Shown: positions 1-64,000 of the stretch, one piece after another
How positions within the stretch are numbered: position 1 is the first letter of the stretch
Layout of the letters: each line of letters begins with the position of its first letter
From: Chloroflexota bacterium
GTDB taxonomy: Bacteria > Chloroflexota > Anaerolineae > Anaerolineales > UBA4823
NCBI GenBank assembly: GCA_029265355.1
Contig: JAJUJL010000007.1
Span: 1 to 64,000, forward strand
DNA: 64,000 nt
Direction: 5' to 3'
The notes under the pieces: model-generated
What the model saw: only the letters and a program-made list of their open reading frames with translations
What the model was told of the DNA's origin: nothing
The model's database searches: none
Translations under genes and position numbers: made by a program

Positions 1-140
1 GGGGGGGTTGTTTTTTTTTTGGGTTTTTTTTTTTTTACATCATTTAAAAATTTTAATTATTTTTTATTTTTTTTCTTTATCTGTGTTGTTTTTTTTTTGG
101 GGTTTTTGGGGGGGCCCCCCCCCCCAAAAACACCCCCAAC
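1..140. other. Low-complexity homopolymer-rich sequence, probable contig-end artefact
   Basis: Long runs of G, T and C unlike the balanced high-GC sequence that follows. Confidence 0.8.
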
Positions 141-224
141 CTCACCTGAAGGGCGTAACTCCCACTTTATTCAGTATAGAGCATAAGTAACCTGAAATCA
201 ATGGGTGATTCGACCACCACAGGG

Positions 225-1373
225 TTACTGCGCAGATTTCACCTCATCCCACAGGCGCTGGTAGAGCGCTTCCGCCTCCCCCACCGGGCGGATGTACTGC
301 AGGCGATCCAGCACCTCTTGCGGCGGGTAGACAATGGGATCGGAGAGGAACTCCTCCCCCAACTCAGCCTCCGCCGCCTGGTTGGGGCTGGCATAGTAGT
401 TGTACTGCGAGATCATGGCGCCAATGTCGGGACGCAGGATGAAATCGATGAACATCTCCGCCGCCAACTTCTGCTCGGGTGTCGCGTTGTAGGGCACGCA
501 CATATTGTCCACCCAGATCACGCCGCCCTCGCGCGGAATGGTGTACTCCAGGTTCGGGTTATCCTCCTGCACCTGCAGAAAGTCGCCGTTCCAGCCGTGC
601 GCCATCATGTTCTCGCCGGAGGCCACCAGATCCTCGAAGGTGTCGCTGTCGTAACCGGCCAGGCCGGGTTTGGCGCGGATCAGCAGGTCGCGCGCATCCT
701 TCAATTGGGCTTCATCGGTGGTGTTGATATCGAAGCCCAGGAAGAGCAGCGCGGCGGAAAAGGCTTCGCGGGGATCGTCCAGCATGGTCACGCGCCCGTA
801 GGTAGGGGAGGCGGGGTCCGGGTTGAAAATCACCGACCAGGATTCAGGCCGTTCCACCTGCAGCGGATCGTAGCCGATGCCGGTGGTGCCCCACTGGTAA
901 GCCGCGCAGTAGGTGTTGCCTGGGTCGTAGGGCAGCTCGCGGAAGCGCGGCGCCAGGTTGACGATGTTGGGGATGTTCGCCAGGTCGAGCTTTGCGATCA
1001 GCCCCTGCTCGATCATGATGCCGACGTTGTAATCCGAGATAAACATCAGGGCATAGCCGCTGGCGCCGCCCTGCAGCTTGGCGAGCACTTCTTCGTTGCT
1101 GGAGATGTTATCTTCGATGACGTGGATGCCGGTCTCCTGCTCGAAGAGCGAGTACACTTCGGGGTCGATGTACTCCGTCCACTGCAGCACGACGATCTCC
1201 TGAGCGGGCGCAACTGCCGCAGGCGGCTGAGTGGGTGCGGGAGTGGGCGCGGCTCTTGGCGCGCTGGGCTGTGTGGCTTGGGGTAGCTCGGCGGTCGACG
1301 CCGCGCCGCCGCACGCGGCGAGCAGGACACTGGCGATGACGAGCAAAATGAAGGATCGATTCTTTTTTATCAC
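225..1373 (-). CDS. potD: Spermidine/putrescine ABC transporter substrate-binding lipoprotein
   Basis: Lipobox 'VIASVLLAACGG', 'VLQWTEYIDPEVYSLFEQETGIHV'; GTG start at 1373 with AGGAG upstream; downstream of potABC. Confidence 0.88.
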   Translation of the reverse strand: MIKKNRSFILLVIASVLLAACGGAASTAELPQATQPSAPRAAPTPAPTQPPAAVAPAQEIVVLQWTEYIDPEVYSLFEQETGIHVIEDNISSNEEVLAKLQGGASGYALMFISDYNVGIMIEQGLIAKLDLANIPNIVNLAPRFRELPYDPGNTYCAAYQWGTTGIGYDPLQVERPESWSVIFNPDPASPTYGRVTMLDDPREAFSAALLFLGFDINTTDEAQLKDARDLLIRAKPGLAGYDSDTFEDLVASGENMMAHGWNGDFLQVQEDNPNLEYTIPREGGVIWVDNMCVPYNATPEQKLAAEMFIDFILRPDIGAMISQYNYYASPNQAAEAELGEEFLSDPIVYPPQEVLDRLQYIRPVGEAEALYQRLWDEVKSAQ

Positions 1374-1518
1374 GCTAATTTCTCCTTTATAAAATCTGGC
1401 ACTGCGAGCGAGCGTTCTCCAGCGAGCGAAGCGATCTCCCCACCGGCCAGGAGTTTGCCACGCTGCGCTCGACTGCAACGCTCTTCGCAGCCCTGGTCGT
1501 GGTCAGCTCCCGATGCAA

Positions 1519-2403
1519 TTACACACCCAGTTCACCAGCCGGATTCTTCTCACCGCGCCGGGCGAACAGCGAAACAAAAACCAGGAGCAGAGAGAACGCC
1601 AGCATGAGCGTCGAGACGGCGTTGATTTTGGGCGTGACGCCCTTCTTGATCATGCCAAAGACGCGCACCGGCAGGGTGTTGAAACCCGCCCCGCTGGTAA
1701 AGAAGGTGATGACAAAGTCATCCAGGGAAAGGGTGAACGCCAGCAGCGCCCCACCAACGATGCCGGGCATCATCAACGGCAGGGTCACCCGCCAGAATGT
1801 CTGCCATGAGTTGGCGTACAGGTCGCTGGCAGCTTCTTCCAGCGTGGGATCCATCTGCGCCAGGCGAGCGCGCACCACCACCGCCACGAACGAAATATTG
1901 AACGCCACATGCCCGATGATCACCGAGTAGGGCACCGCCAGGCGTAGCCCGAACAGCTCCAGCCGCCAGGGCTCGAAACCGAGGCCGCTCTGATTGAAGA
2001 AGATCAGCAGCATGATCGCCATAGCAATATCGGGGATGATGATCGGCAGGTAGAGCAAAGCATCCACCGCCAGGCGACCAGCGAAACGGTAGCGTTCCAT
2101 AGCGACCGCCGCCAGCGTGCCAAGCACAGTGGAGATGAGCGTGGAGACGCCCGCGACGAACAGGCTGTTCCACAGCGCCAGGATCACCTGGTCGTCTGCC
2201 AGCATCTCGCCGTACCAGCGGGTAGAAAAGCCCGCCCACTGTGTGACCGAGCGCGAATCGTTGAACGAGAATACCACCAGGATCAAGATCGGCAGGTACA
2301 GGAACAGGTAGCTGAGAAAGCCATAGGAAGACAGAGAGAAACTTGACAGGCGGGCGCTCCACCTGGCCCAGGTGGAGCTGCGCGGGAAGCTGCGGGCGCT
2401 CAC
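1519..2403 (-). CDS. potC: Polyamine ABC transporter permease (PotC-like)
   Basis: Multi-TM permease with EAA-type loop 'EEAASDLYANSWQTFWRVTLPLMMPGIVGG'; GTG start overlaps potB stop (GTGA). Confidence 0.88.
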   Translation of the reverse strand: MSARSFPRSSTWARWSARLSSFSLSSYGFLSYLFLYLPILILVVFSFNDSRSVTQWAGFSTRWYGEMLADDQVILALWNSLFVAGVSTLISTVLGTLAAVAMERYRFAGRLAVDALLYLPIIIPDIAMAIMLLIFFNQSGLGFEPWRLELFGLRLAVPYSVIIGHVAFNISFVAVVVRARLAQMDPTLEEAASDLYANSWQTFWRVTLPLMMPGIVGGALLAFTLSLDDFVITFFTSGAGFNTLPVRVFGMIKKGVTPKINAVSTLMLAFSLLLVFVSLFARRGEKNPAGELGV

Positions 2404-3308
2404 AGGTCGACCTCCGACCTGGCGGTGCGCGCCTGCGAATGCGTTGCCGAGCGGAAATAGATCAGCGTTGCCGCCAGCATCACCGCCATCATCAGGATCG
2501 ACAGCGCCGAGCCGAACGGCCAATCCCGAGCGGTCAGGAACTGGTTGCTGATCACATTGCCGATCATCAGCGATTTTCCGCCGCCCAGTATAGCGGGGAT
2601 GACAAAAGCGCCCAGGGAAGGGATGAACACCAGCATCGCGCCGGCGACTACGCCTGGCAACGACAGCGGCCAGATGACGCGCAGGAAGACACGCGAGCGC
2701 GGGGCGTACAGGTCGCTGGCGGCTTCCAGCAGGCTGCGATCCAGGCGCTCCAGGGCGGCGTAGATCGGCAGCACCATGTCCGGCAGCCAGCCGTACACCA
2801 GCCCCAGGACGATGGCGAAATCGTTGCCAAACAGCGGCAGCGGCTGCTGGATGACGCCCAGGGCGAGCAGTGTGCCGTTGATCAGCCCTGTGTTGGTGCG
2901 CAGGATGGTCAGCCAGGCGTAGGTGCGGATCAAGAAGTTGGTCCAGAAAGGCACCATCAGAGCCAGCAGCAGGGCGTAGCGCAGGCGCTGCGGGCGGGTG
3001 GCGATGAAATACGCCAGCGGGAAACCCAGCAGCAGGCAGATGGCGGTGGTCAGTATGGCGATGTAAAGCGAGCGCAGGAACGTGCTCAAGTAGAGCGGGT
3101 CGATCACGCGAGCGTAGTTGCTCAGCGTGAACACAGCTTTCACCCCGCCATAGGTGGCGCCTTGCATGAATGAGAAAGCCAGGACGATGAAGAGCGGCGC
3201 AATGAAAAACAGGAGCAGCCAGCCCACGGCCGGGAGCAGCAGCAGCCAGGCAGACAGCGCGGGATAGCGGCGGAGAGTTTTGGCGATGTGCATGGATTCT
3301 TCAATCAC
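2400..3308 (-). CDS. potB: Polyamine ABC transporter permease (PotB-like)
   Basis: Multi-TM permease, 'LLEAASDLYAPRSRVFLRVIWPLSLPGVVAG'. Confidence 0.88.
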   Translation of the reverse strand: MIEESMHIAKTLRRYPALSAWLLLLPAVGWLLLFFIAPLFIVLAFSFMQGATYGGVKAVFTLSNYARVIDPLYLSTFLRSLYIAILTTAICLLLGFPLAYFIATRPQRLRYALLLALMVPFWTNFLIRTYAWLTILRTNTGLINGTLLALGVIQQPLPLFGNDFAIVLGLVYGWLPDMVLPIYAALERLDRSLLEAASDLYAPRSRVFLRVIWPLSLPGVVAGAMLVFIPSLGAFVIPAILGGGKSLMIGNVISNQFLTARDWPFGSALSILMMAVMLAATLIYFRSATHSQARTARSEVDL

Positions 3309-3314
3309 CCATCA

Positions 3315-4397
3315 CTATTCAGCGAAGGCTTTGCAGGCGTGCACTGGCCAGCTCAGCGTGACCAGGTCGCCAGACTGGAAGCGCATCTGCGGAGAGACCG
3401 CTGCGTTCTGCTGGCGAGCCATCACCTGCTGACCATCCTGCAAGCGCACCAGGTAGGTGGTGCTCGAGCCGGTGTAAACCACATCCACCACCCGCCCCGC
3501 CAGGGTGTTGCCATCCGGTTGAGCCTGGCGGTCGAGGAGCACCTTTTCGGGGCGGAAGGCCACCGTCACCTGCTGCCCAAGGCGCACGCCGTTGACGGTC
3601 AGGGCGCGCACCGGCTGCTGGGCGCCGCGAATCTGCACCGCCGCCTCGCCGTTGGCAAGTCCGGTGACCAGTCCATCCAGGTGATTGGTGTCTCCGATAA
3701 AATCCGATACGAAGCGGGTCTGAGGCGCTTCGTACACTTCCTGGGGCGATCCGACCTGCAGTAGGCTGCCTTTGTGCATCACACCAATGCGGTCCGACAT
3801 GGTCAGGGCTTCTTCCTGGTCGTGCGTGACGTAGATGAAGGTGATACCCACCTGGTGCTGCAAAGCTTTCAATTCCACCTGCATGGCTTTGCGCAGCTTG
3901 AGGTCCAGGGCGCCCAGGGGTTCATCCAGCAGCAGCACTTTGGGACGGTTGACCAGGGCGCGCGCCAGGGCGACGCGCTGCTGCTGGCCGCCGGAGAGCT
4001 GTCCGGGTTTGCGGTTGCCCAGGCCGGATAGATGCACCATTTCCAGCGCCTCGCCGACGCGGCGCTGGATCTCGCGGCGCGGCACGCCGCTCATTTCCAG
4101 GCCGAAAGCCACGTTTTGCGCCACGCTCATGTGGGGAAACAGCGCATAGTGCTGGAAGACGGTGTTGACAGGTCGTCGGTTGGCAGGCAGGTAGCCTTGC
4201 TCATTTCCCCCGATAAAAATTTCGCCGGCTGACGGCATCTCGAACCCGGCGATCAAGCGCAGGGTAGTCGTCTTGCCGCAGCCGGAAGGGCCCAGCAGCG
4301 AGAAAAATTCGCCATCGGCGATGCGCAGCGACAGGCGGTTGACCGCCGTCACACTGCCAAAATGCTTGCTGACCTCTTTAAGTTCGACCGCATACAA
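3315..4397 (-). CDS. potA: Polyamine ABC transporter ATP-binding protein
   Basis: Walker A 'GPSGCGKTT', signature '[15 protein letters not shown]', Walker B '[11 protein letters not shown]', TOBE-like C-terminus. Confidence 0.92.
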
Positions 4398-4638
4398 TGC
4401 TCCGATCTCCTTCTAGATGTGTCATTCTGAGCGAAGCGAGGCATCTCGCCTCTCAGCTTGAGAGACCCTTCGGTCGCGGTGCGAAGCCCGTCTTCGTCCG
4501 CTCCTGCAGGGCGACTCCCAGTGTAGTCTCTGCAAAACGCCTTGCGCGGTCCATAAGATGCGCCAGGCCCGTTCCTGAGCGCTCGCCGTTTGTCCACGGT
4601 GCGAAATTTGCCGCGCAACCGGTTGAAATCAGCACAAA

Positions 4639-4665
4639 AGACCTGCCGTTTTTCCTTGCAGGTCT
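4639..4665 (-). promoter_or_regulatory. Hairpin in the ~370-nt leader between Lrp and potA
   Basis: AGACCTGC...GCAGGTCT 8-bp inverted repeat with further flanking AGCA/TGCT. Confidence 0.4.
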
Positions 4666-4770
4666 CCAGGTGCTGGTTTCTGCAAAGCTGCTCCGGCATC
4701 AAAATTCCGGAAACGGGGAGCAGCCCCACCCATCACGCTGACCAAGCGCGACGTGTATACAGGATGTGTG

Positions 4771-5226
4771 CTAAGCCTCGACGCCCGGCGCGCCGTGCGC
4801 CATTTTGTAGGTGCGCAAGGTAATGAAGGTTTGCGTGCGCACCACGCCGGGCACGCGCAGCAGCCGGTCGTTCAAGAAGGTTGCCAGGTGATCGCGGTCG
4901 CGGCACTGCACCTCGACCCACAGGTCGAACTCACCGGAAACCATGATCAAATAGGTGACTTCTGGAAATTCAGCGATCGCTCGAGCGACTTCTTCCACCC
5001 TGGCGGGTTGCACGGTAACACCCACTACGGCCGGAGTGTGCAGGCCAATGGCTGCCGGATCCACTATGCCGACGATGTGCAACACCCCGTCTTCCACCAG
5101 GCGCGCGACGCGGTTGCGCACCGTGCCTTCCGATACGCCCAGGGCGTGGGCGATCTCAGTGAACGGCTTGCGTCCATCCCGTTGAAGCATGTCAAGAATC
5201 GCGTGGTCGATTTTATCCATAAGCAC
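4771..5226 (-). CDS. Lrp/AsnC family transcriptional regulator
   Basis: 'MDKIDHAILDMLQRDGRKPFTEIAHALGVSEGTVRNRVARL' wHTH plus RAM-like C-terminal domain. Confidence 0.92.
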   Translation of the reverse strand: MLMDKIDHAILDMLQRDGRKPFTEIAHALGVSEGTVRNRVARLVEDGVLHIVGIVDPAAIGLHTPAVVGVTVQPARVEEVARAIAEFPEVTYLIMVSGEFDLWVEVQCRDRDHLATFLNDRLLRVPGVVRTQTFITLRTYKMAHGAPGVEA

Positions 5227-5317
5227 CTTGCACTCGAGCAGGAAAATTATAAAGGCAATAGCCCAAAAATCAAGGTTTGAGCATGGATTTGTCCGGCTTG
5301 TGGTACAATTTTCTAGT

Positions 5318-5800
5318 ATGGATCAGCCTCAGCCCCCTGCGCCACAACTATCTCACATCGAGACCCCATCCCAGGAGAAGCAGTCCAGCCAGCGCAGCGC
5401 CATCATCGGCGCTGCAGTGGTGGCCATAATTCTGCTGGCGGGTTTGTTCGTCAGCATCTGGGCGCTGACTCTGCCGAGCACAGACACTGCCAAGATTCGC
5501 GATATCTTCATCATCTTCATGGCGTTGGAATCGCTGCTGTTCATGCTGGTGCTGGTCATCCTGATCGTGCAGATCGCCCGCCTGATCAACTTGCTGCAGA
5601 ACGAAATCAAGCCCATCCTGGACTCGACCAACGAGACCGTCAGCACACTGCGCGGCACCACCGCTTTCTTGAGCGATAACCTGGTCGAGCCGGTGATCAA
5701 GCTGAACGAGTACACAGCAGGCTTGCAGCAGTTGCTGGCGGTGTTGGGTCTGCTGCGCAAAAAACCGGGCAAATCCCCGAACAAAGGAGAAGGAGTGTAA
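5318..5800 (+). CDS. Hypothetical membrane protein
   Basis: ATG at 5318; two hydrophobic segments; directly upstream of YtxH-like gene. Confidence 0.75.
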   Translation: MDQPQPPAPQLSHIETPSQEKQSSQRSAIIGAAVVAIILLAGLFVSIWALTLPSTDTAKIRDIFIIFMALESLLFMLVLVILIVQIARLINLLQNEIKPILDSTNETVSTLRGTTAFLSDNLVEPVIKLNEYTAGLQQLLAVLGLLRKKPGKSPNKGEGV

Positions 5801-5803
5801 ACT

Positions 5804-6226
5804 ATGTCTGACCAAGATAGCAATTTCGGAACTTTCCTGGCGGGGTTTTTCATCGGCGGGCTGGTCGGCGCGGCGGTAGCGCTGCTGCTGGCCCCGCAAT
5901 CCGGCGAACAAACCCGCACCGTGATCCGTGAGAAGGGCATCGAGCTGCGCGATAAAGCCAGCGAGACCGCTGAAGAGGCGCGCACACGCGCTGAGAAAGC
6001 CGTTGAAGAGGCGAAGAAGAAAGCCGAGGCGGCTTACGAAGACGCTCGCAAGCGCGCCGAAGAGCTGGCCCACCTGACCCGCGAGCGAGCTGTGGAACTG
6101 CAGAGCAAGGGCGCCGAGGTGGTGGAAGAAGGCAAGCACCGCTTCGAAGAGGTGGTCGAGACTGGCAAGAAAGCTGTGCGCCGCAAGAGCGGCGAGGCAG
6201 CCGAGGGCGGCGAGACCGCGGTGTGA
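5804..6226 (+). CDS. YtxH-like domain protein
   Basis: 'GTFLAGFFIGGLVGAAVALLLAPQSGEQTR' followed by Ala/Glu/Lys-rich coiled coil. Confidence 0.85.
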   Translation: MSDQDSNFGTFLAGFFIGGLVGAAVALLLAPQSGEQTRTVIREKGIELRDKASETAEEARTRAEKAVEEAKKKAEAAYEDARKRAEELAHLTRERAVELQSKGAEVVEEGKHRFEEVVETGKKAVRRKSGEAAEGGETAV

Positions 6227-6261
6227 CTGGTAGGGCAAGCTGTCGGCTTGCCCCTGTGATC

Positions 6262-6293
6262 AGGGCCGGCTAACAGCCGGCCTTACTTTTTTT
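6262..6293 (+). terminator. Rho-independent terminator, preceded by a second hairpin at 6233-6253
   Basis: GGCCGGCT aac AGCCGGCC followed by TTACTTTTTTT; first hairpin GGGCAAGC tgtcg GCTTGCCC; lies between convergent genes. Confidence 0.75.
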
Positions 6294-7860
6294 CCAACTC
6301 AGCCAGTACGGCTGGCAGGCTGTCCAGCACATCCCCGGCCAGAACGGCCGCGGTGGAGCCCAGGCGCCGGGCGGCAGACAGGCCACACTCGGCATGCAGC
6401 CAGGCTGCGGCTGCAGCCGCTTCGAAGGCTGGCACGCCCTGGGCGCGCAGGCCGACGACCAGCCCAGCCAGCACATCTCCGCTGCCAGCCCGCGCCAGCG
6501 CTGCGGAGGCGACCGGTATCACCGCTGTGCGCCCATCCGGCGCTGCCACCAGAGAAAACGCTCCCTTGAGAATGACCACGTGCCCCCAGCGCTGCGCCCA
6601 GGCCTGGGCAGTTTCCAGGCGGTGGGCCTGAATGTCTGCGACTTTCAATCCGGTCAACACCGCCATCTCGCCGGGGTGCGGGGTGAGCACCGCTGTTCCT
6701 GGCAGGCGTGTGTGCCAGTCGGGCAGCCTTGCCAGCAGCTTGAGCCCATCGGCGTCGAAGACCAGCGGCGGCAAGCTTTCGATCTCAAGCAGGTTTACGA
6801 CGAATTGCGCCGTGGACTGTTCTAAGCCGAAACCCGGCCCAACCAACAGCGCCGTGGCGCGTCCCAGCTCCTCTTGCAAGGCGGCAGCCGCCTCGCCAGA
6901 GATAAAGCCAGCCTCGTGCGGCAGCGGTATCCAGGTGGCCTCGGGGAAGACGCCCGCCAGGGCGGCGTGCAGCGGGGCAGGCACTGCCAGGGTGACCAGC
7001 CCGGCGCCGCTGCGATAGGCCGCCTGTCCTGCCAGCCAGGCTGCGCCGGTGTAACTGATCGAGCCGGCTGCCACCACCGCCGTTCCGAAAGTGCCCTTGT
7101 GGGCGTCCGCCGGGCGCGGCGGCAGGCGCTCTTTCACCCAGGCGGCATCCACCACGAAATTGCGCAGCGCTTGCCAGGCTGGCAAGGCATGCCCGGCAGC
7201 GATGAACGCTTCCAGGCCAATATCCACCAGCTCCAGTTCGCCAGTGTAGCGGGCTGCCGGGAAAGCCAGCAAGCCGCTTTTCACCGCCGCCATGGTGACG
7301 GTCAGGTCAGCCGCCAGGCACTCGTCCGCGGCCGAACCGCTGTCGCAGTCCACGCCAGAGGGGCAGTCCACCGCCACCACCGCCGGACGATGGGGCAGGC
7401 GCGGCAGGATGCGCCCCACTTCCGCCAGGACCTGGGCGGCGCTGCCGCGCAGCGGCAGGCGAATGCCCGTGCCAAACACGCCATCCAGTAAAACTGTGCA
7501 CTCTGCCAGCCACTCCAGGAGCCGCCCCTGTTGGGCATCGGTCTCACCATCCGCCAATAAGCCGCCAGCGGCGAGGAAGCGCTGCACCAGCGGGTCATCC
7601 TGCGGGCGCGGTCGCGCCAGGTAGGCGCGCACCTGCCAGCCCCACTGCGCCAGGTAATCCAACGCCACCAGGGTATCGCCGCCGTTATTGCCCGAGCCAA
7701 CCAGCCCCAGCGCGTACCGCGGCGGGCGGGCGGCGTAACGGCGGTGCACCACTTCCGCCAGGCCGCGCCCGGCATGCTCCATCATGGCGGCGTAAGTGTG
7801 CCCGGCGGCATCCGCCGCCTTTTCAACGGCGATCATTTCAGCAACGCTGACGAATTTCAT
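6283..7860 (-). CDS. nnr: Bifunctional NAD(P)H-hydrate epimerase / ADP-dependent NAD(P)H-hydrate dehydratase
   Basis: N-terminal 'MKFVSVAEMIAVEKAADAAG...VGSGNNGGDTLVA'; C-terminal 'VLTPHPGEMAVL', 'AGSGDVLAGLV'; ATG overlaps the AOR stop (ATGA). Confidence 0.9.
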   Translation of the reverse strand: MKFVSVAEMIAVEKAADAAGHTYAAMMEHAGRGLAEVVHRRYAARPPRYALGLVGSGNNGGDTLVALDYLAQWGWQVRAYLARPRPQDDPLVQRFLAAGGLLADGETDAQQGRLLEWLAECTVLLDGVFGTGIRLPLRGSAAQVLAEVGRILPRLPHRPAVVAVDCPSGVDCDSGSAADECLAADLTVTMAAVKSGLLAFPAARYTGELELVDIGLEAFIAAGHALPAWQALRNFVVDAAWVKERLPPRPADAHKGTFGTAVVAAGSISYTGAAWLAGQAAYRSGAGLVTLAVPAPLHAALAGVFPEATWIPLPHEAGFISGEAAAALQEELGRATALLVGPGFGLEQSTAQFVVNLLEIESLPPLVFDADGLKLLARLPDWHTRLPGTAVLTPHPGEMAVLTGLKVADIQAHRLETAQAWAQRWGHVVILKGAFSLVAAPDGRTAVIPVASAALARAGSGDVLAGLVVGLRAQGVPAFEAAAAAAWLHAECGLSAARRLGSTAAVLAGDVLDSLPAVLAELEKK

Positions 7861-9701
7861 ACCCCACCCCACAAATCTGGTATCACCCAATCCAGGCTCA
7901 GCTCGTGCAGTTTCTTTGGCAGCGGGCGACCGGTATCGGCATCCCAGCCGCGCGCGGTGTAATAAGCCTGCAGCATCGCATCGAACGGCGGCGCGTAGCC
8001 GAGCGAGCCGCCCTGCGCCTGGGCGTACGGCTGCAGCAGCGCCTTGGGCAGGCGATCGTTGCAGCGGGTGAGCCCCAGGCGGTGGTTGATGGCGCGCTTG
8101 AGCGTCCAAGCGCGCTCACCGGCGCGCAGCATCTCGGCCAGGCTCCACGAATAACCGCATGCGGTGTTGATCAATTCGAGCACGGTTTCCGGCGGCAGAT
8201 TGGCGAAGACACACACCACCAGGGCGTTGAAGACCGTGCGCCAGTCCTGGTGGCGGGCGACATTGCCAGCTTTCTCAGCGCCCGCGTGGCGGTCATAAAA
8301 TTCCAGCCCCAGGGAACTCTCGCTCTGCCCGATGTCCACCAGGAAGTAATCCGACTGGTTGTGGCAGGCGCCGCGCGGCGAGGTGGCGTACACCAGCGCC
8401 ATGCCCGAGGCGCCGCGTGGGTCGTGGTAGGCCACTTCCAGGCCATTGACCTGCACGGCCTCCTCTTCTGCCCCAAAATGGCGACCCAGGGCGCGCGCCC
8501 CCTGGGAAATCCATCTTCCCAGCCCTTCCCCGCGCAGGGTTTGCTGCATGAGCGCCTCGACTGCTGGCTGTGAACCCCACTCCAGCGCCACACCGCCGGT
8601 GTCGACGCTGGTGATCAGCCCTTTTTGATAGAGCAGAAACGCCAGCCCCAGGGTATTGGAGAGGGAGATGCTATCGGCACCGAAGCGATCGCACAGCTCG
8701 CCCATGCGAGTGACAAAGAGCGGGTCGTCCAGCCACAGGTTGGGGCCAAAGCCGACCAGCGTCTCGTATTCGGGGCCTTTGCGCTTCTCGCCTGGCTGGC
8801 CGTTCTCATCGGGAAGGCGCACCACGCGCCCGCAGGCGATGACGCAGGCGTGGCAGGCGCTGACGCCGGACAGAATGCGCTCCTTGACGCTGACGCCAGA
8901 GATGGCGGACGCGCCTTCGAAGGTGTCCGCTTGGAAGTAGCGCTTGGGCATTTCGCCGAGGTAGTCGAAGTAATCAGCGGCGGCGGCGGAGCCCAACTCA
9001 TTCAGCACGGCGGTCACGGCGTCTGTGCGCAGGGCCTTATTGGCTTGCGAGCGCACGGGAGCGTAGGCTGCCAGGTCAAAGACGGGCGCTTTGCCCGTGC
9101 CCTGCACAGCCACCGCTTTGAGCTTTTTGGCGCCCATCACCGCGCCCATGCCGGTGCGCCCGGCGACGCGCCCGTGATCGGCGAGGATTAAGGCGAAGGG
9201 CAGTCGGCGCTCGCCTGCCGGGCCGATCACCGCCACCCTGGGCTTCCCGGCATCCAGCTCCGCGGTGACCTTTTCCTGAGTAGTGTAAGTATCCAACCCC
9301 CACAGGTGCGCGGCAGAGCGGATCTCCACCTGCCGATCGCGAATCCACAGGTAAACCGGCTGGCTGGCGGCGCCGGTGATCCACAGCCCATCCCAACCCG
9401 CCATGCGCAGCTCTGGCCCCCAGAAGCCGCCGCAGTTCGACTCCGCCCACAGCCCGGTCGCCGGCGATTTGCCGCAGATGACAAAACGCCCCACTGCCGG
9501 GCCTGCCGTGCCCGAGAGCGGGCCGTTCAGGAAAAGCAGCGGAGCGTCCGGCGAAAGCGGATCGAGTTCAGGCGTCAGGTGGTCATACAAAATGCGCGCA
9601 GCCAGCGAAGCCCCGCCCAGGTATTCTCGCTCCCATTCAACAGGTATGGTATAGCTGCCAGTCTCTCCGGTGCTCAGGTTGACGGTCAGGATGGGCTGCA
9701 T
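7857..9701 (-). CDS. Aldehyde:ferredoxin oxidoreductase family (tungstopterin) protein
   Basis: 'LSTGETGSYTIPVEWEREYLGGASLAARILYDHL', 'RTGMGAVMGAKKLKAVAV', Cys motif 'CHACVIACGR'. Confidence 0.9.
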   Translation of the reverse strand: MQPILTVNLSTGETGSYTIPVEWEREYLGGASLAARILYDHLTPELDPLSPDAPLLFLNGPLSGTAGPAVGRFVICGKSPATGLWAESNCGGFWGPELRMAGWDGLWITGAASQPVYLWIRDRQVEIRSAAHLWGLDTYTTQEKVTAELDAGKPRVAVIGPAGERRLPFALILADHGRVAGRTGMGAVMGAKKLKAVAVQGTGKAPVFDLAAYAPVRSQANKALRTDAVTAVLNELGSAAAADYFDYLGEMPKRYFQADTFEGASAISGVSVKERILSGVSACHACVIACGRVVRLPDENGQPGEKRKGPEYETLVGFGPNLWLDDPLFVTRMGELCDRFGADSISLSNTLGLAFLLYQKGLITSVDTGGVALEWGSQPAVEALMQQTLRGEGLGRWISQGARALGRHFGAEEEAVQVNGLEVAYHDPRGASGMALVYATSPRGACHNQSDYFLVDIGQSESSLGLEFYDRHAGAEKAGNVARHQDWRTVFNALVVCVFANLPPETVLELINTACGYSWSLAEMLRAGERAWTLKRAINHRLGLTRCNDRLPKALLQPYAQAQGGSLGYAPPFDAMLQAYYTARGWDADTGRPLPKKLHELSLDWVIPDLWGGV

Positions 9702-9823
9702 GGTAAACTCCTGGAATCATGAAGCCGGGATGCATCGCAACTTCTTTCACAATGAGTCTACCAGAAAATTCCGCCGCCCAGACGGACAATAACCCCCTAT
9801 CGCTCATGCTCTGAGCGCGGGCA

Positions 9824-10957
9824 CTAGAAGCCGGCCAGCTTGCGCCGCTCCAGCGAGCGGCCTAAGAGCTGTTCGATCGAGCGCACCAGGGGCATATCTT
9901 CGCGCGTGGCGAAGGAGAGGGCGCTGCCCAGCTTGCTCATCCGCCCGGTGCGACCAATGCGGTGGGTGTAGGCGACGGCGGTATCGGGCATATCGAAATT
10001 GATCACGTGCGAAATCTTGGAGACATCGATGCCGCGGGCGGCGATGTCGGTGGCAACCAAAATCTTTACCCGCCCGTTGCGAAAGCTGTCCATGGCCTGC
10101 TGGCGGCGCGTTTGTGAGAGGTTGCCCTGCAACGAAGTGGCTGGCAAACCCGCTTTCACGAGCTGTTCGGCCAGTTTTTTGGCGCGGTGCTTGGTGCGGG
10201 TGAAGATCAACACCTGGTCGCTGCCGGCCCGCTGCAGGATTTCCAATAACAGCTCGAATTTGCGGATATGCTCCACCGGGTAAAGCTCATGGTCGACCGT
10301 TTCGACAGGGCGTGAAAAGCCGAATTCGATGGCGGCAGGCTGGCGCAAAAATCCATCGGCCAGGGCGCGGATTTCATCCGGCATGGTCGCCGAGAAGAGC
10401 AGGGTCTGTCTTTGCGGCGGCAGCGCCGAGAGAATGCGCCGGATATCGGGCAGGAAGCCCATGTCGAACATCTGGTCGGCTTCATCCAGCACGACGACCT
10501 CGACGGCGCTCAGGTTGACCGCCCGCTGACCCATCAGGTCCAGCAAACGCCCCGGGCATGCGACGGCAACCTCAGCGCCAGCGCGCAAGCCCTGGATTTG
10601 CGGTTGGGCGCTGACCCCTCCGAAGATCGTCAGGCTGCGCAAACCGGTTTGGTAACCCAGCTTCTGAATCGTGGCATGCGTTTGCTCGGCCAGTTCACGC
10701 GTCGGCGAGAGAATGAGAGCGCGCAGCTTGCCGCGCGGGCCGCGTGAGAGGCGCTGGAGGATTGGCAGAACGAAGGCGGCAGTTTTGCCGGTGCCCGTCT
10801 GCGCTAGGCCCATCACATCGCGCCCTGCTAAGACCAGCGGTATGGCGCTCTGCTGGATCGGCGTGGGAGTCGAATACCCCGCCTTAATAATTCCCGCATG
10901 GATGCGGGGATGAAAGTCAAATTGATCAAAATTCACAACAGTTCCTAATTTCGCCAC
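9824..10957 (-). CDS. DEAD-box RNA helicase
   Basis: 'AQTGTGKTAAF', 'PTRELAEQ', 'VLDEADQMFDMGF', 'SATMP', 'HRIGRTGR'. Confidence 0.95.
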   Translation of the reverse strand: MAKLGTVVNFDQFDFHPRIHAGIIKAGYSTPTPIQQSAIPLVLAGRDVMGLAQTGTGKTAAFVLPILQRLSRGPRGKLRALILSPTRELAEQTHATIQKLGYQTGLRSLTIFGGVSAQPQIQGLRAGAEVAVACPGRLLDLMGQRAVNLSAVEVVVLDEADQMFDMGFLPDIRRILSALPPQRQTLLFSATMPDEIRALADGFLRQPAAIEFGFSRPVETVDHELYPVEHIRKFELLLEILQRAGSDQVLIFTRTKHRAKKLAEQLVKAGLPATSLQGNLSQTRRQQAMDSFRNGRVKILVATDIAARGIDVSKISHVINFDMPDTAVAYTHRIGRTGRMSKLGSALSFATREDMPLVRSIEQLLGRSLERRKLAGF

Positions 10958-11037
10958 CGAGGCATTCCAGCAAGTGGGTGCCTCTGGCGGCAGGTTTGAG
11001 ATATTCAGGAAACCAGGCTGAACTTGGAAGCGGGCAA

Positions 11038-11068
11038 AACAAAAAGCTCATGGGGATACCCATGAGCT
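11038..11068 (-). terminator. Rho-independent terminator/possible attenuator upstream of the DEAD-box helicase
   Basis: AGCTCATGGG(tatc)CCCATGAGCT perfect 10-bp stem followed on minus strand by TTTTTGTTTTG. Confidence 0.75.
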
Positions 11069-11170
11069 GCTGTCGATGCTGCCAACAAAAACCTACCGGT
11101 AACCTGTGCTAAGGATCATACCCCGGAGAGTGCTAATTGTCAAGCGCTTGTGCCGAGGTCAGGCAAATGT

Positions 11171-11290
11171 TTGGACAACATCCATTTCACGGGTCATCGC
11201 GAGACCCGCAGGAGCGTGGCAATCCCTTGAATGATCGCGGAGATCGCTTCGCTATCGCTCGCGATGACAGCCTTATCCTGATTGTCCGAA
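11171..11290 (+). repeat. MITE-like dispersed repeat, copy A
   Basis: Perfect 11-bp inverted repeat GTCATCGCGAG (11193-11203) / CTCGCGATGAC (11258-11268), with outer GGACAA/TTGTCC arms. Confidence 0.75.
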
Positions 11291-11323
11291 CTCATGTCCG
11301 AGGGCCGTTTGTGGCTCGCGGGT

Positions 11324-11839
11324 TTACCACGCTCGACCTGCGCTGATCCGGGATGCGAGCAGCGCCTGGAGTTGGCTCTCCGCCTGCTCGAGCGGTACCG
11401 AGAGCACCGTGCACCACTCATCCAGCAAGACTCTCCGGGCGCGTTCCAGGATGGACTTTTCGCTATCGTTGATCTTTTTCTCCTGCTGGAAGACGATCAG
11501 GTCACGGATGAGTGCGCAGATCGCGCTCAGCGACCCTTCCCTGAGGCGGGCTGAAAGTTGGTTTTTGCGCTCCAGGCCATCCTGGGAGAGCGGCTCGGCA
11601 GGGGAGGTGAGGATGCCCAATAGACTTGGGAATTCTTCCGCCGGCGTGAGAAACCGAAGGCAACGCTCGCCTTTCTCGTTGATGGGCACCCACAGGGTGA
11701 TATCGCGGATGCGCACAACATAGTACTGGCTGGTGCGCCCAAACAACTCTTTCTCATCCAGCTCAGTGATTTCTCCGAGTCCATACGCCCAATGGCTGAC
11801 TTTATCGCCAACGCGATAGGTCATCTCCTGCTCAGCCAT
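11324..11839 (-). CDS. CarD/CdnL-like transcription regulator
   Basis: 'MTYRVGDKVSHWAYGLGEITELDEKELFGRTSQYYVVRI...LWVPINE' CarD_TRCF-like N-terminus and helical C-terminus. Confidence 0.8.
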   Translation of the reverse strand: MAEQEMTYRVGDKVSHWAYGLGEITELDEKELFGRTSQYYVVRIRDITLWVPINEKGERCLRFLTPAEEFPSLLGILTSPAEPLSQDGLERKNQLSARLREGSLSAICALIRDLIVFQQEKKINDSEKSILERARRVLLDEWCTVLSVPLEQAESQLQALLASRISAGRAW

Positions 11840-11884
11840 AGATAGCCTGCCTTTCTAGCAGCGTAAATTGCCGGCGTTGGGAAG

Positions 11885-12235
11885 TTAATATCGGCGAGTC
11901 CCACCGCCCCCACTTCTGCGGTTGCGGTTCTGGTCGCGACGGCCGCCATACTGTCCGCCGCCGCCATAACCAGAGCTGGGGCGATCCTCTTTGGGGCGGG
12001 CGATGTTCACTTTGATCTCCCGGTTGCCCAGGCTTTTTCCGTTGTAGAGCTTGATCGCCTCTTCGGCCTCGTTCTGCGAGCCCATCTCGACAAAGGCAAA
12101 GCCTTTGGAACGACCACTGTCACGGTCTTTAATCAGGGCCACAGAAACGACGCTGCCCGCGCCAGAGAAGAGCTCGCGCAGATCCTCTTCGGTGGTGTCA
12201 TAGGACAGGTTGCCAACATATAACTTTACATCCAT
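11885..12235 (-). CDS. RRM-domain glycine-rich RNA-binding protein
   Basis: RNP2 'KLYVGNLSY', RNP1 'SKGFAFVEM', Gly/Arg-rich tail. Confidence 0.95.
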   Translation of the reverse strand: MDVKLYVGNLSYDTTEEDLRELFSGAGSVVSVALIKDRDSGRSKGFAFVEMGSQNEAEEAIKLYNGKSLGNREIKVNIARPKEDRPSSGYGGGGQYGGRRDQNRNRRSGGGGTRRY

Positions 12236-12267
12236 CAGGTGCCTCCAGGCAGTGCTTAAAATTATTT

Positions 12268-12292
12268 CGCCAGTCCCGCTTAAGGACTGGCG
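12268..12292 (-). promoter_or_regulatory. Stem-loop in the 5' leader of the RRM gene
   Basis: CGCCAGTCC/GGACTGGCG perfect 9-bp stem, 7-nt loop, ~33 nt upstream of the RRM start codon. Confidence 0.5.
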
Positions 12293-12476
12293 ATGACCTC
12301 ACAAATCCCGAGTAAGAACTTCTTTATTATACCATTATATCCTCATCACGATCGAGTGTTTTGGGCAGATGTTTTCAAGGCTGAAAAGTTGACTCGCTTT
12401 GTGAACGCCCTGGCGGATTTTTCTGGAACATTAGTGATACAATGCACGCAGCCCAGAGGCTGGTAGAAACCTGCCT

Positions 12477-13751
12477 ATGAATCCCATCAAACCATTCATT
12501 GCGTTGCACCATTCCTCGGCCACGCTGGCGTTCTCAGCCTTGCTGCTGTTGTTTGGTTTGTCCAGTTTGCCGCAGCAACTGGCCATCAATATGCGCTCAT
12601 TAAGTGTGGCGCGGTCCCTGCTTGCGAGTCCTGGGGCTGGCCAGCTTGCCCCCAACTGGCATGAAATGCAATCGGAGCCTCAGTTGCCAGCAGCAGCCAG
12701 GAAACGCCTCGACAGGATGAGCGAAGCCCAGGCGCAGGGCGTGATCTATTCTGGCATGCTCCAGCTTGCACAGGGAAATGATGACGGCGCGGAACGCGAT
12801 TTTTCCCAGGCGGTTGAATGTTCTGCACTCAAACGCTGCAATTTTATCCACTTGCATCTCGGAGAAATTTGGGCGCAACGCGGATTGTTCTCCCAGGCAG
12901 ACGCCCAATGGCGGTTTGTGAATGCGCCGGAGTATTTCTCATCTCGCGGCGCGCAGGCGCTGGCAGCGGGGCAGCTTGAACTGAGCTGGCTGTATTTCCA
13001 AAACGCCAGCCGGCCGCTCTTGGAGGCAGCCGTTCCACGCATGGGCAGCGAGCTGGGGGCAAGATTAAGAGCGGGTTTACAGCACCTGGGAGCGAGTTTT
13101 CAAAGCCGGGCAGATTACCAAAAGGCAAAAAAGAGCTACCTGCTTTGCCTGCAGCTCTTCCCAGAATTCGTTCCCTGCCGGCTGGCCGCTTCTCAAGCGT
13201 CGGTTTTGCTGGGTCAACCTGAGCAAGCCCTGGCGGTGTTGGAGGAGGGCGTTGGCCTTGTGGACTCCGTCGCCAATCCACAGGGCGCTGCGTTGCTGTA
13301 CCTTGAACTAGCCCGGCTGCAGGCTGAGCAGCAGGGCGAGGCGTCTGCCATCCGCACACTCCAGGCCGCCCAGGCCGCCGGTTTGAAAGACGCTGAGCTG
13401 GCGGTGCAGTTGGGTATTTATCTCAGGCAGGCAGGGGATTTAGAACAAGCCGTGGCGCAGTTCTTGTCTGTCGGGGAAAGTGCAGAACCCGAGCTGGCTC
13501 ACAAAACGCAGCGCCAGCTCGCCTATACACTCATTCAGCTTGGTCAGCTAGAAGAAGCTACTCGCTTGTTTCTGGCATTGGTCGCTGAAGGAGCTGGCAG
13601 AACTGATGATCTAATCACCCTGGCGCGTCTCGAGCTACGGCTGGGAAGCACCGCCGAGGCGTGTCGCCACTATGATCAAGCCCAGGCTCTCTCCAGCGCG
13701 CCGCTCGTACCGGACGCCGAACTGCAGGCAAAATGTCCCACCCAACCCTGA
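12477..13751 (+). CDS. TPR-repeat protein, first gene of the exopolysaccharide operon
   Basis: N-terminal hydrophobic segment; repeated TPR-like helices ('LLYLELARLQAEQQGEASAIRTLQAAQAAGLKDAELAVQLG'). Confidence 0.8.
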   Translation: MNPIKPFIALHHSSATLAFSALLLLFGLSSLPQQLAINMRSLSVARSLLASPGAGQLAPNWHEMQSEPQLPAAARKRLDRMSEAQAQGVIYSGMLQLAQGNDDGAERDFSQAVECSALKRCNFIHLHLGEIWAQRGLFSQADAQWRFVNAPEYFSSRGAQALAAGQLELSWLYFQNASRPLLEAAVPRMGSELGARLRAGLQHLGASFQSRADYQKAKKSYLLCLQLFPEFVPCRLAASQASVLLGQPEQALAVLEEGVGLVDSVANPQGAALLYLELARLQAEQQGEASAIRTLQAAQAAGLKDAELAVQLGIYLRQAGDLEQAVAQFLSVGESAEPELAHKTQRQLAYTLIQLGQLEEATRLFLALVAEGAGRTDDLITLARLELRLGSTAEACRHYDQAQALSSAPLVPDAELQAKCPTQP

Positions 13752-15289
13752 AGCCAGCCGGTGATCGCGAAGCCATACACCCCCGCCAGGTTACCACGTT
13801 GGGCAAAGGGGTTTTCCTGGGGATTGCCGGCCTGGCAACGCGCACGGGACTCACTTATCTTTACACGTACCAAATCATCCAGGTGGTGGGGGCTGAAGCC
13901 TACGGAGTTTTTGCGATTGCGCTTTCGCTGTCCGCGATTGGCATGATCCTGGCAGAATCTGGTCTGAATCTATCGACAATTCATTTCACGGTGCGTTCCA
14001 TCCAGGAACAGTCCGCATTACCCAACGTCAAGCAACCGCTGCAACGCTCGATAACGATTGGGATCATGATGAGCCTGCTGACCACCGCGTTATTTTGGGT
14101 GCTCAGCCCATGGATTGCCAGCCAGGTCTACGGCAGGCCCGAGCTGGCGCTCGTGATTCGCTTGCAGTCCCTGGGCCTGCCATTCTTCACCACCGGCAAC
14201 CTGCTGATTGCATTTACGCAGGCCTTCAAGGAAATCCGCTACCGGTTCTGGGTGCGCGATCTGTTACAGCCTGCGGCTGAGATCAGCCTTGGGCTGCTCT
14301 TATTATCTTTTGGGTCAGGCATCAACGGCCTAGGGCTTGCCTTTACCGTCTCCAGCATCTTGTTCTGCCTGGTCGCTGCTCGCGCGATCCGGCAGTTTAT
14401 CCCAGCGGAGCAGGCTGGACAGCCAGGCGCGTCCTACGTGGAAATTCTGGGGTTCTCTGCCCCGCTCTTCGTATCCAGGATCTTGGGCACCTTGTTTCTA
14501 AAGATACCGCATCTGGTACTGGGCGCCGCTGCGGGCTTTCAGCTCTCGGGGGTCTTCAATGTGGCCTGGGATCTCTCGCGTTTTGGCACCTTTTTCCTGC
14601 TCGCCTTCAGCGGCATTTTCAGCCCCATGGTGGCCGAAGAGATCCTCAAGGGCAGCACCCAGCGCCTGAAAGAGCTTTACGCGCTGTCCACACGCTGGCT
14701 TTTGCTGATCAGCCTTCCGCTGATCAGCATCATGATCATCGGAGCGTCGCCCTTGATGCGCGTGTACGGCGAGGAATTTCAGGTCGGATACAGCGCATTG
14801 ATCATCTTAGCGCTCAGCCAACTGATCAATGTTGGCGTGGGCGGTACAGACAATATCATCGTGATGGCAGGGCGCACGCGCCTGGATATGCTCAACAACC
14901 TGCTCGGACTGGGGCTTGTCGCGGGTCTCAGCTATGCCCTGATTCCCCGCTATCAACTGGTGGGCGCTGCTCTTGCGCAGGCGCTGGTGGTGGCCGCCAT
15001 CAACCTGCTCAAGCTGCTTGAAATCTGGCTCATCCTGCACGTTCACCCTTTCAATCGCAGGTTCACCAAGCCATTCCTGGGCGCTTTGCTGGCTTCAGCG
15101 GGTGCAGTGGCTGCCAGGCAGTTCACCGGTGGGCTTAGCCCCCTGCTCCAGGTGACTGTTTCAGCGGCGACGTTCGCCCCGATCTACTTGCTCAGCCTGC
15201 TGCTGCTTCGCCCGGAAACCGCTGATCTTCAGTTATTGACCGCCTTCCTGGCAAAATTGGGGATAAAATTTCCTTACAAAACAGGCTGA
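13733..15289 (+). CDS. Oligosaccharide flippase (Wzx-like, MOP superfamily)
   Basis: 12+ hydrophobic segments, N-terminal 'KGVFLGIAGLATRTGLTYLYTYQIIQVVGAEAYGVFAIALS'. Confidence 0.88.
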   Translation: MSHPTLKPAGDREAIHPRQVTTLGKGVFLGIAGLATRTGLTYLYTYQIIQVVGAEAYGVFAIALSLSAIGMILAESGLNLSTIHFTVRSIQEQSALPNVKQPLQRSITIGIMMSLLTTALFWVLSPWIASQVYGRPELALVIRLQSLGLPFFTTGNLLIAFTQAFKEIRYRFWVRDLLQPAAEISLGLLLLSFGSGINGLGLAFTVSSILFCLVAARAIRQFIPAEQAGQPGASYVEILGFSAPLFVSRILGTLFLKIPHLVLGAAAGFQLSGVFNVAWDLSRFGTFFLLAFSGIFSPMVAEEILKGSTQRLKELYALSTRWLLLISLPLISIMIIGASPLMRVYGEEFQVGYSALIILALSQLINVGVGGTDNIIVMAGRTRLDMLNNLLGLGLVAGLSYALIPRYQLVGAALAQALVVAAINLLKLLEIWLILHVHPFNRRFTKPFLGALLASAGAVAARQFTGGLSPLLQVTVSAATFAPIYLLSLLLLRPETADLQLLTAFLAKLGIKFPYKTG

Positions 15290-15315
15290 GAGCCCACCCA
15301 AGGATCCGAGGGAAC

Positions 15316-15345
15316 TGGGGAGGTTGCGGCGCCGCAACCTCCCCA
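15316..15345. repeat. 30-bp perfect palindrome between wzx-like and wzy-like genes
   Basis: TGGGGAGGTTGCGGC|GCCGCAACCTCCCCA, no loop. Confidence 0.85.
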
Positions 15346-15401
15346 CACCCCGATCATTTTCGGACAGGTAACAAGATGATGAGGAAAGCTGAGCTCCTGG
15401 C

Positions 15402-16709
15402 ATGCAATTGGGTTTAGATTTCTGGATACTGATGATCGCCGCTGCCCTGCTCGCGGCCGGGGTGGTTTGGCGGTACTACCCCAGGCAGTGGCAGCTTCGG
15501 GTTTACGGCCTGGCTGCAGCGGCGTTTATTCTGAGCAATTCACCCTTTGCTTTGAGCGAGACGGTGGTCGATGGACTGCGCTGGGGTTTATTGGGCAGCC
15601 TGGCTCTCCCAGGCGTGCTCAAAGCCTGGCCGAAACTCAAAATTTCAAACTCACCGCTGCTGTGGGGAATGCTCTACTCGCTGTGGGTGATGGTCTCTGC
15701 TGCCAGCTCTTTACGCCCCGCATTGAGCTTCATGCGCGGTGGATCTTTGCTGCTGATGTTTGTCGCTGCCTTCGCCACCCTACCCGGTGGAATCAAGGAT
15801 GGCCAGGCGGTGAAAGACTACCTGAGAGCCAACCTGGTGATTTCATTGCTGGTCATCTCAGCCAGCATTGGCCTGGCGCTGTTGTACCCCGGCCTGATGA
15901 TCCAGGGCACGCGCATCGAGCCGGGGGCGTTTATTCGTCTGAACGGGATCTTTAACCATCCCAACACGATGGGATCCTTCATCGCCCTGATGATGCCAGC
16001 CCTGGTCGCGACTGTCTTGCAGGGAGGCAGCCGCGCCGAGCGCGTTATGGCAGGGACGACGTTAGCGTTGGGGATGCTCGGCCTGGTGTGGTCGCTGTCT
16101 CGGGCAGCCTGGTTGGGGGCGCTGGCGGTGGTGGCTATCTTCGCCGCCTTCAGTCGCAGTCCAAAGATCATCCTCACCGTATTGGTCGTCTCCCTGTTAG
16201 CCGCCGGCATCCTGTTCTTGGGAAGCGACCTTTGGCGGCAGGACCTGGCAGACCGTGTCCAGGGCGGTTTGCTCTCCACGCGCATTGATATCTGGAACTA
16301 TGCTGTCTATCTGTTCCGCACCGCGCCTCTCACCGGGATCGGTTTAGGATCCACGGCTTTTGCCAGCCAGTCTGGCTTGAAGGAGCTTTACGTAGATGGT
16401 ATGCTATGGGATAAACGCCTTGAATCTACCTATCTCGAGGTGCTGGCAGAAACGGGCGTCATCGGAGGGCTGATTTTTTGCGGGCTGGTGTTCACTTTGC
16501 TGCGCGACAGCGTGACCATCCTGAGCAAACGCTTCCGGGGGCTGCCGCGCATCCTGCGGATCGGGCTCTTTGCCACGATTGTCAGCATGCTCGTTTTACA
16601 GGCTTTTGGCAGCGCCATGATCGCGGCTGGGAATCCATTGGCGATCATTTTTTGGGCAACTGCCGGGGTGATTCGCAAATATGTCAAGATTGGCGCGATA
16701 GAGACTTGA
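15402..16709 (+). CDS. O-antigen ligase/polymerase family protein (first Wzy-like)
   Basis: Polytopic; 'RLNGIFNHPNTMGSFIALMMPAL' and 'TAPLTGIGLGSTAF' Wzy_C-type motifs. Confidence 0.85.
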   Translation: MQLGLDFWILMIAAALLAAGVVWRYYPRQWQLRVYGLAAAAFILSNSPFALSETVVDGLRWGLLGSLALPGVLKAWPKLKISNSPLLWGMLYSLWVMVSAASSLRPALSFMRGGSLLLMFVAAFATLPGGIKDGQAVKDYLRANLVISLLVISASIGLALLYPGLMIQGTRIEPGAFIRLNGIFNHPNTMGSFIALMMPALVATVLQGGSRAERVMAGTTLALGMLGLVWSLSRAAWLGALAVVAIFAAFSRSPKIILTVLVVSLLAAGILFLGSDLWRQDLADRVQGGLLSTRIDIWNYAVYLFRTAPLTGIGLGSTAFASQSGLKELYVDGMLWDKRLESTYLEVLAETGVIGGLIFCGLVFTLLRDSVTILSKRFRGLPRILRIGLFATIVSMLVLQAFGSAMIAAGNPLAIIFWATAGVIRKYVKIGAIET

Positions 16710-16710
16710 G

Positions 16711-17871
16711 ATGGCAGGTGAATTCAGCAGGGCGCGGATAGGTATCAACGCTGTCCAGATCGGGCACATATTCTCGGGCACCTATCGGTACGTGAGCAGG
16801 CTGCTCGAATACCTCCCTCAGGTCGCACCTGAAACAGAATTTTTCGTCTTCACCGCCAGGGACAACGCCGCTCACTTTCTCACCAATTCACAGGATCATA
16901 TTCACACCGTCACCCTTCCTTTGCAATCCAGGCACCGGCTGCGGCGGACGATACTGGAGCAAGTTTATCTCAACCAGGCTGTCCGGAATCACCAAATCGA
17001 TTTGCTCCTCTGCCCCAGAGACGTGATCCCCCTTTTCCCGCCGTGCAAAACCGTGCTGGGTGTGCTGAGCCAGCACATGAACGCACGCCATCGCGACGTT
17101 TCCGGCCTGCCCCTGCACATGGCGTTATATCACCGGATAGCGATTGGCAGCTCCGCCCGGCGGGCAGATCAGGTTTTTTGCATCTCAGCAGCCTCACGCC
17201 GCTACTTGTTGGAAGATATTGGCGAGCAGTATGGGGATAAGATCTCGGTGGTTCACTTAGGTGTGGATGAGGAATGGCTGGCCGACTTCCAGGAAAATTC
17301 CGGCGAAACCCCGCAACTGGCTCATTTGCTCACCAAACCATACATTCTGTTCGTGAGCGCTCTACACCCACATAAAAATGTGCGAAACCTGCTTCTCGCA
17401 TTTCCAGAAGTGCTTGGCAAATTTCCGGATCTGTCCTTGGTCATCACGGGCAGGGATGTCAATGGTGAACAACACAGGCTTCAGATGTTAGCAAACGAGC
17501 TTGGAATTGCCAGGCAGGTTCACTTCACGGGTGCAGTTTCCAACCAGGAGCTTCGCGCCCTGTATGCCCGCTCGAGGGCATTCGTCTTTCCGTCCAAGAT
17601 CGAAGGCTTTGGCCTGACCGTCTTAGAAGCGATGGCCAGTGGCGCGCCTGTCATTTGCTCCAACCGGACTTCGCTGCCCGAGGTATTGGGGGACGCTGGC
17701 ATCTTATTCGACCCGGATCAAATCAACGAGATCAGCGCAGGAATCATAAAAATGCTTACCGATACGCCCTTCCAGCAGCGGTGTATCGAGCAAGGGAAAA
17801 AACGCGCTTCCACCTTCACATGGCGGCGCTGTGCTGAGCAAATCGTCAGCATACTTCACAGGGCACTATGA
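16711..17871 (+). CDS. Glycosyltransferase family 4-type
   Basis: 'YILFVSALHPHKNVRNLL', 'FVFPSKIEGFGLTVLEAMASGAPVICSN'. Confidence 0.92.
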   Translation: MAGEFSRARIGINAVQIGHIFSGTYRYVSRLLEYLPQVAPETEFFVFTARDNAAHFLTNSQDHIHTVTLPLQSRHRLRRTILEQVYLNQAVRNHQIDLLLCPRDVIPLFPPCKTVLGVLSQHMNARHRDVSGLPLHMALYHRIAIGSSARRADQVFCISAASRRYLLEDIGEQYGDKISVVHLGVDEEWLADFQENSGETPQLAHLLTKPYILFVSALHPHKNVRNLLLAFPEVLGKFPDLSLVITGRDVNGEQHRLQMLANELGIARQVHFTGAVSNQELRALYARSRAFVFPSKIEGFGLTVLEAMASGAPVICSNRTSLPEVLGDAGILFDPDQINEISAGIIKMLTDTPFQQRCIEQGKKRASTFTWRRCAEQIVSILHRAL

Positions 17872-17918
17872 GGCCGGGCTGTGGAAATCCGCAGCCCAGA
17901 TGCTGAAAGAGTCTGAAG

Positions 17919-18656
17919 ATGGAGAAACAACGCACAGGTTCATTGGGTAGAAAAATCGGCAGGCTTTTTGCACGCCTGGTTCCACCAGGTGTGCCAGTGC
18001 CTGTTCTGCGTGGTCCGATGAAGGGATTGAAGATCATCTCCGGTGCACTCGCTGGGGAAGGGAAAGGATTGTCCCCGGTCTTCAACCTGTATGAACCAGC
18101 ACAGTTAGCCTTCGCCTCGCAAGTCATCCGCCGCGAGAGCATCTGCTTTGATATTGGCGCAAATGTCGGGCTGTACACGCTCCTTTTCGCGGCGCGCGGG
18201 AAACAGGTTGTGGCATTTGAGCCTATACCCAGGAATATTCAGTTCCTTTCCAGGACAGTCGCCATCAATCAACTTGATAACGTAACGATTATGCCCTGCG
18301 CAGTGAGCTCATCCTCTCGATTGGTCAATTTTGCTGGTGGAATTAATTGGGCAGAAGGTAAAATTAGCGAGGATGGAAGCCAACCTGCCGTAGCGATCGG
18401 TTGTGATGACTTCGTTCGTACATACGAAACCATACCGGAAATCATCAAAATCGACGTCGAAGGTGCAGAACTGGATGTTCTGCACGGAGCCCAGGTGACT
18501 TTAACAACACATCGACCTGTATTACTGCTTTCAACTCATTCGAACGATCTGAGAGATCAATGCTTTGAATTGCTGCGTGAATATGGCTATACCGGTTTCA
18601 TGAACATCGGCGAAGAACGGAGAGATGAGTCGCGTGAATATGCAATCAACGCCTAA
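17919..18656 (+). CDS. FkbM family methyltransferase
   Basis: 'ICFDIGANVGLYTLLFAARGKQVVAFEPIPRN', 'IIKIDVEGAELDVLHGA'. Confidence 0.9.
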   Translation: MEKQRTGSLGRKIGRLFARLVPPGVPVPVLRGPMKGLKIISGALAGEGKGLSPVFNLYEPAQLAFASQVIRRESICFDIGANVGLYTLLFAARGKQVVAFEPIPRNIQFLSRTVAINQLDNVTIMPCAVSSSSRLVNFAGGINWAEGKISEDGSQPAVAIGCDDFVRTYETIPEIIKIDVEGAELDVLHGAQVTLTTHRPVLLLSTHSNDLRDQCFELLREYGYTGFMNIGEERRDESREYAINA

Positions 18657-19530
18657 AAGTATTTGGCAAAGGATTTCCCAGAATTCGCTTGTCCGGAAGA
18701 GCGTCTCAATTGCCATGCAGTTACCGCGCGCGGCTGTGCGGGCGACGGCGACACGCAGCGATTATTCCAAATTTCCCCCCATACTTGCCAATTCCTTTCC
18801 CAAGAGCGGAACGCATCTGCTGCTTCAGATCCTGAGCGGTTTACCGGATACGCGCACGTACCGCTCATTTATTGCCTCGCAGCCCTCTGTGCCCTTCCGT
18901 GAGCGATCCCACCAGTCACATTTGACCTTGCTCAGGCGCATCGTACCCGGTGAACTGGCAGCCGCTCACTTGTTTTATCACCCCCAATTTCACACCGCTC
19001 TGAACGAGATCAACTGCGTTCACTATTTCATATACCGTGACTTAAGGGATGTTGTGGTATCCGAAGCCTATTACCTCACCTATATGAACCCGTGGCACAG
19101 GATGCACCCTTATTTTGCCCGCCTGGAGAGGATGCAGGATCGAATCTCCCTGGCAATCCTTGGTTTACCCGAGTCGAACGGCAAGCTGCATTACCCGGAT
19201 ATCGGCGTAAGGTTCAGACGATATTCTGGCTGGCTCGAGAACCAGGATGTGCTCTCTGTGCGCTTCGAGGATTTGGTATCCAGCTTGCGCAGCCAGGTAT
19301 TGGAAAGAATCGTCGATTTCTATCGAGCGCACACTGATCCATCATCCAGCAACGGATTCAACATAGACGACCTGGAAGCAAAGATCGATCCTCACAAATC
19401 TCACACGTTTCGCCAGGGACAGGTGGGGGGGTGGCGCGACCAGTTCACACCCAAGCACACGGCGCAGTTCAAAGAGGTCGCTGGCGAGCTGTTAATTCAA
19501 CTTGGGTACGAGAAAGACCTGAACTGGTAA
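18625..19530 (+). CDS. Sulfotransferase-family protein
   Basis: PAPS-binding-like 'NSFPKSGTHLLLQILSGLP', 'YFIYRDLRDVVVSEAYYL', 'HTFRQGQVGGWRDQFT'. Confidence 0.88.
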   Translation: MSRVNMQSTPKSIWQRISQNSLVRKSVSIAMQLPRAAVRATATRSDYSKFPPILANSFPKSGTHLLLQILSGLPDTRTYRSFIASQPSVPFRERSHQSHLTLLRRIVPGELAAAHLFYHPQFHTALNEINCVHYFIYRDLRDVVVSEAYYLTYMNPWHRMHPYFARLERMQDRISLAILGLPESNGKLHYPDIGVRFRRYSGWLENQDVLSVRFEDLVSSLRSQVLERIVDFYRAHTDPSSSNGFNIDDLEAKIDPHKSHTFRQGQVGGWRDQFTPKHTAQFKEVAGELLIQLGYEKDLNW

Positions 19531-19539
19531 GACGCCTCC

Positions 19540-20739
19540 ATGCGCATCGCTTTGCATGATTACGGCGGTTATGCGTTCACTGTCCAGTTAGCCAGAGAGC
19601 TGGCGCGCCGCAAACACCAGGTGCTCTACCTGTACAGCGCCAGCACACAAGCCGTGCAACGAGGGGACTATCACGCTGCCGCGCAAGATCTGCCCCAGCT
19701 AGAGATCTGCACCATTTCGCTGGATAAACCCTTCGAGAAATACAATTTGATTCAGCGGCGGTTCCAAGAGGCCGAGTACGGACGGCGCGCAGCGGAAGCG
19801 ATCGCTGCCTTCCGGCCTGGGGTCATCTTGTCTGCCAACACACCCCTGGACGCCCAGGTGCACATTCTGAAGATTGCCAAACGAACGCGGGCGCGTTTCA
19901 TCTTCTGGGTTCAGGATCTCATCAGCGTGGCGACCCGTCAAATCCTGAGCAAGCGCTCTCCCTGGCTGGGAAAGGTCGTTGGCGCAGTCTATTCCAGGGT
20001 AGAGCGGCGCCTGATCCAAGAGAGCGATGGCATTCTCGTGATCGCCGACGATTTCTTGCCCACCATCCACCGCTGGCGAGGGCAGGACAGCCAAAGCGTT
20101 CGCGTGATTCCAAACTGGGCGCCGCTCGAAGATTTTCCTGCTCTTCCAAAACGCAACCCCTGGAGCATCGAGAACGATTTGCAAGACAAGTTCCTCTTTC
20201 TCTATTCAGGCATTTTGGGGCTCAAGCATAATCCCGAGCTGTTGCTGGCGCTTGCGGGTGAATTTTCAAGTGAACGGGATGTGCAGGTCGGCGTCATCTC
20301 CGCAGGCGCCGGTGCACAGCAGCTCCAGACGGAGGCGTTGCGCAGGGGCGCCAATAATCTCGTCACCTGGGATTTCCAACCCATTCAGCGGGTGAAAGAG
20401 ACCCTGGCTTCGGCGGATGTCTTGACGGCGATTCTAAACCCAGATGCTGCCTCGTTCTCCGTACCATCCAAAGTGCTGACCTATTTCTGCGCTGGTCGCC
20501 CCGTTCTGCTTTCTATTTCGCCCCAGAACGCTATCGCCCGGCTGGTGTCGCAGGAAAAATTGGGGCTGATCGCTCCTGCTGGCGATGCGCCAGCTTACTG
20601 CACAGCCGCCAGGACTTTGTTTCACGCTCCAGAGCTGCGCTCCGAAATGGGTCAAAATGCTCGCCAATATGCAGAAAAGCATTTCAATATCCAAGCAATT
20701 GGTGACTCATTCGAGGACTTCATTGGTACTACGGTATAA
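19540..20739 (+). CDS. Glycosyltransferase (WcaI-like)
   Basis: 'KFLFLYSGILGLKHNPELLLALAGEF', 'VPSKVLTYFCAGRPVLLSI'. Confidence 0.88.
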   Translation: MRIALHDYGGYAFTVQLARELARRKHQVLYLYSASTQAVQRGDYHAAAQDLPQLEICTISLDKPFEKYNLIQRRFQEAEYGRRAAEAIAAFRPGVILSANTPLDAQVHILKIAKRTRARFIFWVQDLISVATRQILSKRSPWLGKVVGAVYSRVERRLIQESDGILVIADDFLPTIHRWRGQDSQSVRVIPNWAPLEDFPALPKRNPWSIENDLQDKFLFLYSGILGLKHNPELLLALAGEFSSERDVQVGVISAGAGAQQLQTEALRRGANNLVTWDFQPIQRVKETLASADVLTAILNPDAASFSVPSKVLTYFCAGRPVLLSISPQNAIARLVSQEKLGLIAPAGDAPAYCTAARTLFHAPELRSEMGQNARQYAEKHFNIQAIGDSFEDFIGTTV

Positions 20740-20766
20740 TTATCGAAAATTTTGGGGAAGATCATT

Positions 20767-22248
20767 ATGCGCGTTGGGATTGAGCCGTTCGAGATCATTC
20801 GCATAGCTGAGAGTTACCGACCTGGCCTGCTTGGATGGTTGGGCTACTCTTCCCGTAGATGGTGGATGTCAACCGTTTTAGTCATCACCGACCTGGTTGC
20901 CCTGCTGGCAGCCACGATGGCTGCTGTGGGCATCACCAACTTGATGCCGAGGGGGGCGGCAGTGATTACCGAATTGCGCATGCTCTCTCCATTGCTCCTG
21001 GTATTCCCATTGACATTTTTATTGGATGGTCTTTACCCGGCGATTGGGTTGAGCCCGGTGGATGAAATCCGCCGCCTGGTGACGCGCACATCCCTGGTGT
21101 TCATCATCCTGTGCATCGTAGCTGTTCAATTTGACATTGCTCAGGGCAATGGATCGCTCCTTCTCATAGCGGCCTGGACATTTTCGCTGGCGACCATCGT
21201 CTCCTTTCGCTGGCTCGTGCGGGCGATTGCCGCATACTACAAGCTGTGGGGCGAGCCGATCGCAATTATCGGCGATCAAGAAAGCGCCAAGCGCGTGCGG
21301 CGATATCTAAAACAAAATCCAAACCTGGGTTTGATCCCCAAGCTCCTGATCACGGATGTGCACACCCTTGCTGCTAAGGACCTTTTTGACTCGAAGCACG
21401 CACACTCGCCGACGGCGAACGAGATCGCGCTGAAACAGGAGAATCCACCTGTGCGCACTGCCATCCTGGCGCTGTGGGAAATCGATGATGAAAAACACCA
21501 GGCTATCATCGAATGGAGCCGTTCAAAGTTTGATCGTCTCTATCTCACCGCTGCGCCATGGACATCGGAAGCATTAGCGCCTTTCACGTCAGATGGCAAA
21601 GTCGGTTTCGAGATTGACAACCAATTCTCCAGGCCTTTCTTCATGATGATTAAGCGCCTGGTTGATATCGGCCTGGTGCTTGTTTCACTGCCGGTCGCGC
21701 TGCCGCTTTTAGGGCTGATTGCTATCGCAGTGCGCCTGGACTCGAAAGGTCCCAGTTTCTACAGGCAGGAACGCATTGGCAAGTATGGAAAACCGTTCAT
21801 GGTGTGGAAAGTGCGCACGATGACGGTGGACGCGGACGAGGTTCTGAAAGAGTATTTGAACCAACACCCCGAACTACAGCAAGAATGGAATGCCAATCAT
21901 AAGCTGAAGCACGACCCAAGGGTGACGCGGCTGGGGCATTTCCTGCGCAAATCCAGCCTGGATGAGTTGCCGCAACTATGGAATATTCTCATCGGAGAGA
22001 TGAGCGTCATCGGTCCCCGGCCGATTGTCAACAAAGAGAAAGCCTATTACGGCAACATCTTTCACCTCTACACCATGGTGCGACCCGGACTGACGGGTCT
22101 GTGGCAGGTTTCTGGACGCAATAACACCGACTACCCCACGCGCGTGCACCTGGATGGATACTATGTCCGCAACTGGTCTATCTGGCTGGACCTGTACATC
22201 TTGATCCGCACGGTGTGGGTGGTGTTGAGGCGCGACGGCGCTTATTAA
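20767..22248 (+). CDS. Undecaprenyl-phosphate sugar transferase (initiating, WbaP-like), copy 1
   Basis: N-terminal TM bundle; '[57 protein letters not shown]', '[24 protein letters not shown]'. Confidence 0.92.
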
Positions 22249-22254
22249 TCGATT

Positions 22255-23517
22255 ATGTCGCCCCGCTTCAAATCGGCCCCTGCTGCATTGGCGCAGTTGG
22301 ATTTTTGGCTGACCGGGATTCTGGCCGCTCTGGGCTTGCTGCGAGAATCCTGGCTTCCGCTGATCGCGCTGGGGATTCTCGCACTGACCCTGACGCGCTG
22401 GGGCGCAGGGCGCGCCATCCTCCCCAGGACCCCCGTGGATCTCAGCGTGCTCGGATTGATCACCCTGCTCGGCATCAATCTAATCTTATCGCCGCAGAAA
22501 TCCACTTCGATCGTCCAGGCGGCCAGGATTTTCAGCGGTATCGGGCTAATGTACGCGCTGGTCGCGTGGCTTCGATCCCATCACCGGTTAGCGTGGACCA
22601 TCAATGGAATGGTGGGGCTACTGGTTCTGGTCTCGGTGTATGGGCTTTTTTCAGTCGACTGGTCCATCGAAAAAGCCACCCTCATACCCCAGGCAGTCTA
22701 CCGTGCGCTGACGCTGCGCCTGGCAGATCATGTGCACCCCAATGTGCTGGCAGGCGCTTTGATCCTGCTCTGGCTGCCGCTCCTGGGGGTGGCCTTGTTT
22801 TACACGGATCGTATGCCACCCAAACAGCGCTGGGTTGTGTTTTCAGCGCTATTGTTCTCCGCGGTGGTGCTGCTGTTGACCAAATCTCGTGGCGCGATGG
22901 TCAGCGTGGTGGTCGCTGTGCTGCTGCTGGTCGGACTGAAGTGGAAACGGGGCTGGATGGTCAGCCTGCTCGCAGTTTGCCTGGCAGCCATCCCCGCCTT
23001 AAACAGCGGAAAAACCGGGCTTTACCAGGCTCTCTTTGCGTCGAGCTCGTTGAGCACAATGGATATGCGGTTCGAAATTTGGAATCGCGCCGTCCTATTG
23101 ATCGAGGACTTTCCCCTGAGTGGAACGGGCATCGGTTTGTTCTCACCCGTTGTCGAACGATTGTACCCGTTCTTTCTCCACCCGCCCGGCGCTATCCTGC
23201 ACAGCCACAACCTATTTTTGCAGATTGCGGTGGACCTGGGACTGCCCGGTCTAATCGCCTGGCTTGCGATCCTGCTGGGAGTGCTGCATGCCGCCTGGCG
23301 CACCTGGACGGTTACCCCCCCAGGGAGCTTGATGAACGCCCTGGCGGCAGGATGGCTGGCAGCGCTGGTTGCCCTGGCGGCGCATGGGATGGTCGATTCA
23401 GTCACCTGGGGGATGGTGCGCTCTGCGCCGCTGGTGTGGGTTTTGTGGGGCGCGGCGCTGGCGAATCACCATCTCGCATGCAGAGAGGCGCAGGGCACGA
23501 TCTCCAATGCGACTTGA
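22255..23517 (+). CDS. O-antigen ligase/polymerase family protein (second Wzy-like)
   Basis: Polytopic; 'HVHPNVLAGALILLWLPLL', 'FPLSGTGIGLFSPV'. Confidence 0.85.
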   Translation: MSPRFKSAPAALAQLDFWLTGILAALGLLRESWLPLIALGILALTLTRWGAGRAILPRTPVDLSVLGLITLLGINLILSPQKSTSIVQAARIFSGIGLMYALVAWLRSHHRLAWTINGMVGLLVLVSVYGLFSVDWSIEKATLIPQAVYRALTLRLADHVHPNVLAGALILLWLPLLGVALFYTDRMPPKQRWVVFSALLFSAVVLLLTKSRGAMVSVVVAVLLLVGLKWKRGWMVSLLAVCLAAIPALNSGKTGLYQALFASSSLSTMDMRFEIWNRAVLLIEDFPLSGTGIGLFSPVVERLYPFFLHPPGAILHSHNLFLQIAVDLGLPGLIAWLAILLGVLHAAWRTWTVTPPGSLMNALAAGWLAALVALAAHGMVDSVTWGMVRSAPLVWVLWGAALANHHLACREAQGTISNAT

Positions 23518-24259
23518 CCTCTGCGGCGTCCTGCTCTCTCCCGTCACCCGCGCCGAGGTGATCACCGCCATTTGCCAGGCGGCTGTCAACCGCCAGCGCC
23601 TGCTCACTGCTTACGCCAACGCCCACACCATCAACCTGGCGCAAGAGCTGCCATGGTTTCGCGATTTTCTCAACCGGGCGGATATCACCTTCTGCGACGG
23701 CTTTGGCGTGCTGTGGGGGGCGCGCCTGCTGGGCCAGCGCCTGCCAGAGCGCTTCACTCCGCCAGACTGGTTTCCCGAGCTGGCAGCGGCGTGCGCCGCC
23801 CAGGGTGTGAGCCTGTACTTCCTCGGTTCCCAGGCGCATGCGCTGAAGAAAGCGGCTGCGGCGCTGAAAACCCAGCTCCCATCGCTGAACATCGCAGGCA
23901 TGCAGCATGGTTACTTCGATAAAACTCCCGGCAGTGCAGAAAACGAGGGCGTGGTGCAAGCCATCAACGCCGCCCAGGCCGGTGTGCTGGTGGTCGGTAT
24001 GGGACAGCCCCTGCAGGAGCAATGGCTTGTGGAGAACTGGGACAAGCTCAACGCCAGCGTGGCGCTGCCGGTCGGCGCCATGTTCGATTACCTGGCAGGC
24101 GAGACGCGCCGCGCCCCGCGCTGGCTGACAGATCATGGCCTGGAGTGGTTGGGGCGATTGCTGGTAGAGCCCGCCCGGCTGGGGCAGCGCTACCTGCTGG
24201 GCAACCCCCGCTTCTTGTGGCGGGTGCTGCTGCAGCGTCTGAGAAGAAAGTCGCGCTAG
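23507..24259 (+). CDS. WecB/TagA/CpsF family glycosyltransferase
   Basis: 'TAYANAHTINLAQE', 'ADITFCDGFGVLWGARLLG', 'LVVGMGQPLQEQWL', 'VGAMFDYLAG'. Confidence 0.93.
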   Translation: MRLDLCGVLLSPVTRAEVITAICQAAVNRQRLLTAYANAHTINLAQELPWFRDFLNRADITFCDGFGVLWGARLLGQRLPERFTPPDWFPELAAACAAQGVSLYFLGSQAHALKKAAAALKTQLPSLNIAGMQHGYFDKTPGSAENEGVVQAINAAQAGVLVVGMGQPLQEQWLVENWDKLNASVALPVGAMFDYLAGETRRAPRWLTDHGLEWLGRLLVEPARLGQRYLLGNPRFLWRVLLQRLRRKSR

Positions 24260-24296
24260 CCCAGCGGGTGGGTTATAATTTCCTGCGCCAGCTACG

Positions 24297-25709
24297 ATGT
24301 TAAGACGATTCTCGATCGATTTTGCGGTATTCTCCGCCTGCCTGGACGCCGGCTTAATGGGGGTGGCGCTGTTCCTGGCGGTGAGGTTGCGCCCCGCGCT
24401 GAGCGGGCTGGCAGGCATACGCGATATCCCGCCGCCGTATGCGATCCCGGCCTGGCTGTATCCCCTGTTCGTGGGGGTGTGGATCGCCTTGCTGGCAGCC
24501 AACCAGGTTTATGATGGCCGGCGCAACCTGCGCCTGTGGCGCGAGCTTGCCAGCCTGACTTTGGGCTCTTTCCTGGCATTGACCAGCCTGGCAGGCATCC
24601 TGTTTCTCAGCTACCGCGAGCTGTCGCGTGCCTTGTTCCTGTTTTTCTTCACTTTGGGCTTTGCCTTGCTCATGGCCTGGCGCTTGCTGCTGCGCCTGGC
24701 CTACAGCCGCGGCATACTGGCCGGTGTGCAGCCGCGCAATATCCTGATCGTTGGCGCTGGCGTGCTGGGGCGGGATGTGGAGCGGGAAGTGCGCGCCTAT
24801 CATGAACTGGGGCTGCGCCTGGTGGGCTTCCTGGATGACGACCAGACCAAGCGCATGAACAGCAGCCAGATCCTGGGCACGCTGAATGACGCCATCGACA
24901 TCGTGACCCGGCACAATATCGATGAGGTGGTCATCGCCCTGCCGCCACGCGCTTACGAGCGCGTCTTTCGCCTGGTGGGCGAGCTGCACAACCTGCCGGT
25001 GCACGTGTGGATCATTCCCGATTACTTCAGCCTGGCGCTGCACCGCATGGCCATGGAAGAATTCGCCGGCATTCCCATGCTGGACCTGCGCGCCCCCGCC
25101 ATCAACTACCAGCAGCGGGTGGTGAAGCGCCTGTTCGACCTGCTGGTGGTGCTGCTCAGCTTGCCGGTGACGCTGCCGCTGATGGGGCTGGCGGCCCTGG
25201 CGATCCGCCTGGAAGGCAATGGGCCGGTGCTTTTCCGCCAGGCGCGCGTCGGCGAAAACGGCAAGGTGTTCCAGATGCTCAAGTTCCGCACGATGGTGCC
25301 CGGAGCAGAGCAGTTGCGCCACCAGGTCGAAAAGCTGGACGAAAACGGCAACCTGGTGCACAAGCACCCGGATGATCCGCGCATCACCCGCGTTGGACGC
25401 ATCTTGCGGCGCACCAGCCTGGACGAGCTGCCCAACCTGTGGAATATTCTCAAGGGCGAGATGAGCCTGGTGGGACCACGCCCCGAACTGCCGCACCTGG
25501 TGGATCGCTATCAACCCTGGCAGCGCAAACGCTTTTCTGTTCCACAGGGCTTGACTGGCTGGTGGCAGGTCAACGGGCGCAGCACCCGCCCCATGCACCT
25601 GAACACCGAAGACGATTTGTACTACATTCAAAACTATTCCCTGTGGCTGGATATTTTGATCTTGTTCAAGACCATTGGCGTCGTACTGCGCGGCAAGGGC
25701 GCCTATTGA
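24297..25709 (+). CDS. Undecaprenyl-phosphate sugar transferase (WcaJ-like), copy 2
   Basis: CoA-binding-like domain plus 'KRLFDLLVVLLSLPVTLPLMGLAALAIRLEGNGPVLFRQARVG', 'TSLDELPNLWNILKGEMSLVGPRPE'. Confidence 0.93.
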   Translation: MLRRFSIDFAVFSACLDAGLMGVALFLAVRLRPALSGLAGIRDIPPPYAIPAWLYPLFVGVWIALLAANQVYDGRRNLRLWRELASLTLGSFLALTSLAGILFLSYRELSRALFLFFFTLGFALLMAWRLLLRLAYSRGILAGVQPRNILIVGAGVLGRDVEREVRAYHELGLRLVGFLDDDQTKRMNSSQILGTLNDAIDIVTRHNIDEVVIALPPRAYERVFRLVGELHNLPVHVWIIPDYFSLALHRMAMEEFAGIPMLDLRAPAINYQQRVVKRLFDLLVVLLSLPVTLPLMGLAALAIRLEGNGPVLFRQARVGENGKVFQMLKFRTMVPGAEQLRHQVEKLDENGNLVHKHPDDPRITRVGRILRRTSLDELPNLWNILKGEMSLVGPRPELPHLVDRYQPWQRKRFSVPQGLTGWWQVNGRSTRPMHLNTEDDLYYIQNYSLWLDILILFKTIGVVLRGKGAY

Positions 25710-25767
25710 ACGGGCGCGCTCGTAGAGATGTCGCCAAAATTTCTCACCCACTTCTTCGATTGGAGCG

Positions 25768-27105
25768 ATGGCAATGACTGATTTCGAGGCAGAGATCGAC
25801 CTGCGACCCCTGGCAGCCGCGTTGTTGAAGGACTGGTGGCGCATCCTGGCCCTGGCTGTTGCCGGAGCAGCGCTGCTGATTGCGCTTGGCATGAGGATGC
25901 CGCGCCAATATTCGAGCAGCGCAACATTGCTGCTCACCCGCTCGCGATCCGTATTGGAGCTCGCCGACCAGTTTCCCACGATCAACGAAAATATTGACTC
26001 GCGCTCACGCCTGGACGCGCTGCTTTCGATTGCCTCCAGCGACGCCATTGCCAACCAGGTGATCCGTGATGTGGGCGATCAACTTCCGGAGGACTATCGC
26101 ACCCGCTCCGACCTGCGCAGCGCCGTTGAGATCTCCAGCAAAGGAGACACGATCCTGATCAAGGCCAGCATGCAGACGCCGGAAGATGCCATGGCGGTGG
26201 CCAGCGCCTGGGCGCGCCACGCGGTGCGCGCCATTAACCAGGCCTACAGCGGTGTGCAGCCATTGGAACAAATCGACAGCCAGCTTTCAACCGCCCAGCA
26301 AAGCTATCAGCAAGCGCAGAAAGAGCTGGAAACCTTCCTGGAAACCAGCCCGGTGGCCCTGCTCGAAACTCAGATTTCCCAGGCGCAAGAGCTGCTCAAT
26401 CTGATGGCGGGAAAGCCGACCCGGCAGATTCAGTTGTACGAAAGCCGCCGGCAGGGCGCGCTGTCCATCAGCCTGCAGGCGCGGGCGCTGCTGGCTCAAA
26501 TTGAATCGGGCAGCCGCTCCCAGGCTGGCGCTTTTGGCGATGCTTTAGCGGTCACGCTGGCGCGCGCCAACTTGCTGGGCTTAACGACATCAGATCAGCA
26601 GCCAGCGACGCCATACTTGCTTCAAGTCAACCTGCAGCCAGAGCTTGAACTGGACAGCGAATTGGCTGCCAGCGACCTGCGCGCCCTGGCAGCGCTGGCT
26701 GAGACAGAGGCGGCAGCCCTGGATCGTGAGATCCAGGCCCAGTATGCGCAGCTCTATGGCCCGCAGAGCCTGCCGGAGATCGAAGCTGCCGCATCTCGCT
26801 TGAGCGAGTTAAAAACCCGCCTGGAGGCGGCTCTCTCCCGTCAAAAAGAGCTGCAGAGCGCCCGCGACTTATCCTGGCAGACCTACCAGGCGCTGGTCGA
26901 AAAAAGCGCCGAGCTGCGCAACACCGCCCAGGTGAATGACTATGTCAGCCTGGCGGCAGACGCCGTGCTGCCCGACCAACCAGACCAGCGCGGCTTGCTG
27001 GTGATGGCCGCCCTGGGGGCGCTGGCCGGGGCGCTGCTGGGAAGTTTGTGGTCGCTCTATCCCCTGCTGCGCAAGCAGTTGCAGCAGCTCGCGGCCTGGT
27101 CGTGA
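25768..27105 (+). CDS. Wzz-type chain-length/polysaccharide co-polymerase protein
   Basis: 'EIDLRPLAAALLKDWWRILALAVAGAALLIALGMRMPRQYSSSATLLL', coiled coil, C-terminal TM. Confidence 0.82.
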   Translation: MAMTDFEAEIDLRPLAAALLKDWWRILALAVAGAALLIALGMRMPRQYSSSATLLLTRSRSVLELADQFPTINENIDSRSRLDALLSIASSDAIANQVIRDVGDQLPEDYRTRSDLRSAVEISSKGDTILIKASMQTPEDAMAVASAWARHAVRAINQAYSGVQPLEQIDSQLSTAQQSYQQAQKELETFLETSPVALLETQISQAQELLNLMAGKPTRQIQLYESRRQGALSISLQARALLAQIESGSRSQAGAFGDALAVTLARANLLGLTTSDQQPATPYLLQVNLQPELELDSELAASDLRALAALAETEAAALDREIQAQYAQLYGPQSLPEIEAAASRLSELKTRLEAALSRQKELQSARDLSWQTYQALVEKSAELRNTAQVNDYVSLAADAVLPDQPDQRGLLVMAALGALAGALLGSLWSLYPLLRKQLQQLAAWS

Positions 27106-27127
27106 GACGACACTGGCTATGAATCGA

Positions 27128-27167
27128 AACTCGGTGCGCAGACTGGGTCGTAGCGCACCGAGTTTTT
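27128..27167 (+). terminator. Rho-independent terminator ending the exopolysaccharide operon
   Basis: AACTCGGTGCGC ... GCGCACCGAGTT perfect 12-bp stem then TTT. Confidence 0.9.
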
Positions 27168-27189
27168 CGGTTCAGGGTTTCTGAGCAGG

Positions 27190-28050
27190 CTAAGGAATGC
27201 TCAACACCGCGCCCGGGGTGAGCGTGTACGGCGCAGACAGGCCGTTGGCTGCGGCGATCGCCAGCGGATCGACATCGCCATAGTAGCAGGCGATGATGTA
27301 GATGTTGTCGCCGGTCTTCACCGTGTAGCTGGCCGGGTGGGCGCGCAGGGCGCGCGTGGTGGGGAATGGATCGGCGGTGGTGGGGATCTTCAAGACCAAT
27401 CCGCCGGGGTAGATCATGCCCCGCCACAAGCCATTTGCTCTCAGCAGGTCATCGGGATCGATGTTGTAGCGGCGAGCAATGCAGTAGGGAAACTCGCCGC
27501 GGCGCAAAGTGTGTGTGGCGGGGACGACGAGAGAGGGCGCAGCCACCTCGGCGGGCGCTTGCTGCCCACCGCCCTGCTCGCTGCCCGAGCCGCCCACGGT
27601 CACTTGCGGTAAGGTCACTTCCACCGGCGCCGCCGCGGGCACGCTGAGCACCGTGCCGGCAGCTACCTGCGGCTCCAGGATACAGTTGGCATCCATCAAC
27701 TGCTGGACGGAGAGGCCATACTGCTGCGCCAGGCTTTCCAGCGTGTCGCCTGGTTGCACGACCGTCGTGGACCAACCCAATGGGGATGGGCAGGCTGCCA
27801 GGCCAGGTTGGTTATCGTCGCTCGATGGCGCCCCGGGCTGGACGCCGGCACCCGGCTGCTCGACGCCTTTGGGCTCTGTGCCCTCGCTGGTTGGGCTGCC
27901 CAGGGCAGAGCCTGGCAGCGGGAAGGAAGGCGTGTCGCCGGTTTGGCCACTGGGGGGTTGATCCGATTGCCGGTAGCCCGGCATCTGGCATGCGGTGATT
28001 GCGATGCTCAAGACCAACAGCAGGACTGCGAATCGAACAGTGCGACTCAT
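27190..28050 (-). CDS. LysM-domain lipoprotein
   Basis: Lipobox 'LSIAITAC'; three LysM-like repeats ('VVQPGDTLESLAQQYGLSVQQLMDAN', 'LRRGEFPYCIARRYNIDPDDLLRANG', 'TVKTGDNIYIIACYYGDVDPLAIAAANG'). Confidence 0.92.
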   Translation of the reverse strand: MSRTVRFAVLLLVLSIAITACQMPGYRQSDQPPSGQTGDTPSFPLPGSALGSPTSEGTEPKGVEQPGAGVQPGAPSSDDNQPGLAACPSPLGWSTTVVQPGDTLESLAQQYGLSVQQLMDANCILEPQVAAGTVLSVPAAAPVEVTLPQVTVGGSGSEQGGGQQAPAEVAAPSLVVPATHTLRRGEFPYCIARRYNIDPDDLLRANGLWRGMIYPGGLVLKIPTTADPFPTTRALRAHPASYTVKTGDNIYIIACYYGDVDPLAIAAANGLSAPYTLTPGAVLSIP

Positions 28051-28190
28051 GAAACTCTCCTCCACAGATGAGTTCCCCCCACCTGGATAAACACTTCGTA
28101 GGGGATTATTGGGTATACTAATATGTACCATAGAAAACGGAAGTGCGCAATACGAGTTACAAGTTTTCCCCACCCTCAAGGAACTTCTCC

Positions 28191-29714
28191 ATGACCACCT
28201 CGCTGAAACCCTCGAAAACTGTGCTGATCATCGGGGCTGGCGTCGCCGGGCTGGCTGCCGGCTGCTACGCTCAGATGAACGGTTTGCGCAGCAAGATTTT
28301 CGAGTTGCACGACCTGCCTGGCGGCTTGTGCACCGCCTGGGAACGCAAGGGGTATATCTTCGATGGCTGCATCCATTACCTGTTCGGCTCCGGCGAGGGG
28401 CAGCCTTTCAATGAACTATGGAAAGAATTGGGCGTGCTTCCCGGCCGAGCGATGATCGACCACGCTGAGTTTATGCGCGTCAGCGACTCCCGCGGCAAGA
28501 CGCTGGTGACTTACGCCGACCCCGAGCACCTGGCGCAGCACATCGCCGAGCTCTCCCCCGCGGATGCTCACCTGGGGAAAGAACTGGCGGATGGCGTGCG
28601 CACCTTCTGCAATTTCGACATGTCCATCCTGCAGCAGAAACCCAAAGCGCTGATGACCGCCCAGGACTGGCGCGACTTCGGCATGAAAATGACCCCCTAC
28701 CTGCTGCCGCTGGCAAAATGGGGGCTGGTGGAAGCGCAGGATTACGCCAAAAGGTTCAAAGATCCCTTCTTGCAGCGGGCCTGGCGGCACGTTTTCGGCT
28801 GGGCGGAGATCCCCATGATGGCGGCGCTTTCGGTGCTGGCCTACATGCACACCCGCAACGCCGGCTTTCCCTCCGGCGGCTCGCTGGAACTGGCGCGCGA
28901 CATCGAGCGGCGCTACCTGGCTTTGGGCGGCGAGATTTACTACAAGGGACAGGTGGAGAAGATCCTGGTAGAAGACGGTCGGGCAGTTGGCGTGCGGCTG
29001 TACAACGACGAGGTTCACCGCGGCGATTATGTCATCTCGGCAGCCGATGGGCGCGGCACGCTCTTCGACCTGTTGGATGAGGAGCATGTCCCTGGCAAAA
29101 TGAAGGAGCTGTACGATGGTCGCCTGCCGCTGCACTCGATGCTGCAGGTATCTTACGGCGTCGACCGCGATTTATCCGCCGAGCCGCATTGGGCAACCTA
29201 CCTGCTGGACGAGCCGCTGCTCATCGCTGGCGAGGCGTACCGCGAGATCGGCGTCAAGCACTATTGCTTCGACCCCAGCCTTGCTTCGCCGGGCAAATCC
29301 TGCCTGGTGGTGATGCTGCGCACCCCCTACAGCTACTGGCAGCGCATCTACGGCCGCCGCCTGTATGACACCGAGCAATCCCAGGTGGCGGACATCCTGC
29401 TGGAATTCCTGGAAGGCCTGTACCCTGGCATCCGCTCCCAGGTGGAAGTGAGCGATGTGGCCACCCCGCTCAGCTACGAGCGCTACACCGGCAACTGGCA
29501 GGGCTCCTCCTGCGGCTGGCTGTTGACCCAAAAAACCATGACGATGATGATCCAGGGCATGCCCAAGACCCTGCCCAAAGTTGAAAATTTCTACATGGCA
29601 GGGCAGTGGGTCGAGCCCGGAGGCAGCGTCCCGATCTGCGCCATGTCAGGGCGCAATGCGATTCAATTGATCTGCGCTGCAGAAGGCAGCCCCTTCATCG
29701 CCAAGCAGGGATAA
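28191..29714 (+). CDS. FAD-dependent oxidoreductase (phytoene desaturase/CrtI-like)
   Basis: 'TVLIIGAGVAGLAAGCYAQMNGLRSKIFELHDLPGGLC', C-terminal 'NFYMAGQWVEPGGSVP'. Confidence 0.88.
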   Translation: MTTSLKPSKTVLIIGAGVAGLAAGCYAQMNGLRSKIFELHDLPGGLCTAWERKGYIFDGCIHYLFGSGEGQPFNELWKELGVLPGRAMIDHAEFMRVSDSRGKTLVTYADPEHLAQHIAELSPADAHLGKELADGVRTFCNFDMSILQQKPKALMTAQDWRDFGMKMTPYLLPLAKWGLVEAQDYAKRFKDPFLQRAWRHVFGWAEIPMMAALSVLAYMHTRNAGFPSGGSLELARDIERRYLALGGEIYYKGQVEKILVEDGRAVGVRLYNDEVHRGDYVISAADGRGTLFDLLDEEHVPGKMKELYDGRLPLHSMLQVSYGVDRDLSAEPHWATYLLDEPLLIAGEAYREIGVKHYCFDPSLASPGKSCLVVMLRTPYSYWQRIYGRRLYDTEQSQVADILLEFLEGLYPGIRSQVEVSDVATPLSYERYTGNWQGSSCGWLLTQKTMTMMIQGMPKTLPKVENFYMAGQWVEPGGSVPICAMSGRNAIQLICAAEGSPFIAKQG

Positions 29715-29778
29715 CCCATCGCGCCCCGGAATTTCTCACCGCATCCGACCCGAACCGATTGCAAGAAAGGATATTCTC

Positions 29779-30021
29779 ATGCCCAACACCGATGGTCTCT
29801 TAGCCAGCAAATTCAAGTGCCCCCTGTGCAACCACACCGGCGCCAGCGTGCAGCGACTGTCCATGTCTGGCACCGGCATCTCGCGCCTGTTGGAGATCCA
29901 ACCCTACCGCTATGCCTTCGTGTCCTGCAAGAACTGTGGCTACACCCAGGTGTTCAACCTGGAAGTGCTGGAGGATAAGGACGATTTGGGCAGGTTCCTG
30001 GATGTGCTCTTTATGGATTAG
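29779..30021 (+). CDS. Small zinc-ribbon protein
   Basis: 'FKCPLCNHTG...FVSCKNCGYTQVF' two CxxC pairs. Confidence 0.8.
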   Translation: MPNTDGLLASKFKCPLCNHTGASVQRLSMSGTGISRLLEIQPYRYAFVSCKNCGYTQVFNLEVLEDKDDLGRFLDVLFMD

Positions 30022-30071
30022 CCTCCTTCTCAAAAACCCTGCAATCTGATAAGATTCATCCGTTCTGCCGG

Positions 30072-30099
30072 ACGACCTCGGCTGGAAAGCCGGGGTCGT
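30072..30099 (+). terminator. Hairpin downstream of zinc-ribbon gene
   Basis: ACGACCTCGGCT ggaa AGCCGGGGTCGT with one mismatch; weak T tract. Confidence 0.5.
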
Positions 30100-30137
30100 T
30101 AGCTGTCTAGTGATCAACAAGGAATTTTTTCGCAGTT

Positions 30138-31994
30138 ATGTTCGTTGAAAGAACCAATCTCAGAAACATCGCCATTATCGCCCACGTCGATCATGGCAAA
30201 ACCACCCTGGTGGATGGCCTGCTGCGCCAGGCGCGCGTTTTTCGCGAGAACCAGCAGGTCGCCGAACGGGTGATGGACTCCAACGACCTGGAGCGCGAGC
30301 GCGGCATCACCATCCTGGCCAAAAATACCGCCATCAGCATCTGGGACGCTGAAACCAGCCAGATGGTGAAGGTCAACATCGTCGATACCCCCGGTCACGC
30401 TGATTTCGGCGGCGAGGTGGAGCGGGTGATGAATATGGTGGATGGCGTGCTGCTGCTGGTGGATGCTGCCGAAGGCCCCATGCCGCAGACGCGCTTCGTG
30501 CTCAAGCGCGCCCTGGAGATGGGCCACCGCGCCATCGTGGTGATCAATAAAGTCGACCGCAAAGACGCCGAACCGCAGCGCGTGCTCAACCAGACCTTTG
30601 ACCTGTTCATCGAGCTGGGCGCCAGCGAGGAGCAGGCCTCCTTTCCGGTGATCTACACCAACGCCATCACCGCCCGCGCTGGACTGACGCCCGAGTTGGG
30701 CGAAGACCTCAAACCGCTGTTCGATGCCATCCTGCGCCATATCCCCCCGCCGCGCGTCGATGTCGACGCCCCGCTGCAAATGCTGGTCACCAGCCTGAGC
30801 TACGACGATTACCGCGGCTTGACCGCAGTCGGGCGCCTGTTCAGCGGGCGCATCCGCGCCGGGCAGGCGCTGGCGCGGCTGACACTGAGCGGCGAGACGC
30901 TGCCCGAGCGAGCGCGCTACCTGTACGTGCACCAGGGATTGTCACGCGTCGAGGTGGAGCAGGCCGAGGCCGGTGAGATCATTGCCCTGGCGGGGTTGGA
31001 AGGTATCGCCATCGGCGAGACGCTGGCAGACCCGGAAAACCCGCTGCAGCTTCCGCCCATCAAGGTGGAAGAGCCCACTGTGCGCATGACCTTCGGCGTC
31101 AACACCTCGCCCTTCACCGGGCGGGAGGGCCGCTGGAGCACATCGCGCAAGCTGCGTGAGCGCCTGTTCGACGAGCTGCGCTCCAACGTCGCCCTGCGCG
31201 TGGCGGAAACCGACAGCGCCGACACGTTCATCGTCTCCGGGCGCGGCGAGCTGCACCTGGCAATCTTGATCGAAACCATGCGCCGCGAAGGCTATGAATT
31301 CCAGGTATCGCGACCGGAAGTCATCTTCCGCCAGAACGCGCTGGGCGAGCTGCTGGAGCCGTTCGAGGAAGTGCACATCGAGACCAGCCCCGAGACAGTG
31401 GGCGTGGTGGTAGAGATGCTGGGCAGCCGGCGTGGGCAGATGATGGATATGCAAGACACCAGCGACGGGGCTACCCGGCTGGTGTACCTGGCGCCGACGC
31501 GCGGCCTGTTGGGCTTCCGCTACCAGTTCCTGACCGCCACGCGCGGCATGGGTGTGATGCACACCGTGTTTCACGGCTATTTGCCCATGGCAGGCCCCCT
31601 CCAGGGTCGCGAGCGTGGTTCTCTGGTGTGCTGGGAAGATGGCATCGCCACCAGCTTTGGCTTGAAGAACGCCGAGGAGCGCGGCGTGCTGTTCATCGGG
31701 CCGGGCGTGGAGGTCTACGAAGGTATGGTGATCGGCGAGCACGCCAAGCCGGGCGACCTGGCGGTGAACGTGTGCAAAACAAAACACCTGACCAATATGC
31801 GCGCCGCCCGCGGCGATATTGCCGTGCGCCTGACGCCGCCGCGCCTGATGAGCCTGGACGAGAGCATCGAGTACCTGGCGGAAGACGAGCTGCTGGAGGT
31901 CACCCCCATCAGCTACCGCATCCGCAAGCGCATCTTGGATACGGAAGAGCGCGGCAAGCAGGTAAAGAAGGCGAAGGAAGCGCTTAGGGAGTAA
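30138..31994 (+). CDS. typA: Translational GTPase TypA/BipA
   Basis: '[17 protein letters not shown]', '[15 protein letters not shown]', BipA-type C-terminus. Confidence 0.96.
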
Positions 31995-32018
31995 GCGGTC
32001 GCGTTACCCCTCCCCTGG

Positions 32019-32106
32019 CCCTCCCCCATTTTCACAGATCGAAAATGGGGGAGGGAAGATTTTAAGTCCCACCCCCAAAATCCGCATTTTGGATTTTGGG
32101 GGTGGG
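32019..32106. repeat. Two tandem long stem-loops between typA and the C11 protease gene
   Basis: CCCTCCCCCATT/AATGGGGGAGGG (32019-32055) and 16-bp CCCACCCCCAAAATCC/GGATTTTGGGGGTGGG (32068-32106). Confidence 0.85.
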
Positions 32107-32266
32107 TTCGGGGAGAGGGTCCCGAGTTTCAATGCCCACACCCCACAACCTGTGGATTAGAATTCCAGCTTCTGATACAATGGTTTTACACGCAAACACT
32201 CAGATTGGGTGAGCTGTGGACAGCACTGCGCGCAGTTCACCTGCAATTCCAACCGCGAGGGGTTCC

Positions 32267-34756
32267 ATGAGCAACCAACCCAGTGACTCGGATGAAAAAC
32301 GCACCGTGCGCGCCGGACGGCGGCGGCCCAGCACTCAAGAAGCCGGTGAGCCGCGCCAGCGCGCCGAAGCGCCGGTTCGGCGCAGACCTGGCGGCGCAGG
32401 GCAGCCGCCATCCCTGGGCGGCGGAGGCGGTCTGCCGACGTTGCCTGGCGGGCTGCCGCGATCGCCGCTCACCATCGGCATCATGATCCTGCTGCTGATC
32501 TGCTTGGTGCCCATCTACCTGTTGATGGGCCGCGGAGAGCAGGGTGCGCAGTCGCCCGCCGAGGCGCCTCTCGAGCCGCCAATCATCGAGGACGCAACCG
32601 AACCACCAGCGCAGGTGGGGCAGCCCACCGCCCGACCCACCCGCACATCCGCCCCTACACGCACGCCTGGCGCTGCCGCGCCAACCGGCGAAGTGCAGAA
32701 GGCGAGCTGGACGGTGATGCTCTACCAGGACGCCGATGACAAGATCCTGGAGCAGGATATTTTTGTTGACCTGAACGAAGCCGAGCGCGTCGGTTCCAGC
32801 GACCAGGTCCAGATCGTGGCCCAGCTCGACCGCTACCGCGCCGGTTACAGCGGTGATGGCGACTGGACCTCCGCCCGCCGTTACTATGTGAGGCGCGACC
32901 AGGACCTGAACCGCATCGCCTCCGAGTTGGTGGATGACCTGGGCGAAGTCAATATGTCGGACGCCGATACCCTGATCGACTTTGTTACCTGGGCGGTAGA
33001 GACCTACCCTGCCGAGAAGTATGCCCTGATCCTCTCGGATCATGGCATGGGCTGGCCCGGCGGCTGGAGCGACCCGACCGCTTCCGGCGGCGGCGACCGC
33101 AACCTGCCCCTTTCCTCCGCCTTGGGCGACCAGCTATACCTGCACGAGATCGACCAGGCGTTGGGCGAGATCCGCCAGCGCACCGGCATCCAGCAATTCG
33201 AGCTGCTGGGCATGGACGCCTGCCTGATGGGGCACCTGGAAGTGTACAGCGCCTTGCAGCCGCACGCTCGCTACGCGGTCGCCTCCCAGGAAACCGAGCC
33301 GGCGCTGGGTTGGGCTTACGCTGCTTTCCTGGGTGAACTGTCTGCCGACCCGGGCATGGACGGCGCCGAGCTAGGCAAGCGCATCGTGGACAGCTACATC
33401 CGCGACGACCAGCGCATCGTGGACGACCAGGCGCGCGCCGAGTTCGTCGGGCGCGGCTCGCCGCTGCAGAGCCTGTTTGGCCCGGTCAGCGGCCCGACCG
33501 CTGAGCAGATCGCCAACCAGCTCTTCGCCACCGCCACGCTTTCTGCCGTGGACCTGTCCAGGTTGCCAGCGCTGATGGAGGCGCTCAACGAGCTGGCGCT
33601 GCTGCTGCAGAACAGCGACCAGCGCGCCGTGGCCCAGGCTCGCAGCTATGCGCAGTCCTTCACCAGCGTCTTTGGGCGCGAGGCGCCGCCCTCCTACATC
33701 GACCTGGGCAATTTCGCCGAGCTGGCAGCGCGCACCAGCGGGCGGCGTGACATCGCTGAAGCTGCCAATCGCCTGCGGGCTGAGATCGGCAGCCTGGTGA
33801 TCGCCAACACCAACGGCTCCAAGAAACCGGGCGCCAACGGCGTTTCGATCTACTTCCCCAATTCACAGCTCTACCAGTCGCCCCTGGCAGGACCTCAATC
33901 CTACACCGTGGCTGCTGAGCGCTTCGCCACCGACTCGCTGTGGGATGAGTTCCTGGTCTATCACTACACCGGGCGCAGCTTCGAAGCCGACGAGCGCGCC
34001 CCTGCCCTGCCTTCGAGCGGCGAAGCGGTGCGCGCCCCCGCAGCGGGCGGTATCACCGTATCCCCGCTGGAGCTCTCATCCAACGTCGCCGCCCCTGGCA
34101 GACCGGTGTTGATCAGCGCCGATATCGAGGGCCAGAACCTGGGCTATGTGCGCCTGCTGGTCGGCTACCTGGATCGCGCCAACAATTCCATCTTCCTGGC
34201 AGACAGCGACTTCCTGGAAGCGCCCGGCACGCGCGAGGTGAGCGGCGTGTATTACCCGGATTGGGGCGTCGGGCCGCTGCGCCTGGAGTTCGAGTGGGAG
34301 CCGATCGTGTTTGCCATCAGCGATGGCAGGCAGCAAGCCGTGGCGCTGCTGCAGCCCACTTCCTACGGCGCGACGCCCGAGGAAGCGGTCTACACCGTGG
34401 ATGGCCTGTACACCTTTGCCGACAGCGGCGAGACGCGCCGCGCCCGCCTGTACTTCAGCGACGGCATGCTGCGCCAGGTGTACGGCTTCACCGGGCAGGA
34501 AGCCACCGGCGCACCGCGCGAGATCATTCCGCAGACCGGCGATACCTTCACCATCCTGGAGCTGTGGTACGACCTGGACGCCCAGGGCAATGTGATCGAA
34601 ACCGCCCGCCAGGAAGGCGAGACGCTGACTTTCGGCAGCCAAACTTTCACCTGGGTGGAACTGGACGCCGCGGCGGGCGATTACATCGTGGGCTTCATCG
34701 TCGAGGACCTGGACGGCAACTCACAGGCGGTCTTCGAGCAGGTGACCGTGCGCTAG
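32267..34756 (+). CDS. Membrane-anchored clostripain-like (C11) peptidase
   Basis: TM after charged N-terminus; 'WTVMLYQDADDKILEQDIFVDLNEAERVGSS', 'YALILSDHGMGWPGG' (His), 'LLGMDACLMGHLEV' (Cys). Confidence 0.9.
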   Translation: MSNQPSDSDEKRTVRAGRRRPSTQEAGEPRQRAEAPVRRRPGGAGQPPSLGGGGGLPTLPGGLPRSPLTIGIMILLLICLVPIYLLMGRGEQGAQSPAEAPLEPPIIEDATEPPAQVGQPTARPTRTSAPTRTPGAAAPTGEVQKASWTVMLYQDADDKILEQDIFVDLNEAERVGSSDQVQIVAQLDRYRAGYSGDGDWTSARRYYVRRDQDLNRIASELVDDLGEVNMSDADTLIDFVTWAVETYPAEKYALILSDHGMGWPGGWSDPTASGGGDRNLPLSSALGDQLYLHEIDQALGEIRQRTGIQQFELLGMDACLMGHLEVYSALQPHARYAVASQETEPALGWAYAAFLGELSADPGMDGAELGKRIVDSYIRDDQRIVDDQARAEFVGRGSPLQSLFGPVSGPTAEQIANQLFATATLSAVDLSRLPALMEALNELALLLQNSDQRAVAQARSYAQSFTSVFGREAPPSYIDLGNFAELAARTSGRRDIAEAANRLRAEIGSLVIANTNGSKKPGANGVSIYFPNSQLYQSPLAGPQSYTVAAERFATDSLWDEFLVYHYTGRSFEADERAPALPSSGEAVRAPAAGGITVSPLELSSNVAAPGRPVLISADIEGQNLGYVRLLVGYLDRANNSIFLADSDFLEAPGTREVSGVYYPDWGVGPLRLEFEWEPIVFAISDGRQQAVALLQPTSYGATPEEAVYTVDGLYTFADSGETRRARLYFSDGMLRQVYGFTGQEATGAPREIIPQTGDTFTILELWYDLDAQGNVIETARQEGETLTFGSQTFTWVELDAAAGDYIVGFIVEDLDGNSQAVFEQVTVR

Positions 34757-34809
34757 GGAGGTTGTTTTTCGAACGCGGTTGGTTTAGGGGCGACCCGCCC
34801 ACTGCCTGA

Positions 34810-35643
34810 TCAGAATCTGTGTCGTGCGAGCCGCGGATGCACCAGCCACAGGTACAACGGCGCCGCCGCGATCAGCGCCAGGCCGAGCAGCAATAATCCC
34901 GGCTGGGGGATCTGCGGTTGCGCCAACGCTGGCGCATTCCCGTCTGGCAGCAGCCACAGGGAGGCAATATCCATTCCGCCGTGCACCAGCGCAGCCCACA
35001 GGATGCCGCCCGCTCGCCAGCGCATCAGGGCAAAGATCAGGCCGTACAGCAGCATCGCCGCCCCCACCAAGGCGCCCTTCCCAAAGATATGCCAGAGCAC
35101 GAAGACCAAAGACGAGCCCCAAATCGCCCAGCGCAAGCCGCGCCAGTCCAGCAGGGCGCGATAGACCAGCCCGCGAAAGAGCAGCTCCTCCACCGGCCCA
35201 ACCAACAGTAAGTAGAAGCCCAGGTCTGCCAGTATGCGCGGCATGCTCAGCGGCTGCAGCGGCAGACCCCAGTCCACCGCCAGCACCACCAGCACACGCC
35301 CGCTGATCAGCAGCACGCCGCTGAGCAGGCAGACCCACAGGCCACGGTTATTCACCCCCATTTCCTCCCAGCTCCAGCGGCGCAGGCCGATGAACAGCGT
35401 ACCTGCCAGCACATAAACATAAGTGGCCAGGTTGGCGAACAGCAGGCTATCGCCCTGCACATTGGGCCACAGCCACAGGTAAGCGGGTATCGCTGGCAAG
35501 AACAGCAGCCCCATTTCGAGCAACGTCGCCAGCTCGCGCCGCAGCGCTGGCAGCCTGCGCCGGGTGATGAGCGTCAGCAGCACGAACAGCGCACCAGCCA
35601 GGCCCAGCACAATCCAGATTTCGATGGCTTGGAATGCGTCCAT
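34810..35643 (-). CDS. CPBP family intramembrane metalloprotease
   Basis: 'LLVGPVEELLFRGLVYRALLDW' EExxxR motif; later His motifs. Confidence 0.88.
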   Translation of the reverse strand: MDAFQAIEIWIVLGLAGALFVLLTLITRRRLPALRRELATLLEMGLLFLPAIPAYLWLWPNVQGDSLLFANLATYVYVLAGTLFIGLRRWSWEEMGVNNRGLWVCLLSGVLLISGRVLVVLAVDWGLPLQPLSMPRILADLGFYLLLVGPVEELLFRGLVYRALLDWRGLRWAIWGSSLVFVLWHIFGKGALVGAAMLLYGLIFALMRWRAGGILWAALVHGGMDIASLWLLPDGNAPALAQPQIPQPGLLLLGLALIAAAPLYLWLVHPRLARHRF

Positions 35644-35710
35644 TGTTCTATCCCAGGTAGCTCCAGTATACAAGAGATCGAGGCTGCTCACAAGCGCAGT
35701 GGCTGACCTT

Positions 35711-35856
35711 TGGACAAATGGTCGGACAACATTCATCTCGCGGGTCGTTGCGGTCCCCGCAGGGGCGTGGCAATCTCTTGGTCGATCGCGGGGATCGCTT
35801 CGCTGTCGCTGGCGATGACAGGCTTATCCTGATTGTCCGAACGATTGTCTGAACTT
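35711..35856 (+). repeat. MITE-like dispersed repeat, copy B
   Basis: Same order as copy A: tcggacaac-attcatctcgcgggtcgttgcgg...gatcgcggggatcgcttcgctgtcgctggcgatgacaggcttatcctgattgtccga. Confidence 0.75.
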
Positions 35857-35910
35857 GAGCGGAGGAAGAAAACACCGATAGACTCCTCCCTGATCGAGTA
35901 AAATGTAGGC

Positions 35911-36252
35911 ATGCCGCGTGACGACCGACCTACCGTATATTCCACCGAACAAGGCGACCTGCGCAAGCAGGATCGCAAACCACAAGCCGTGCGCCGCTCG
36001 CTGCCGCCGCAGCAGCAAACCGCCTACCTGCACCGCGACTCCAAAGGTCGCGGCGGCAAGACCGTCACCCTGGTCAAGAACCTGCAGCTCACGCCGGACG
36101 ACCTCAAAGAGCTGGCGAAGGCGCTCAAGCAGGCGGTCGGCTCCGGCGGCACGATCAAGGACGGTGTGATCGAGATCCAGGGCGAGCACCGCGAGAAGAT
36201 CGCCGCCACATTGCAGTCAATGGGATATAAAGTGAAAATTGCCGGGGGATAA
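35911..36252 (+). CDS. SUI1/YciH family translation initiation factor-like protein
   Basis: 'RDSKGRGGKTVTLVKNLQLTPDDLKELAKALKQAVGSGGTIKDGVIEIQGEHREKI'. Confidence 0.92.
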   Translation: MPRDDRPTVYSTEQGDLRKQDRKPQAVRRSLPPQQQTAYLHRDSKGRGGKTVTLVKNLQLTPDDLKELAKALKQAVGSGGTIKDGVIEIQGEHREKIAATLQSMGYKVKIAGG

Positions 36253-36258
36253 TTCCAG

Positions 36259-36298
36259 GCGTGTGATTGGGCGGGGCAGAGCCCGCCCAATCACACGC
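36259..36298. terminator. Bidirectional terminator-type hairpin between convergent genes
   Basis: GCGTGTGATTGGGCGGG/CCCGCCCAATCACACGC perfect 17-bp stem, between SUI1 and ABC-F stops. Confidence 0.8.
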
Positions 36299-36301
36299 TA
36301 T

Positions 36302-37939
36302 TTAATCTACACGCATTGACCTGGCAGTTATGCTGCCGTCTTCCACCTGCCACAGCTCGCTGGCGTAGCTGGCGATGAAGTAGCGGTCGTGCACCACGGT
36401 GATCACCGTGCCCTCGAAGGCATCCAGCGCCTGCTCGAAGCGCGTGCGCGACGGGATGTCCAGGTGGTTGACCGGCTCGTCCAGCAGCAGCAGGTTGCAG
36501 CCCTGGGCGATCAGCATCGCCAGGCTCAGGCGGGCGCGCTCGCCGTAGGACAGCACCCCCACCGGGCGGAAGACGTCGTCGCCGCTGAACAGAAAGCGGT
36601 GCAGGAAGCGCCTGGCCTCGGTCTCGGAGAACGGCGCCGCCTGCAGCAGCGTGTTGAAAGCATCCAGCTCAGGGTCGAGGTGCTCCTGCTCCTGCGCCAT
36701 GTAGCCGGGGCGCACGCCGGCGCCCAGCCGCACATGCCCCGCCAGCGGCGGGATCTGCCCGGTGATGGTGCGCAGCAGCGTGGTCTTGCCCGAGCCGTTA
36801 AAGCCCAGCACGGCGACACGCGCCCCAAAACGGACAACCAGCTCGATCTCGCGCAGCAGCACGTTTTCTCCGTAGCCCACCGACAGCCCCTCCAGGTGCA
36901 GCACGTCCCTGCCGCTGGCGGGCACTTCGCCGAAGTCCAGCTTCACCTGCCAGGACTGGCGCGGCTTTTCCACACGCTCGTCGGTGAGCATGCGTTCCAC
37001 CCGCTTTTCGATGTTCTTGAGCTTCTGGGTGGTCTCCTTGGTGCGGTTGCTGAAGAAACCCTTGGCGAATTTGTCGCCGCCAGCTTTGCCGCGTGGATTG
37101 ACACGCGTGTAGTGGCGCATGCGGTCAACCGCCGCCCGCAGGCGGGCGATCTCATCCTGCTGGTCCTGGAAAGCCTGCCACTGGCGCTGGCGCTCGCTGA
37201 TCTTGGTTTCCAGGTAGTCGGAATAGTTGCCGGTGAAAGACCGCAGGCGGTGGGTATCGGGGTCGAGCTCCAGGACGCCGGTCGCCAGGCGATCAATGAA
37301 GTAGCGGTCGTGAGAGACCAGCAGCACCGCGCCCTGGTATCCCAGCAGCCACTGCTCAAGCCATTCCAGCATCTCCAGGTCGAGGTGGTTAGTGGGCTCG
37401 TCCAGCAGCAGGAGCTGCGGGTCGGAGAGCAGCACGCCCGCCAGCGCCAGGCGCGTCTTCTGCCCGCCGGAGAGGTTCGCCACCGGGGTATCCAGCAGCA
37501 TCCCGCCGAAGCCGAGCGAAGCCAGCACCTCCGGCAGGCGACCCTGCGATTGGCTGGCGGCTTCCAGGCGCGCCAGGGTGCGGTCGTACTCGGCTTGCAG
37601 GTCTCTCTGGTTGGAGTCCTGCGCCAGCCGCCCCGCCAGCTCCGCCAGCCGCTGAGAGAGCGCCTCCACGTCTTCATCTGGCAAGAAGCTGCGCAGCGTG
37701 TCCTGCGGAGCGGGTGAAAAGCCCTGCGCCAGGTAGCCCAGGCGGGCGTTTGCCGGGTGAAAGCTGACCGAGCCGCTGTCGGGCGTTTCCAGCCCGGCCA
37801 GGATGCGCAGCAGCGTGGTCTTGCCGCAGCCATTGGGCCCCACCAGCGCCAGCCGCTCGCCAGGGTTGAGGGTGAAGGTCACCTGGTCGAGGATCACGTC
37901 CAGGTTGTAAGATTTCGAGATGTGATGAACGGTAAGCAT
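36302..37939 (-). CDS. ABC-F family ATP-binding protein
   Basis: Two ABC domains: '[11 protein letters not shown]', '[12 protein letters not shown]', '[11 protein letters not shown]', '[12 protein letters not shown]'; interdomain linker; no TM. Confidence 0.92.
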
Positions 37940-37959
37940 TAGTCAACCTCTTTCGACGA

Positions 37960-38036
37960 GTCATCCTGAGGGAGCAAAGCGACCGAAGGATCCCGATGCT
38001 TCGCTTCCGCATATCCCTCGCTTCGCACAGGATGAC
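37960..38036. repeat. Short element with terminal inverted repeats
   Basis: GTCATCCTG (37960-37968) / CAGGATGAC (38028-38036), interior 'gagggagcaaagcgaccgaaggatcc...'. Confidence 0.7.
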
Positions 38037-38052
38037 CATCCAGCGTTATCCT

Positions 38053-38224
38053 TCGTAGGGGTAAAGCATTCGCCAGGGACTCCACCACCGGAGATCTGCA
38101 CGCTCCAGGCGAATGCTTTACCCGGTGCGCGAGTCTGAAATGGCTGAGGTGGCGGGTAAAGCATCCAACTGGAGGTTGGTGCTTTGAAATCCGATTGAGC
38201 ATGCCGGATGCTTTACCCCTACGA
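38053..38224. repeat. 172-bp element bounded by perfect 17-bp inverted repeats
   Basis: TCGTAGGGGTAAAGCAT (38053-38069) / ATGCTTTACCCCTACGA (38208-38224), with two further internal copies of the 'ATGCTTTACCC' motif. Confidence 0.85.
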
Positions 38225-38249
38225 AATACGGACTTCCAACAAGTCGGTT

Positions 38250-38282
38250 AAAAAACAAACACCGAGGGTCGCGCCCTCGGTG
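38250..38282 (-). terminator. Rho-independent terminator (minus strand)
   Basis: CACCGAGGG cgcga CCCTCGGTG then TTTGTTTTTT. Confidence 0.85.
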
Positions 38283-38440
38283 ATATTCACGCAATTAACA
38301 GTGTCGAACGCCCATTGGATATTGAGCACCCCGACCGAGCAACGAACCCGGAAAGATCTTATGTTAGCTGCTGATGCCTGCCATGGGTGGTTCCAGTCTC
38401 CTGAAGATTGGGTGCATAACCGTACCTGAGCACCGTGATG
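38255..38440 (-). ncRNA. Candidate structured small RNA (family unassigned)
   Basis: Minus-strand TACAAT -10-like box at about 38450, ~185-nt non-coding stretch, strong terminator at its end. Confidence 0.4.
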
Positions 38441-38473
38441 CCAGCAATTGTAACACAATAAAAAATCTGCCAG

Positions 38474-39289
38474 TCACTCGATCATGCCTATGCGCTTGAT
38501 GATCTCATCGGCATTGGCCTCCACCGTGCGGTCGGTGACGTTGAGCACGTAGAAACCGCCCTGGCGGAACAGGCGTTTGGCGTACTGCAGCTCTTCTTGA
38601 AGGCGCTCAGGGTCAGTGTAAGTGCCGCCCGCCGAAACGCCCATCTCGACGCTGCGCCGCAGGCGGAAGGTGTGCAGGCGGTCGATGTCGATGGTCAGCC
38701 CGATCACCCGGCGCGGGTCCACTTCGAAGAGCTGCGGCGGTGGGGGGATTTCCGGCACCAGGGGATAGTTGGCGGTTTTCAGACCCAACACCGAGAGATA
38801 CACGCTCAGCGGGGTCTTGCCAGCGCGCGAGACGCCCACCAGCAGCACGTCGGCGTCTCGCCAGCCTTCGGGATGCTTGCCGTCGTCGTGGGCGAACGTG
38901 TACTCGATGGCGGCGACGCGCTCGAAGTAGGCTTTGTGGTGCTGGCGGTAACGCCCCGGCTGCTGCAGCGGTTGCTGCCCCAGGCGCTGGCTGAGGGTTT
39001 CGATCAACTCGCCCATCAGGTCGATGGTGGGCACACCCTGCGCCTGCGCCAGCGCGATCAGGGTGGCGCGCAGGCGAGAATCTACCATCGTATGCACGAT
39101 CAACCCATCATTGGCTTTGGCCTCGGCGACGGCGCGCTCGAGCTGGCTGGCGTGGCGCACGTTGCCCACCGTGACCAGCGATACCGGGCTATCGGGGAAC
39201 TGCGCCAGCACGGTGTTGACCAACGTTTCCCCGCTGGCGCCCACCCCGCCGGAGATCACATAGATGGCGACCGTCGTTTTGGGTGACAT
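38474..39289 (-). CDS. Pyruvate, water dikinase / PPDK regulatory protein (bifunctional kinase-phosphorylase)
   Basis: 'IYVISGGVGASGETL', 'VLLVGVSRAGKTPLSVYLSVLGLKTANYPLVPE', 'GLTIDIDRLHTFR'. Confidence 0.92.
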   Translation of the reverse strand: MSPKTTVAIYVISGGVGASGETLVNTVLAQFPDSPVSLVTVGNVRHASQLERAVAEAKANDGLIVHTMVDSRLRATLIALAQAQGVPTIDLMGELIETLSQRLGQQPLQQPGRYRQHHKAYFERVAAIEYTFAHDDGKHPEGWRDADVLLVGVSRAGKTPLSVYLSVLGLKTANYPLVPEIPPPPQLFEVDPRRVIGLTIDIDRLHTFRLRRSVEMGVSAGGTYTDPERLQEELQYAKRLFRQGGFYVLNVTDRTVEANADEIIKRIGMIE

Positions 39290-39484
39290 GACTGACGCTC
39301 CTGTATTCATTATACAGGCAGCTCCAGAAAACTAAAATCTTAAACCGCAAAGTCGCCAAAGCGCACAGGAAAAGCTCAAAAGCGATCCGCAGATGACGCA
39401 GATTGCACAGCTTTTTTAAGTCCTCTGCGAAAATCTGCGTCTCGCTGGTGCGGCAACCTGCGGATAAGAGATTCCCATGTGAGG

Positions 39485-40273
39485 CTAAGAACCTGTGCTG
39501 GAGTAATGCTGCAGTCCGAACTTCCACACCTGGTAAGCCAGCAACAGCAGCACACCCGCCACCAGCGTCCCCACCCACGCCATCACGCCCACCTCCCGCC
39601 CCAGCAGGTAGCTGGCGGGGTAGAACGAGGCAAAGCCGTAGGGGATCAGCCAGGTCATCGCAACCTGGATAAAACGGTGGTACATCGTCAGGGGGTAGTA
39701 GGCAAACTCGTGGGTGTTGAACACCACCAGCGTCACCGGCACCGATTCGACGATCCAGAAGGCGCTGGTGGCGGTGAACAGGTTGAGCGCCACGAAGATC
39801 ACGCTGCCGGTCAGCACTGCCAGCAGCAGGTACAGGAAATTGGCCAGCGTCCAGGGGATGCCCAGCGCCCGGCTGGTGTAACCCACCAGCACGCCCCCCA
39901 CCACCAGCTCGCCGATGCCGTCATGGCAGAAGCGGTCCGCCAGCAGGTGGAAGAGCGGGTTGATCGGGCGCACCATGAAGCGGTCGAAGCCGCCGGTGCG
40001 GATATAGGACTGCCCCAGCGTCCACAGGTTGTCGGCGAACATGTGGTTCATCGACTTCGCCAGCGTGATCAAGCCGTAGATGAAGAGCAGCTCGTTGAAC
40101 GACCAGCCGTTCAAGCTGGGCACCTGGCGCATAATCGCCCACACCCCCACCAGCCCCACGCTCTGCATCGCCAGGAAGGAGAAGGCGCCGATGAAGAAAT
40201 TCAGGCGGTACTCCATCAAGATCTTCAGGCGCTGGATCAGGAACAGCCAGTACAGGCGGGCGTAGCGCAGCAT
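39485..40273 (-). CDS. ABC-2 type transporter permease
   Basis: Six-TM protein, 'LLFIYGLITLAKSMNHMFADNLWTLGQSYIRTGGFDRFMVRPINPLFHLLAD'. Confidence 0.85.
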   Translation of the reverse strand: MLRYARLYWLFLIQRLKILMEYRLNFFIGAFSFLAMQSVGLVGVWAIMRQVPSLNGWSFNELLFIYGLITLAKSMNHMFADNLWTLGQSYIRTGGFDRFMVRPINPLFHLLADRFCHDGIGELVVGGVLVGYTSRALGIPWTLANFLYLLLAVLTGSVIFVALNLFTATSAFWIVESVPVTLVVFNTHEFAYYPLTMYHRFIQVAMTWLIPYGFASFYPASYLLGREVGVMAWVGTLVAGVLLLLAYQVWKFGLQHYSSTGS

Positions 40274-40274
40274 C

Positions 40275-41102
40275 TCAACCTCCCTGCACGGTGACCTTGC
40301 GCACGGAAACGCTGAACAAGAGGCGCGAAGCGAGCAGCAGGCCGGCGATCCAGGCAAGCTGCACCAGCCACAGGCGCGGCGCGGCTTCGGGCGGCAGGAT
40401 GCCGCTCAGCAAGGCGATGGGCACATACAGGCCCTGGGCGAACGGCAGCCCACTGGCGATGGCTTGCAGCCAACCGGGCAGCATCACCAGCGGCAGCAGC
40501 CCGCCGCTGAACAGCAGCGCCACCGCCTCGCGCACCACGCCCAGCCCCCAGGTCTCGGTGGAGTAGAACGCCAGGCAGGCGTACAGCCAGTCGAACAGGA
40601 ACAGCACGGCGTGTCCCAGGAGCATGGCAATCACAAACGCCGCCCAGGCCGCGGCGCTTGTCGGCAGTTGCAGACCGAAGAACAGCACGGCGATCAAGAT
40701 CAGCGGCACCTTGGTCAGCAGGCTCATGAACATCAGCCCAAGCATCTCGATGTAATTGCGAAACTGGAAATCCACCGGGCGCAGCATCTCGATGGCAATC
40801 AGGCCTTCGCGAATGTAGTAGCCGAAGTTGAAGATCATGCGGTTTTCCAGCGCCGGGCCGATGACGCGCGCCAGGATGATGTAGTTCAGCGTCTGGTTGA
40901 GGCTCAAGCCGCTCAGCGTGGCCTGACCGCTGCTGGCGTAGATCGCCCGCCAGAAGTAGAGAAAGATGACCATCGAGAAAACGGTGACAATGATCTCCAT
41001 CCAGAACCAGATGGAGTACGCCATGAACACCTTGGGCGAGGTAGAGAGGAAAGCGCCGCTGATGCGCAGCGTGCGGCGCAGGCCCTTCAGCGCCGCGCTC
41101 AT
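40275..41102 (-). CDS. ABC-2 type transporter permease
   Basis: 'TLNYIILARVIGPALENRMIFNFGYYIREGLIAIEMLRPVDFQFRNYIEMLG' paralogue of neighbour. Confidence 0.85.
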   Translation of the reverse strand: MSAALKGLRRTLRISGAFLSTSPKVFMAYSIWFWMEIIVTVFSMVIFLYFWRAIYASSGQATLSGLSLNQTLNYIILARVIGPALENRMIFNFGYYIREGLIAIEMLRPVDFQFRNYIEMLGLMFMSLLTKVPLILIAVLFFGLQLPTSAAAWAAFVIAMLLGHAVLFLFDWLYACLAFYSTETWGLGVVREAVALLFSGGLLPLVMLPGWLQAIASGLPFAQGLYVPIALLSGILPPEAAPRLWLVQLAWIAGLLLASRLLFSVSVRKVTVQGG

Positions 41103-42148
41103 ACTTTACCTTCTTTCCCGTTGCCATTTTCCAGCGCGCCGCCGTAGATCTGGCGCACGATGGAGGCCAGGTCCGGCTCGGACAGCGAGAAATCCACCAC
41201 TTCCACCTGCCCCATCAAGGAAGCGGCCACCTGGGAGGCGCTGGTCAAGGTGCGGTCGAAGCGCACCACCAGCCGCCCGCCGCTCGAACCGCCGTTCTGT
41301 GCTTCGACGCGCGCTCCCTGGGGAAGCTGCATGCGCTCGGCGTGCTGCCGCAGGTCGCCCAGGTGGCGCGGGTGCACTTCGAAGGTCAGCGTGCGCTCGC
41401 GCCCGAAGCGCTGGCGGATGGTCGCCAGCGGACCGTCGTAGATCATGCCGCCCTTGTCAATGATCATCACGCGCTGGCACAGCTCTTCGATATCGCCCAG
41501 GTCGTGCGTGGTCAGGATGACAGTGGTGCCGTACTGCTGGTTGTGCTCGCGGATGAACTGGCGGATGCGCTCTTTAACGATCAAATCCAGCCCGATCGTC
41601 GGCTCATCCAGGAACAGCACCTTGGGCTCGTGGATCAGCGCCGCCGCCAGCTCGGAGCGCATCTTCTGCCCCAACGACATGTTGCGGATGGGTGTCTTGA
41701 GCAGCTCCTTCAGCTCCAGCATCTCGGAGAAGCGTTCGAGCAGCTCCCGGTAGCGTTTGGGCGGGATATCGTAGATGCCGGCGATCAGGTTGAGCGACTC
41801 GATCAGCGCCAGGTCCCACCACAACTGGGTGCGCTGCCCGAAGACCACGCCGATCTCGCGCGCATTCGCCACCCGCTGGCGGTGCGGATCGCGTCCCAGC
41901 ACGCGCACGCTGCCCGAGGTGGGCATCAGCACACCGGTCAGCATCTTGATGGTGGTGGATTTGCCGGCGCCGTTCACGCCGATGTAACCGACAATCTCGC
42001 CTGGTTCGACCGACAGGGAGACGCGATCGACCGCCAGCACCTGCTTGCGCGACGGGCGGAACAGAGCCTTGACCGCGCCTCTCAGGCCGGGGTCCTTCTG
42101 GTTAACGGTAAAGATCTTAGTCAGGTTCTCAGTTTGGATGGCGTGCAT
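41099..42148 (-). CDS. ABC transporter ATP-binding protein
   Basis: 'GYIGVNGAGKSTTIKMLTGVL', 'MSLGQKMRSELAAALIHEPKVLFLDEPTIGLD'. Confidence 0.93.
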   Translation of the reverse strand: MHAIQTENLTKIFTVNQKDPGLRGAVKALFRPSRKQVLAVDRVSLSVEPGEIVGYIGVNGAGKSTTIKMLTGVLMPTSGSVRVLGRDPHRQRVANAREIGVVFGQRTQLWWDLALIESLNLIAGIYDIPPKRYRELLERFSEMLELKELLKTPIRNMSLGQKMRSELAAALIHEPKVLFLDEPTIGLDLIVKERIRQFIREHNQQYGTTVILTTHDLGDIEELCQRVMIIDKGGMIYDGPLATIRQRFGRERTLTFEVHPRHLGDLRQHAERMQLPQGARVEAQNGGSSGGRLVVRFDRTLTSASQVAASLMGQVEVVDFSLSEPDLASIVRQIYGGALENGNGKEGKV

Positions 42149-42235
42149 GGCCGTCTTCTTGAAATAAGATGCGGAGTTGGCTGCGGGCAAGACGCGCAGC
42201 CAACTCTCCCAATAACATATACGTAGAATCTTGAA

Positions 42236-42505
42236 GTGCGTTGTATGATCTTACCAGAGTTTTTAGATCACGATCACCAGGCCTATGACCAGGCCGGCAG
42301 GCGACAAGATGTCGCTTTTCACCAGGCAAGGCGCTGGGCGGAGCCGCTGCGCCTGGCGCAGGAGCTGCTCATTGCGGGTTTGGCAGCCCTGGCGTTATTG
42401 GCGGTGGGCGAGCGCGCCCTGGGTTGGGCGCTGGCGCTGCTGACGGTGATCCACCATGCGCTGGTGTACGCCCTGGGGGAACAATTGATCAAGCACAAGC
42501 ATTGA
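42236..42505 (+). CDS. Small hypothetical protein with C-terminal hydrophobic segments
   Basis: Intact 89-aa ORF in an otherwise open gap; no antisense gene. Confidence 0.45.
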   Translation: MRCMILPEFLDHDHQAYDQAGRRQDVAFHQARRWAEPLRLAQELLIAGLAALALLAVGERALGWALALLTVIHHALVYALGEQLIKHKH

Positions 42506-42660
42506 CAAACCGCTCGCTTCCACGCCCGCGAAAAGTTTTTCTGGCTATAATTAACTTATCTGAGTCCGGGATAACCCGGAAAGTGGTTGATTGGCGGGTC
42601 ATTCGAGGGCAACTATACCGGTGCAATGAAGATCCTCACGCAACTCTCAAGTTCAATCCA

Positions 42661-42775
42661 TCAGGATGAGGCTGTCATCGCCAGCAGTAGCGAAGCGATC
42701 TCCGTGGTCATTTGAGTGATGGCTACGTTTCTACAGGGCTTGCAATGACCCGTGAAATGAATACTGTCCGAACTT
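42661..42775 (-). repeat. MITE-like dispersed repeat, copy D (reverse orientation)
   Basis: Reverse complement reads ttcggacagtattcatttcacgggtcattgcaagccc...ccacggagatcgcttcgctactgctggcgatgacagcctcatcctgat, collinear with copies A and B. Confidence 0.75.
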
Positions 42776-42795
42776 CAGGCAACCCTCTTGTAAAA

Positions 42796-42815
42796 ATATA
42801 TCTTTTGTGATATAT
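42796..42815. promoter_or_regulatory. Putative HigA-type operator
   Basis: ATATATC-N6-GATATAT perfect 7-6-7 palindrome ending 6 nt before the toxin ATG. Confidence 0.7.
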
Positions 42816-42820
42816 ATTGT

Positions 42821-43210
42821 ATGTCAGAAAAACAACGCTCGAGAAAGAAATGGACCGTGGGATTTTTCGAGGACCGGAGAGGTAGCCGTCCGGTCCAAGA
42901 ATATCTTGCAGCGATCACCGACGTGACAGACCTGAGCCATATCCTGCTGGTGATCCAGCGCCTGTCGATCCTTGGTCAAAGCCTGCTCGAGACGAAACAG
43001 GCAAAACACATCGAAGGCGTTATCTACGAACTGCGTCCGGGTCGTCACCGGATACTGTACGCCCAAGATGGAAACCGATTCGTGTTGCTCTCGGCGTTTA
43101 TCAAGAAGACGGATAAAACGCCGAGGAGTGAAATCGACAACGCATTGAGCAATTATCGGGAGTATCAAAATACCGGTGGCTTTTTTGAGCAAACAGTCAA
43201 GCCGATTTGA
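42821..43210 (+). CDS. higB: HigB/RelE-superfamily toxin (Gp49/DUF891-like)
   Basis: 'GSRPVQEYL', 'VIYELRPGRHRILYAQDGNRFVLLSAFIKKTDKTPRSEIDNAL'. Confidence 0.9.
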   Translation: MSEKQRSRKKWTVGFFEDRRGSRPVQEYLAAITDVTDLSHILLVIQRLSILGQSLLETKQAKHIEGVIYELRPGRHRILYAQDGNRFVLLSAFIKKTDKTPRSEIDNALSNYREYQNTGGFFEQTVKPI

Positions 43211-43236
43211 TACGCTGCTAAGCCAGGTTGTATAGC

Positions 43237-43725
43237 ATGAGAGACATCAACGACTTCATCCTTGAAAAACTGAACGATCCGGAATTTGCGCGCGCATATT
43301 ACCGCCAGGCAGCGTATTTTCAATTGGCCGACCAGCTTGTCCTGCTTCGCAAGCAGCGTGGGTTGACGCAGAAAGCGCTGGCCCACCTGGCGGGCACGAC
43401 GCAGACCGTTGTGTCGCGCCTCGAGAACGTGAGTGTGCACGCTTCGCTGGAAACCGTGATTAAGCTGGCAGAAGCGCTGCAGGCGGCCGTGCGCATCGAG
43501 CTGGTACCATTGGAGGAGCTGCACGAAGAACAAGCTGCTCGCCAGGCGACGCAAGACGCAAGCCAGCGGTCTGAACCGTTTGTGGAACGAAAGATACCCG
43601 AGATCAAGCCGCTACCCAGAACGAGAGCCGCCGTGCAGTGGGGGAGCGCCCCCGTCTGGGAGATCTCTTCCCGCCCAACGCTGCGACCCAACGGGAAAAA
43701 ATCGAAGACGCCGGAGTTTGCGTGA
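43237..43725 (+). CDS. higA: HigA-like XRE antitoxin with ~60-aa C-terminal extension
   Basis: HTH 'LRKQRGLTQKALAHLAGTTQTVVSRLENVSVHASLETVIKLAEAL'; extension 'VQWGSAPVWEISSRPTLRPNG'. Confidence 0.88.
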   Translation: MRDINDFILEKLNDPEFARAYYRQAAYFQLADQLVLLRKQRGLTQKALAHLAGTTQTVVSRLENVSVHASLETVIKLAEALQAAVRIELVPLEELHEEQAARQATQDASQRSEPFVERKIPEIKPLPRTRAAVQWGSAPVWEISSRPTLRPNGKKSKTPEFA

Positions 43726-44234
43726 AAACCATCAACGAAGAGCTGGATCTCTCCAGGAACGATAAATCGGTGGACGTTTCGGCGGACGAAACCCACTTTC
43801 ACATCCAGTGCGACGATATCCGCCTGGTCTCTTCGCTGCTGCGCCCGCTGGGCGAGGAAGCGGGGCAGTACGACAGCTCGCGCTTTACTTTCAAAATCTC
43901 GGCGGCGGTGCAGGGCAGCCAGGCTTTCAGCCACCTGGAGACGCAGGTGATCTTTCGGACGGCGGATGAGGCGGGCGAGCCGCGTGGCTTTCATCTGCGC
44001 TTTGGACTGATAGCGCGTTTCTCAGGCGACGAGGGAATCGACCCGGAAGAGATGGGCAAATTCGCCCGCTTTTATACCCTGTCGATTTTGTGGCCTTACG
44101 CTCGCGAGTATGCCGCCGATCAGTTGCGGCGGGCCGGCGAAGACTGCCTGTCGCTGCCGATCATCAACCCTCAGCTTGTGACGGAGCGATTAATCGAGGA
44201 CGACCTGGTCGAGGTCGAAATGATCAACGCCTGA
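43722..44234 (+). CDS. SecB-like chaperone (third gene of toxin-antitoxin-chaperone module)
   Basis: 'LSILWPYAREYAADQLRRAGEDCLSLPIINPQLV' resembles SecB 'LFPYARE..S.L...GGFP.L.L.PINF'; GTG start overlaps antitoxin stop (GTGA). Confidence 0.72.
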   Translation: MKTINEELDLSRNDKSVDVSADETHFHIQCDDIRLVSSLLRPLGEEAGQYDSSRFTFKISAAVQGSQAFSHLETQVIFRTADEAGEPRGFHLRFGLIARFSGDEGIDPEEMGKFARFYTLSILWPYAREYAADQLRRAGEDCLSLPIINPQLVTERLIEDDLVEVEMINA

Positions 44235-44263
44235 AGATGCGGGGGAAATAGCGGGACGATTCT

Positions 44264-44300
44264 CAAAAAAAAACCTGCCACTCAGGCAGGCTTTGTCATT
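44264..44300. terminator. Bidirectional terminator between TAC module and tRNA-Met
   Basis: CCTGCC actca GGCAGG; minus strand followed by nine T, plus strand by CTTTGTCATTTT. Confidence 0.85.
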
Positions 44301-44301
44301 T

Positions 44302-44376
44302 TGGTGGCGAGAGTGGGATTTGAACCCACGACCAAGGGCTTATGAGTCCCCTGCTCTACCGCTGAGCTACCTCGCC
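44302..44376 (-). tRNA. tRNA-Met (CAT), 3' CCA encoded
   Basis: GGCGAGGTAGCTCAGCGGTAGAGCAGGGGACTCATAAGCCCTTGGTCGTGGGTTCAAATCCCACTCTCGCCACCA; cloverleaf stems pair. Confidence 0.95.
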
Positions 44377-44431
44377 AATTGCGCGGGGAATATTACTACG
44401 CGCGCCGCGATTTGTCAACCTGGACGCTGAT

Positions 44432-44532
44432 CTTCGGATAAGATCCATCTCACGGCTCATTGCGAGCCCCGGATGGGTGCGGCAGTTCCCGGAATGATCA
44501 CGGAGATGGCTTTGCTTGGCTGGCGATGACAG
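44432..44532 (+). repeat. MITE-like dispersed repeat, copy C (more diverged)
   Basis: ttcggataagatccatctcacggctcattgcgagcccc...gatcacggagatggctttgcttggctggcgatgacagc. Confidence 0.65.
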
Positions 44533-44801
44533 CATTTTTGGGGTCTTAGCTGCCGCTGCGAGACCAGCCTCGGATGTTTTAGGCACACCTGAACTCGATT
44601 GACCCCCAACCGAGTGCGGGCAAAGCATCCGGCTGGAGGGCGGGGCGATTCGAGCTGGTTGAGCCGGACGGAGGCTGTTGCCGCTACATAGACTGACATG
44701 AAATTGAATGATAAGCTCCTCGCACTTCGTGGGCCAAGCAAAATGATCTGATAGGAGATTGCCACGACCAGCACACTACGCTGGTCTACTCATGAGATAT
44801 C

Positions 44802-44858
44802 TGTCATTCCCAGACCGGATGACGCTTCCAGCGTCATGGAAACATCTCGCAATGACAG
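44802..44858. repeat. Short TIR-bounded element
   Basis: CTGTCATT...AATGACAG ends plus internal TGACGCTTCCAGCGTCA hairpin. Confidence 0.55.
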
Positions 44859-44879
44859 CTAAGGTCAGATAAGGAGGAG

Positions 44880-47315
44880 CTAAACAGCGACGCCCAGGCC
44901 GGCGCCGTCGCGGGCCACCAGGCTCAGCCCGGCGGAGGCTCTCGCCATGCCCCAGGCGTCTTCGATCCGGCGGTACATCGCCAGGCTGCGCTGGTAATAG
45001 CCCTCAGCCACGAGGCGGTCGCTGGCAAAGTGGTTCTCGGCTTGCTCCAGCGCCAGGAAAGCGTCCACCTTGCAGGTATCATCCCCTACCAACCTGGACT
45101 TTGCGAGCAGCGATTGGGCGGCTTCCAGCAAGTGACCGGCGCTCACCGCTTCGCCCAACAAGCGGTGAAAGCGACTCTGCCAGAGAAGCAGGCAAACGCG
45201 GTGCAAGCCACACGTCGAGCGACCCCGCTCCAGGGAAAATCCTTGCGAGGCACTGCGGCAGGCGCTGATGCCTTCTTCATAGCGCAGGCTGAGATCGTAA
45301 TAGCGGCACAGCGCATCGATCACCGGGTGCAGGCGCTCGACCGCAAACTGCCCGGCTGCCCAGTCCCAGGCAGCCCGGATATTGGCTTGTTCCAGCTCGA
45401 TCAGGGACATGGCAGCCGCGTGCTGCGCGCAGGAGAGCTGCTCGCCCCAGTACGCCAGTTGTTGAAGGTAGTAATCGCTGTGCCGGCTACACACCTGGCG
45501 CTCCAGCCAGGTCGAGGCTGCCAGTTTTTCTCGCCCATACTGGCGCACCGTCTCCTGCAAGCCATACCAGCCCGGAGAGATGTTGGTGAGCAGCGCATGC
45601 TCCACCAGAGCGTGCAGCTCTTGCGGCGAGGCCTCGCTGACCAGGCTGGCTGCCTGGCGGGTGAAAGCGCCGCGAAAGACAGCCAGGGAGGCGAAAACCC
45701 TCTGCAAACGCTCGTCGAGCAGCTTCCAGGTGTGGTCCAACGTCGCCCGCCAGCTTTGCTGACGAGCAGGGACATCACTCCGATCGACGGCGAAGAAATC
45801 CAAATCCTGGCTCACCTGCTCGGCAATCTCGCGCACGCTCAGCTTAGCTCCCCAGGAGCTCGCCAGCAAGATGTTCAGCGGCATACCCTGCACATGGCGG
45901 CAAATGCTCAGCAAATGACACAGATCCGCAGGCGCTGGCGTGTATTCCGGCCTGACCCGCCGCAGCCCTGCCAGCAGCAGTTGCACAGCGTCCGAGGCCA
46001 GGATATCTGCGTCTGCCGCCGTGCCATCGGCGAATTGCAGACCTGCCAGGCGGTAGACCTGTTCACCTTTGACATTCAAGCGGGTGCGAGAGGTCACCAG
46101 CATCTTAATACCCGGCGCCTGGCGCAGAATTTCCACCAGCCAGCCAGCGGCTTCCTGCAAGTGTTCCATTCCATCCAGCAGCAGCAACAAATGCTGATCC
46201 TTCAGGTGATCGACCAACTGGTCGAACAGGCTGCACTGGTCGCGCCGCGGCAGCCCGAGCGCCTCGAACAAGGCAGCCGGGATCGAAACGGGCGAGGATA
46301 GGGCGTGCAGAGGGATATAGAACGCGCCGTCCAAATCACGCTGCTGGACAGAACGAGCGATTTCCAGCGCCAGGCGAGTCTTCCCGCTGCCGCCTGGCCC
46401 CAGGATGGTGAGCAAGCGGCAGCTCGGGCTCGCGATCTGCTCATACACCTGGAGCAGCTCGCGCTGGCGCCCAATGAGCGGCGTGAGGGAGGGGAGCAGG
46501 CGGCTGCGCATTTCCCTTGACCTGGCGGGCTGGCGCGCCTCGCGGCGAATGCGGTCGCGCAGCGCGATGGTCTCTGGCTCGGGCGAGACGTCCAGCTCCT
46601 CCGCCAGCAAGGCGCGCAGGCGCTCGAATTGCACCAGGGCCTGGCTGCGCTGGTGATCAGCGGCTAAGAGCGCCATCAACTGCCGAACGGCGGGTTCTCC
46701 CAGCGGGTCGAGTTCCACCTGGCGCCAGGCGTAAGTCAGCGCCTGGGCGTAATTCTTGCGCTCGGCGTAGTGATCCGCCAGCAGGTGCAGCGCGCCCAAT
46801 ACCTGGCGCTGCAGCCGCAGACGCACGACCAGCGCCCAATGGTCAAAGGCCGGCGAGCTGTCGAATGAGAGGCCTTCTAAAAAATCGCCGCGGTACAGGC
46901 GCACCGCTTCTTGCAGGCGCTCCTCAAATCCTGGGCGTGGCGCTTTTTGCTGGTGATCCACCAGGTTGCCGACGGCCAGGCATTCGCTGAAGGCCTGCAC
47001 GTCCAGCCAATAATCGCTCTCCGGGTTGAATTGCACGGTGTCGCGCGTGCGCAGAAAATAGGGCGGTTGCGCCAGGTGATCGCCCAGGAGCAAGCGCAGG
47101 TTATACAGCCCCTGGTTGAGATTGGAGCAGGCGCGCCTGGCTGGCGCTCCCGGCCAAAACAGCTCCGCCAGCTTTTCTCGGTCGTGAGCGGTGTGTCTCT
47201 CGACCACCAGGTACGCCAACAAAGCGCTCACGAGATTGGATTCGAACTGCGTGATGGGTACGGTATCCAGGCTGGCGTGAAACGAGCCCAGGAGGCGAAT
47301 CTTCAACCGCGGCAT
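44880..47315 (-). CDS. SARP/BTAD-type transcriptional regulator with NB-ARC-like ATPase domain
   Basis: 'LKIRLLGSFHASLDTVPITQFESNLVSALLAYLVVERH', BTAD 'YRGDFLEGLSFDSSPAFDHWALVVRLRLQRQVLGAL', Walker A 'LTILGPGGSGKTRLALEIA'. Confidence 0.9.
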   Translation of the reverse strand: MPRLKIRLLGSFHASLDTVPITQFESNLVSALLAYLVVERHTAHDREKLAELFWPGAPARRACSNLNQGLYNLRLLLGDHLAQPPYFLRTRDTVQFNPESDYWLDVQAFSECLAVGNLVDHQQKAPRPGFEERLQEAVRLYRGDFLEGLSFDSSPAFDHWALVVRLRLQRQVLGALHLLADHYAERKNYAQALTYAWRQVELDPLGEPAVRQLMALLAADHQRSQALVQFERLRALLAEELDVSPEPETIALRDRIRREARQPARSREMRSRLLPSLTPLIGRQRELLQVYEQIASPSCRLLTILGPGGSGKTRLALEIARSVQQRDLDGAFYIPLHALSSPVSIPAALFEALGLPRRDQCSLFDQLVDHLKDQHLLLLLDGMEHLQEAAGWLVEILRQAPGIKMLVTSRTRLNVKGEQVYRLAGLQFADGTAADADILASDAVQLLLAGLRRVRPEYTPAPADLCHLLSICRHVQGMPLNILLASSWGAKLSVREIAEQVSQDLDFFAVDRSDVPARQQSWRATLDHTWKLLDERLQRVFASLAVFRGAFTRQAASLVSEASPQELHALVEHALLTNISPGWYGLQETVRQYGREKLAASTWLERQVCSRHSDYYLQQLAYWGEQLSCAQHAAAMSLIELEQANIRAAWDWAAGQFAVERLHPVIDALCRYYDLSLRYEEGISACRSASQGFSLERGRSTCGLHRVCLLLWQSRFHRLLGEAVSAGHLLEAAQSLLAKSRLVGDDTCKVDAFLALEQAENHFASDRLVAEGYYQRSLAMYRRIEDAWGMARASAGLSLVARDGAGLGVAV

Positions 47316-47650
47316 GACCCTTTCCTCACGATGTGATGGGTGCGCGGTCTCCTCTCAGGTATTAAGACGCAAATTTCTCATGAGAGATACCTGCGCTACC
47401 CGCAGCTCACACCGGATGCTTGACCCCTACGGATTTTTCCGCCGGGTATCCAAACCGTATTCGTGTCATTGCGAAGCCGGCGCTCTTTGCCGGCTGAAGC
47501 AATCTCCCGGCCTCCCGGGGGCTGCCGCGCCGCCCGCTTGCATGCGCGCCAGCTTTCGAGTATGATTACTCAACGCAGCCCGCGCAGGGTTGCTTTCGAT
47601 TTGTGGCGATCCAGCAACCCAATTCGTAGACCCACGCCAACCGGTGACCT

Positions 47651-48985
47651 GTGCAGTTAACCCGTTTCGACCAACAATTCATACGCCTGCTGGTTCATTC
47701 GCCCGAACACCAGGCCATCATCGCTCAGAAGCTGGAACACAACCAATTCCTGGTTTCTTCCGAAAACCCATGGAGGCGATGGGTCAAGAACCTGGCGCAG
47801 TACTGCGCGCTGTGGCTCGAGCTGATCGCCGCGGCGACGAAGAAAGTCCCAACCAGCCTGGCGGGCGATGGGCAGGCTGCTGACCAGGAAAGGCTGTACT
47901 ACTACGAGGAAAACCCACAGCTCGTGGAGGCGCGAGCCCGCTACCTGCACTATCACCTGCTCGGCGCCAGTTTCCAGGCGATCACCTACCAGGATCGCAT
48001 CGACTCCACCTCGAGCTGCCCGGGTTGGCCTGGCTTGCTGTTCCGCCTGGGAGCTTTGCTATTGGCGTCCGTGTTTCAGCCTTCGCAGCTCAGCCTGCGC
48101 TATGTGCGCATCGTCCGCACAGTGCTCCTGGTTCCCAACCGGATCCCGGCCCACGCTGGCGCAGAAATCTACCTGTTTCGCATCTACCTGTTCGAAACCA
48201 ATTTCCTGGCAGCGCGCCTGCGAGAGCGAGGCGTCTACGTGAACCTGATCGCTTCCACCACACCGCTCACACACTACAACCGCTTTTTGATCGGCGATTC
48301 GCTCAAGCTGTGCAATCCCTACCAGCAGGATGAGTACCCCCACTTCCAGCGCAACTACACCTGCCGCCATTTCGAACTGTGGTCGCCGGAGGATATCGTG
48401 GCGCTGGCGGGCTATTATCGGGACAAGGAAAAGCCCACCCTGAACAACGTGATCGGAGTCTATACACAGGGTTTCTGGCTGCGCATTCAGTTGGGCATCT
48501 ACGAAGAAAACGCCGGGAAAGAGATCGCGGCGTGGGAAGACAGCCTGCTGCAAATTGCGCTGCAGATGCTCGAGCGGCACCTCGACTTGCAAGTGATCAT
48601 CTACCCGCATCCGCTGGAGCGCCGACACCCGCAGAAGACCCAGCAGCATTTCGGCCGCCTGCTCACCAGCCACGCGCGCTTGCGCATCGATTTCTCGAAC
48701 CAAAACTCCACGCTGACCTTCGACCAGGTGGGGTTGGGCCTGACGACGATGTCCACCATCGGCTTCGACCGACTGTACCTGGGGTTTCGCACCCTGTTTT
48801 TCGTGCCGCCTTCGATTTTCCTGGTCAACGAAATCCCTTCGGCTTACAATGCCCTGTTCTGCGCCAGCCCGCATGAGCTGGCGGAAAAAATCCAGGCGGT
48901 GCGCCCGATGAGCCACGCCGAGTTTATGCAGCAAACTTTTGGCCAGGAGTTCTGGCAGCCAGCCAGGGCTGCAGAGGGAAGGTAG
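47651..48985 (+). CDS. Unassigned protein, possible GT-B / polysialyltransferase-like glycosyltransferase
   Basis: 'LQVIIYPHPLERRHPQKTQQHFGRLL', 'LGLTTMSTIGFDRLYLGFRTLFFVPPSIF'; first gene of a glycan locus. Confidence 0.5.
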   Translation: MQLTRFDQQFIRLLVHSPEHQAIIAQKLEHNQFLVSSENPWRRWVKNLAQYCALWLELIAAATKKVPTSLAGDGQAADQERLYYYEENPQLVEARARYLHYHLLGASFQAITYQDRIDSTSSCPGWPGLLFRLGALLLASVFQPSQLSLRYVRIVRTVLLVPNRIPAHAGAEIYLFRIYLFETNFLAARLRERGVYVNLIASTTPLTHYNRFLIGDSLKLCNPYQQDEYPHFQRNYTCRHFELWSPEDIVALAGYYRDKEKPTLNNVIGVYTQGFWLRIQLGIYEENAGKEIAAWEDSLLQIALQMLERHLDLQVIIYPHPLERRHPQKTQQHFGRLLTSHARLRIDFSNQNSTLTFDQVGLGLTTMSTIGFDRLYLGFRTLFFVPPSIFLVNEIPSAYNALFCASPHELAEKIQAVRPMSHAEFMQQTFGQEFWQPARAAEGR

Positions 48986-48986
48986 C

Positions 48987-50489
48987 TTGCCAGCCTTGCC
49001 CTCCAGTTCCGTCGATATCACGCAGGGCAGCCTGCTCGGCAAGCTGCTGCGCCACAGCCCGGTGTACCTGACCAGCAGCCTGATCATCGCCTTCACCGCC
49101 TTCTTGCTGCTGCCGGTCAACACTCGCCTGTTTCGCGAAGACGATTACGGCGCCATCTCGACCATCGACGCCGCCTCCGACCTGGTGATCATCCTGGTTT
49201 CGCTCAACCTGATCACGGCCTACATGCGTCATTACTACGAGTACAAGGATGATCCCGAGCAACTCAGCCTGTATACTTCCACGATTTACTGGTTCATCGC
49301 CGGATGGGGCGCGCTTGCCACGGTCGGCTCACTGCTGGTCTCTGGTTTCTTTCTTCCCGCTGCCATCCCGGTCTGGCCGGTGCTGGCGCTGGCGTTCTCC
49401 TCGACCGTCTTGATCCAGCTCGGGCAGCTCAGCGGCTCTTACCTGCAGCAAATTCACCGACCGGTGCTGCAGGTCAGCCTGAACCTGGCGAATTTTTTGA
49501 CCCACGCGGCGTTGATGCTGATCCTGGCAGGTGTGTTCAAGCTGGGGCTGACCGGCAAATACATCGCTGTGCTGTGCGGCGGATTGCTCTCGGCGGCCAT
49601 CGGCACCTGGGTGCTCATCCGCGAGGGGTTGCTGCGCTGGCGCATCTCCTGGCCGATGCTCAAAGAATCCCTGATCTTCGCCATTCCCTTGCTGCCCAAC
49701 GCCGCCTCGGGTTGGATCACCGGTTTATCGGATCGCATCTTGCTGGCGAGGTATGGCAGCCTGGCGGAAACCGGCATTTACAACGTCGGCTACCTGCTGG
49801 GGAGGGGCATCACCATCTTCTCTGAAGCGATCTTTCTGGTCTACGGCCCGATGATCTATGCCATGCTCAAGAAAGATCCTGCCACAGCCCAGGTGCGCAT
49901 CGCCCGTTTCGTGCCCTATTTCTTCATGTTCATGCTGTGGATGTGCCTGGGATTATCGCTCTTCGCCGCTGAGATCGTGGCCATCGTGGCGCCGGCGCGC
50001 TATGCATCTGCCACCACGGTGGTGCCCATCGTGCTCAGCGCCTATTTCCTGGGTTCGCAGTACAAGACCTTCGTCCTGCTGCTTTCCTATCACAAACAAA
50101 CGCTGGTCATCTCGCTGGGGAGCATCTTGCAGGCCAGCGTCAATCTGGGGGCCAACCTCCTGCTGATCCCACGCTATGGGAAAATCGCCGCAGCCTGGAC
50201 AACGCTGATTGCCCTGGCCATTTACCTGGGTTGGCTGTTCATTTGGTCGCAGAAGAATTTCCGCTTGGAGCTGGATTACCGTCGCATCACGGCCAGCGCG
50301 CTGGTGGTGGCGGCGGCAGCCGGCGGCGCTGCCCTGCTGTTGGATTTGCCCCAGGTGACTGGCTCCCTGGCGCTGACCATCGGCGTCAAGGCCATGCTGC
50401 TGCTGGGTGTGGCGGCAGTCACCTGGTTTGCCGGGCTGATCCTGCCGGTGGATAAGCGCCAGATCAAATCATTCTTGAGGCTGGCATAA
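48987..50489 (+). CDS. Oligosaccharide flippase (Wzx-like)
   Basis: 'LRHSPVYLTSSLIIAFTAFLLLPVNTRLFREDDYGAISTIDAASDLVIILVSLNL' and about 12 TM; TTG start with AGGGAAGG upstream, alternative ATG at 48939. Confidence 0.88.
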   Translation: MPALPSSSVDITQGSLLGKLLRHSPVYLTSSLIIAFTAFLLLPVNTRLFREDDYGAISTIDAASDLVIILVSLNLITAYMRHYYEYKDDPEQLSLYTSTIYWFIAGWGALATVGSLLVSGFFLPAAIPVWPVLALAFSSTVLIQLGQLSGSYLQQIHRPVLQVSLNLANFLTHAALMLILAGVFKLGLTGKYIAVLCGGLLSAAIGTWVLIREGLLRWRISWPMLKESLIFAIPLLPNAASGWITGLSDRILLARYGSLAETGIYNVGYLLGRGITIFSEAIFLVYGPMIYAMLKKDPATAQVRIARFVPYFFMFMLWMCLGLSLFAAEIVAIVAPARYASATTVVPIVLSAYFLGSQYKTFVLLLSYHKQTLVISLGSILQASVNLGANLLLIPRYGKIAAAWTTLIALAIYLGWLFIWSQKNFRLELDYRRITASALVVAAAAGGAALLLDLPQVTGSLALTIGVKAMLLLGVAAVTWFAGLILPVDKRQIKSFLRLA

Positions 50490-52402
50490 TGTGCGGCATC
50501 TCTGGTATCGCCAATTTCCTGGAGCCCGCCTCCCTGGCGGGGTATTACGCCGCCCATCTGCGGCTGAGGCACCGCGGCAAAGACGACGAAGGTTTCTTCG
50601 CCGTGCATCAGGAGCGCGTCTGGTACTGCCGCGGCGACGACAGCCTGGTCATCTTCGGTCATTACCCGCACATCGAGGCGCTCAGCGCCGCCAACCTGGT
50701 GCTGGGTCACCGCCGGCTCTCGATCATCGACGTCTCACCCGGCGGTCACCAGCCGATGTCGTACCAGGATGGGCGCTACACGATGATCTTCAACGGCGAG
50801 ATCTACAATTACATCGAGCTGCGCGACGAGCTGCAAGCGTTGGGGCATCGCTTCACCACCCAATCCGACGCCGAAGTGCTGCTGGCTGCCTTTGCGCAGT
50901 GGGATACCGGCTGTTTCAACCGCTTCAACGGCATGTGGGCAGCAGCGATCTACGACCACCTGATACAGCGCCTGGTACTGTCGCGCGATCGCTTTGGCGT
51001 CAAGCCGCTGTACTACGCTCAAATCCAGCGCACGCTGTACTTCGCCTCGGAGGTCAAATTTCTGCTCAGCTTCCTGCCGCGCCTGGCTGTGAACGAGGGA
51101 CGGGCGGTCGAGTTCGCGGTGCAGAGCGTGGTCGACCACCACACCGAGACAATGTTCCAGGACGTCTACCAGCTTCCGCCAGCGCATTATGCCATCTTCG
51201 ACGCCAGCGGCTTCTCCCAGCAGGCCTATTGGCGCTTGCCAGAGCGGCAGGCTCGCCTCACGCTGGCAGAGGGGCGCGAGCAATTGCTCGATCTGCTCAG
51301 CTCGTCGATTCGCCTGCGCCTGCGCAGCGATGTGCCCGTCGGCTCACTGCTCAGCGGCGGGCTGGATTCGACCACCATCGTGTGCATCGTGCGCCGCCTG
51401 CTCGAAGAGTCCAACGCCGGCAACAGCTTTGACCTGTTCTCAGCCGTCTTTCTGGAGGAAGCCTACAGCGAGCGCCGCTACATCGAGGAGACCGTCGCGC
51501 AGACACAACTTCCCATCCATTGGATCTATCCTGATCCCGAGCGCCTGGCCGAGACTTTACCGGTCTTGATGCACCACCAGGAATTCCCCATCCGTTCGCT
51601 GGCAGTCTATTCCCAATGGGAGATCATGCGCCAGGTGAGCCAGACGCCGATCGTGGTGCTGCTCAATGGGCAGGGCAGCGACGAGATTTTTGGCGGTTAC
51701 ACCGCCCATTACTTCGCCCTGATCGCCGAATACCTGCGCCGCCTGCGCCCAGGCCACGCCTACCGGCAGGCGCGCGCCCTGGCGCAGGCGCGGGAAATCA
51801 GCTTGCTGCAAGGTTTCGCTGGCGCGCTGCGGGAATTGGTGAAGAGCTCGCCCTTGGGCAGCCTTACCCGGCAGCGGCGGGTGGCTTATCTCAGCCAACC
51901 GTACGACGAGCCGCAGGGCTGGCGCCAGCAGCAAGACCTCTTTCGCAACGCCCTGGTGCGCAACCTGACCTTCAGCGCGCTGCCCGAATACTTGCGCTAC
52001 GAAGACCGCAACAGCATGGCATTCACCCTGGAGTCGCGGCTGCCCTTCATGGACTACCGCCTGGTGGAATGGGCGATGTCGCTGCCAGCCGAGCTGAAGA
52101 TCCACGGTACGATCAGCAAGCGTGTGCTGCGCGAAGCGGCGCAGGGGCTGATCCCCGAATCGATCCTGGCGCGCCGAGATAAGATGGGCTTCGTCTCGCC
52201 CCAGGAGCTATGGCAGCGACAGGCGCTGGCGCCGCTGCTCGAGGCGGCTTTCGATCAAGATCTGCAAGGACGTTTTCCCTTCCTGGCAGAGAAAAAGTGC
52301 CAGGAGATGTACGCTGATTACCAGCAGGGACGGCGCAATGATTGGCCCTGGGTGTGGCGCATCGCCAACCTGGTCTGGTGGCATCAACATTGGTGGGGAT
52401 GA
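50489..52402 (+). CDS. asnB: Asparagine synthase (glutamine-hydrolysing)-like amidotransferase
   Basis: 'MCGISGIANF' Cys2, 'SDAEVLLAAF', 'VPVGSLLSGGLDSTTI'. Confidence 0.93.
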   Translation: MCGISGIANFLEPASLAGYYAAHLRLRHRGKDDEGFFAVHQERVWYCRGDDSLVIFGHYPHIEALSAANLVLGHRRLSIIDVSPGGHQPMSYQDGRYTMIFNGEIYNYIELRDELQALGHRFTTQSDAEVLLAAFAQWDTGCFNRFNGMWAAAIYDHLIQRLVLSRDRFGVKPLYYAQIQRTLYFASEVKFLLSFLPRLAVNEGRAVEFAVQSVVDHHTETMFQDVYQLPPAHYAIFDASGFSQQAYWRLPERQARLTLAEGREQLLDLLSSSIRLRLRSDVPVGSLLSGGLDSTTIVCIVRRLLEESNAGNSFDLFSAVFLEEAYSERRYIEETVAQTQLPIHWIYPDPERLAETLPVLMHHQEFPIRSLAVYSQWEIMRQVSQTPIVVLLNGQGSDEIFGGYTAHYFALIAEYLRRLRPGHAYRQARALAQAREISLLQGFAGALRELVKSSPLGSLTRQRRVAYLSQPYDEPQGWRQQQDLFRNALVRNLTFSALPEYLRYEDRNSMAFTLESRLPFMDYRLVEWAMSLPAELKIHGTISKRVLREAAQGLIPESILARRDKMGFVSPQELWQRQALAPLLEAAFDQDLQGRFPFLAEKKCQEMYADYQQGRRNDWPWVWRIANLVWWHQHWWG

Positions 52403-52406
52403 GGGC

Positions 52407-53150
52407 ATGAAGCGGTTGAATAATCGGTTTTCCTGGGATCAAACCTGGCAGGGACGCCAGGCGACGCTGGATCTGACCACGTTGATCCTGTGGCGCAAAT
52501 TTCTCGAGCACGTCGATCTGCGCAACCGCAGCTACCTGGAGATCGGCGCCGGCAGGGGTGTGTTCGGTAAGCTGGCGCTGGAAGCTGGTGCCAGCCAGGT
52601 GTGTTTGCTGGATCAATCGGCGGAAGCGATGCGCATTTGCCGCGAGTACATTGGCGAGGATGCCAGGGTCTCTTATGTGGTCGAGAATGCCATCGATTTT
52701 CACCCGGCGGAAAAATTCGACGTGGTGCTGTCCAACGGACTGATCGAACATTTTCTGGATGAGGATCAGAGGCTGATCGTCGAAGCGCACGCCGCCAACT
52801 CGCGCGACCTGGTGGTGCTGATGGCGCCGGCTTCGCCGCACTTCAACGACCGCCGCGTGCGCTACGCGTGGGCGTTGAAGCTGTACGGGCCGCAGTACCC
52901 CCTCCGCGTCGAACAAATGCGCGCCATCCTCGAACAGGCTAGCCTGGAGCCAATCCTGGTCGAACGATTTTATCCCACCTATGGCATCAAGCTGGACCGC
53001 TTGTTCGCTTCACGCAGCCGCCTGCGCGGCCTGATCGACCTGGCCTTGCTCAAGGTTGGTTTCTACCATGCCCTGCACTGGGCGACCAGCCCGCTGGGAA
53101 AGCGATTCGGCGGGTATCTGATCGGCATCGGCAGGGTACAGCGGGCATAG
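52407..53150 (+). CDS. Class I SAM-dependent methyltransferase
   Basis: 'YLEIGAGRGVFGKLALEAGASQVCLLDQSAEAMRI', 'FDVVLSNGLIEHF'. Confidence 0.88.
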   Translation: MKRLNNRFSWDQTWQGRQATLDLTTLILWRKFLEHVDLRNRSYLEIGAGRGVFGKLALEAGASQVCLLDQSAEAMRICREYIGEDARVSYVVENAIDFHPAEKFDVVLSNGLIEHFLDEDQRLIVEAHAANSRDLVVLMAPASPHFNDRRVRYAWALKLYGPQYPLRVEQMRAILEQASLEPILVERFYPTYGIKLDRLFASRSRLRGLIDLALLKVGFYHALHWATSPLGKRFGGYLIGIGRVQRA

Positions 53151-53178
53151 CCGCGCCGTCGTTAACCAGGCTGGCAGG

Positions 53179-54438
53179 ATGTCTTCGCGCTCACTTCTGT
53201 TCGTGGCTTACAATTTTCCTCCGCACGGCGGACCCGGCGTGCAGCGCAGCTTGAAGTTCGTCAAATACCTGCCAGAGTTTGGCTGGCAGCCAGTGGTGAT
53301 CAGCGCAGCGCCCGAGGCCAGCCCGCTGCAGGATGCTTCCCTGGCAGCCGAAATCCCCCGCGACGCAGCCATCCACCGCCTCCCCGGCTTCAGCATCCTG
53401 CGCTTGCTGGCGCAGGCAAAGCGCTACAGGTTGGGCAAAGCGGTTGTGCTGCTGAACTTGCTGCTGCAGGTACCTGATCCCGCCATCTTCTGGGCACTCC
53501 GGGCGCGCGCCACGGTCGCCAGGCTGATCCAGGCGCAGCGCCCGGCGGCCATCTACACCACATCCGGGCCGTACAGCGCTCACCTGGTGGGGTTGTGGGC
53601 CAGGCAGCAGTTTGGCATTCCCTGGCTGGCGGATTTCCGCGACCCCTGGAGCCGCAACCTGCTGATCCCCTACCTGCCCGGCTACCGGGCGCTCAACCGA
53701 CGCATCGAGCGGCGCGTGCTGCGGGCGGCGGATGCGATTACCTGCGTATCGCAGCCATGGCTCGAAGATCTGCAGGCCAACCTGGGAGAGCGCGCTGAGA
53801 AATTTTTCTTTCTACCCAACGGCTATGATGAGGCGGATATCCAGCCCCTGCCCGCCCCCCAGCCCGGCGCGCCTTTCACCATCACCCACCTGGGCAGCTT
53901 CTATCGCAACCGCAAGCCCCAGGCTTTCCTGCAGGCGATCGACGCGCTCATGCGCGGCGGGCAGATACCGCCCGCTTCGCTGCGCCTGCGCTTCATCGGC
54001 AAGAATCCACCCGGCGCGCTGCCCAGCCAGCCGCCCTTTGAAATTTACGGCTACCTGCCGCACAGCGAGCTGGGACGCTTCCGCGCTGAGAGCGATGTGT
54101 TCTTGCTGATCCTGGGCAGCGCGCCGGAAAACCGGGGCAACTACAGCGGGAAAATCTACGAATACCTGGCCTGCAATCGCCCCCTCCTGGGCATCGTGCC
54201 TCGCGGCGGGGTGGCCGAGCAGCTCATCGCCGAGACGCGCACCGGCATCGCCGTGAGCGACTCGCCCGCCGAGATCGGAGCAGCCATCCTGCGCCTGTAC
54301 CAGGAATGGCGGGCGGGTAATCCAGGCTGGAACCCAGATTGGCAGGCCATTCGCCAATACACGCGCCGCAACCAGACCGCCCGTTTAGCAGAGATCTTGA
54401 ATGCTTTGACCAGCAAAATTCCCGAAACGCCTCGTTAA
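53179..54438 (+). CDS. Glycosyltransferase family 4-type
   Basis: 'LLFVAYNFPPHGGPGVQRSLKFVKYLPEFGWQPVVIS', 'GKIYEYLACNRPLLGIVPRGG'. Confidence 0.9.
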   Translation: MSSRSLLFVAYNFPPHGGPGVQRSLKFVKYLPEFGWQPVVISAAPEASPLQDASLAAEIPRDAAIHRLPGFSILRLLAQAKRYRLGKAVVLLNLLLQVPDPAIFWALRARATVARLIQAQRPAAIYTTSGPYSAHLVGLWARQQFGIPWLADFRDPWSRNLLIPYLPGYRALNRRIERRVLRAADAITCVSQPWLEDLQANLGERAEKFFFLPNGYDEADIQPLPAPQPGAPFTITHLGSFYRNRKPQAFLQAIDALMRGGQIPPASLRLRFIGKNPPGALPSQPPFEIYGYLPHSELGRFRAESDVFLLILGSAPENRGNYSGKIYEYLACNRPLLGIVPRGGVAEQLIAETRTGIAVSDSPAEIGAAILRLYQEWRAGNPGWNPDWQAIRQYTRRNQTARLAEILNALTSKIPETPR

Positions 54439-55490
54439 AGCAGCCCCTGCCTCACCAGCAGCTCTGCGTTGTAGATCGAGCCGCCCGCCGCGCCGCGGAT
54501 CGTGTTGTGCGACAGCACCACCAGGCGCAGATCGAAGAGCGGGTCGGGGCGCAGGCGCCCCACCACCGTGGTCATGCCCTTGCCAGCCATGCGATCCAGG
54601 CGCGGCTGGGGACGATCGGCTTCGCTGCGCAGCAAAATCAGCGGCTGGGGCGTAGAGGGCAGGTCGGCAGCCGCGGGAGGAACACGGTAGGCCAGCAAGG
54701 CTGCCTCGGCTTGCTCGACGCTCGTCGGCTGCCCCAGCTCCACCGAAAGGCACACCATGTGCCCATCGCTGACCGCCACACGGTTGGTGTGGGCTGAGAT
54801 GCGAAAGCCAGCCAGCTGGATGGCGTCGCCGTCGAAGCGCCCCAGCATTTTCAGCGGCTCGCTCTCCACTTTTTCTTCTTCCCCATTGATATAGGGAATG
54901 ACATTGTCCAGGATATCCAGCGAAGGCACGCCGGGATACCCAGCGCCAGAGATGGCCTGCATGGAGAAGGCCATCACACGCCGCAGGCCAAAGGCATCCA
55001 GCAGCGGCTTGAGCGCCACGGTCATGCCGGTGCTGGTGCAGTTCGAGTTGGTCACAATGGCGCCCTGCCAACCGCGCCTGCGGCGCTGCACTTCCACCAA
55101 CCCGGCGTGTTCCGGGTTGACCTCTGGGATCAGGATGGGCACATCCGCTTCTTCCCGGTAGGCGGAAGCGTTGGAGCAAACCAACACACCCGCGCGCGCA
55201 AATTCAGGCTCGATGGCGCGCGCCTTCTCGGAAGGCAGCGCCGAGAAAGCCAGCCGGGCGCCGGTCTGCTCCGGTTCGCTGGGCAAGAGGGGCATTTCCG
55301 CAGCCCAGGCAGGCATGGCTTCGCCCAGCACCCAGCGGCAGGCTTCACCGTAGACGCGCCCGGCGGAGCGATCCGAGCCGGTCAGGGCTATCACCTGGAA
55401 CCAGGGGTGTCCATCCAGGAGCTGCACAAAGCGCTGCCCGACGCTGCCAGTAGCTCCCAGGACGGCAACGGGGATTTTCTCACCGGTCAT
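54435..55490 (-). CDS. asd: Aspartate-semialdehyde dehydrogenase
   Basis: 'VAVLGATGSVGQRFVQLLDGHPWF', 'VTNSNCTSTGMTVALKPL'. Confidence 0.95.
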   Translation of the reverse strand: MTGEKIPVAVLGATGSVGQRFVQLLDGHPWFQVIALTGSDRSAGRVYGEACRWVLGEAMPAWAAEMPLLPSEPEQTGARLAFSALPSEKARAIEPEFARAGVLVCSNASAYREEADVPILIPEVNPEHAGLVEVQRRRRGWQGAIVTNSNCTSTGMTVALKPLLDAFGLRRVMAFSMQAISGAGYPGVPSLDILDNVIPYINGEEEKVESEPLKMLGRFDGDAIQLAGFRISAHTNRVAVSDGHMVCLSVELGQPTSVEQAEAALLAYRVPPAAADLPSTPQPLILLRSEADRPQPRLDRMAGKGMTTVVGRLRPDPLFDLRLVVLSHNTIRGAAGGSIYNAELLVRQGLL

Positions 55491-55549
55491 TTTGCTCTCT
55501 CCTTTGGCAAGGTCTCAATCGTTACCCATAACTGCATCAAGCGGTCTTT

Positions 55550-56974
55550 TCACGTGGTCAGCGCGTGCAGCGCCTTCACAGCAGTCTCGGCGTCCTGCTC
55601 GGCCACCACCAGGCTGATGGCCACTTCCGAAGAACCCTGGGCGATGGCAATGACGTTGACGTTGCGCTCGCCCAGCACGCTGAACACCCGCCCGGCTATG
55701 CCCGGGGTGTGCTGCATGCCGGCGCCCACCACGGTGATGATCACCACCTCGTCGGAAGCCCACACCCGGTCGATATCGCGGCGGGAAAGCTCGTTAGCAA
55801 AGGCCTCTTCCAGCGCAGCCACCACCTGACGGGCGGCATGATAAGGCACGGCGAAGCAGATGGACTGTTCCGAGGAGGCCTGGGTGATGAGCGGCACGCT
55901 GGTGCCGGTGGCCGCCACGGCGGCGAAGGTGCGCGCCGCCACGCCGGGCACGCCCAGCATGCCGCGCCCCTCGATAGTCACCAGCGATTGTTTACGGATG
56001 GCGGTGACCGCCTTAATCGCCCCGTTGCGTTTGGAGCCGGCGTCCGCTACCAGGCGCGTCCCAGGGTGCTGCGGATTGAAAGTGTTGCACACGCGCAAGC
56101 CGATGCCAGCCTCGATCACCGGGCGGATGGTCTTGGGATGCAGCACCTTAGCGCCAAAATACGCCAGCTCGGCGATCTCGCGGTAGGAGAGCACCGGAAT
56201 GGTGCGCGCTTCGGGCACCAGGCGCGGGTCTGCCGACATGACCCCATCCACATCCGTCCAGATCCACACTTCATCGGCGGGCAAGGCTGCCCCCAGGATG
56301 GCCGCCGAGTAATCGCTGCCGCCGCGGCCCAGCGTGGTGGGAATGCCTTCCGGCGTGGCAGCGATGAAGCCGGTCACCACCGGCACGCGCCCTTGGGCGA
56401 GCAGCGGCTCGAGCACGCGGCGCGTGCTGAGCGTGGTCGCCGCCAGGTCGGGGTGAGCGTCTTGAAAGTGGCGATCAGTGACGATCAATTGCGTGGCCTC
56501 GATGGGCTGCGCCGGTATGCCTTGCGCCTCCAGCACGGCAGACAGCAGGCGCACGCTCATGCGCTCGCCCAAGCCAGAGAGGGCATCCAGGGCGCGCGGC
56601 GTGGCTTCGCCCAGCACCGAGAACGCCTGGCACAGGTTGGTGAATTCCGCCAAAAGGTTGCCGATCTCCTGCTTGAGTTGGGCGGCGGTGGCTTGCTGCT
56701 CGCGCCGCGGGCCAACCAGCAGAGCGTCGATCACCGCCTCGTGCTGGGCCGCGATGCGCGCAGCAGCCTGGTGGAAGACATCCACCTGCCCCTGCACCGC
56801 TTTCGCCGCGCCTTCGAGCAGCAAATTGGTCACCCCCGCCATGGCAGACGTGACCACCACCAGGCGCGGCCAATCGCCGCGGGCAGACCGGACGATGCCA
56901 GCCGCCGCCTGGAAGGCCTCGCTGTTGCCGACGGAGGTGCCGCCGAATTTCATCACCAGGGTTGGCATTTGCAT
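55550..56974 (-). CDS. lysC: Aspartate kinase
   Basis: 'VMKFGGTSVGNSEAF', 'TLGRGGSDYSAAILGAAL', 'IWTDVDGVMSADPRLV', two ACT-like domains. Confidence 0.95.
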   Translation of the reverse strand: MQMPTLVMKFGGTSVGNSEAFQAAAGIVRSARGDWPRLVVVTSAMAGVTNLLLEGAAKAVQGQVDVFHQAAARIAAQHEAVIDALLVGPRREQQATAAQLKQEIGNLLAEFTNLCQAFSVLGEATPRALDALSGLGERMSVRLLSAVLEAQGIPAQPIEATQLIVTDRHFQDAHPDLAATTLSTRRVLEPLLAQGRVPVVTGFIAATPEGIPTTLGRGGSDYSAAILGAALPADEVWIWTDVDGVMSADPRLVPEARTIPVLSYREIAELAYFGAKVLHPKTIRPVIEAGIGLRVCNTFNPQHPGTRLVADAGSKRNGAIKAVTAIRKQSLVTIEGRGMLGVPGVAARTFAAVAATGTSVPLITQASSEQSICFAVPYHAARQVVAALEEAFANELSRRDIDRVWASDEVVIITVVGAGMQHTPGIAGRVFSVLGERNVNVIAIAQGSSEVAISLVVAEQDAETAVKALHALTT

Positions 56975-56978
56975 AGGA

Positions 56979-57623
56979 TCACCTCATCATCGATAAACTG
57001 ATCAAAATGGCCAAACCGAAGACCAGGATCACCGCTCCAGAGAGCCGGTCGATCCAGCGCAAGACTGGCGGCGAGAGGCGAGCGCGCAGCGCAGCGGCAG
57101 CGCTGCTCAGAAGCAGCCACCAGGCAGCCGAGCCGCAAAAGACGCCCAACACCACCCAGCCCGCCGAGGCTGCGCCCGCCCCGACCGCCAGCCCCAGGCC
57201 AGCAAACACCGCCGCGAAGGAAAGGATGGTCAGCGGGTTGGAGAGGGTCAGCGCAAACGTGCTCAGGTAGATGCGCAGCGGCTGGAGCGGCTCTGCCGGC
57301 GTTCGATCGAGATCGAACGCAGTGGGCTGGAGCCTGGAGGTCCACAAAATGCGCCCTCCCAGCCAGCACAGGAACAAACCACCCACCAGGCGCAGCCAGA
57401 ATTGCTGTCCCACCAGGAAACCGGATAAAGCGGTCAGGCCGAATGCGCCCAACAGGGCAAACAGGCTATCAGCGCTGGCTGCGCCCATACCCGCCGAAAA
57501 CCCTGCCCACCGCCCACCGGCGAGCGAGTGGCGGATGCACAGCACGCCGATCGGCCCAACCGGCGCGGCGATCGAAAACCCGACCACCCATCCCTGCCAG
57601 AAGAAACTCACCTCGCCCGGCAT
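56979..57623 (-). CDS. LysE/RhtB family amino-acid exporter
   Basis: 'GFSIAAPVGPIGVLCIRHSLAGGRWAGFSAGMGAASADSLFALLGAFGL'. Confidence 0.92.
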   Translation of the reverse strand: MPGEVSFFWQGWVVGFSIAAPVGPIGVLCIRHSLAGGRWAGFSAGMGAASADSLFALLGAFGLTALSGFLVGQQFWLRLVGGLFLCWLGGRILWTSRLQPTAFDLDRTPAEPLQPLRIYLSTFALTLSNPLTILSFAAVFAGLGLAVGAGAASAGWVVLGVFCGSAAWWLLLSSAAAALRARLSPPVLRWIDRLSGAVILVFGLAILISLSMMR

Positions 57624-57634
57624 GTTCGCTCAGC

Positions 57635-60460
57635 TCACGCGCCATTTGGCGGCAGCGTCTGCGCCAGTTCATCCAGCGCCCGGTAGTACGGGTAGATGCT
57701 GGGGATGTAGTGGCGCTCGTTGGCAGCGTGGGGAGCGAGCCCGCTCTGCCCCCACACCACGCCCTGCCCGCCCGGCGCAAAGCGGGCGCTGGTGCCGGGC
57801 AGCTTGCGCCCGATGACCGCTGGCAGGCCGGAGGCGCGCTCGACGGCGGCGATCAATCCGCGCAGGTACGGGTTGTGCGGGTCGCAGGCGATGCCGTTTT
57901 CCATCACCGGCACCACCAGCTCCAGGCCGTTTTCACGGCAGTAGTCTTCCAATTCCTGCCGCAGGGCGCCCAGGTCATCCTGGGGAATGGGGCGCACCTC
58001 CACGCCGATCACGCCGTAATCGGCGGTCACGTTGTAGATGCCAGGCGTGCCAACCTGGATGAAGGGGAAGCGCGCCTGCGATTGCCAGCCATCGGGGGAG
58101 TTCAGCGTCAGGCGGCGCTGCAGCAGGGCCGCCACCTCGGCGCGCGCGGTGAGCAACCGCTCAGACAGGTCGCGCTGGGCGCCGGCGACGCCAGAATGGC
58201 CGCGCTGCCCGCGCGCCACCAGGTCGAAGCGCATCACGCCCCGGTTCTGGATGCAGATCTCGCCCCACAGCTCGCTGCCTTTCTCGCCGGTGCGCTCGCC
58301 CGCCACCAACAGCGAGGGCTGGTAGCCCTCTTCTTCTTGCAGCAGGCGCAGCACGTGGGGCGTGCCCATCGCCTCGCTTTCGCCATTCTCTTCATTGCCA
58401 ACCAGCAGCAGGTTGACCGGCGGGTAGGGTGGGCCCTGGCGCAAGCGATCTTTCATCCACACCAGGAAGGTGGCCACGACGGTCTTCATATCGGCGGCGC
58501 CGCGCCCCCACAGGTAATCGCCCTCGACGCGCGGCTCGAACTGGCTGTCATCGGGGTCGGGCTCCACCACGTCGAAATGCCCTGAGAGCATCAGCGGGGC
58601 GTGCATCTGCCCGGGAAAGCCGACCAGCAGCGCCGGGTAAGCCGAGCGGTTATAGTAACGCACCCCCAGGCCGCGGCTGCGCACATAATCGAAGATCAGC
58701 GTGGCCGCGCGATGCACCTCGTCCAGGCGCTCCTGCGGACAGGCGGTCACGGAAGGGATGCGGATGAGCGTCTGCGAAAGCGCCAGTACCTCGCTGGTTT
58801 TGTCGGCGTAGACCGTTTCCACCAGGTTATCCAGGCGCGGGCGGAAGCGCACCGGCGCCTGCGGCTCAGCGTGCACGTCATCGCGCGCCCTTTGCAACAG
58901 CTCGCCCAGCTTTACCGACTCGCTCCCCAGGTCAGCCAGGTGGGCGGCGATCCACTCCACATCGCGCGCCACGCTCGCCTGGCGCTCCTCCGCCAACTGG
59001 CGCAGCAGTTCCAGGGGCACTTCATCGCTGGGGCCGACCAGGGATTGCAGGCGCTGGCGCATGGTCTCGGCGGTGTTTGGAGCGCCTTGCGCCATGGCAA
59101 CCAGCGGAGCCAGGTCCTCCCACAGTCCCAGCGCCTCTGCCAGCGGGCGCACCTCCGCCAGCGTCCAGCTCAGGAAGCTGCGCATGGCGATCGGCTTGCC
59201 GGTGAGCGGGTTTTCGATCTCAGCGCGCAGCCCACCTCGGGCGGCCTGCTCTTCGTTGCTGCGGGCGCGCTCCAGGTCTTCGCGATCATAGCGGAAGGCG
59301 CGCCCGAAGTGCTCATCGGCGTAAAAGCGCAGCAGCAGCAGGTGCTTGAGCGTCAGGTTGGCAATTTCGATTTCCAGCGGGTGCCCGCCGTCATCGGTGC
59401 GCACTTCGACCCGCGACATGGGCAGGTTGATGCGCGCCATCAGGTTTTGCATCTCGATCTGGGCTGCCATGGCCTCGGTGGAAACCGGCTCTCCCAGGGC
59501 GTACAACCCGCGCGCGTAGATCTCGGTGAGCTGCTCGCTGGTGACGGCGATCAGCCGCTCGACCGGCTCTGCGAAGGAGCGGGCGCGCACCGGCGTCCAG
59601 TTGTTGTTGCCAAAGCGCACGCCCTGGCGGACAAGCTCGTAAGACAGGTGCAAATAATCCTCGTATGAGCGGTACAGGTCGGGGAGGTCTAAGGAGGCGG
59701 GGTTGGGAAAGGTCAGGCTGCGCAGCGAATCGAACGGGGTGAGCACGACCACCTCCCGACCCTGGCGCTGCGCAGCGCGCAGCGGTGTAGAGGCGCTGGT
59801 GGCGATGAACAGGGCGGCAAAGGCGCGCATCAGGCGGGTGGCGGTGATGTAGAACTTACTCTTGAAATCGTCCAGGTGCAGGTCGCCGCGCTCGGAGGCT
59901 GGCAGGTGCATGAAATCCCAGGCAAAGAGCGGGTCAGGCAGCGACAGGTTGGCGTGCACGCCTGCCACCGCCAGGTCCTCGCCGTACAGGTCAACGCAGC
60001 GTTCCAGGTAACGGCGCTTCGCCAGGTGCCAGGAACCGGGGATGGAATGCGCGCCGACGCTGGTATTGACCAGCAGGTTGCCGTGCCAGTGGTACAGGCG
60101 CTCGCCGAATTGCTCTCCCGCCTTGTGCAGCGCGTTGAGCAGCAGCCCTTCCATGAGGCGACCCTCGTACACTGCGCCGCGCGGGGTGTAGTAGGGGCGC
60201 GTAGCCCATTCGATCATCCAGTGGAAGACTTCTAACTGCGAGGCGCTGGCGGACCAACCCGGAAGCACCTCGGTGCGCAGGTAATCGACGAACGATTGCT
60301 GAGCCGGTCCAGAGCCGACCGTGAGCAGCGGGCGGAGTTGCGAGTCCAGCAAGTTCCATTCCAGCTCGAAGCCGCACAGCCCCCCCTGCAAGCGCTCCTT
60401 GAGCGCAGTCTGCAGGGCAAGCTGGTATTTCTCGGCAAATTGAGCGACATCAAAAGCCAT
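57635..60460 (-). CDS. Fusion: N-terminal glutamate-cysteine ligase (GCS2)-like domain + C-terminal M20 family metallopeptidase
   Basis: N-term 'FELEWNLLDSQL', 'AVAGVHANLSLPD', 'RVEVRTDDGG'; C-term 'LMLSGHFDVVEPD', 'LWGRGAADMKTVVATFL', 'GNEENGESEAMGT'; single uninterrupted ORF. Confidence 0.72.
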   Translation of the reverse strand: MAFDVAQFAEKYQLALQTALKERLQGGLCGFELEWNLLDSQLRPLLTVGSGPAQQSFVDYLRTEVLPGWSASASQLEVFHWMIEWATRPYYTPRGAVYEGRLMEGLLLNALHKAGEQFGERLYHWHGNLLVNTSVGAHSIPGSWHLAKRRYLERCVDLYGEDLAVAGVHANLSLPDPLFAWDFMHLPASERGDLHLDDFKSKFYITATRLMRAFAALFIATSASTPLRAAQRQGREVVVLTPFDSLRSLTFPNPASLDLPDLYRSYEDYLHLSYELVRQGVRFGNNNWTPVRARSFAEPVERLIAVTSEQLTEIYARGLYALGEPVSTEAMAAQIEMQNLMARINLPMSRVEVRTDDGGHPLEIEIANLTLKHLLLLRFYADEHFGRAFRYDREDLERARSNEEQAARGGLRAEIENPLTGKPIAMRSFLSWTLAEVRPLAEALGLWEDLAPLVAMAQGAPNTAETMRQRLQSLVGPSDEVPLELLRQLAEERQASVARDVEWIAAHLADLGSESVKLGELLQRARDDVHAEPQAPVRFRPRLDNLVETVYADKTSEVLALSQTLIRIPSVTACPQERLDEVHRAATLIFDYVRSRGLGVRYYNRSAYPALLVGFPGQMHAPLMLSGHFDVVEPDPDDSQFEPRVEGDYLWGRGAADMKTVVATFLVWMKDRLRQGPPYPPVNLLLVGNEENGESEAMGTPHVLRLLQEEEGYQPSLLVAGERTGEKGSELWGEICIQNRGVMRFDLVARGQRGHSGVAGAQRDLSERLLTARAEVAALLQRRLTLNSPDGWQSQARFPFIQVGTPGIYNVTADYGVIGVEVRPIPQDDLGALRQELEDYCRENGLELVVPVMENGIACDPHNPYLRGLIAAVERASGLPAVIGRKLPGTSARFAPGGQGVVWGQSGLAPHAANERHYIPSIYPYYRALDELAQTLPPNGA

Positions 60461-60471
60461 AACCATCTCTC

Positions 60472-61776
60472 CTAAATTGCATTCAGTCCCTGCAGCAGGC
60501 GCTGGAAGGCGCCAGCGGTGCGCTCGGGCGGGGTGGCGTAAGAGAAGCGCACCCATTCTCCGCCATAAGCCGAAAAGAACGGTCCCGGAACGATGGCGAC
60601 GCCGTGCTGCTCGGCCAGGTATTGACCCAGGGGCTCGCTGTCCGCCCAGCCCGCCTTGGACAGCCATGCGCCGACGTGGATAAAGGCATAGTAGCCCTTC
60701 CCCAGGATGTAGGTGAACCCGTGCTGATCGAACAGCGCTTTGAGCAGCTTGCGGCTGGCGTTGGTGGGTTCGACGATCGGGCGGCAGGCTTCTGCGTAGC
60801 CCATCTCATAGGCTGCGATGGCCACGGCCGCGGCGTAGAATGGCGGGATGACGCCGTGCGAGGCGCGCGCCACGGTGAACTTGACCACCTCGTCGGAAGC
60901 GATCAGGTGACAGTTGCGGATGTTGGAACCGCCCAGGCTCTTGGTGATGCCGTCCAGGAACATCAGCCGCTGGCGTTCTCCAGGCTCGAACAGTCTTAGG
61001 AAGGCGTTCAGATCCATAGGCTGCTCGTCGGTGACGTAGTGGTACATCCAGTCGTAAAGCACGAAAGCCGCCCCGGCCTGCAGCGCGGCGCGACCCAGGG
61101 CAGCCTGGCGCTCGGGTGTGAGGGTCAGGCCAGTGGGGTTATCCGGGCAGGTGATCAGCACGCCTGCCAGCTTGCGCCCGGAGCGGGCGGCGTACTCGGC
61201 GCAGGCCTGCAAGCCCTCTTCGGTGTAAGCCCAACCCTGCCTGGGATCGCCCGGAGCGTACATCACGTTGGCGCCCACACCATACGGCCCCCAGTTATAG
61301 GAGATCCACGGCACGCGCGAGACAACCAGCACATCGCCCTGTCGCCCATGGCCGAGCGCCAGCATGGCCTGGTAGGCTTTGACCAGCGCGTCGCGCCCGC
61401 CAACGGTGGAAATGACATTGGCGGGACCAAAACCCAGCCCGGGGTCCAGCTTCCAATATTGCTCGATCACCGCTTTGCGGTAGGCGTCGTGCCCGAAAGG
61501 CATGTCGTACGCCGAGCCGTGCTCCACCTGCATCTCAGCCGCGCGCATCAGGATGTGGCGCGAGACGCCCGGCAGGCTGGCGCCGCCATCGCCCTGCGAG
61601 GCATCGAAGACTGGGCTGCCAGGGTGATTCTGCTGGTAGGTTTTCAGGGATTTATTGATCAGGAACATGCGCGATGGCGGAATGGGCATCTGATGGCTGA
61701 GGTAATCACTGACCGGGGTCAGGTTCTCGGCGGGCACGGCGTAGTCCGGCTGGTCGTTGGGTTTCAGGGCAGGCAT
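60472..61776 (-). CDS. Class I/II PLP-dependent aminotransferase
   Basis: 'VLITCPDNPTGLTLTPE', 'LFLDGITKSLGGSNIRNCHLIAS'. Confidence 0.88.
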   Translation of the reverse strand: MPALKPNDQPDYAVPAENLTPVSDYLSHQMPIPPSRMFLINKSLKTYQQNHPGSPVFDASQGDGGASLPGVSRHILMRAAEMQVEHGSAYDMPFGHDAYRKAVIEQYWKLDPGLGFGPANVISTVGGRDALVKAYQAMLALGHGRQGDVLVVSRVPWISYNWGPYGVGANVMYAPGDPRQGWAYTEEGLQACAEYAARSGRKLAGVLITCPDNPTGLTLTPERQAALGRAALQAGAAFVLYDWMYHYVTDEQPMDLNAFLRLFEPGERQRLMFLDGITKSLGGSNIRNCHLIASDEVVKFTVARASHGVIPPFYAAAVAIAAYEMGYAEACRPIVEPTNASRKLLKALFDQHGFTYILGKGYYAFIHVGAWLSKAGWADSEPLGQYLAEQHGVAIVPGPFFSAYGGEWVRFSYATPPERTAGAFQRLLQGLNAI

Positions 61777-61830
61777 TTCACACTCCTTGGTCTGGCGGGC
61801 GCCGCAGGCTGGAACGCCAGCGGTCTCTAT

Positions 61831-61858
61831 AAAAAAACGCCCCGCTGCTGCGGGGCGT
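61831..61858 (-). terminator. Attenuator terminator of the threonine-leader operon
   Basis: ACGCCCCGC agca GCGGGGCGT then TTTTTTT (minus strand). Confidence 0.92.
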
Positions 61859-61876
61859 CGTCCGGTCTCATTTCAT

Positions 61877-61984
61877 TTACGCCAACCTGGCGCACCTGTG
61901 AGCTGCACCGCGCGAACGCCCCGCCGGAATATGACGATTAGTGGTGGTGGTGGTGTTCATCGCGAGAGTGTGCAGGGTGCTCAT
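61877..61984 (-). CDS. Threonine leader peptide MSTLHTLAMNTTTTTNRHIPAGRSRGAAHRCARLA
   Basis: 35-aa ORF, 7 Thr in its first 15 codons including ACC ACC ACC ACC ACT; between promoter and attenuator hairpin. Confidence 0.85.
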   Translation of the reverse strand: MSTLHTLAMNTTTTTNRHIPAGRSRGAAHRCARLA

Positions 61985-61994
61985 AATGGACGCT

Positions 61995-62023
61995 ACTATA
62001 CCATTTGGAGCGGTGGGCGTCAA
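61995..62023 (-). promoter_or_regulatory. Sigma70-type promoter of the attenuated operon
   Basis: TTGACG-N17-TATAGT on minus strand, starting just after the polyprenyl synthetase stop. Confidence 0.85.
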
Positions 62024-62034
62024 GGAATTCACTT

Positions 62035-63015
62035 TTAGAGTTGCCGCTGGATGATGTAGTTCGCCAGCTCCAACAGCGCCTGGCGTTGTGGGCATTCGCG
62101 CTGCTTGAGCAGCGTTTCAACCGCGCGATCGATATAGCTTTCCGCTTCTTTCAGCGAGGCATCGATGGCGCCCGAGGCGCGGATATTGCTCACCAGGCGG
62201 GCGAATTTATCATCTTCGAACAATTTGCCGCTCAGCGCCGCATCCATCCAGGCATCTCCGGGATTCTGCTCCAGGTAATACAGCGCCGGCAGCGTGATCA
62301 AGCCCTGGCGCAGGTCGCTGGCGACCGGTTTACCAACCGTGGCCTGCTCGCCGGTGAAATCCAGGATATCGTCCATGATCTGGAAGGCCATGCCCAGGTT
62401 GTATCCCATGCCGCGCATGCGCTCCACTTCCTGGGAATCTACCGGGCTGAGTATGGCTGCGGCAGCGGTGCACAGCTCGAACATGGAGGCGGTCTTAGCG
62501 TAGATGCGTTGGTAGTAATCTTCGCGGCTGGCCAGGCCTTTGCTGGTGAAGAGCTGGGTGAGCTCGCCGTTGACGATGATCGCCAGCGTCTCCGCGAACA
62601 GGCGCATCACCGCCACCGAGTCCGTCTCGGCGGCCAGCTTGGCGGCGCGGGCAAAGATGAAATCGCCGGTGAGCACAGTGGCCGCCGGCGACCAGCGGGC
62701 ATTGAGGGTGACCATCCCCCGGCGCAGCAAAGCGCCATCGATCAAATCATCGTGCACCAGGGTGGCGGTGTGCAGCAGTTCGATGGCAGCGCCCAGGGTG
62801 ACCAGTTTCTCCTGGTCAGCGCCAAGGATACCGCCGGTCAACAGCGCCACCGCCGGGCGCACACGCTTGCCGCCGGAGTCCAGCAAGTGATCCAGCGCAG
62901 CGCCCAGGTCAGGGTGGTTGCCATCCGACTGGGCGCGCATTTTTTGCTCCACCTGAAGAATGCTGTCACTGATCGGAATTAAAAAGCTCACATGATTCAA
63001 GCGATCGCTCACCAT
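62035..63015 (-). CDS. Polyprenyl synthetase (trans-isoprenyl diphosphate synthase)
   Basis: 'SGGKRVRPAVALLTGG', 'LLHTATLVHDDLIDGALLRRG', 'FQIMDDILDFTG'. Confidence 0.95.
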   Translation of the reverse strand: MVSDRLNHVSFLIPISDSILQVEQKMRAQSDGNHPDLGAALDHLLDSGGKRVRPAVALLTGGILGADQEKLVTLGAAIELLHTATLVHDDLIDGALLRRGMVTLNARWSPAATVLTGDFIFARAAKLAAETDSVAVMRLFAETLAIIVNGELTQLFTSKGLASREDYYQRIYAKTASMFELCTAAAAILSPVDSQEVERMRGMGYNLGMAFQIMDDILDFTGEQATVGKPVASDLRQGLITLPALYYLEQNPGDAWMDAALSGKLFEDDKFARLVSNIRASGAIDASLKEAESYIDRAVETLLKQRECPQRQALLELANYIIQRQL

Positions 63016-63806
63016 TTGAACAGCCTGTTTGCATTTTCTGTCGTTGTCTTTGCCACCATCTCTACCGGTAAATGTTTGATCTCTGCAATTTTATCAGCAA
63101 TATAGCGCACATAGGCAGGTTCGTTGCGCTCACCGCGGTGCGGATGGGGCGTCAGGAAGGGGGCGTCGGTTTCGATCAGCAGCCGCTCCAGAGGTGCAGC
63201 GGCCACCACCTGGCGCAGCAACTCAGCCTTGCGGAAAGTCACCGGACCCGTGATTCCCAGGTAGAAATTGTGCGCCAGCGCCCTTTCGGCGGCGGGCAAA
63301 TCTCCGGAGAACGAGTGCAGCACGCCGGGTCGCTCTGCCAAGGGATGGCCTATGGTTTCTAAGTGTGACTGCCATTCTACCAGCATATCCAAAACATCGG
63401 CAGTCGCTTCGCGGTTGTGCACCACCACCGGCAGACCGACGCTGGCAGCCAATTGAAGCTGGTCTTTGAAGGCTTGCTTTTGGACATCCACCGGCGCTTT
63501 ATCCCAATAATAATCCAGGCCGATCTCGCCGATAGCGACCACGCGCCGATGCGCACCCCAGCGGCGCAGCTCGTCCACCATCTCGCTGCCCCAACCGCTG
63601 GATTCCGTGGGGTGCACGCCCACGCACAGGTACACTTGCGGGTTTTCGCTGGCAAGCGCCTGGATGTCGGCGCTGTTTTTCACGGTCAGAGCTGGGATCA
63701 GCAGGCGTGTCACACCTGCCAGGCGCGCCCGCTCCAGGACGGCATCCCGGTCCTGGTCAAAAGCGTTGAAATCCAGGTGGCAGTGAGTGTCAACCAGGGG
63801 AAGCAC
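63009..63806 (-). CDS. tatD: TatD family hydrolase
   Basis: 'LVDTHCHLDFNAFDQDRDAVLERARLAGV', 'AIGEIGLDYYWD', 'LLIETDAPFLTPHPHRGERNEPAYVRYIADKIAE'; GTG start. Confidence 0.95.
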   Translation of the reverse strand: MLPLVDTHCHLDFNAFDQDRDAVLERARLAGVTRLLIPALTVKNSADIQALASENPQVYLCVGVHPTESSGWGSEMVDELRRWGAHRRVVAIGEIGLDYYWDKAPVDVQKQAFKDQLQLAASVGLPVVVHNREATADVLDMLVEWQSHLETIGHPLAERPGVLHSFSGDLPAAERALAHNFYLGITGPVTFRKAELLRQVVAAAPLERLLIETDAPFLTPHPHRGERNEPAYVRYIADKIAEIKHLPVEMVAKTTTENANRLFKW

Positions 63807-64000
63807 TTACTTTAATCCTGCCACCCGCAAGCCATCTTGCAATATCGCCTGGACGCGATCCTGGCGGGTGGTTTCGGTGTAGACGCGCAGGATCGGTTCG
63901 GTGCCGGAAAAGCGGATCAGCAGCCAGCCGCCGTCTTCCAGGTTGAAGCGAAAGCCGTCGATGGTGTCCAGGCTGGTGACCCGCAAGCCGCCCAGCGTGG
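63807..64000 (-). CDS. Phosphoglucomutase/phosphomannomutase, C-terminal part (runs off window)
   Basis: Translation ends '...[50 protein letters not shown]'. Confidence 0.85.

Follow-up and report, generated by a model that had tools for sequence, protein, structure and literature searches.

The thrL leader of the E. coli thrABC operon has been described with consecutive ACC codons (PMC4132733) and, according to a title cited in PMC7041290, reads isoleucine as well as threonine. Leaderless leader peptides as such are known from two sources: the trpL RNA of Sinorhizobium meliloti, whose 5' end is the leader ATG itself (PMC7298713), and mycobacterial leaderless short ORFs with poly-cysteine runs, which lie upstream of amino-acid genes and were proposed as attenuators (PMC4633059; also Canestrari et al. 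2020, cited in PMC9031893). Leaders of the hisL type, in which His codons and a terminator precede his genes, have been reported from Proteobacteria and some Firmicutes (PMC9413887). In the literature searched, which covered few subscription journals, no account was found that describes attenuation by leader peptides in Chloroflexota or a leader rich in both Thr and Asn codons.

The leader described here was identified in a window (i.e., the whole stretch of DNA analysed) of 64,000 nt from an Anaerolineales (Chloroflexota) genome, and its elements all lie on the minus strand. It is very probably a ribosome-mediated transcription attenuator with a near-leaderless leader peptide that controls an aspartate-family operon, and it would respond to charging of Thr-tRNA and probably of Asn-tRNA. 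Runs of Thr codons, mutually exclusive hairpins and a terminator ahead of aspartokinase-type genes are shared with thrL. In contrast with thrL, which has an efficient ribosome-binding site, the Anaerolineales leader would start near the 5' end, and it belongs to a different phylum and precedes different first genes. Asn rather than Ile codons are enriched together with Thr, which differs from the Thr and Ile pair given for thrL in the title cited above. Like S. meliloti trpL, the present element is probably a leader-peptide attenuator, with a start at the 5' end that is suggested here by the geometry of the -10 box, while trpL carries Trp codons, precedes trpE(G) and belongs to the Alphaproteobacteria. 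The mycobacterial ORFs are leaderless, as is probable here, and are likewise short and marked by codon runs, but their codons are for Cys and their hosts are Actinobacteria. The Thr/Asn leader and the order-wide set of leaderless leaders in Chloroflexota look new.

Leader region and operon in the window

Coordinates of the leader elements and of the genes that follow are given in Table 1. No other promoter-like site was found in the 2 kb scanned, and the -35 box of the leader promoter is separated by 12 nt from the end of the upstream gene, ispB. The leader ATG sits 10 nt past the -10 box and opens an ORF whose product includes the stretch MNTTTTTNR, so that the Thr run is flanked by Asn codons. 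A run of five Thr codons occurs nowhere else in the window in any frame on either strand. Further along the ORF, segment 2 is a second copy of the 3' arm of the terminator, which begins 17 nt past the leader stop codon. The first-pass annotation had pointed out the promoter with its closely spaced ATG, the five consecutive Thr codons, the duplicated arm and the terminator with its T tract downstream of the ORF, and all four are present. In another frame, the bases of the Thr run read DEHHHHH-stop (61961-61938, minus strand), but downstream of the promoter this frame offers none of the start codons ATG, GTG and TTG.

Table 1. Features of the leader and operon in the window, with the histidine leader found elsewhere in the same genome
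Feature	Position	Strand	Remarks
Sigma-70-type promoter TTGACG-N17-TATAGT	61995..62023	-	-35 TTGACG 62023-62018; -10 TATAGT 62000-61995
Near-leaderless leader ORF MSTLHTLAMNTTTTTNRHIPAGRSRGAAHRCARLA	61877..61984	-	35 codons; ATG at 61984; stop TAA 61879-61877
Sensor stretch Asn-Thr5-Asn (AAC ACC ACC ACC ACC ACT AAT)	61937..61957	-	Thr codons 61954-61940
Segment 1, 5' leader stretch overlapping Thr codons	61944..61974 (approximate limits)	-	From minimum-energy fold
Segment 2, antiterminator arm GCGGGGCGT	61916..61924	-	Within leader ORF; second copy of terminator 3' arm
Segments 3 and 4, intrinsic terminator GACGCCCCGC-AGCA-GCGGGGCGTT	61836..61859	-	T tract to 61831; -20.4 kcal/mol
Class I/II PLP aminotransferase, first gene	60472..61776	-	Pfam PF00155
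Carboxylate-amine-ligase-like and M20 fusion, second gene	57635..60460	-	Conserved beside aminotransferase
LysE-family exporter (LysE/RhtC-type)	56979..57623	-	Nearest models homoserine/threonine efflux
Aspartokinase with ACT domains	55550..56974	-	
Aspartate-semialdehyde dehydrogenase (asd)	54435..55490	-	
Leaderless His-run leader MKQPFTARHHHFPLPLA (locus L084)	G000:C10:12160-12201	-	10 nt after its -10; terminator follows

The aminotransferase matched no NCBIfam equivalog above cut-off. The N-terminal part of the second gene product is weakly similar to glutamate-cysteine ligase and YbdK-type carboxylate-amine ligases, and the C-terminal part is an M20 (ArgE/DapE-type) deacylase. With an aspartokinase, asd and an exporter, the genes make up an operon of the aspartate family, a better match to a threonine signal than the aminotransferase would be by itself; it is on the aspartokinase, asd and the threonine-exporter-like gene that the putative link of the operon to Thr and Asn rests, and they fit it. 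Most relatives of the aminotransferase came from Chloroflexota genomes that carry the label Anaerolineales or Anaerolineae; a few came from Holophagaceae, Geothrix and one further Acidobacteria genome. The ligase-like gene comes next after the aminotransferase in most of these loci, and aspartokinase, with or without asd, lies downstream in several.

Some further features of these loci were recorded. The ligase-like/M20 fusion is always near the aminotransferase, and the pair possibly serves a route in which a group is attached to an aspartate-derived substrate, the product is transaminated and the group is then released. In four relatives (L033:10272, L034:10226, L037:11666 and L045:11654), the operon is followed by a tRNA gene whose anticodon is CAT. 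On the plus strand of the window, an ORF at 50489-52402 has a start (MCGISG) that, judged from sequence, reads like that of a glutamine-dependent asparagine synthase, and it clusters with ORFs that look flippase-like and glycosyltransferase-like.

Conservation and codon content of the leaders

A leader of the same kind was present in 42 of 63 non-redundant regions upstream of orthologous aminotransferase genes and absent from the other 21, the 42 comprising 40 from a promoter-anchored search (after two spurious matches were dropped) and two (L042 and L072) added by hand. The promoters were mostly TTGACG-17-TATAGT, -TATATT or -TATCCT, and the start codon lay 6–11 nt past the -10 box, most commonly 10 or 8 nt, in all but one of the 42 leaders; the exception, L072, has no adjacent promoter. 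Thus, a 5' UTR of roughly 0–4 nt is implied for these RNAs. An intrinsic terminator lies between promoter and operon in every case, those of L024, L035, L049 and L076 having been entered by hand since the automatic search missed them. A strict scan, which required a promoter score of at least 8/12, a start 5–11 nt after the -10 box, an ORF of 8–45 amino acids and a terminator below -10 kcal/mol, was passed by 35 of the 63 upstream regions as opposed to none of their 63 reverse strands and 7 of 940 random slices, which indicates that the arrangement is not due to chance. In the clade of L013, L014, L018 and L022, the start follows the -10 box by 6–7 nt and is GTG in two members, and a differing motif (GTGTGTCGG or similar) occupies the expected position of segment 2.

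Thr and Asn accounted for 25% and 14% (13.7%), respectively, of codons 2–22 in the 42 leaders. The corresponding values were 2–8% and 1–2% in the other two frames of the same stretch, 4.9% and 2.6% in neighbouring genes and 9.4% and 3.1% in histidine leaders of the same lineage. Counted over the 10 codons richest in them, Thr and Asn together averaged 6.7. Dinucleotide shuffles gave 2.7 (with 3.14 as the highest mean among 200 replicates), and the other two frames gave 1.7 and 1.3. Both Asn codons and all four Thr codons occur across the leaders, while codons for Ile, Lys and Ser (AGY) are not enriched. The signal therefore lies at the codon level and is specific to the aminotransferase operon. 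The label "threonine attenuator", as the first-pass annotation had it, is thus probably incomplete, since Asn codons flank the run and are enriched in relatives; the codon frequencies suggest that Asn is probably read along with Thr.

Loss of the Thr run or of arm complementarity in relatives, which would have spoken against the original interpretation, was not what the orthologs revealed. All 42 keep a Thr/Asn-rich ORF followed by a terminator, in nearly all some part of the leader could pair with the 5' arm of the terminator, and compensated changes occur in arms 2, 3 and 4.

Predicted alternative folds and proposed mechanism

The terminator 5' arm (segment 3) has two alternative partners, i.e., its own 3' arm (segment 4) or segment 2, which is usually found 55–78 nt away from the leader start. 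The complementarity between segments 2 and 3 averaged 18.7, whereas shuffles averaged 10.3; taken one by one, 27 of 40 leaders exceeded 95% of their own shuffles, values to be read with the fact that segment 2 was placed by best complementarity, which biases toward pairing. At the most variable position of the stem, changes are matched in both partner arms: C to A in L009, L057 and L072, C to T in L031 and L056, and C to G in L014 and L022, where segment 2 is less certain. Leaders with these compensated changes are related, so not all are independent events.

Folds were predicted for 40 leaders, L014 (mis-placed arm) and L013 (no GCCC core) having been set aside. Free RNA folded into the terminator in 38 of the 40, and segment 2 was paired with the 5' part of the leader in 36; in the window leader, the minimum-energy fold pairs segment 1 with segment 2 and its flank, so that the 5' part can also sequester segment 2. 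With a ribosome placed on the Thr/Asn stretch and arm 4 not yet made, the antiterminator was the best fold in 37 of 40, whereas with a ribosome at the stop codon the terminator was predicted in all 40. Thus, pairings 1:2, 2:3 and 3:4 of the classical attenuator set are all present in silico. The window RNA was also folded after removal of 5' nucleotides: removal of 36–48 nt left the antiterminator as the minimum, while removal of none or of 51–54 nt left the terminator. The thrL-type switching logic proposed in the first-pass annotation is supported in that the predicted alternative folds behave as proposed. In the complete RNA with a stalled ribosome, 33 of 40 leaders nevertheless had the terminator as their minimum-energy fold; since the terminator is favoured in these once its 3' arm exists, the model needs kinetic, co-transcriptional folding.

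The position of the leader stop codon bears on how termination would be brought about. A group of relatives has its stop codon 10 nt past the segment 2 anchor, and in these a terminating ribosome would therefore cover segment 2. In the window and a dozen other leaders, the stop codon follows segment 2 by 33–45 nt and precedes the terminator, where measured, by 7–20 nt, so that a ribosome halted there would occupy the stretch that separates segment 2 from segment 3. Masking of the antiterminator arm by such a ribosome, which had been part of the original proposal, thus does not apply in the window, where the stop codon is 39 nt beyond the anchor base of that arm, but the predicted outcome, i.e., the terminator, is unchanged.

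In the mechanism that we propose, transcription would start within a few bases of the ATG, as the spacing from the -10 box suggests, and the leader peptide would be translated from leaderless or near-leaderless RNA. When charged Thr-tRNA, and probably Asn-tRNA, is scarce, a ribosome would stall on NTTTTTN and cover segment 1, so that segment 2 could pair with segment 3 while segment 4 has yet to be transcribed; with the antiterminator so formed, RNA polymerase would read into the operon. With charged tRNAs in supply, the ribosome would continue to the stop codon, past segment 2 and short of segment 3, and the terminator would form. The terminator would also form when no ribosome is present, in this case through pairing of segments 1 and 2.

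An attenuator that senses threonine alone, with Asn codons incidental (e.g., because the stretch must stay G-poor), would agree with the five Thr codons in a row and just two Asn codons in the window, with the excess of Thr over Asn in most leaders and with the threonine-exporter-like gene in the operon. This reading is nevertheless unlikely, given the frequency of Asn relative to neighbouring genes and to histidine leaders, the use of both Asn codons, the inclusion of Asn in the densest stretch of 39 of the 42 leaders and the greater number of Asn than Thr codons in some of them (e.g., L060, L062 and L028). An addition to the Thr/Asn reading, in which threonine is perhaps read twice, through charging of Thr-tRNA and through threonine-derived t6A on tRNAs for codons that start with A, those for Thr and Asn included, was considered; t6A methylation is known to tune thrL attenuation in E. 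coli (PMC4132733). This addition appears improbable, being weakened by the fact that other A-starting codons (Lys, Ile and Ser AGY) are not enriched. Overlap of segment 1 with the Thr codons and its pairing with segment 2 mean that part of the sequence is constrained as RNA, but the further step of attributing the Thr/Asn richness to selection for unstructured or segment-1-pairing RNA, with the ORF no sensor at all, is very improbable: the enrichment is limited to the ATG frame and exceeds that in dinucleotide shuffles of the same bases, third-position choices extend to all four Thr and both Asn codons, and the same design before hisG carries His codons.

Terminator/antiterminator pairs are also the output of riboswitches, T-boxes and RNA-binding proteins, and translation would be irrelevant if a small molecule or protein controlled the present pair. 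Such control seems still harder to credit, in that an Rfam search (E up to 1) in which the thr operon leader family, T-boxes and riboswitches were included gave no match at the leader, and the element opens with a start codon near the promoter and is enriched for Thr and Asn in the frame of that codon. Two other readings, each with almost no likelihood in our estimation, were rejected because the orthologs contradict them. In one, the bases of the Thr run encode a histidine leader in the other frame (five CAC codons, then TAA), as the DEHHHHH-stop reading and the occurrence of real histidine leaders in the lineage might suggest; however, that frame lacks a start codon after the promoter, the ATG frame of orthologs is one of Thr and Asn codons (mean His content, 1.9%), the operon downstream contains no his genes and a separate leader precedes hisG. 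In the other, the terminator merely ends transcription of ispB, which stops close to the -35 box, and the arrangement of promoter and ORF is accidental; against this, many orthologs (e.g., L044, L058, L059 and L062) keep the leader with no upstream ispB detected, and the terminator is always between promoter and operon.

Histidine leaders and probable leaderless starts in the lineage

A screen of the genome for the promoter-plus-ATG pattern gave 42 matches as opposed to 21 for a backward control, the screen being tied to the promoter pattern so that leaders with a weak -35 box are missed. From this excess, and from several matches that open long ORFs, leaderless starts look common in the genome, and leaderless genes have been predicted for Chloroflexi, as for other phyla (PMC3160421). 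Just one other match had a codon run in a short ORF together with a terminator, namely the His-run leader MKQPFTARHHHFPLPLA, which lies ahead of genes with one product that matches hisG and one that reads as hisD. As in systems of the hisL type, a His-run leader and a terminator precede hisG, but the start of the Anaerolineales leaders is close to the -10 box.

In relatives, a lenient search located a His-run ORF before hisG in 47 of 56 loci (L123-L178), nearly all with a -10-like box 5–13 nt upstream. The strict scan was passed by 38 of the 56, with a His-run ORF in 36 of these, and three further hisG loci of the same order also carried the leader. None was found before hisG in 30 loci sampled across the wider phylum or in 6 loci from other orders of the class. 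The same design thus recurs with His codons, and the lineage appears to use leaderless leader-peptide attenuation as a standard device. The strict scan upstream of other genes of relatives was negative for ilvB (0/25) and trpE (0/12) and gave one match for hom (1/31), which had no meaningful codon run, indicating that the design is not general for all amino-acid operons. The genome of the window contains two homoserine dehydrogenase genes elsewhere (G000:C8:19431-19964 and G000:C27:121414-121947), and neither has a leader of the Thr/Asn kind by the strict scan. The first-pass annotation had called the apparently leaderless leader ORF unusual; the near-leaderless geometry holds, but the arrangement is conserved, is shared with the histidine leader and has precedents.

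Relative to the first reading of this locus, three things are gained: the leader is conserved, Asn is probably co-read with Thr, and the leaderless design is common to the his operon across the order. The leader also suggests a connection between aspartate-family metabolism and the aminotransferase with its ligase/deacylase partner. The mix of Thr and Asn codons suggests a joint sensor for two aspartate-derived amino acids, of which we found no description. If a near-leaderless design does serve at least two amino-acid operons across the order, leaderless leader ORFs would prove to be a routine basis for attenuation, and the design raises the question of how ribosome loading on a nascent 5' AUG keeps pace with RNA polymerase.
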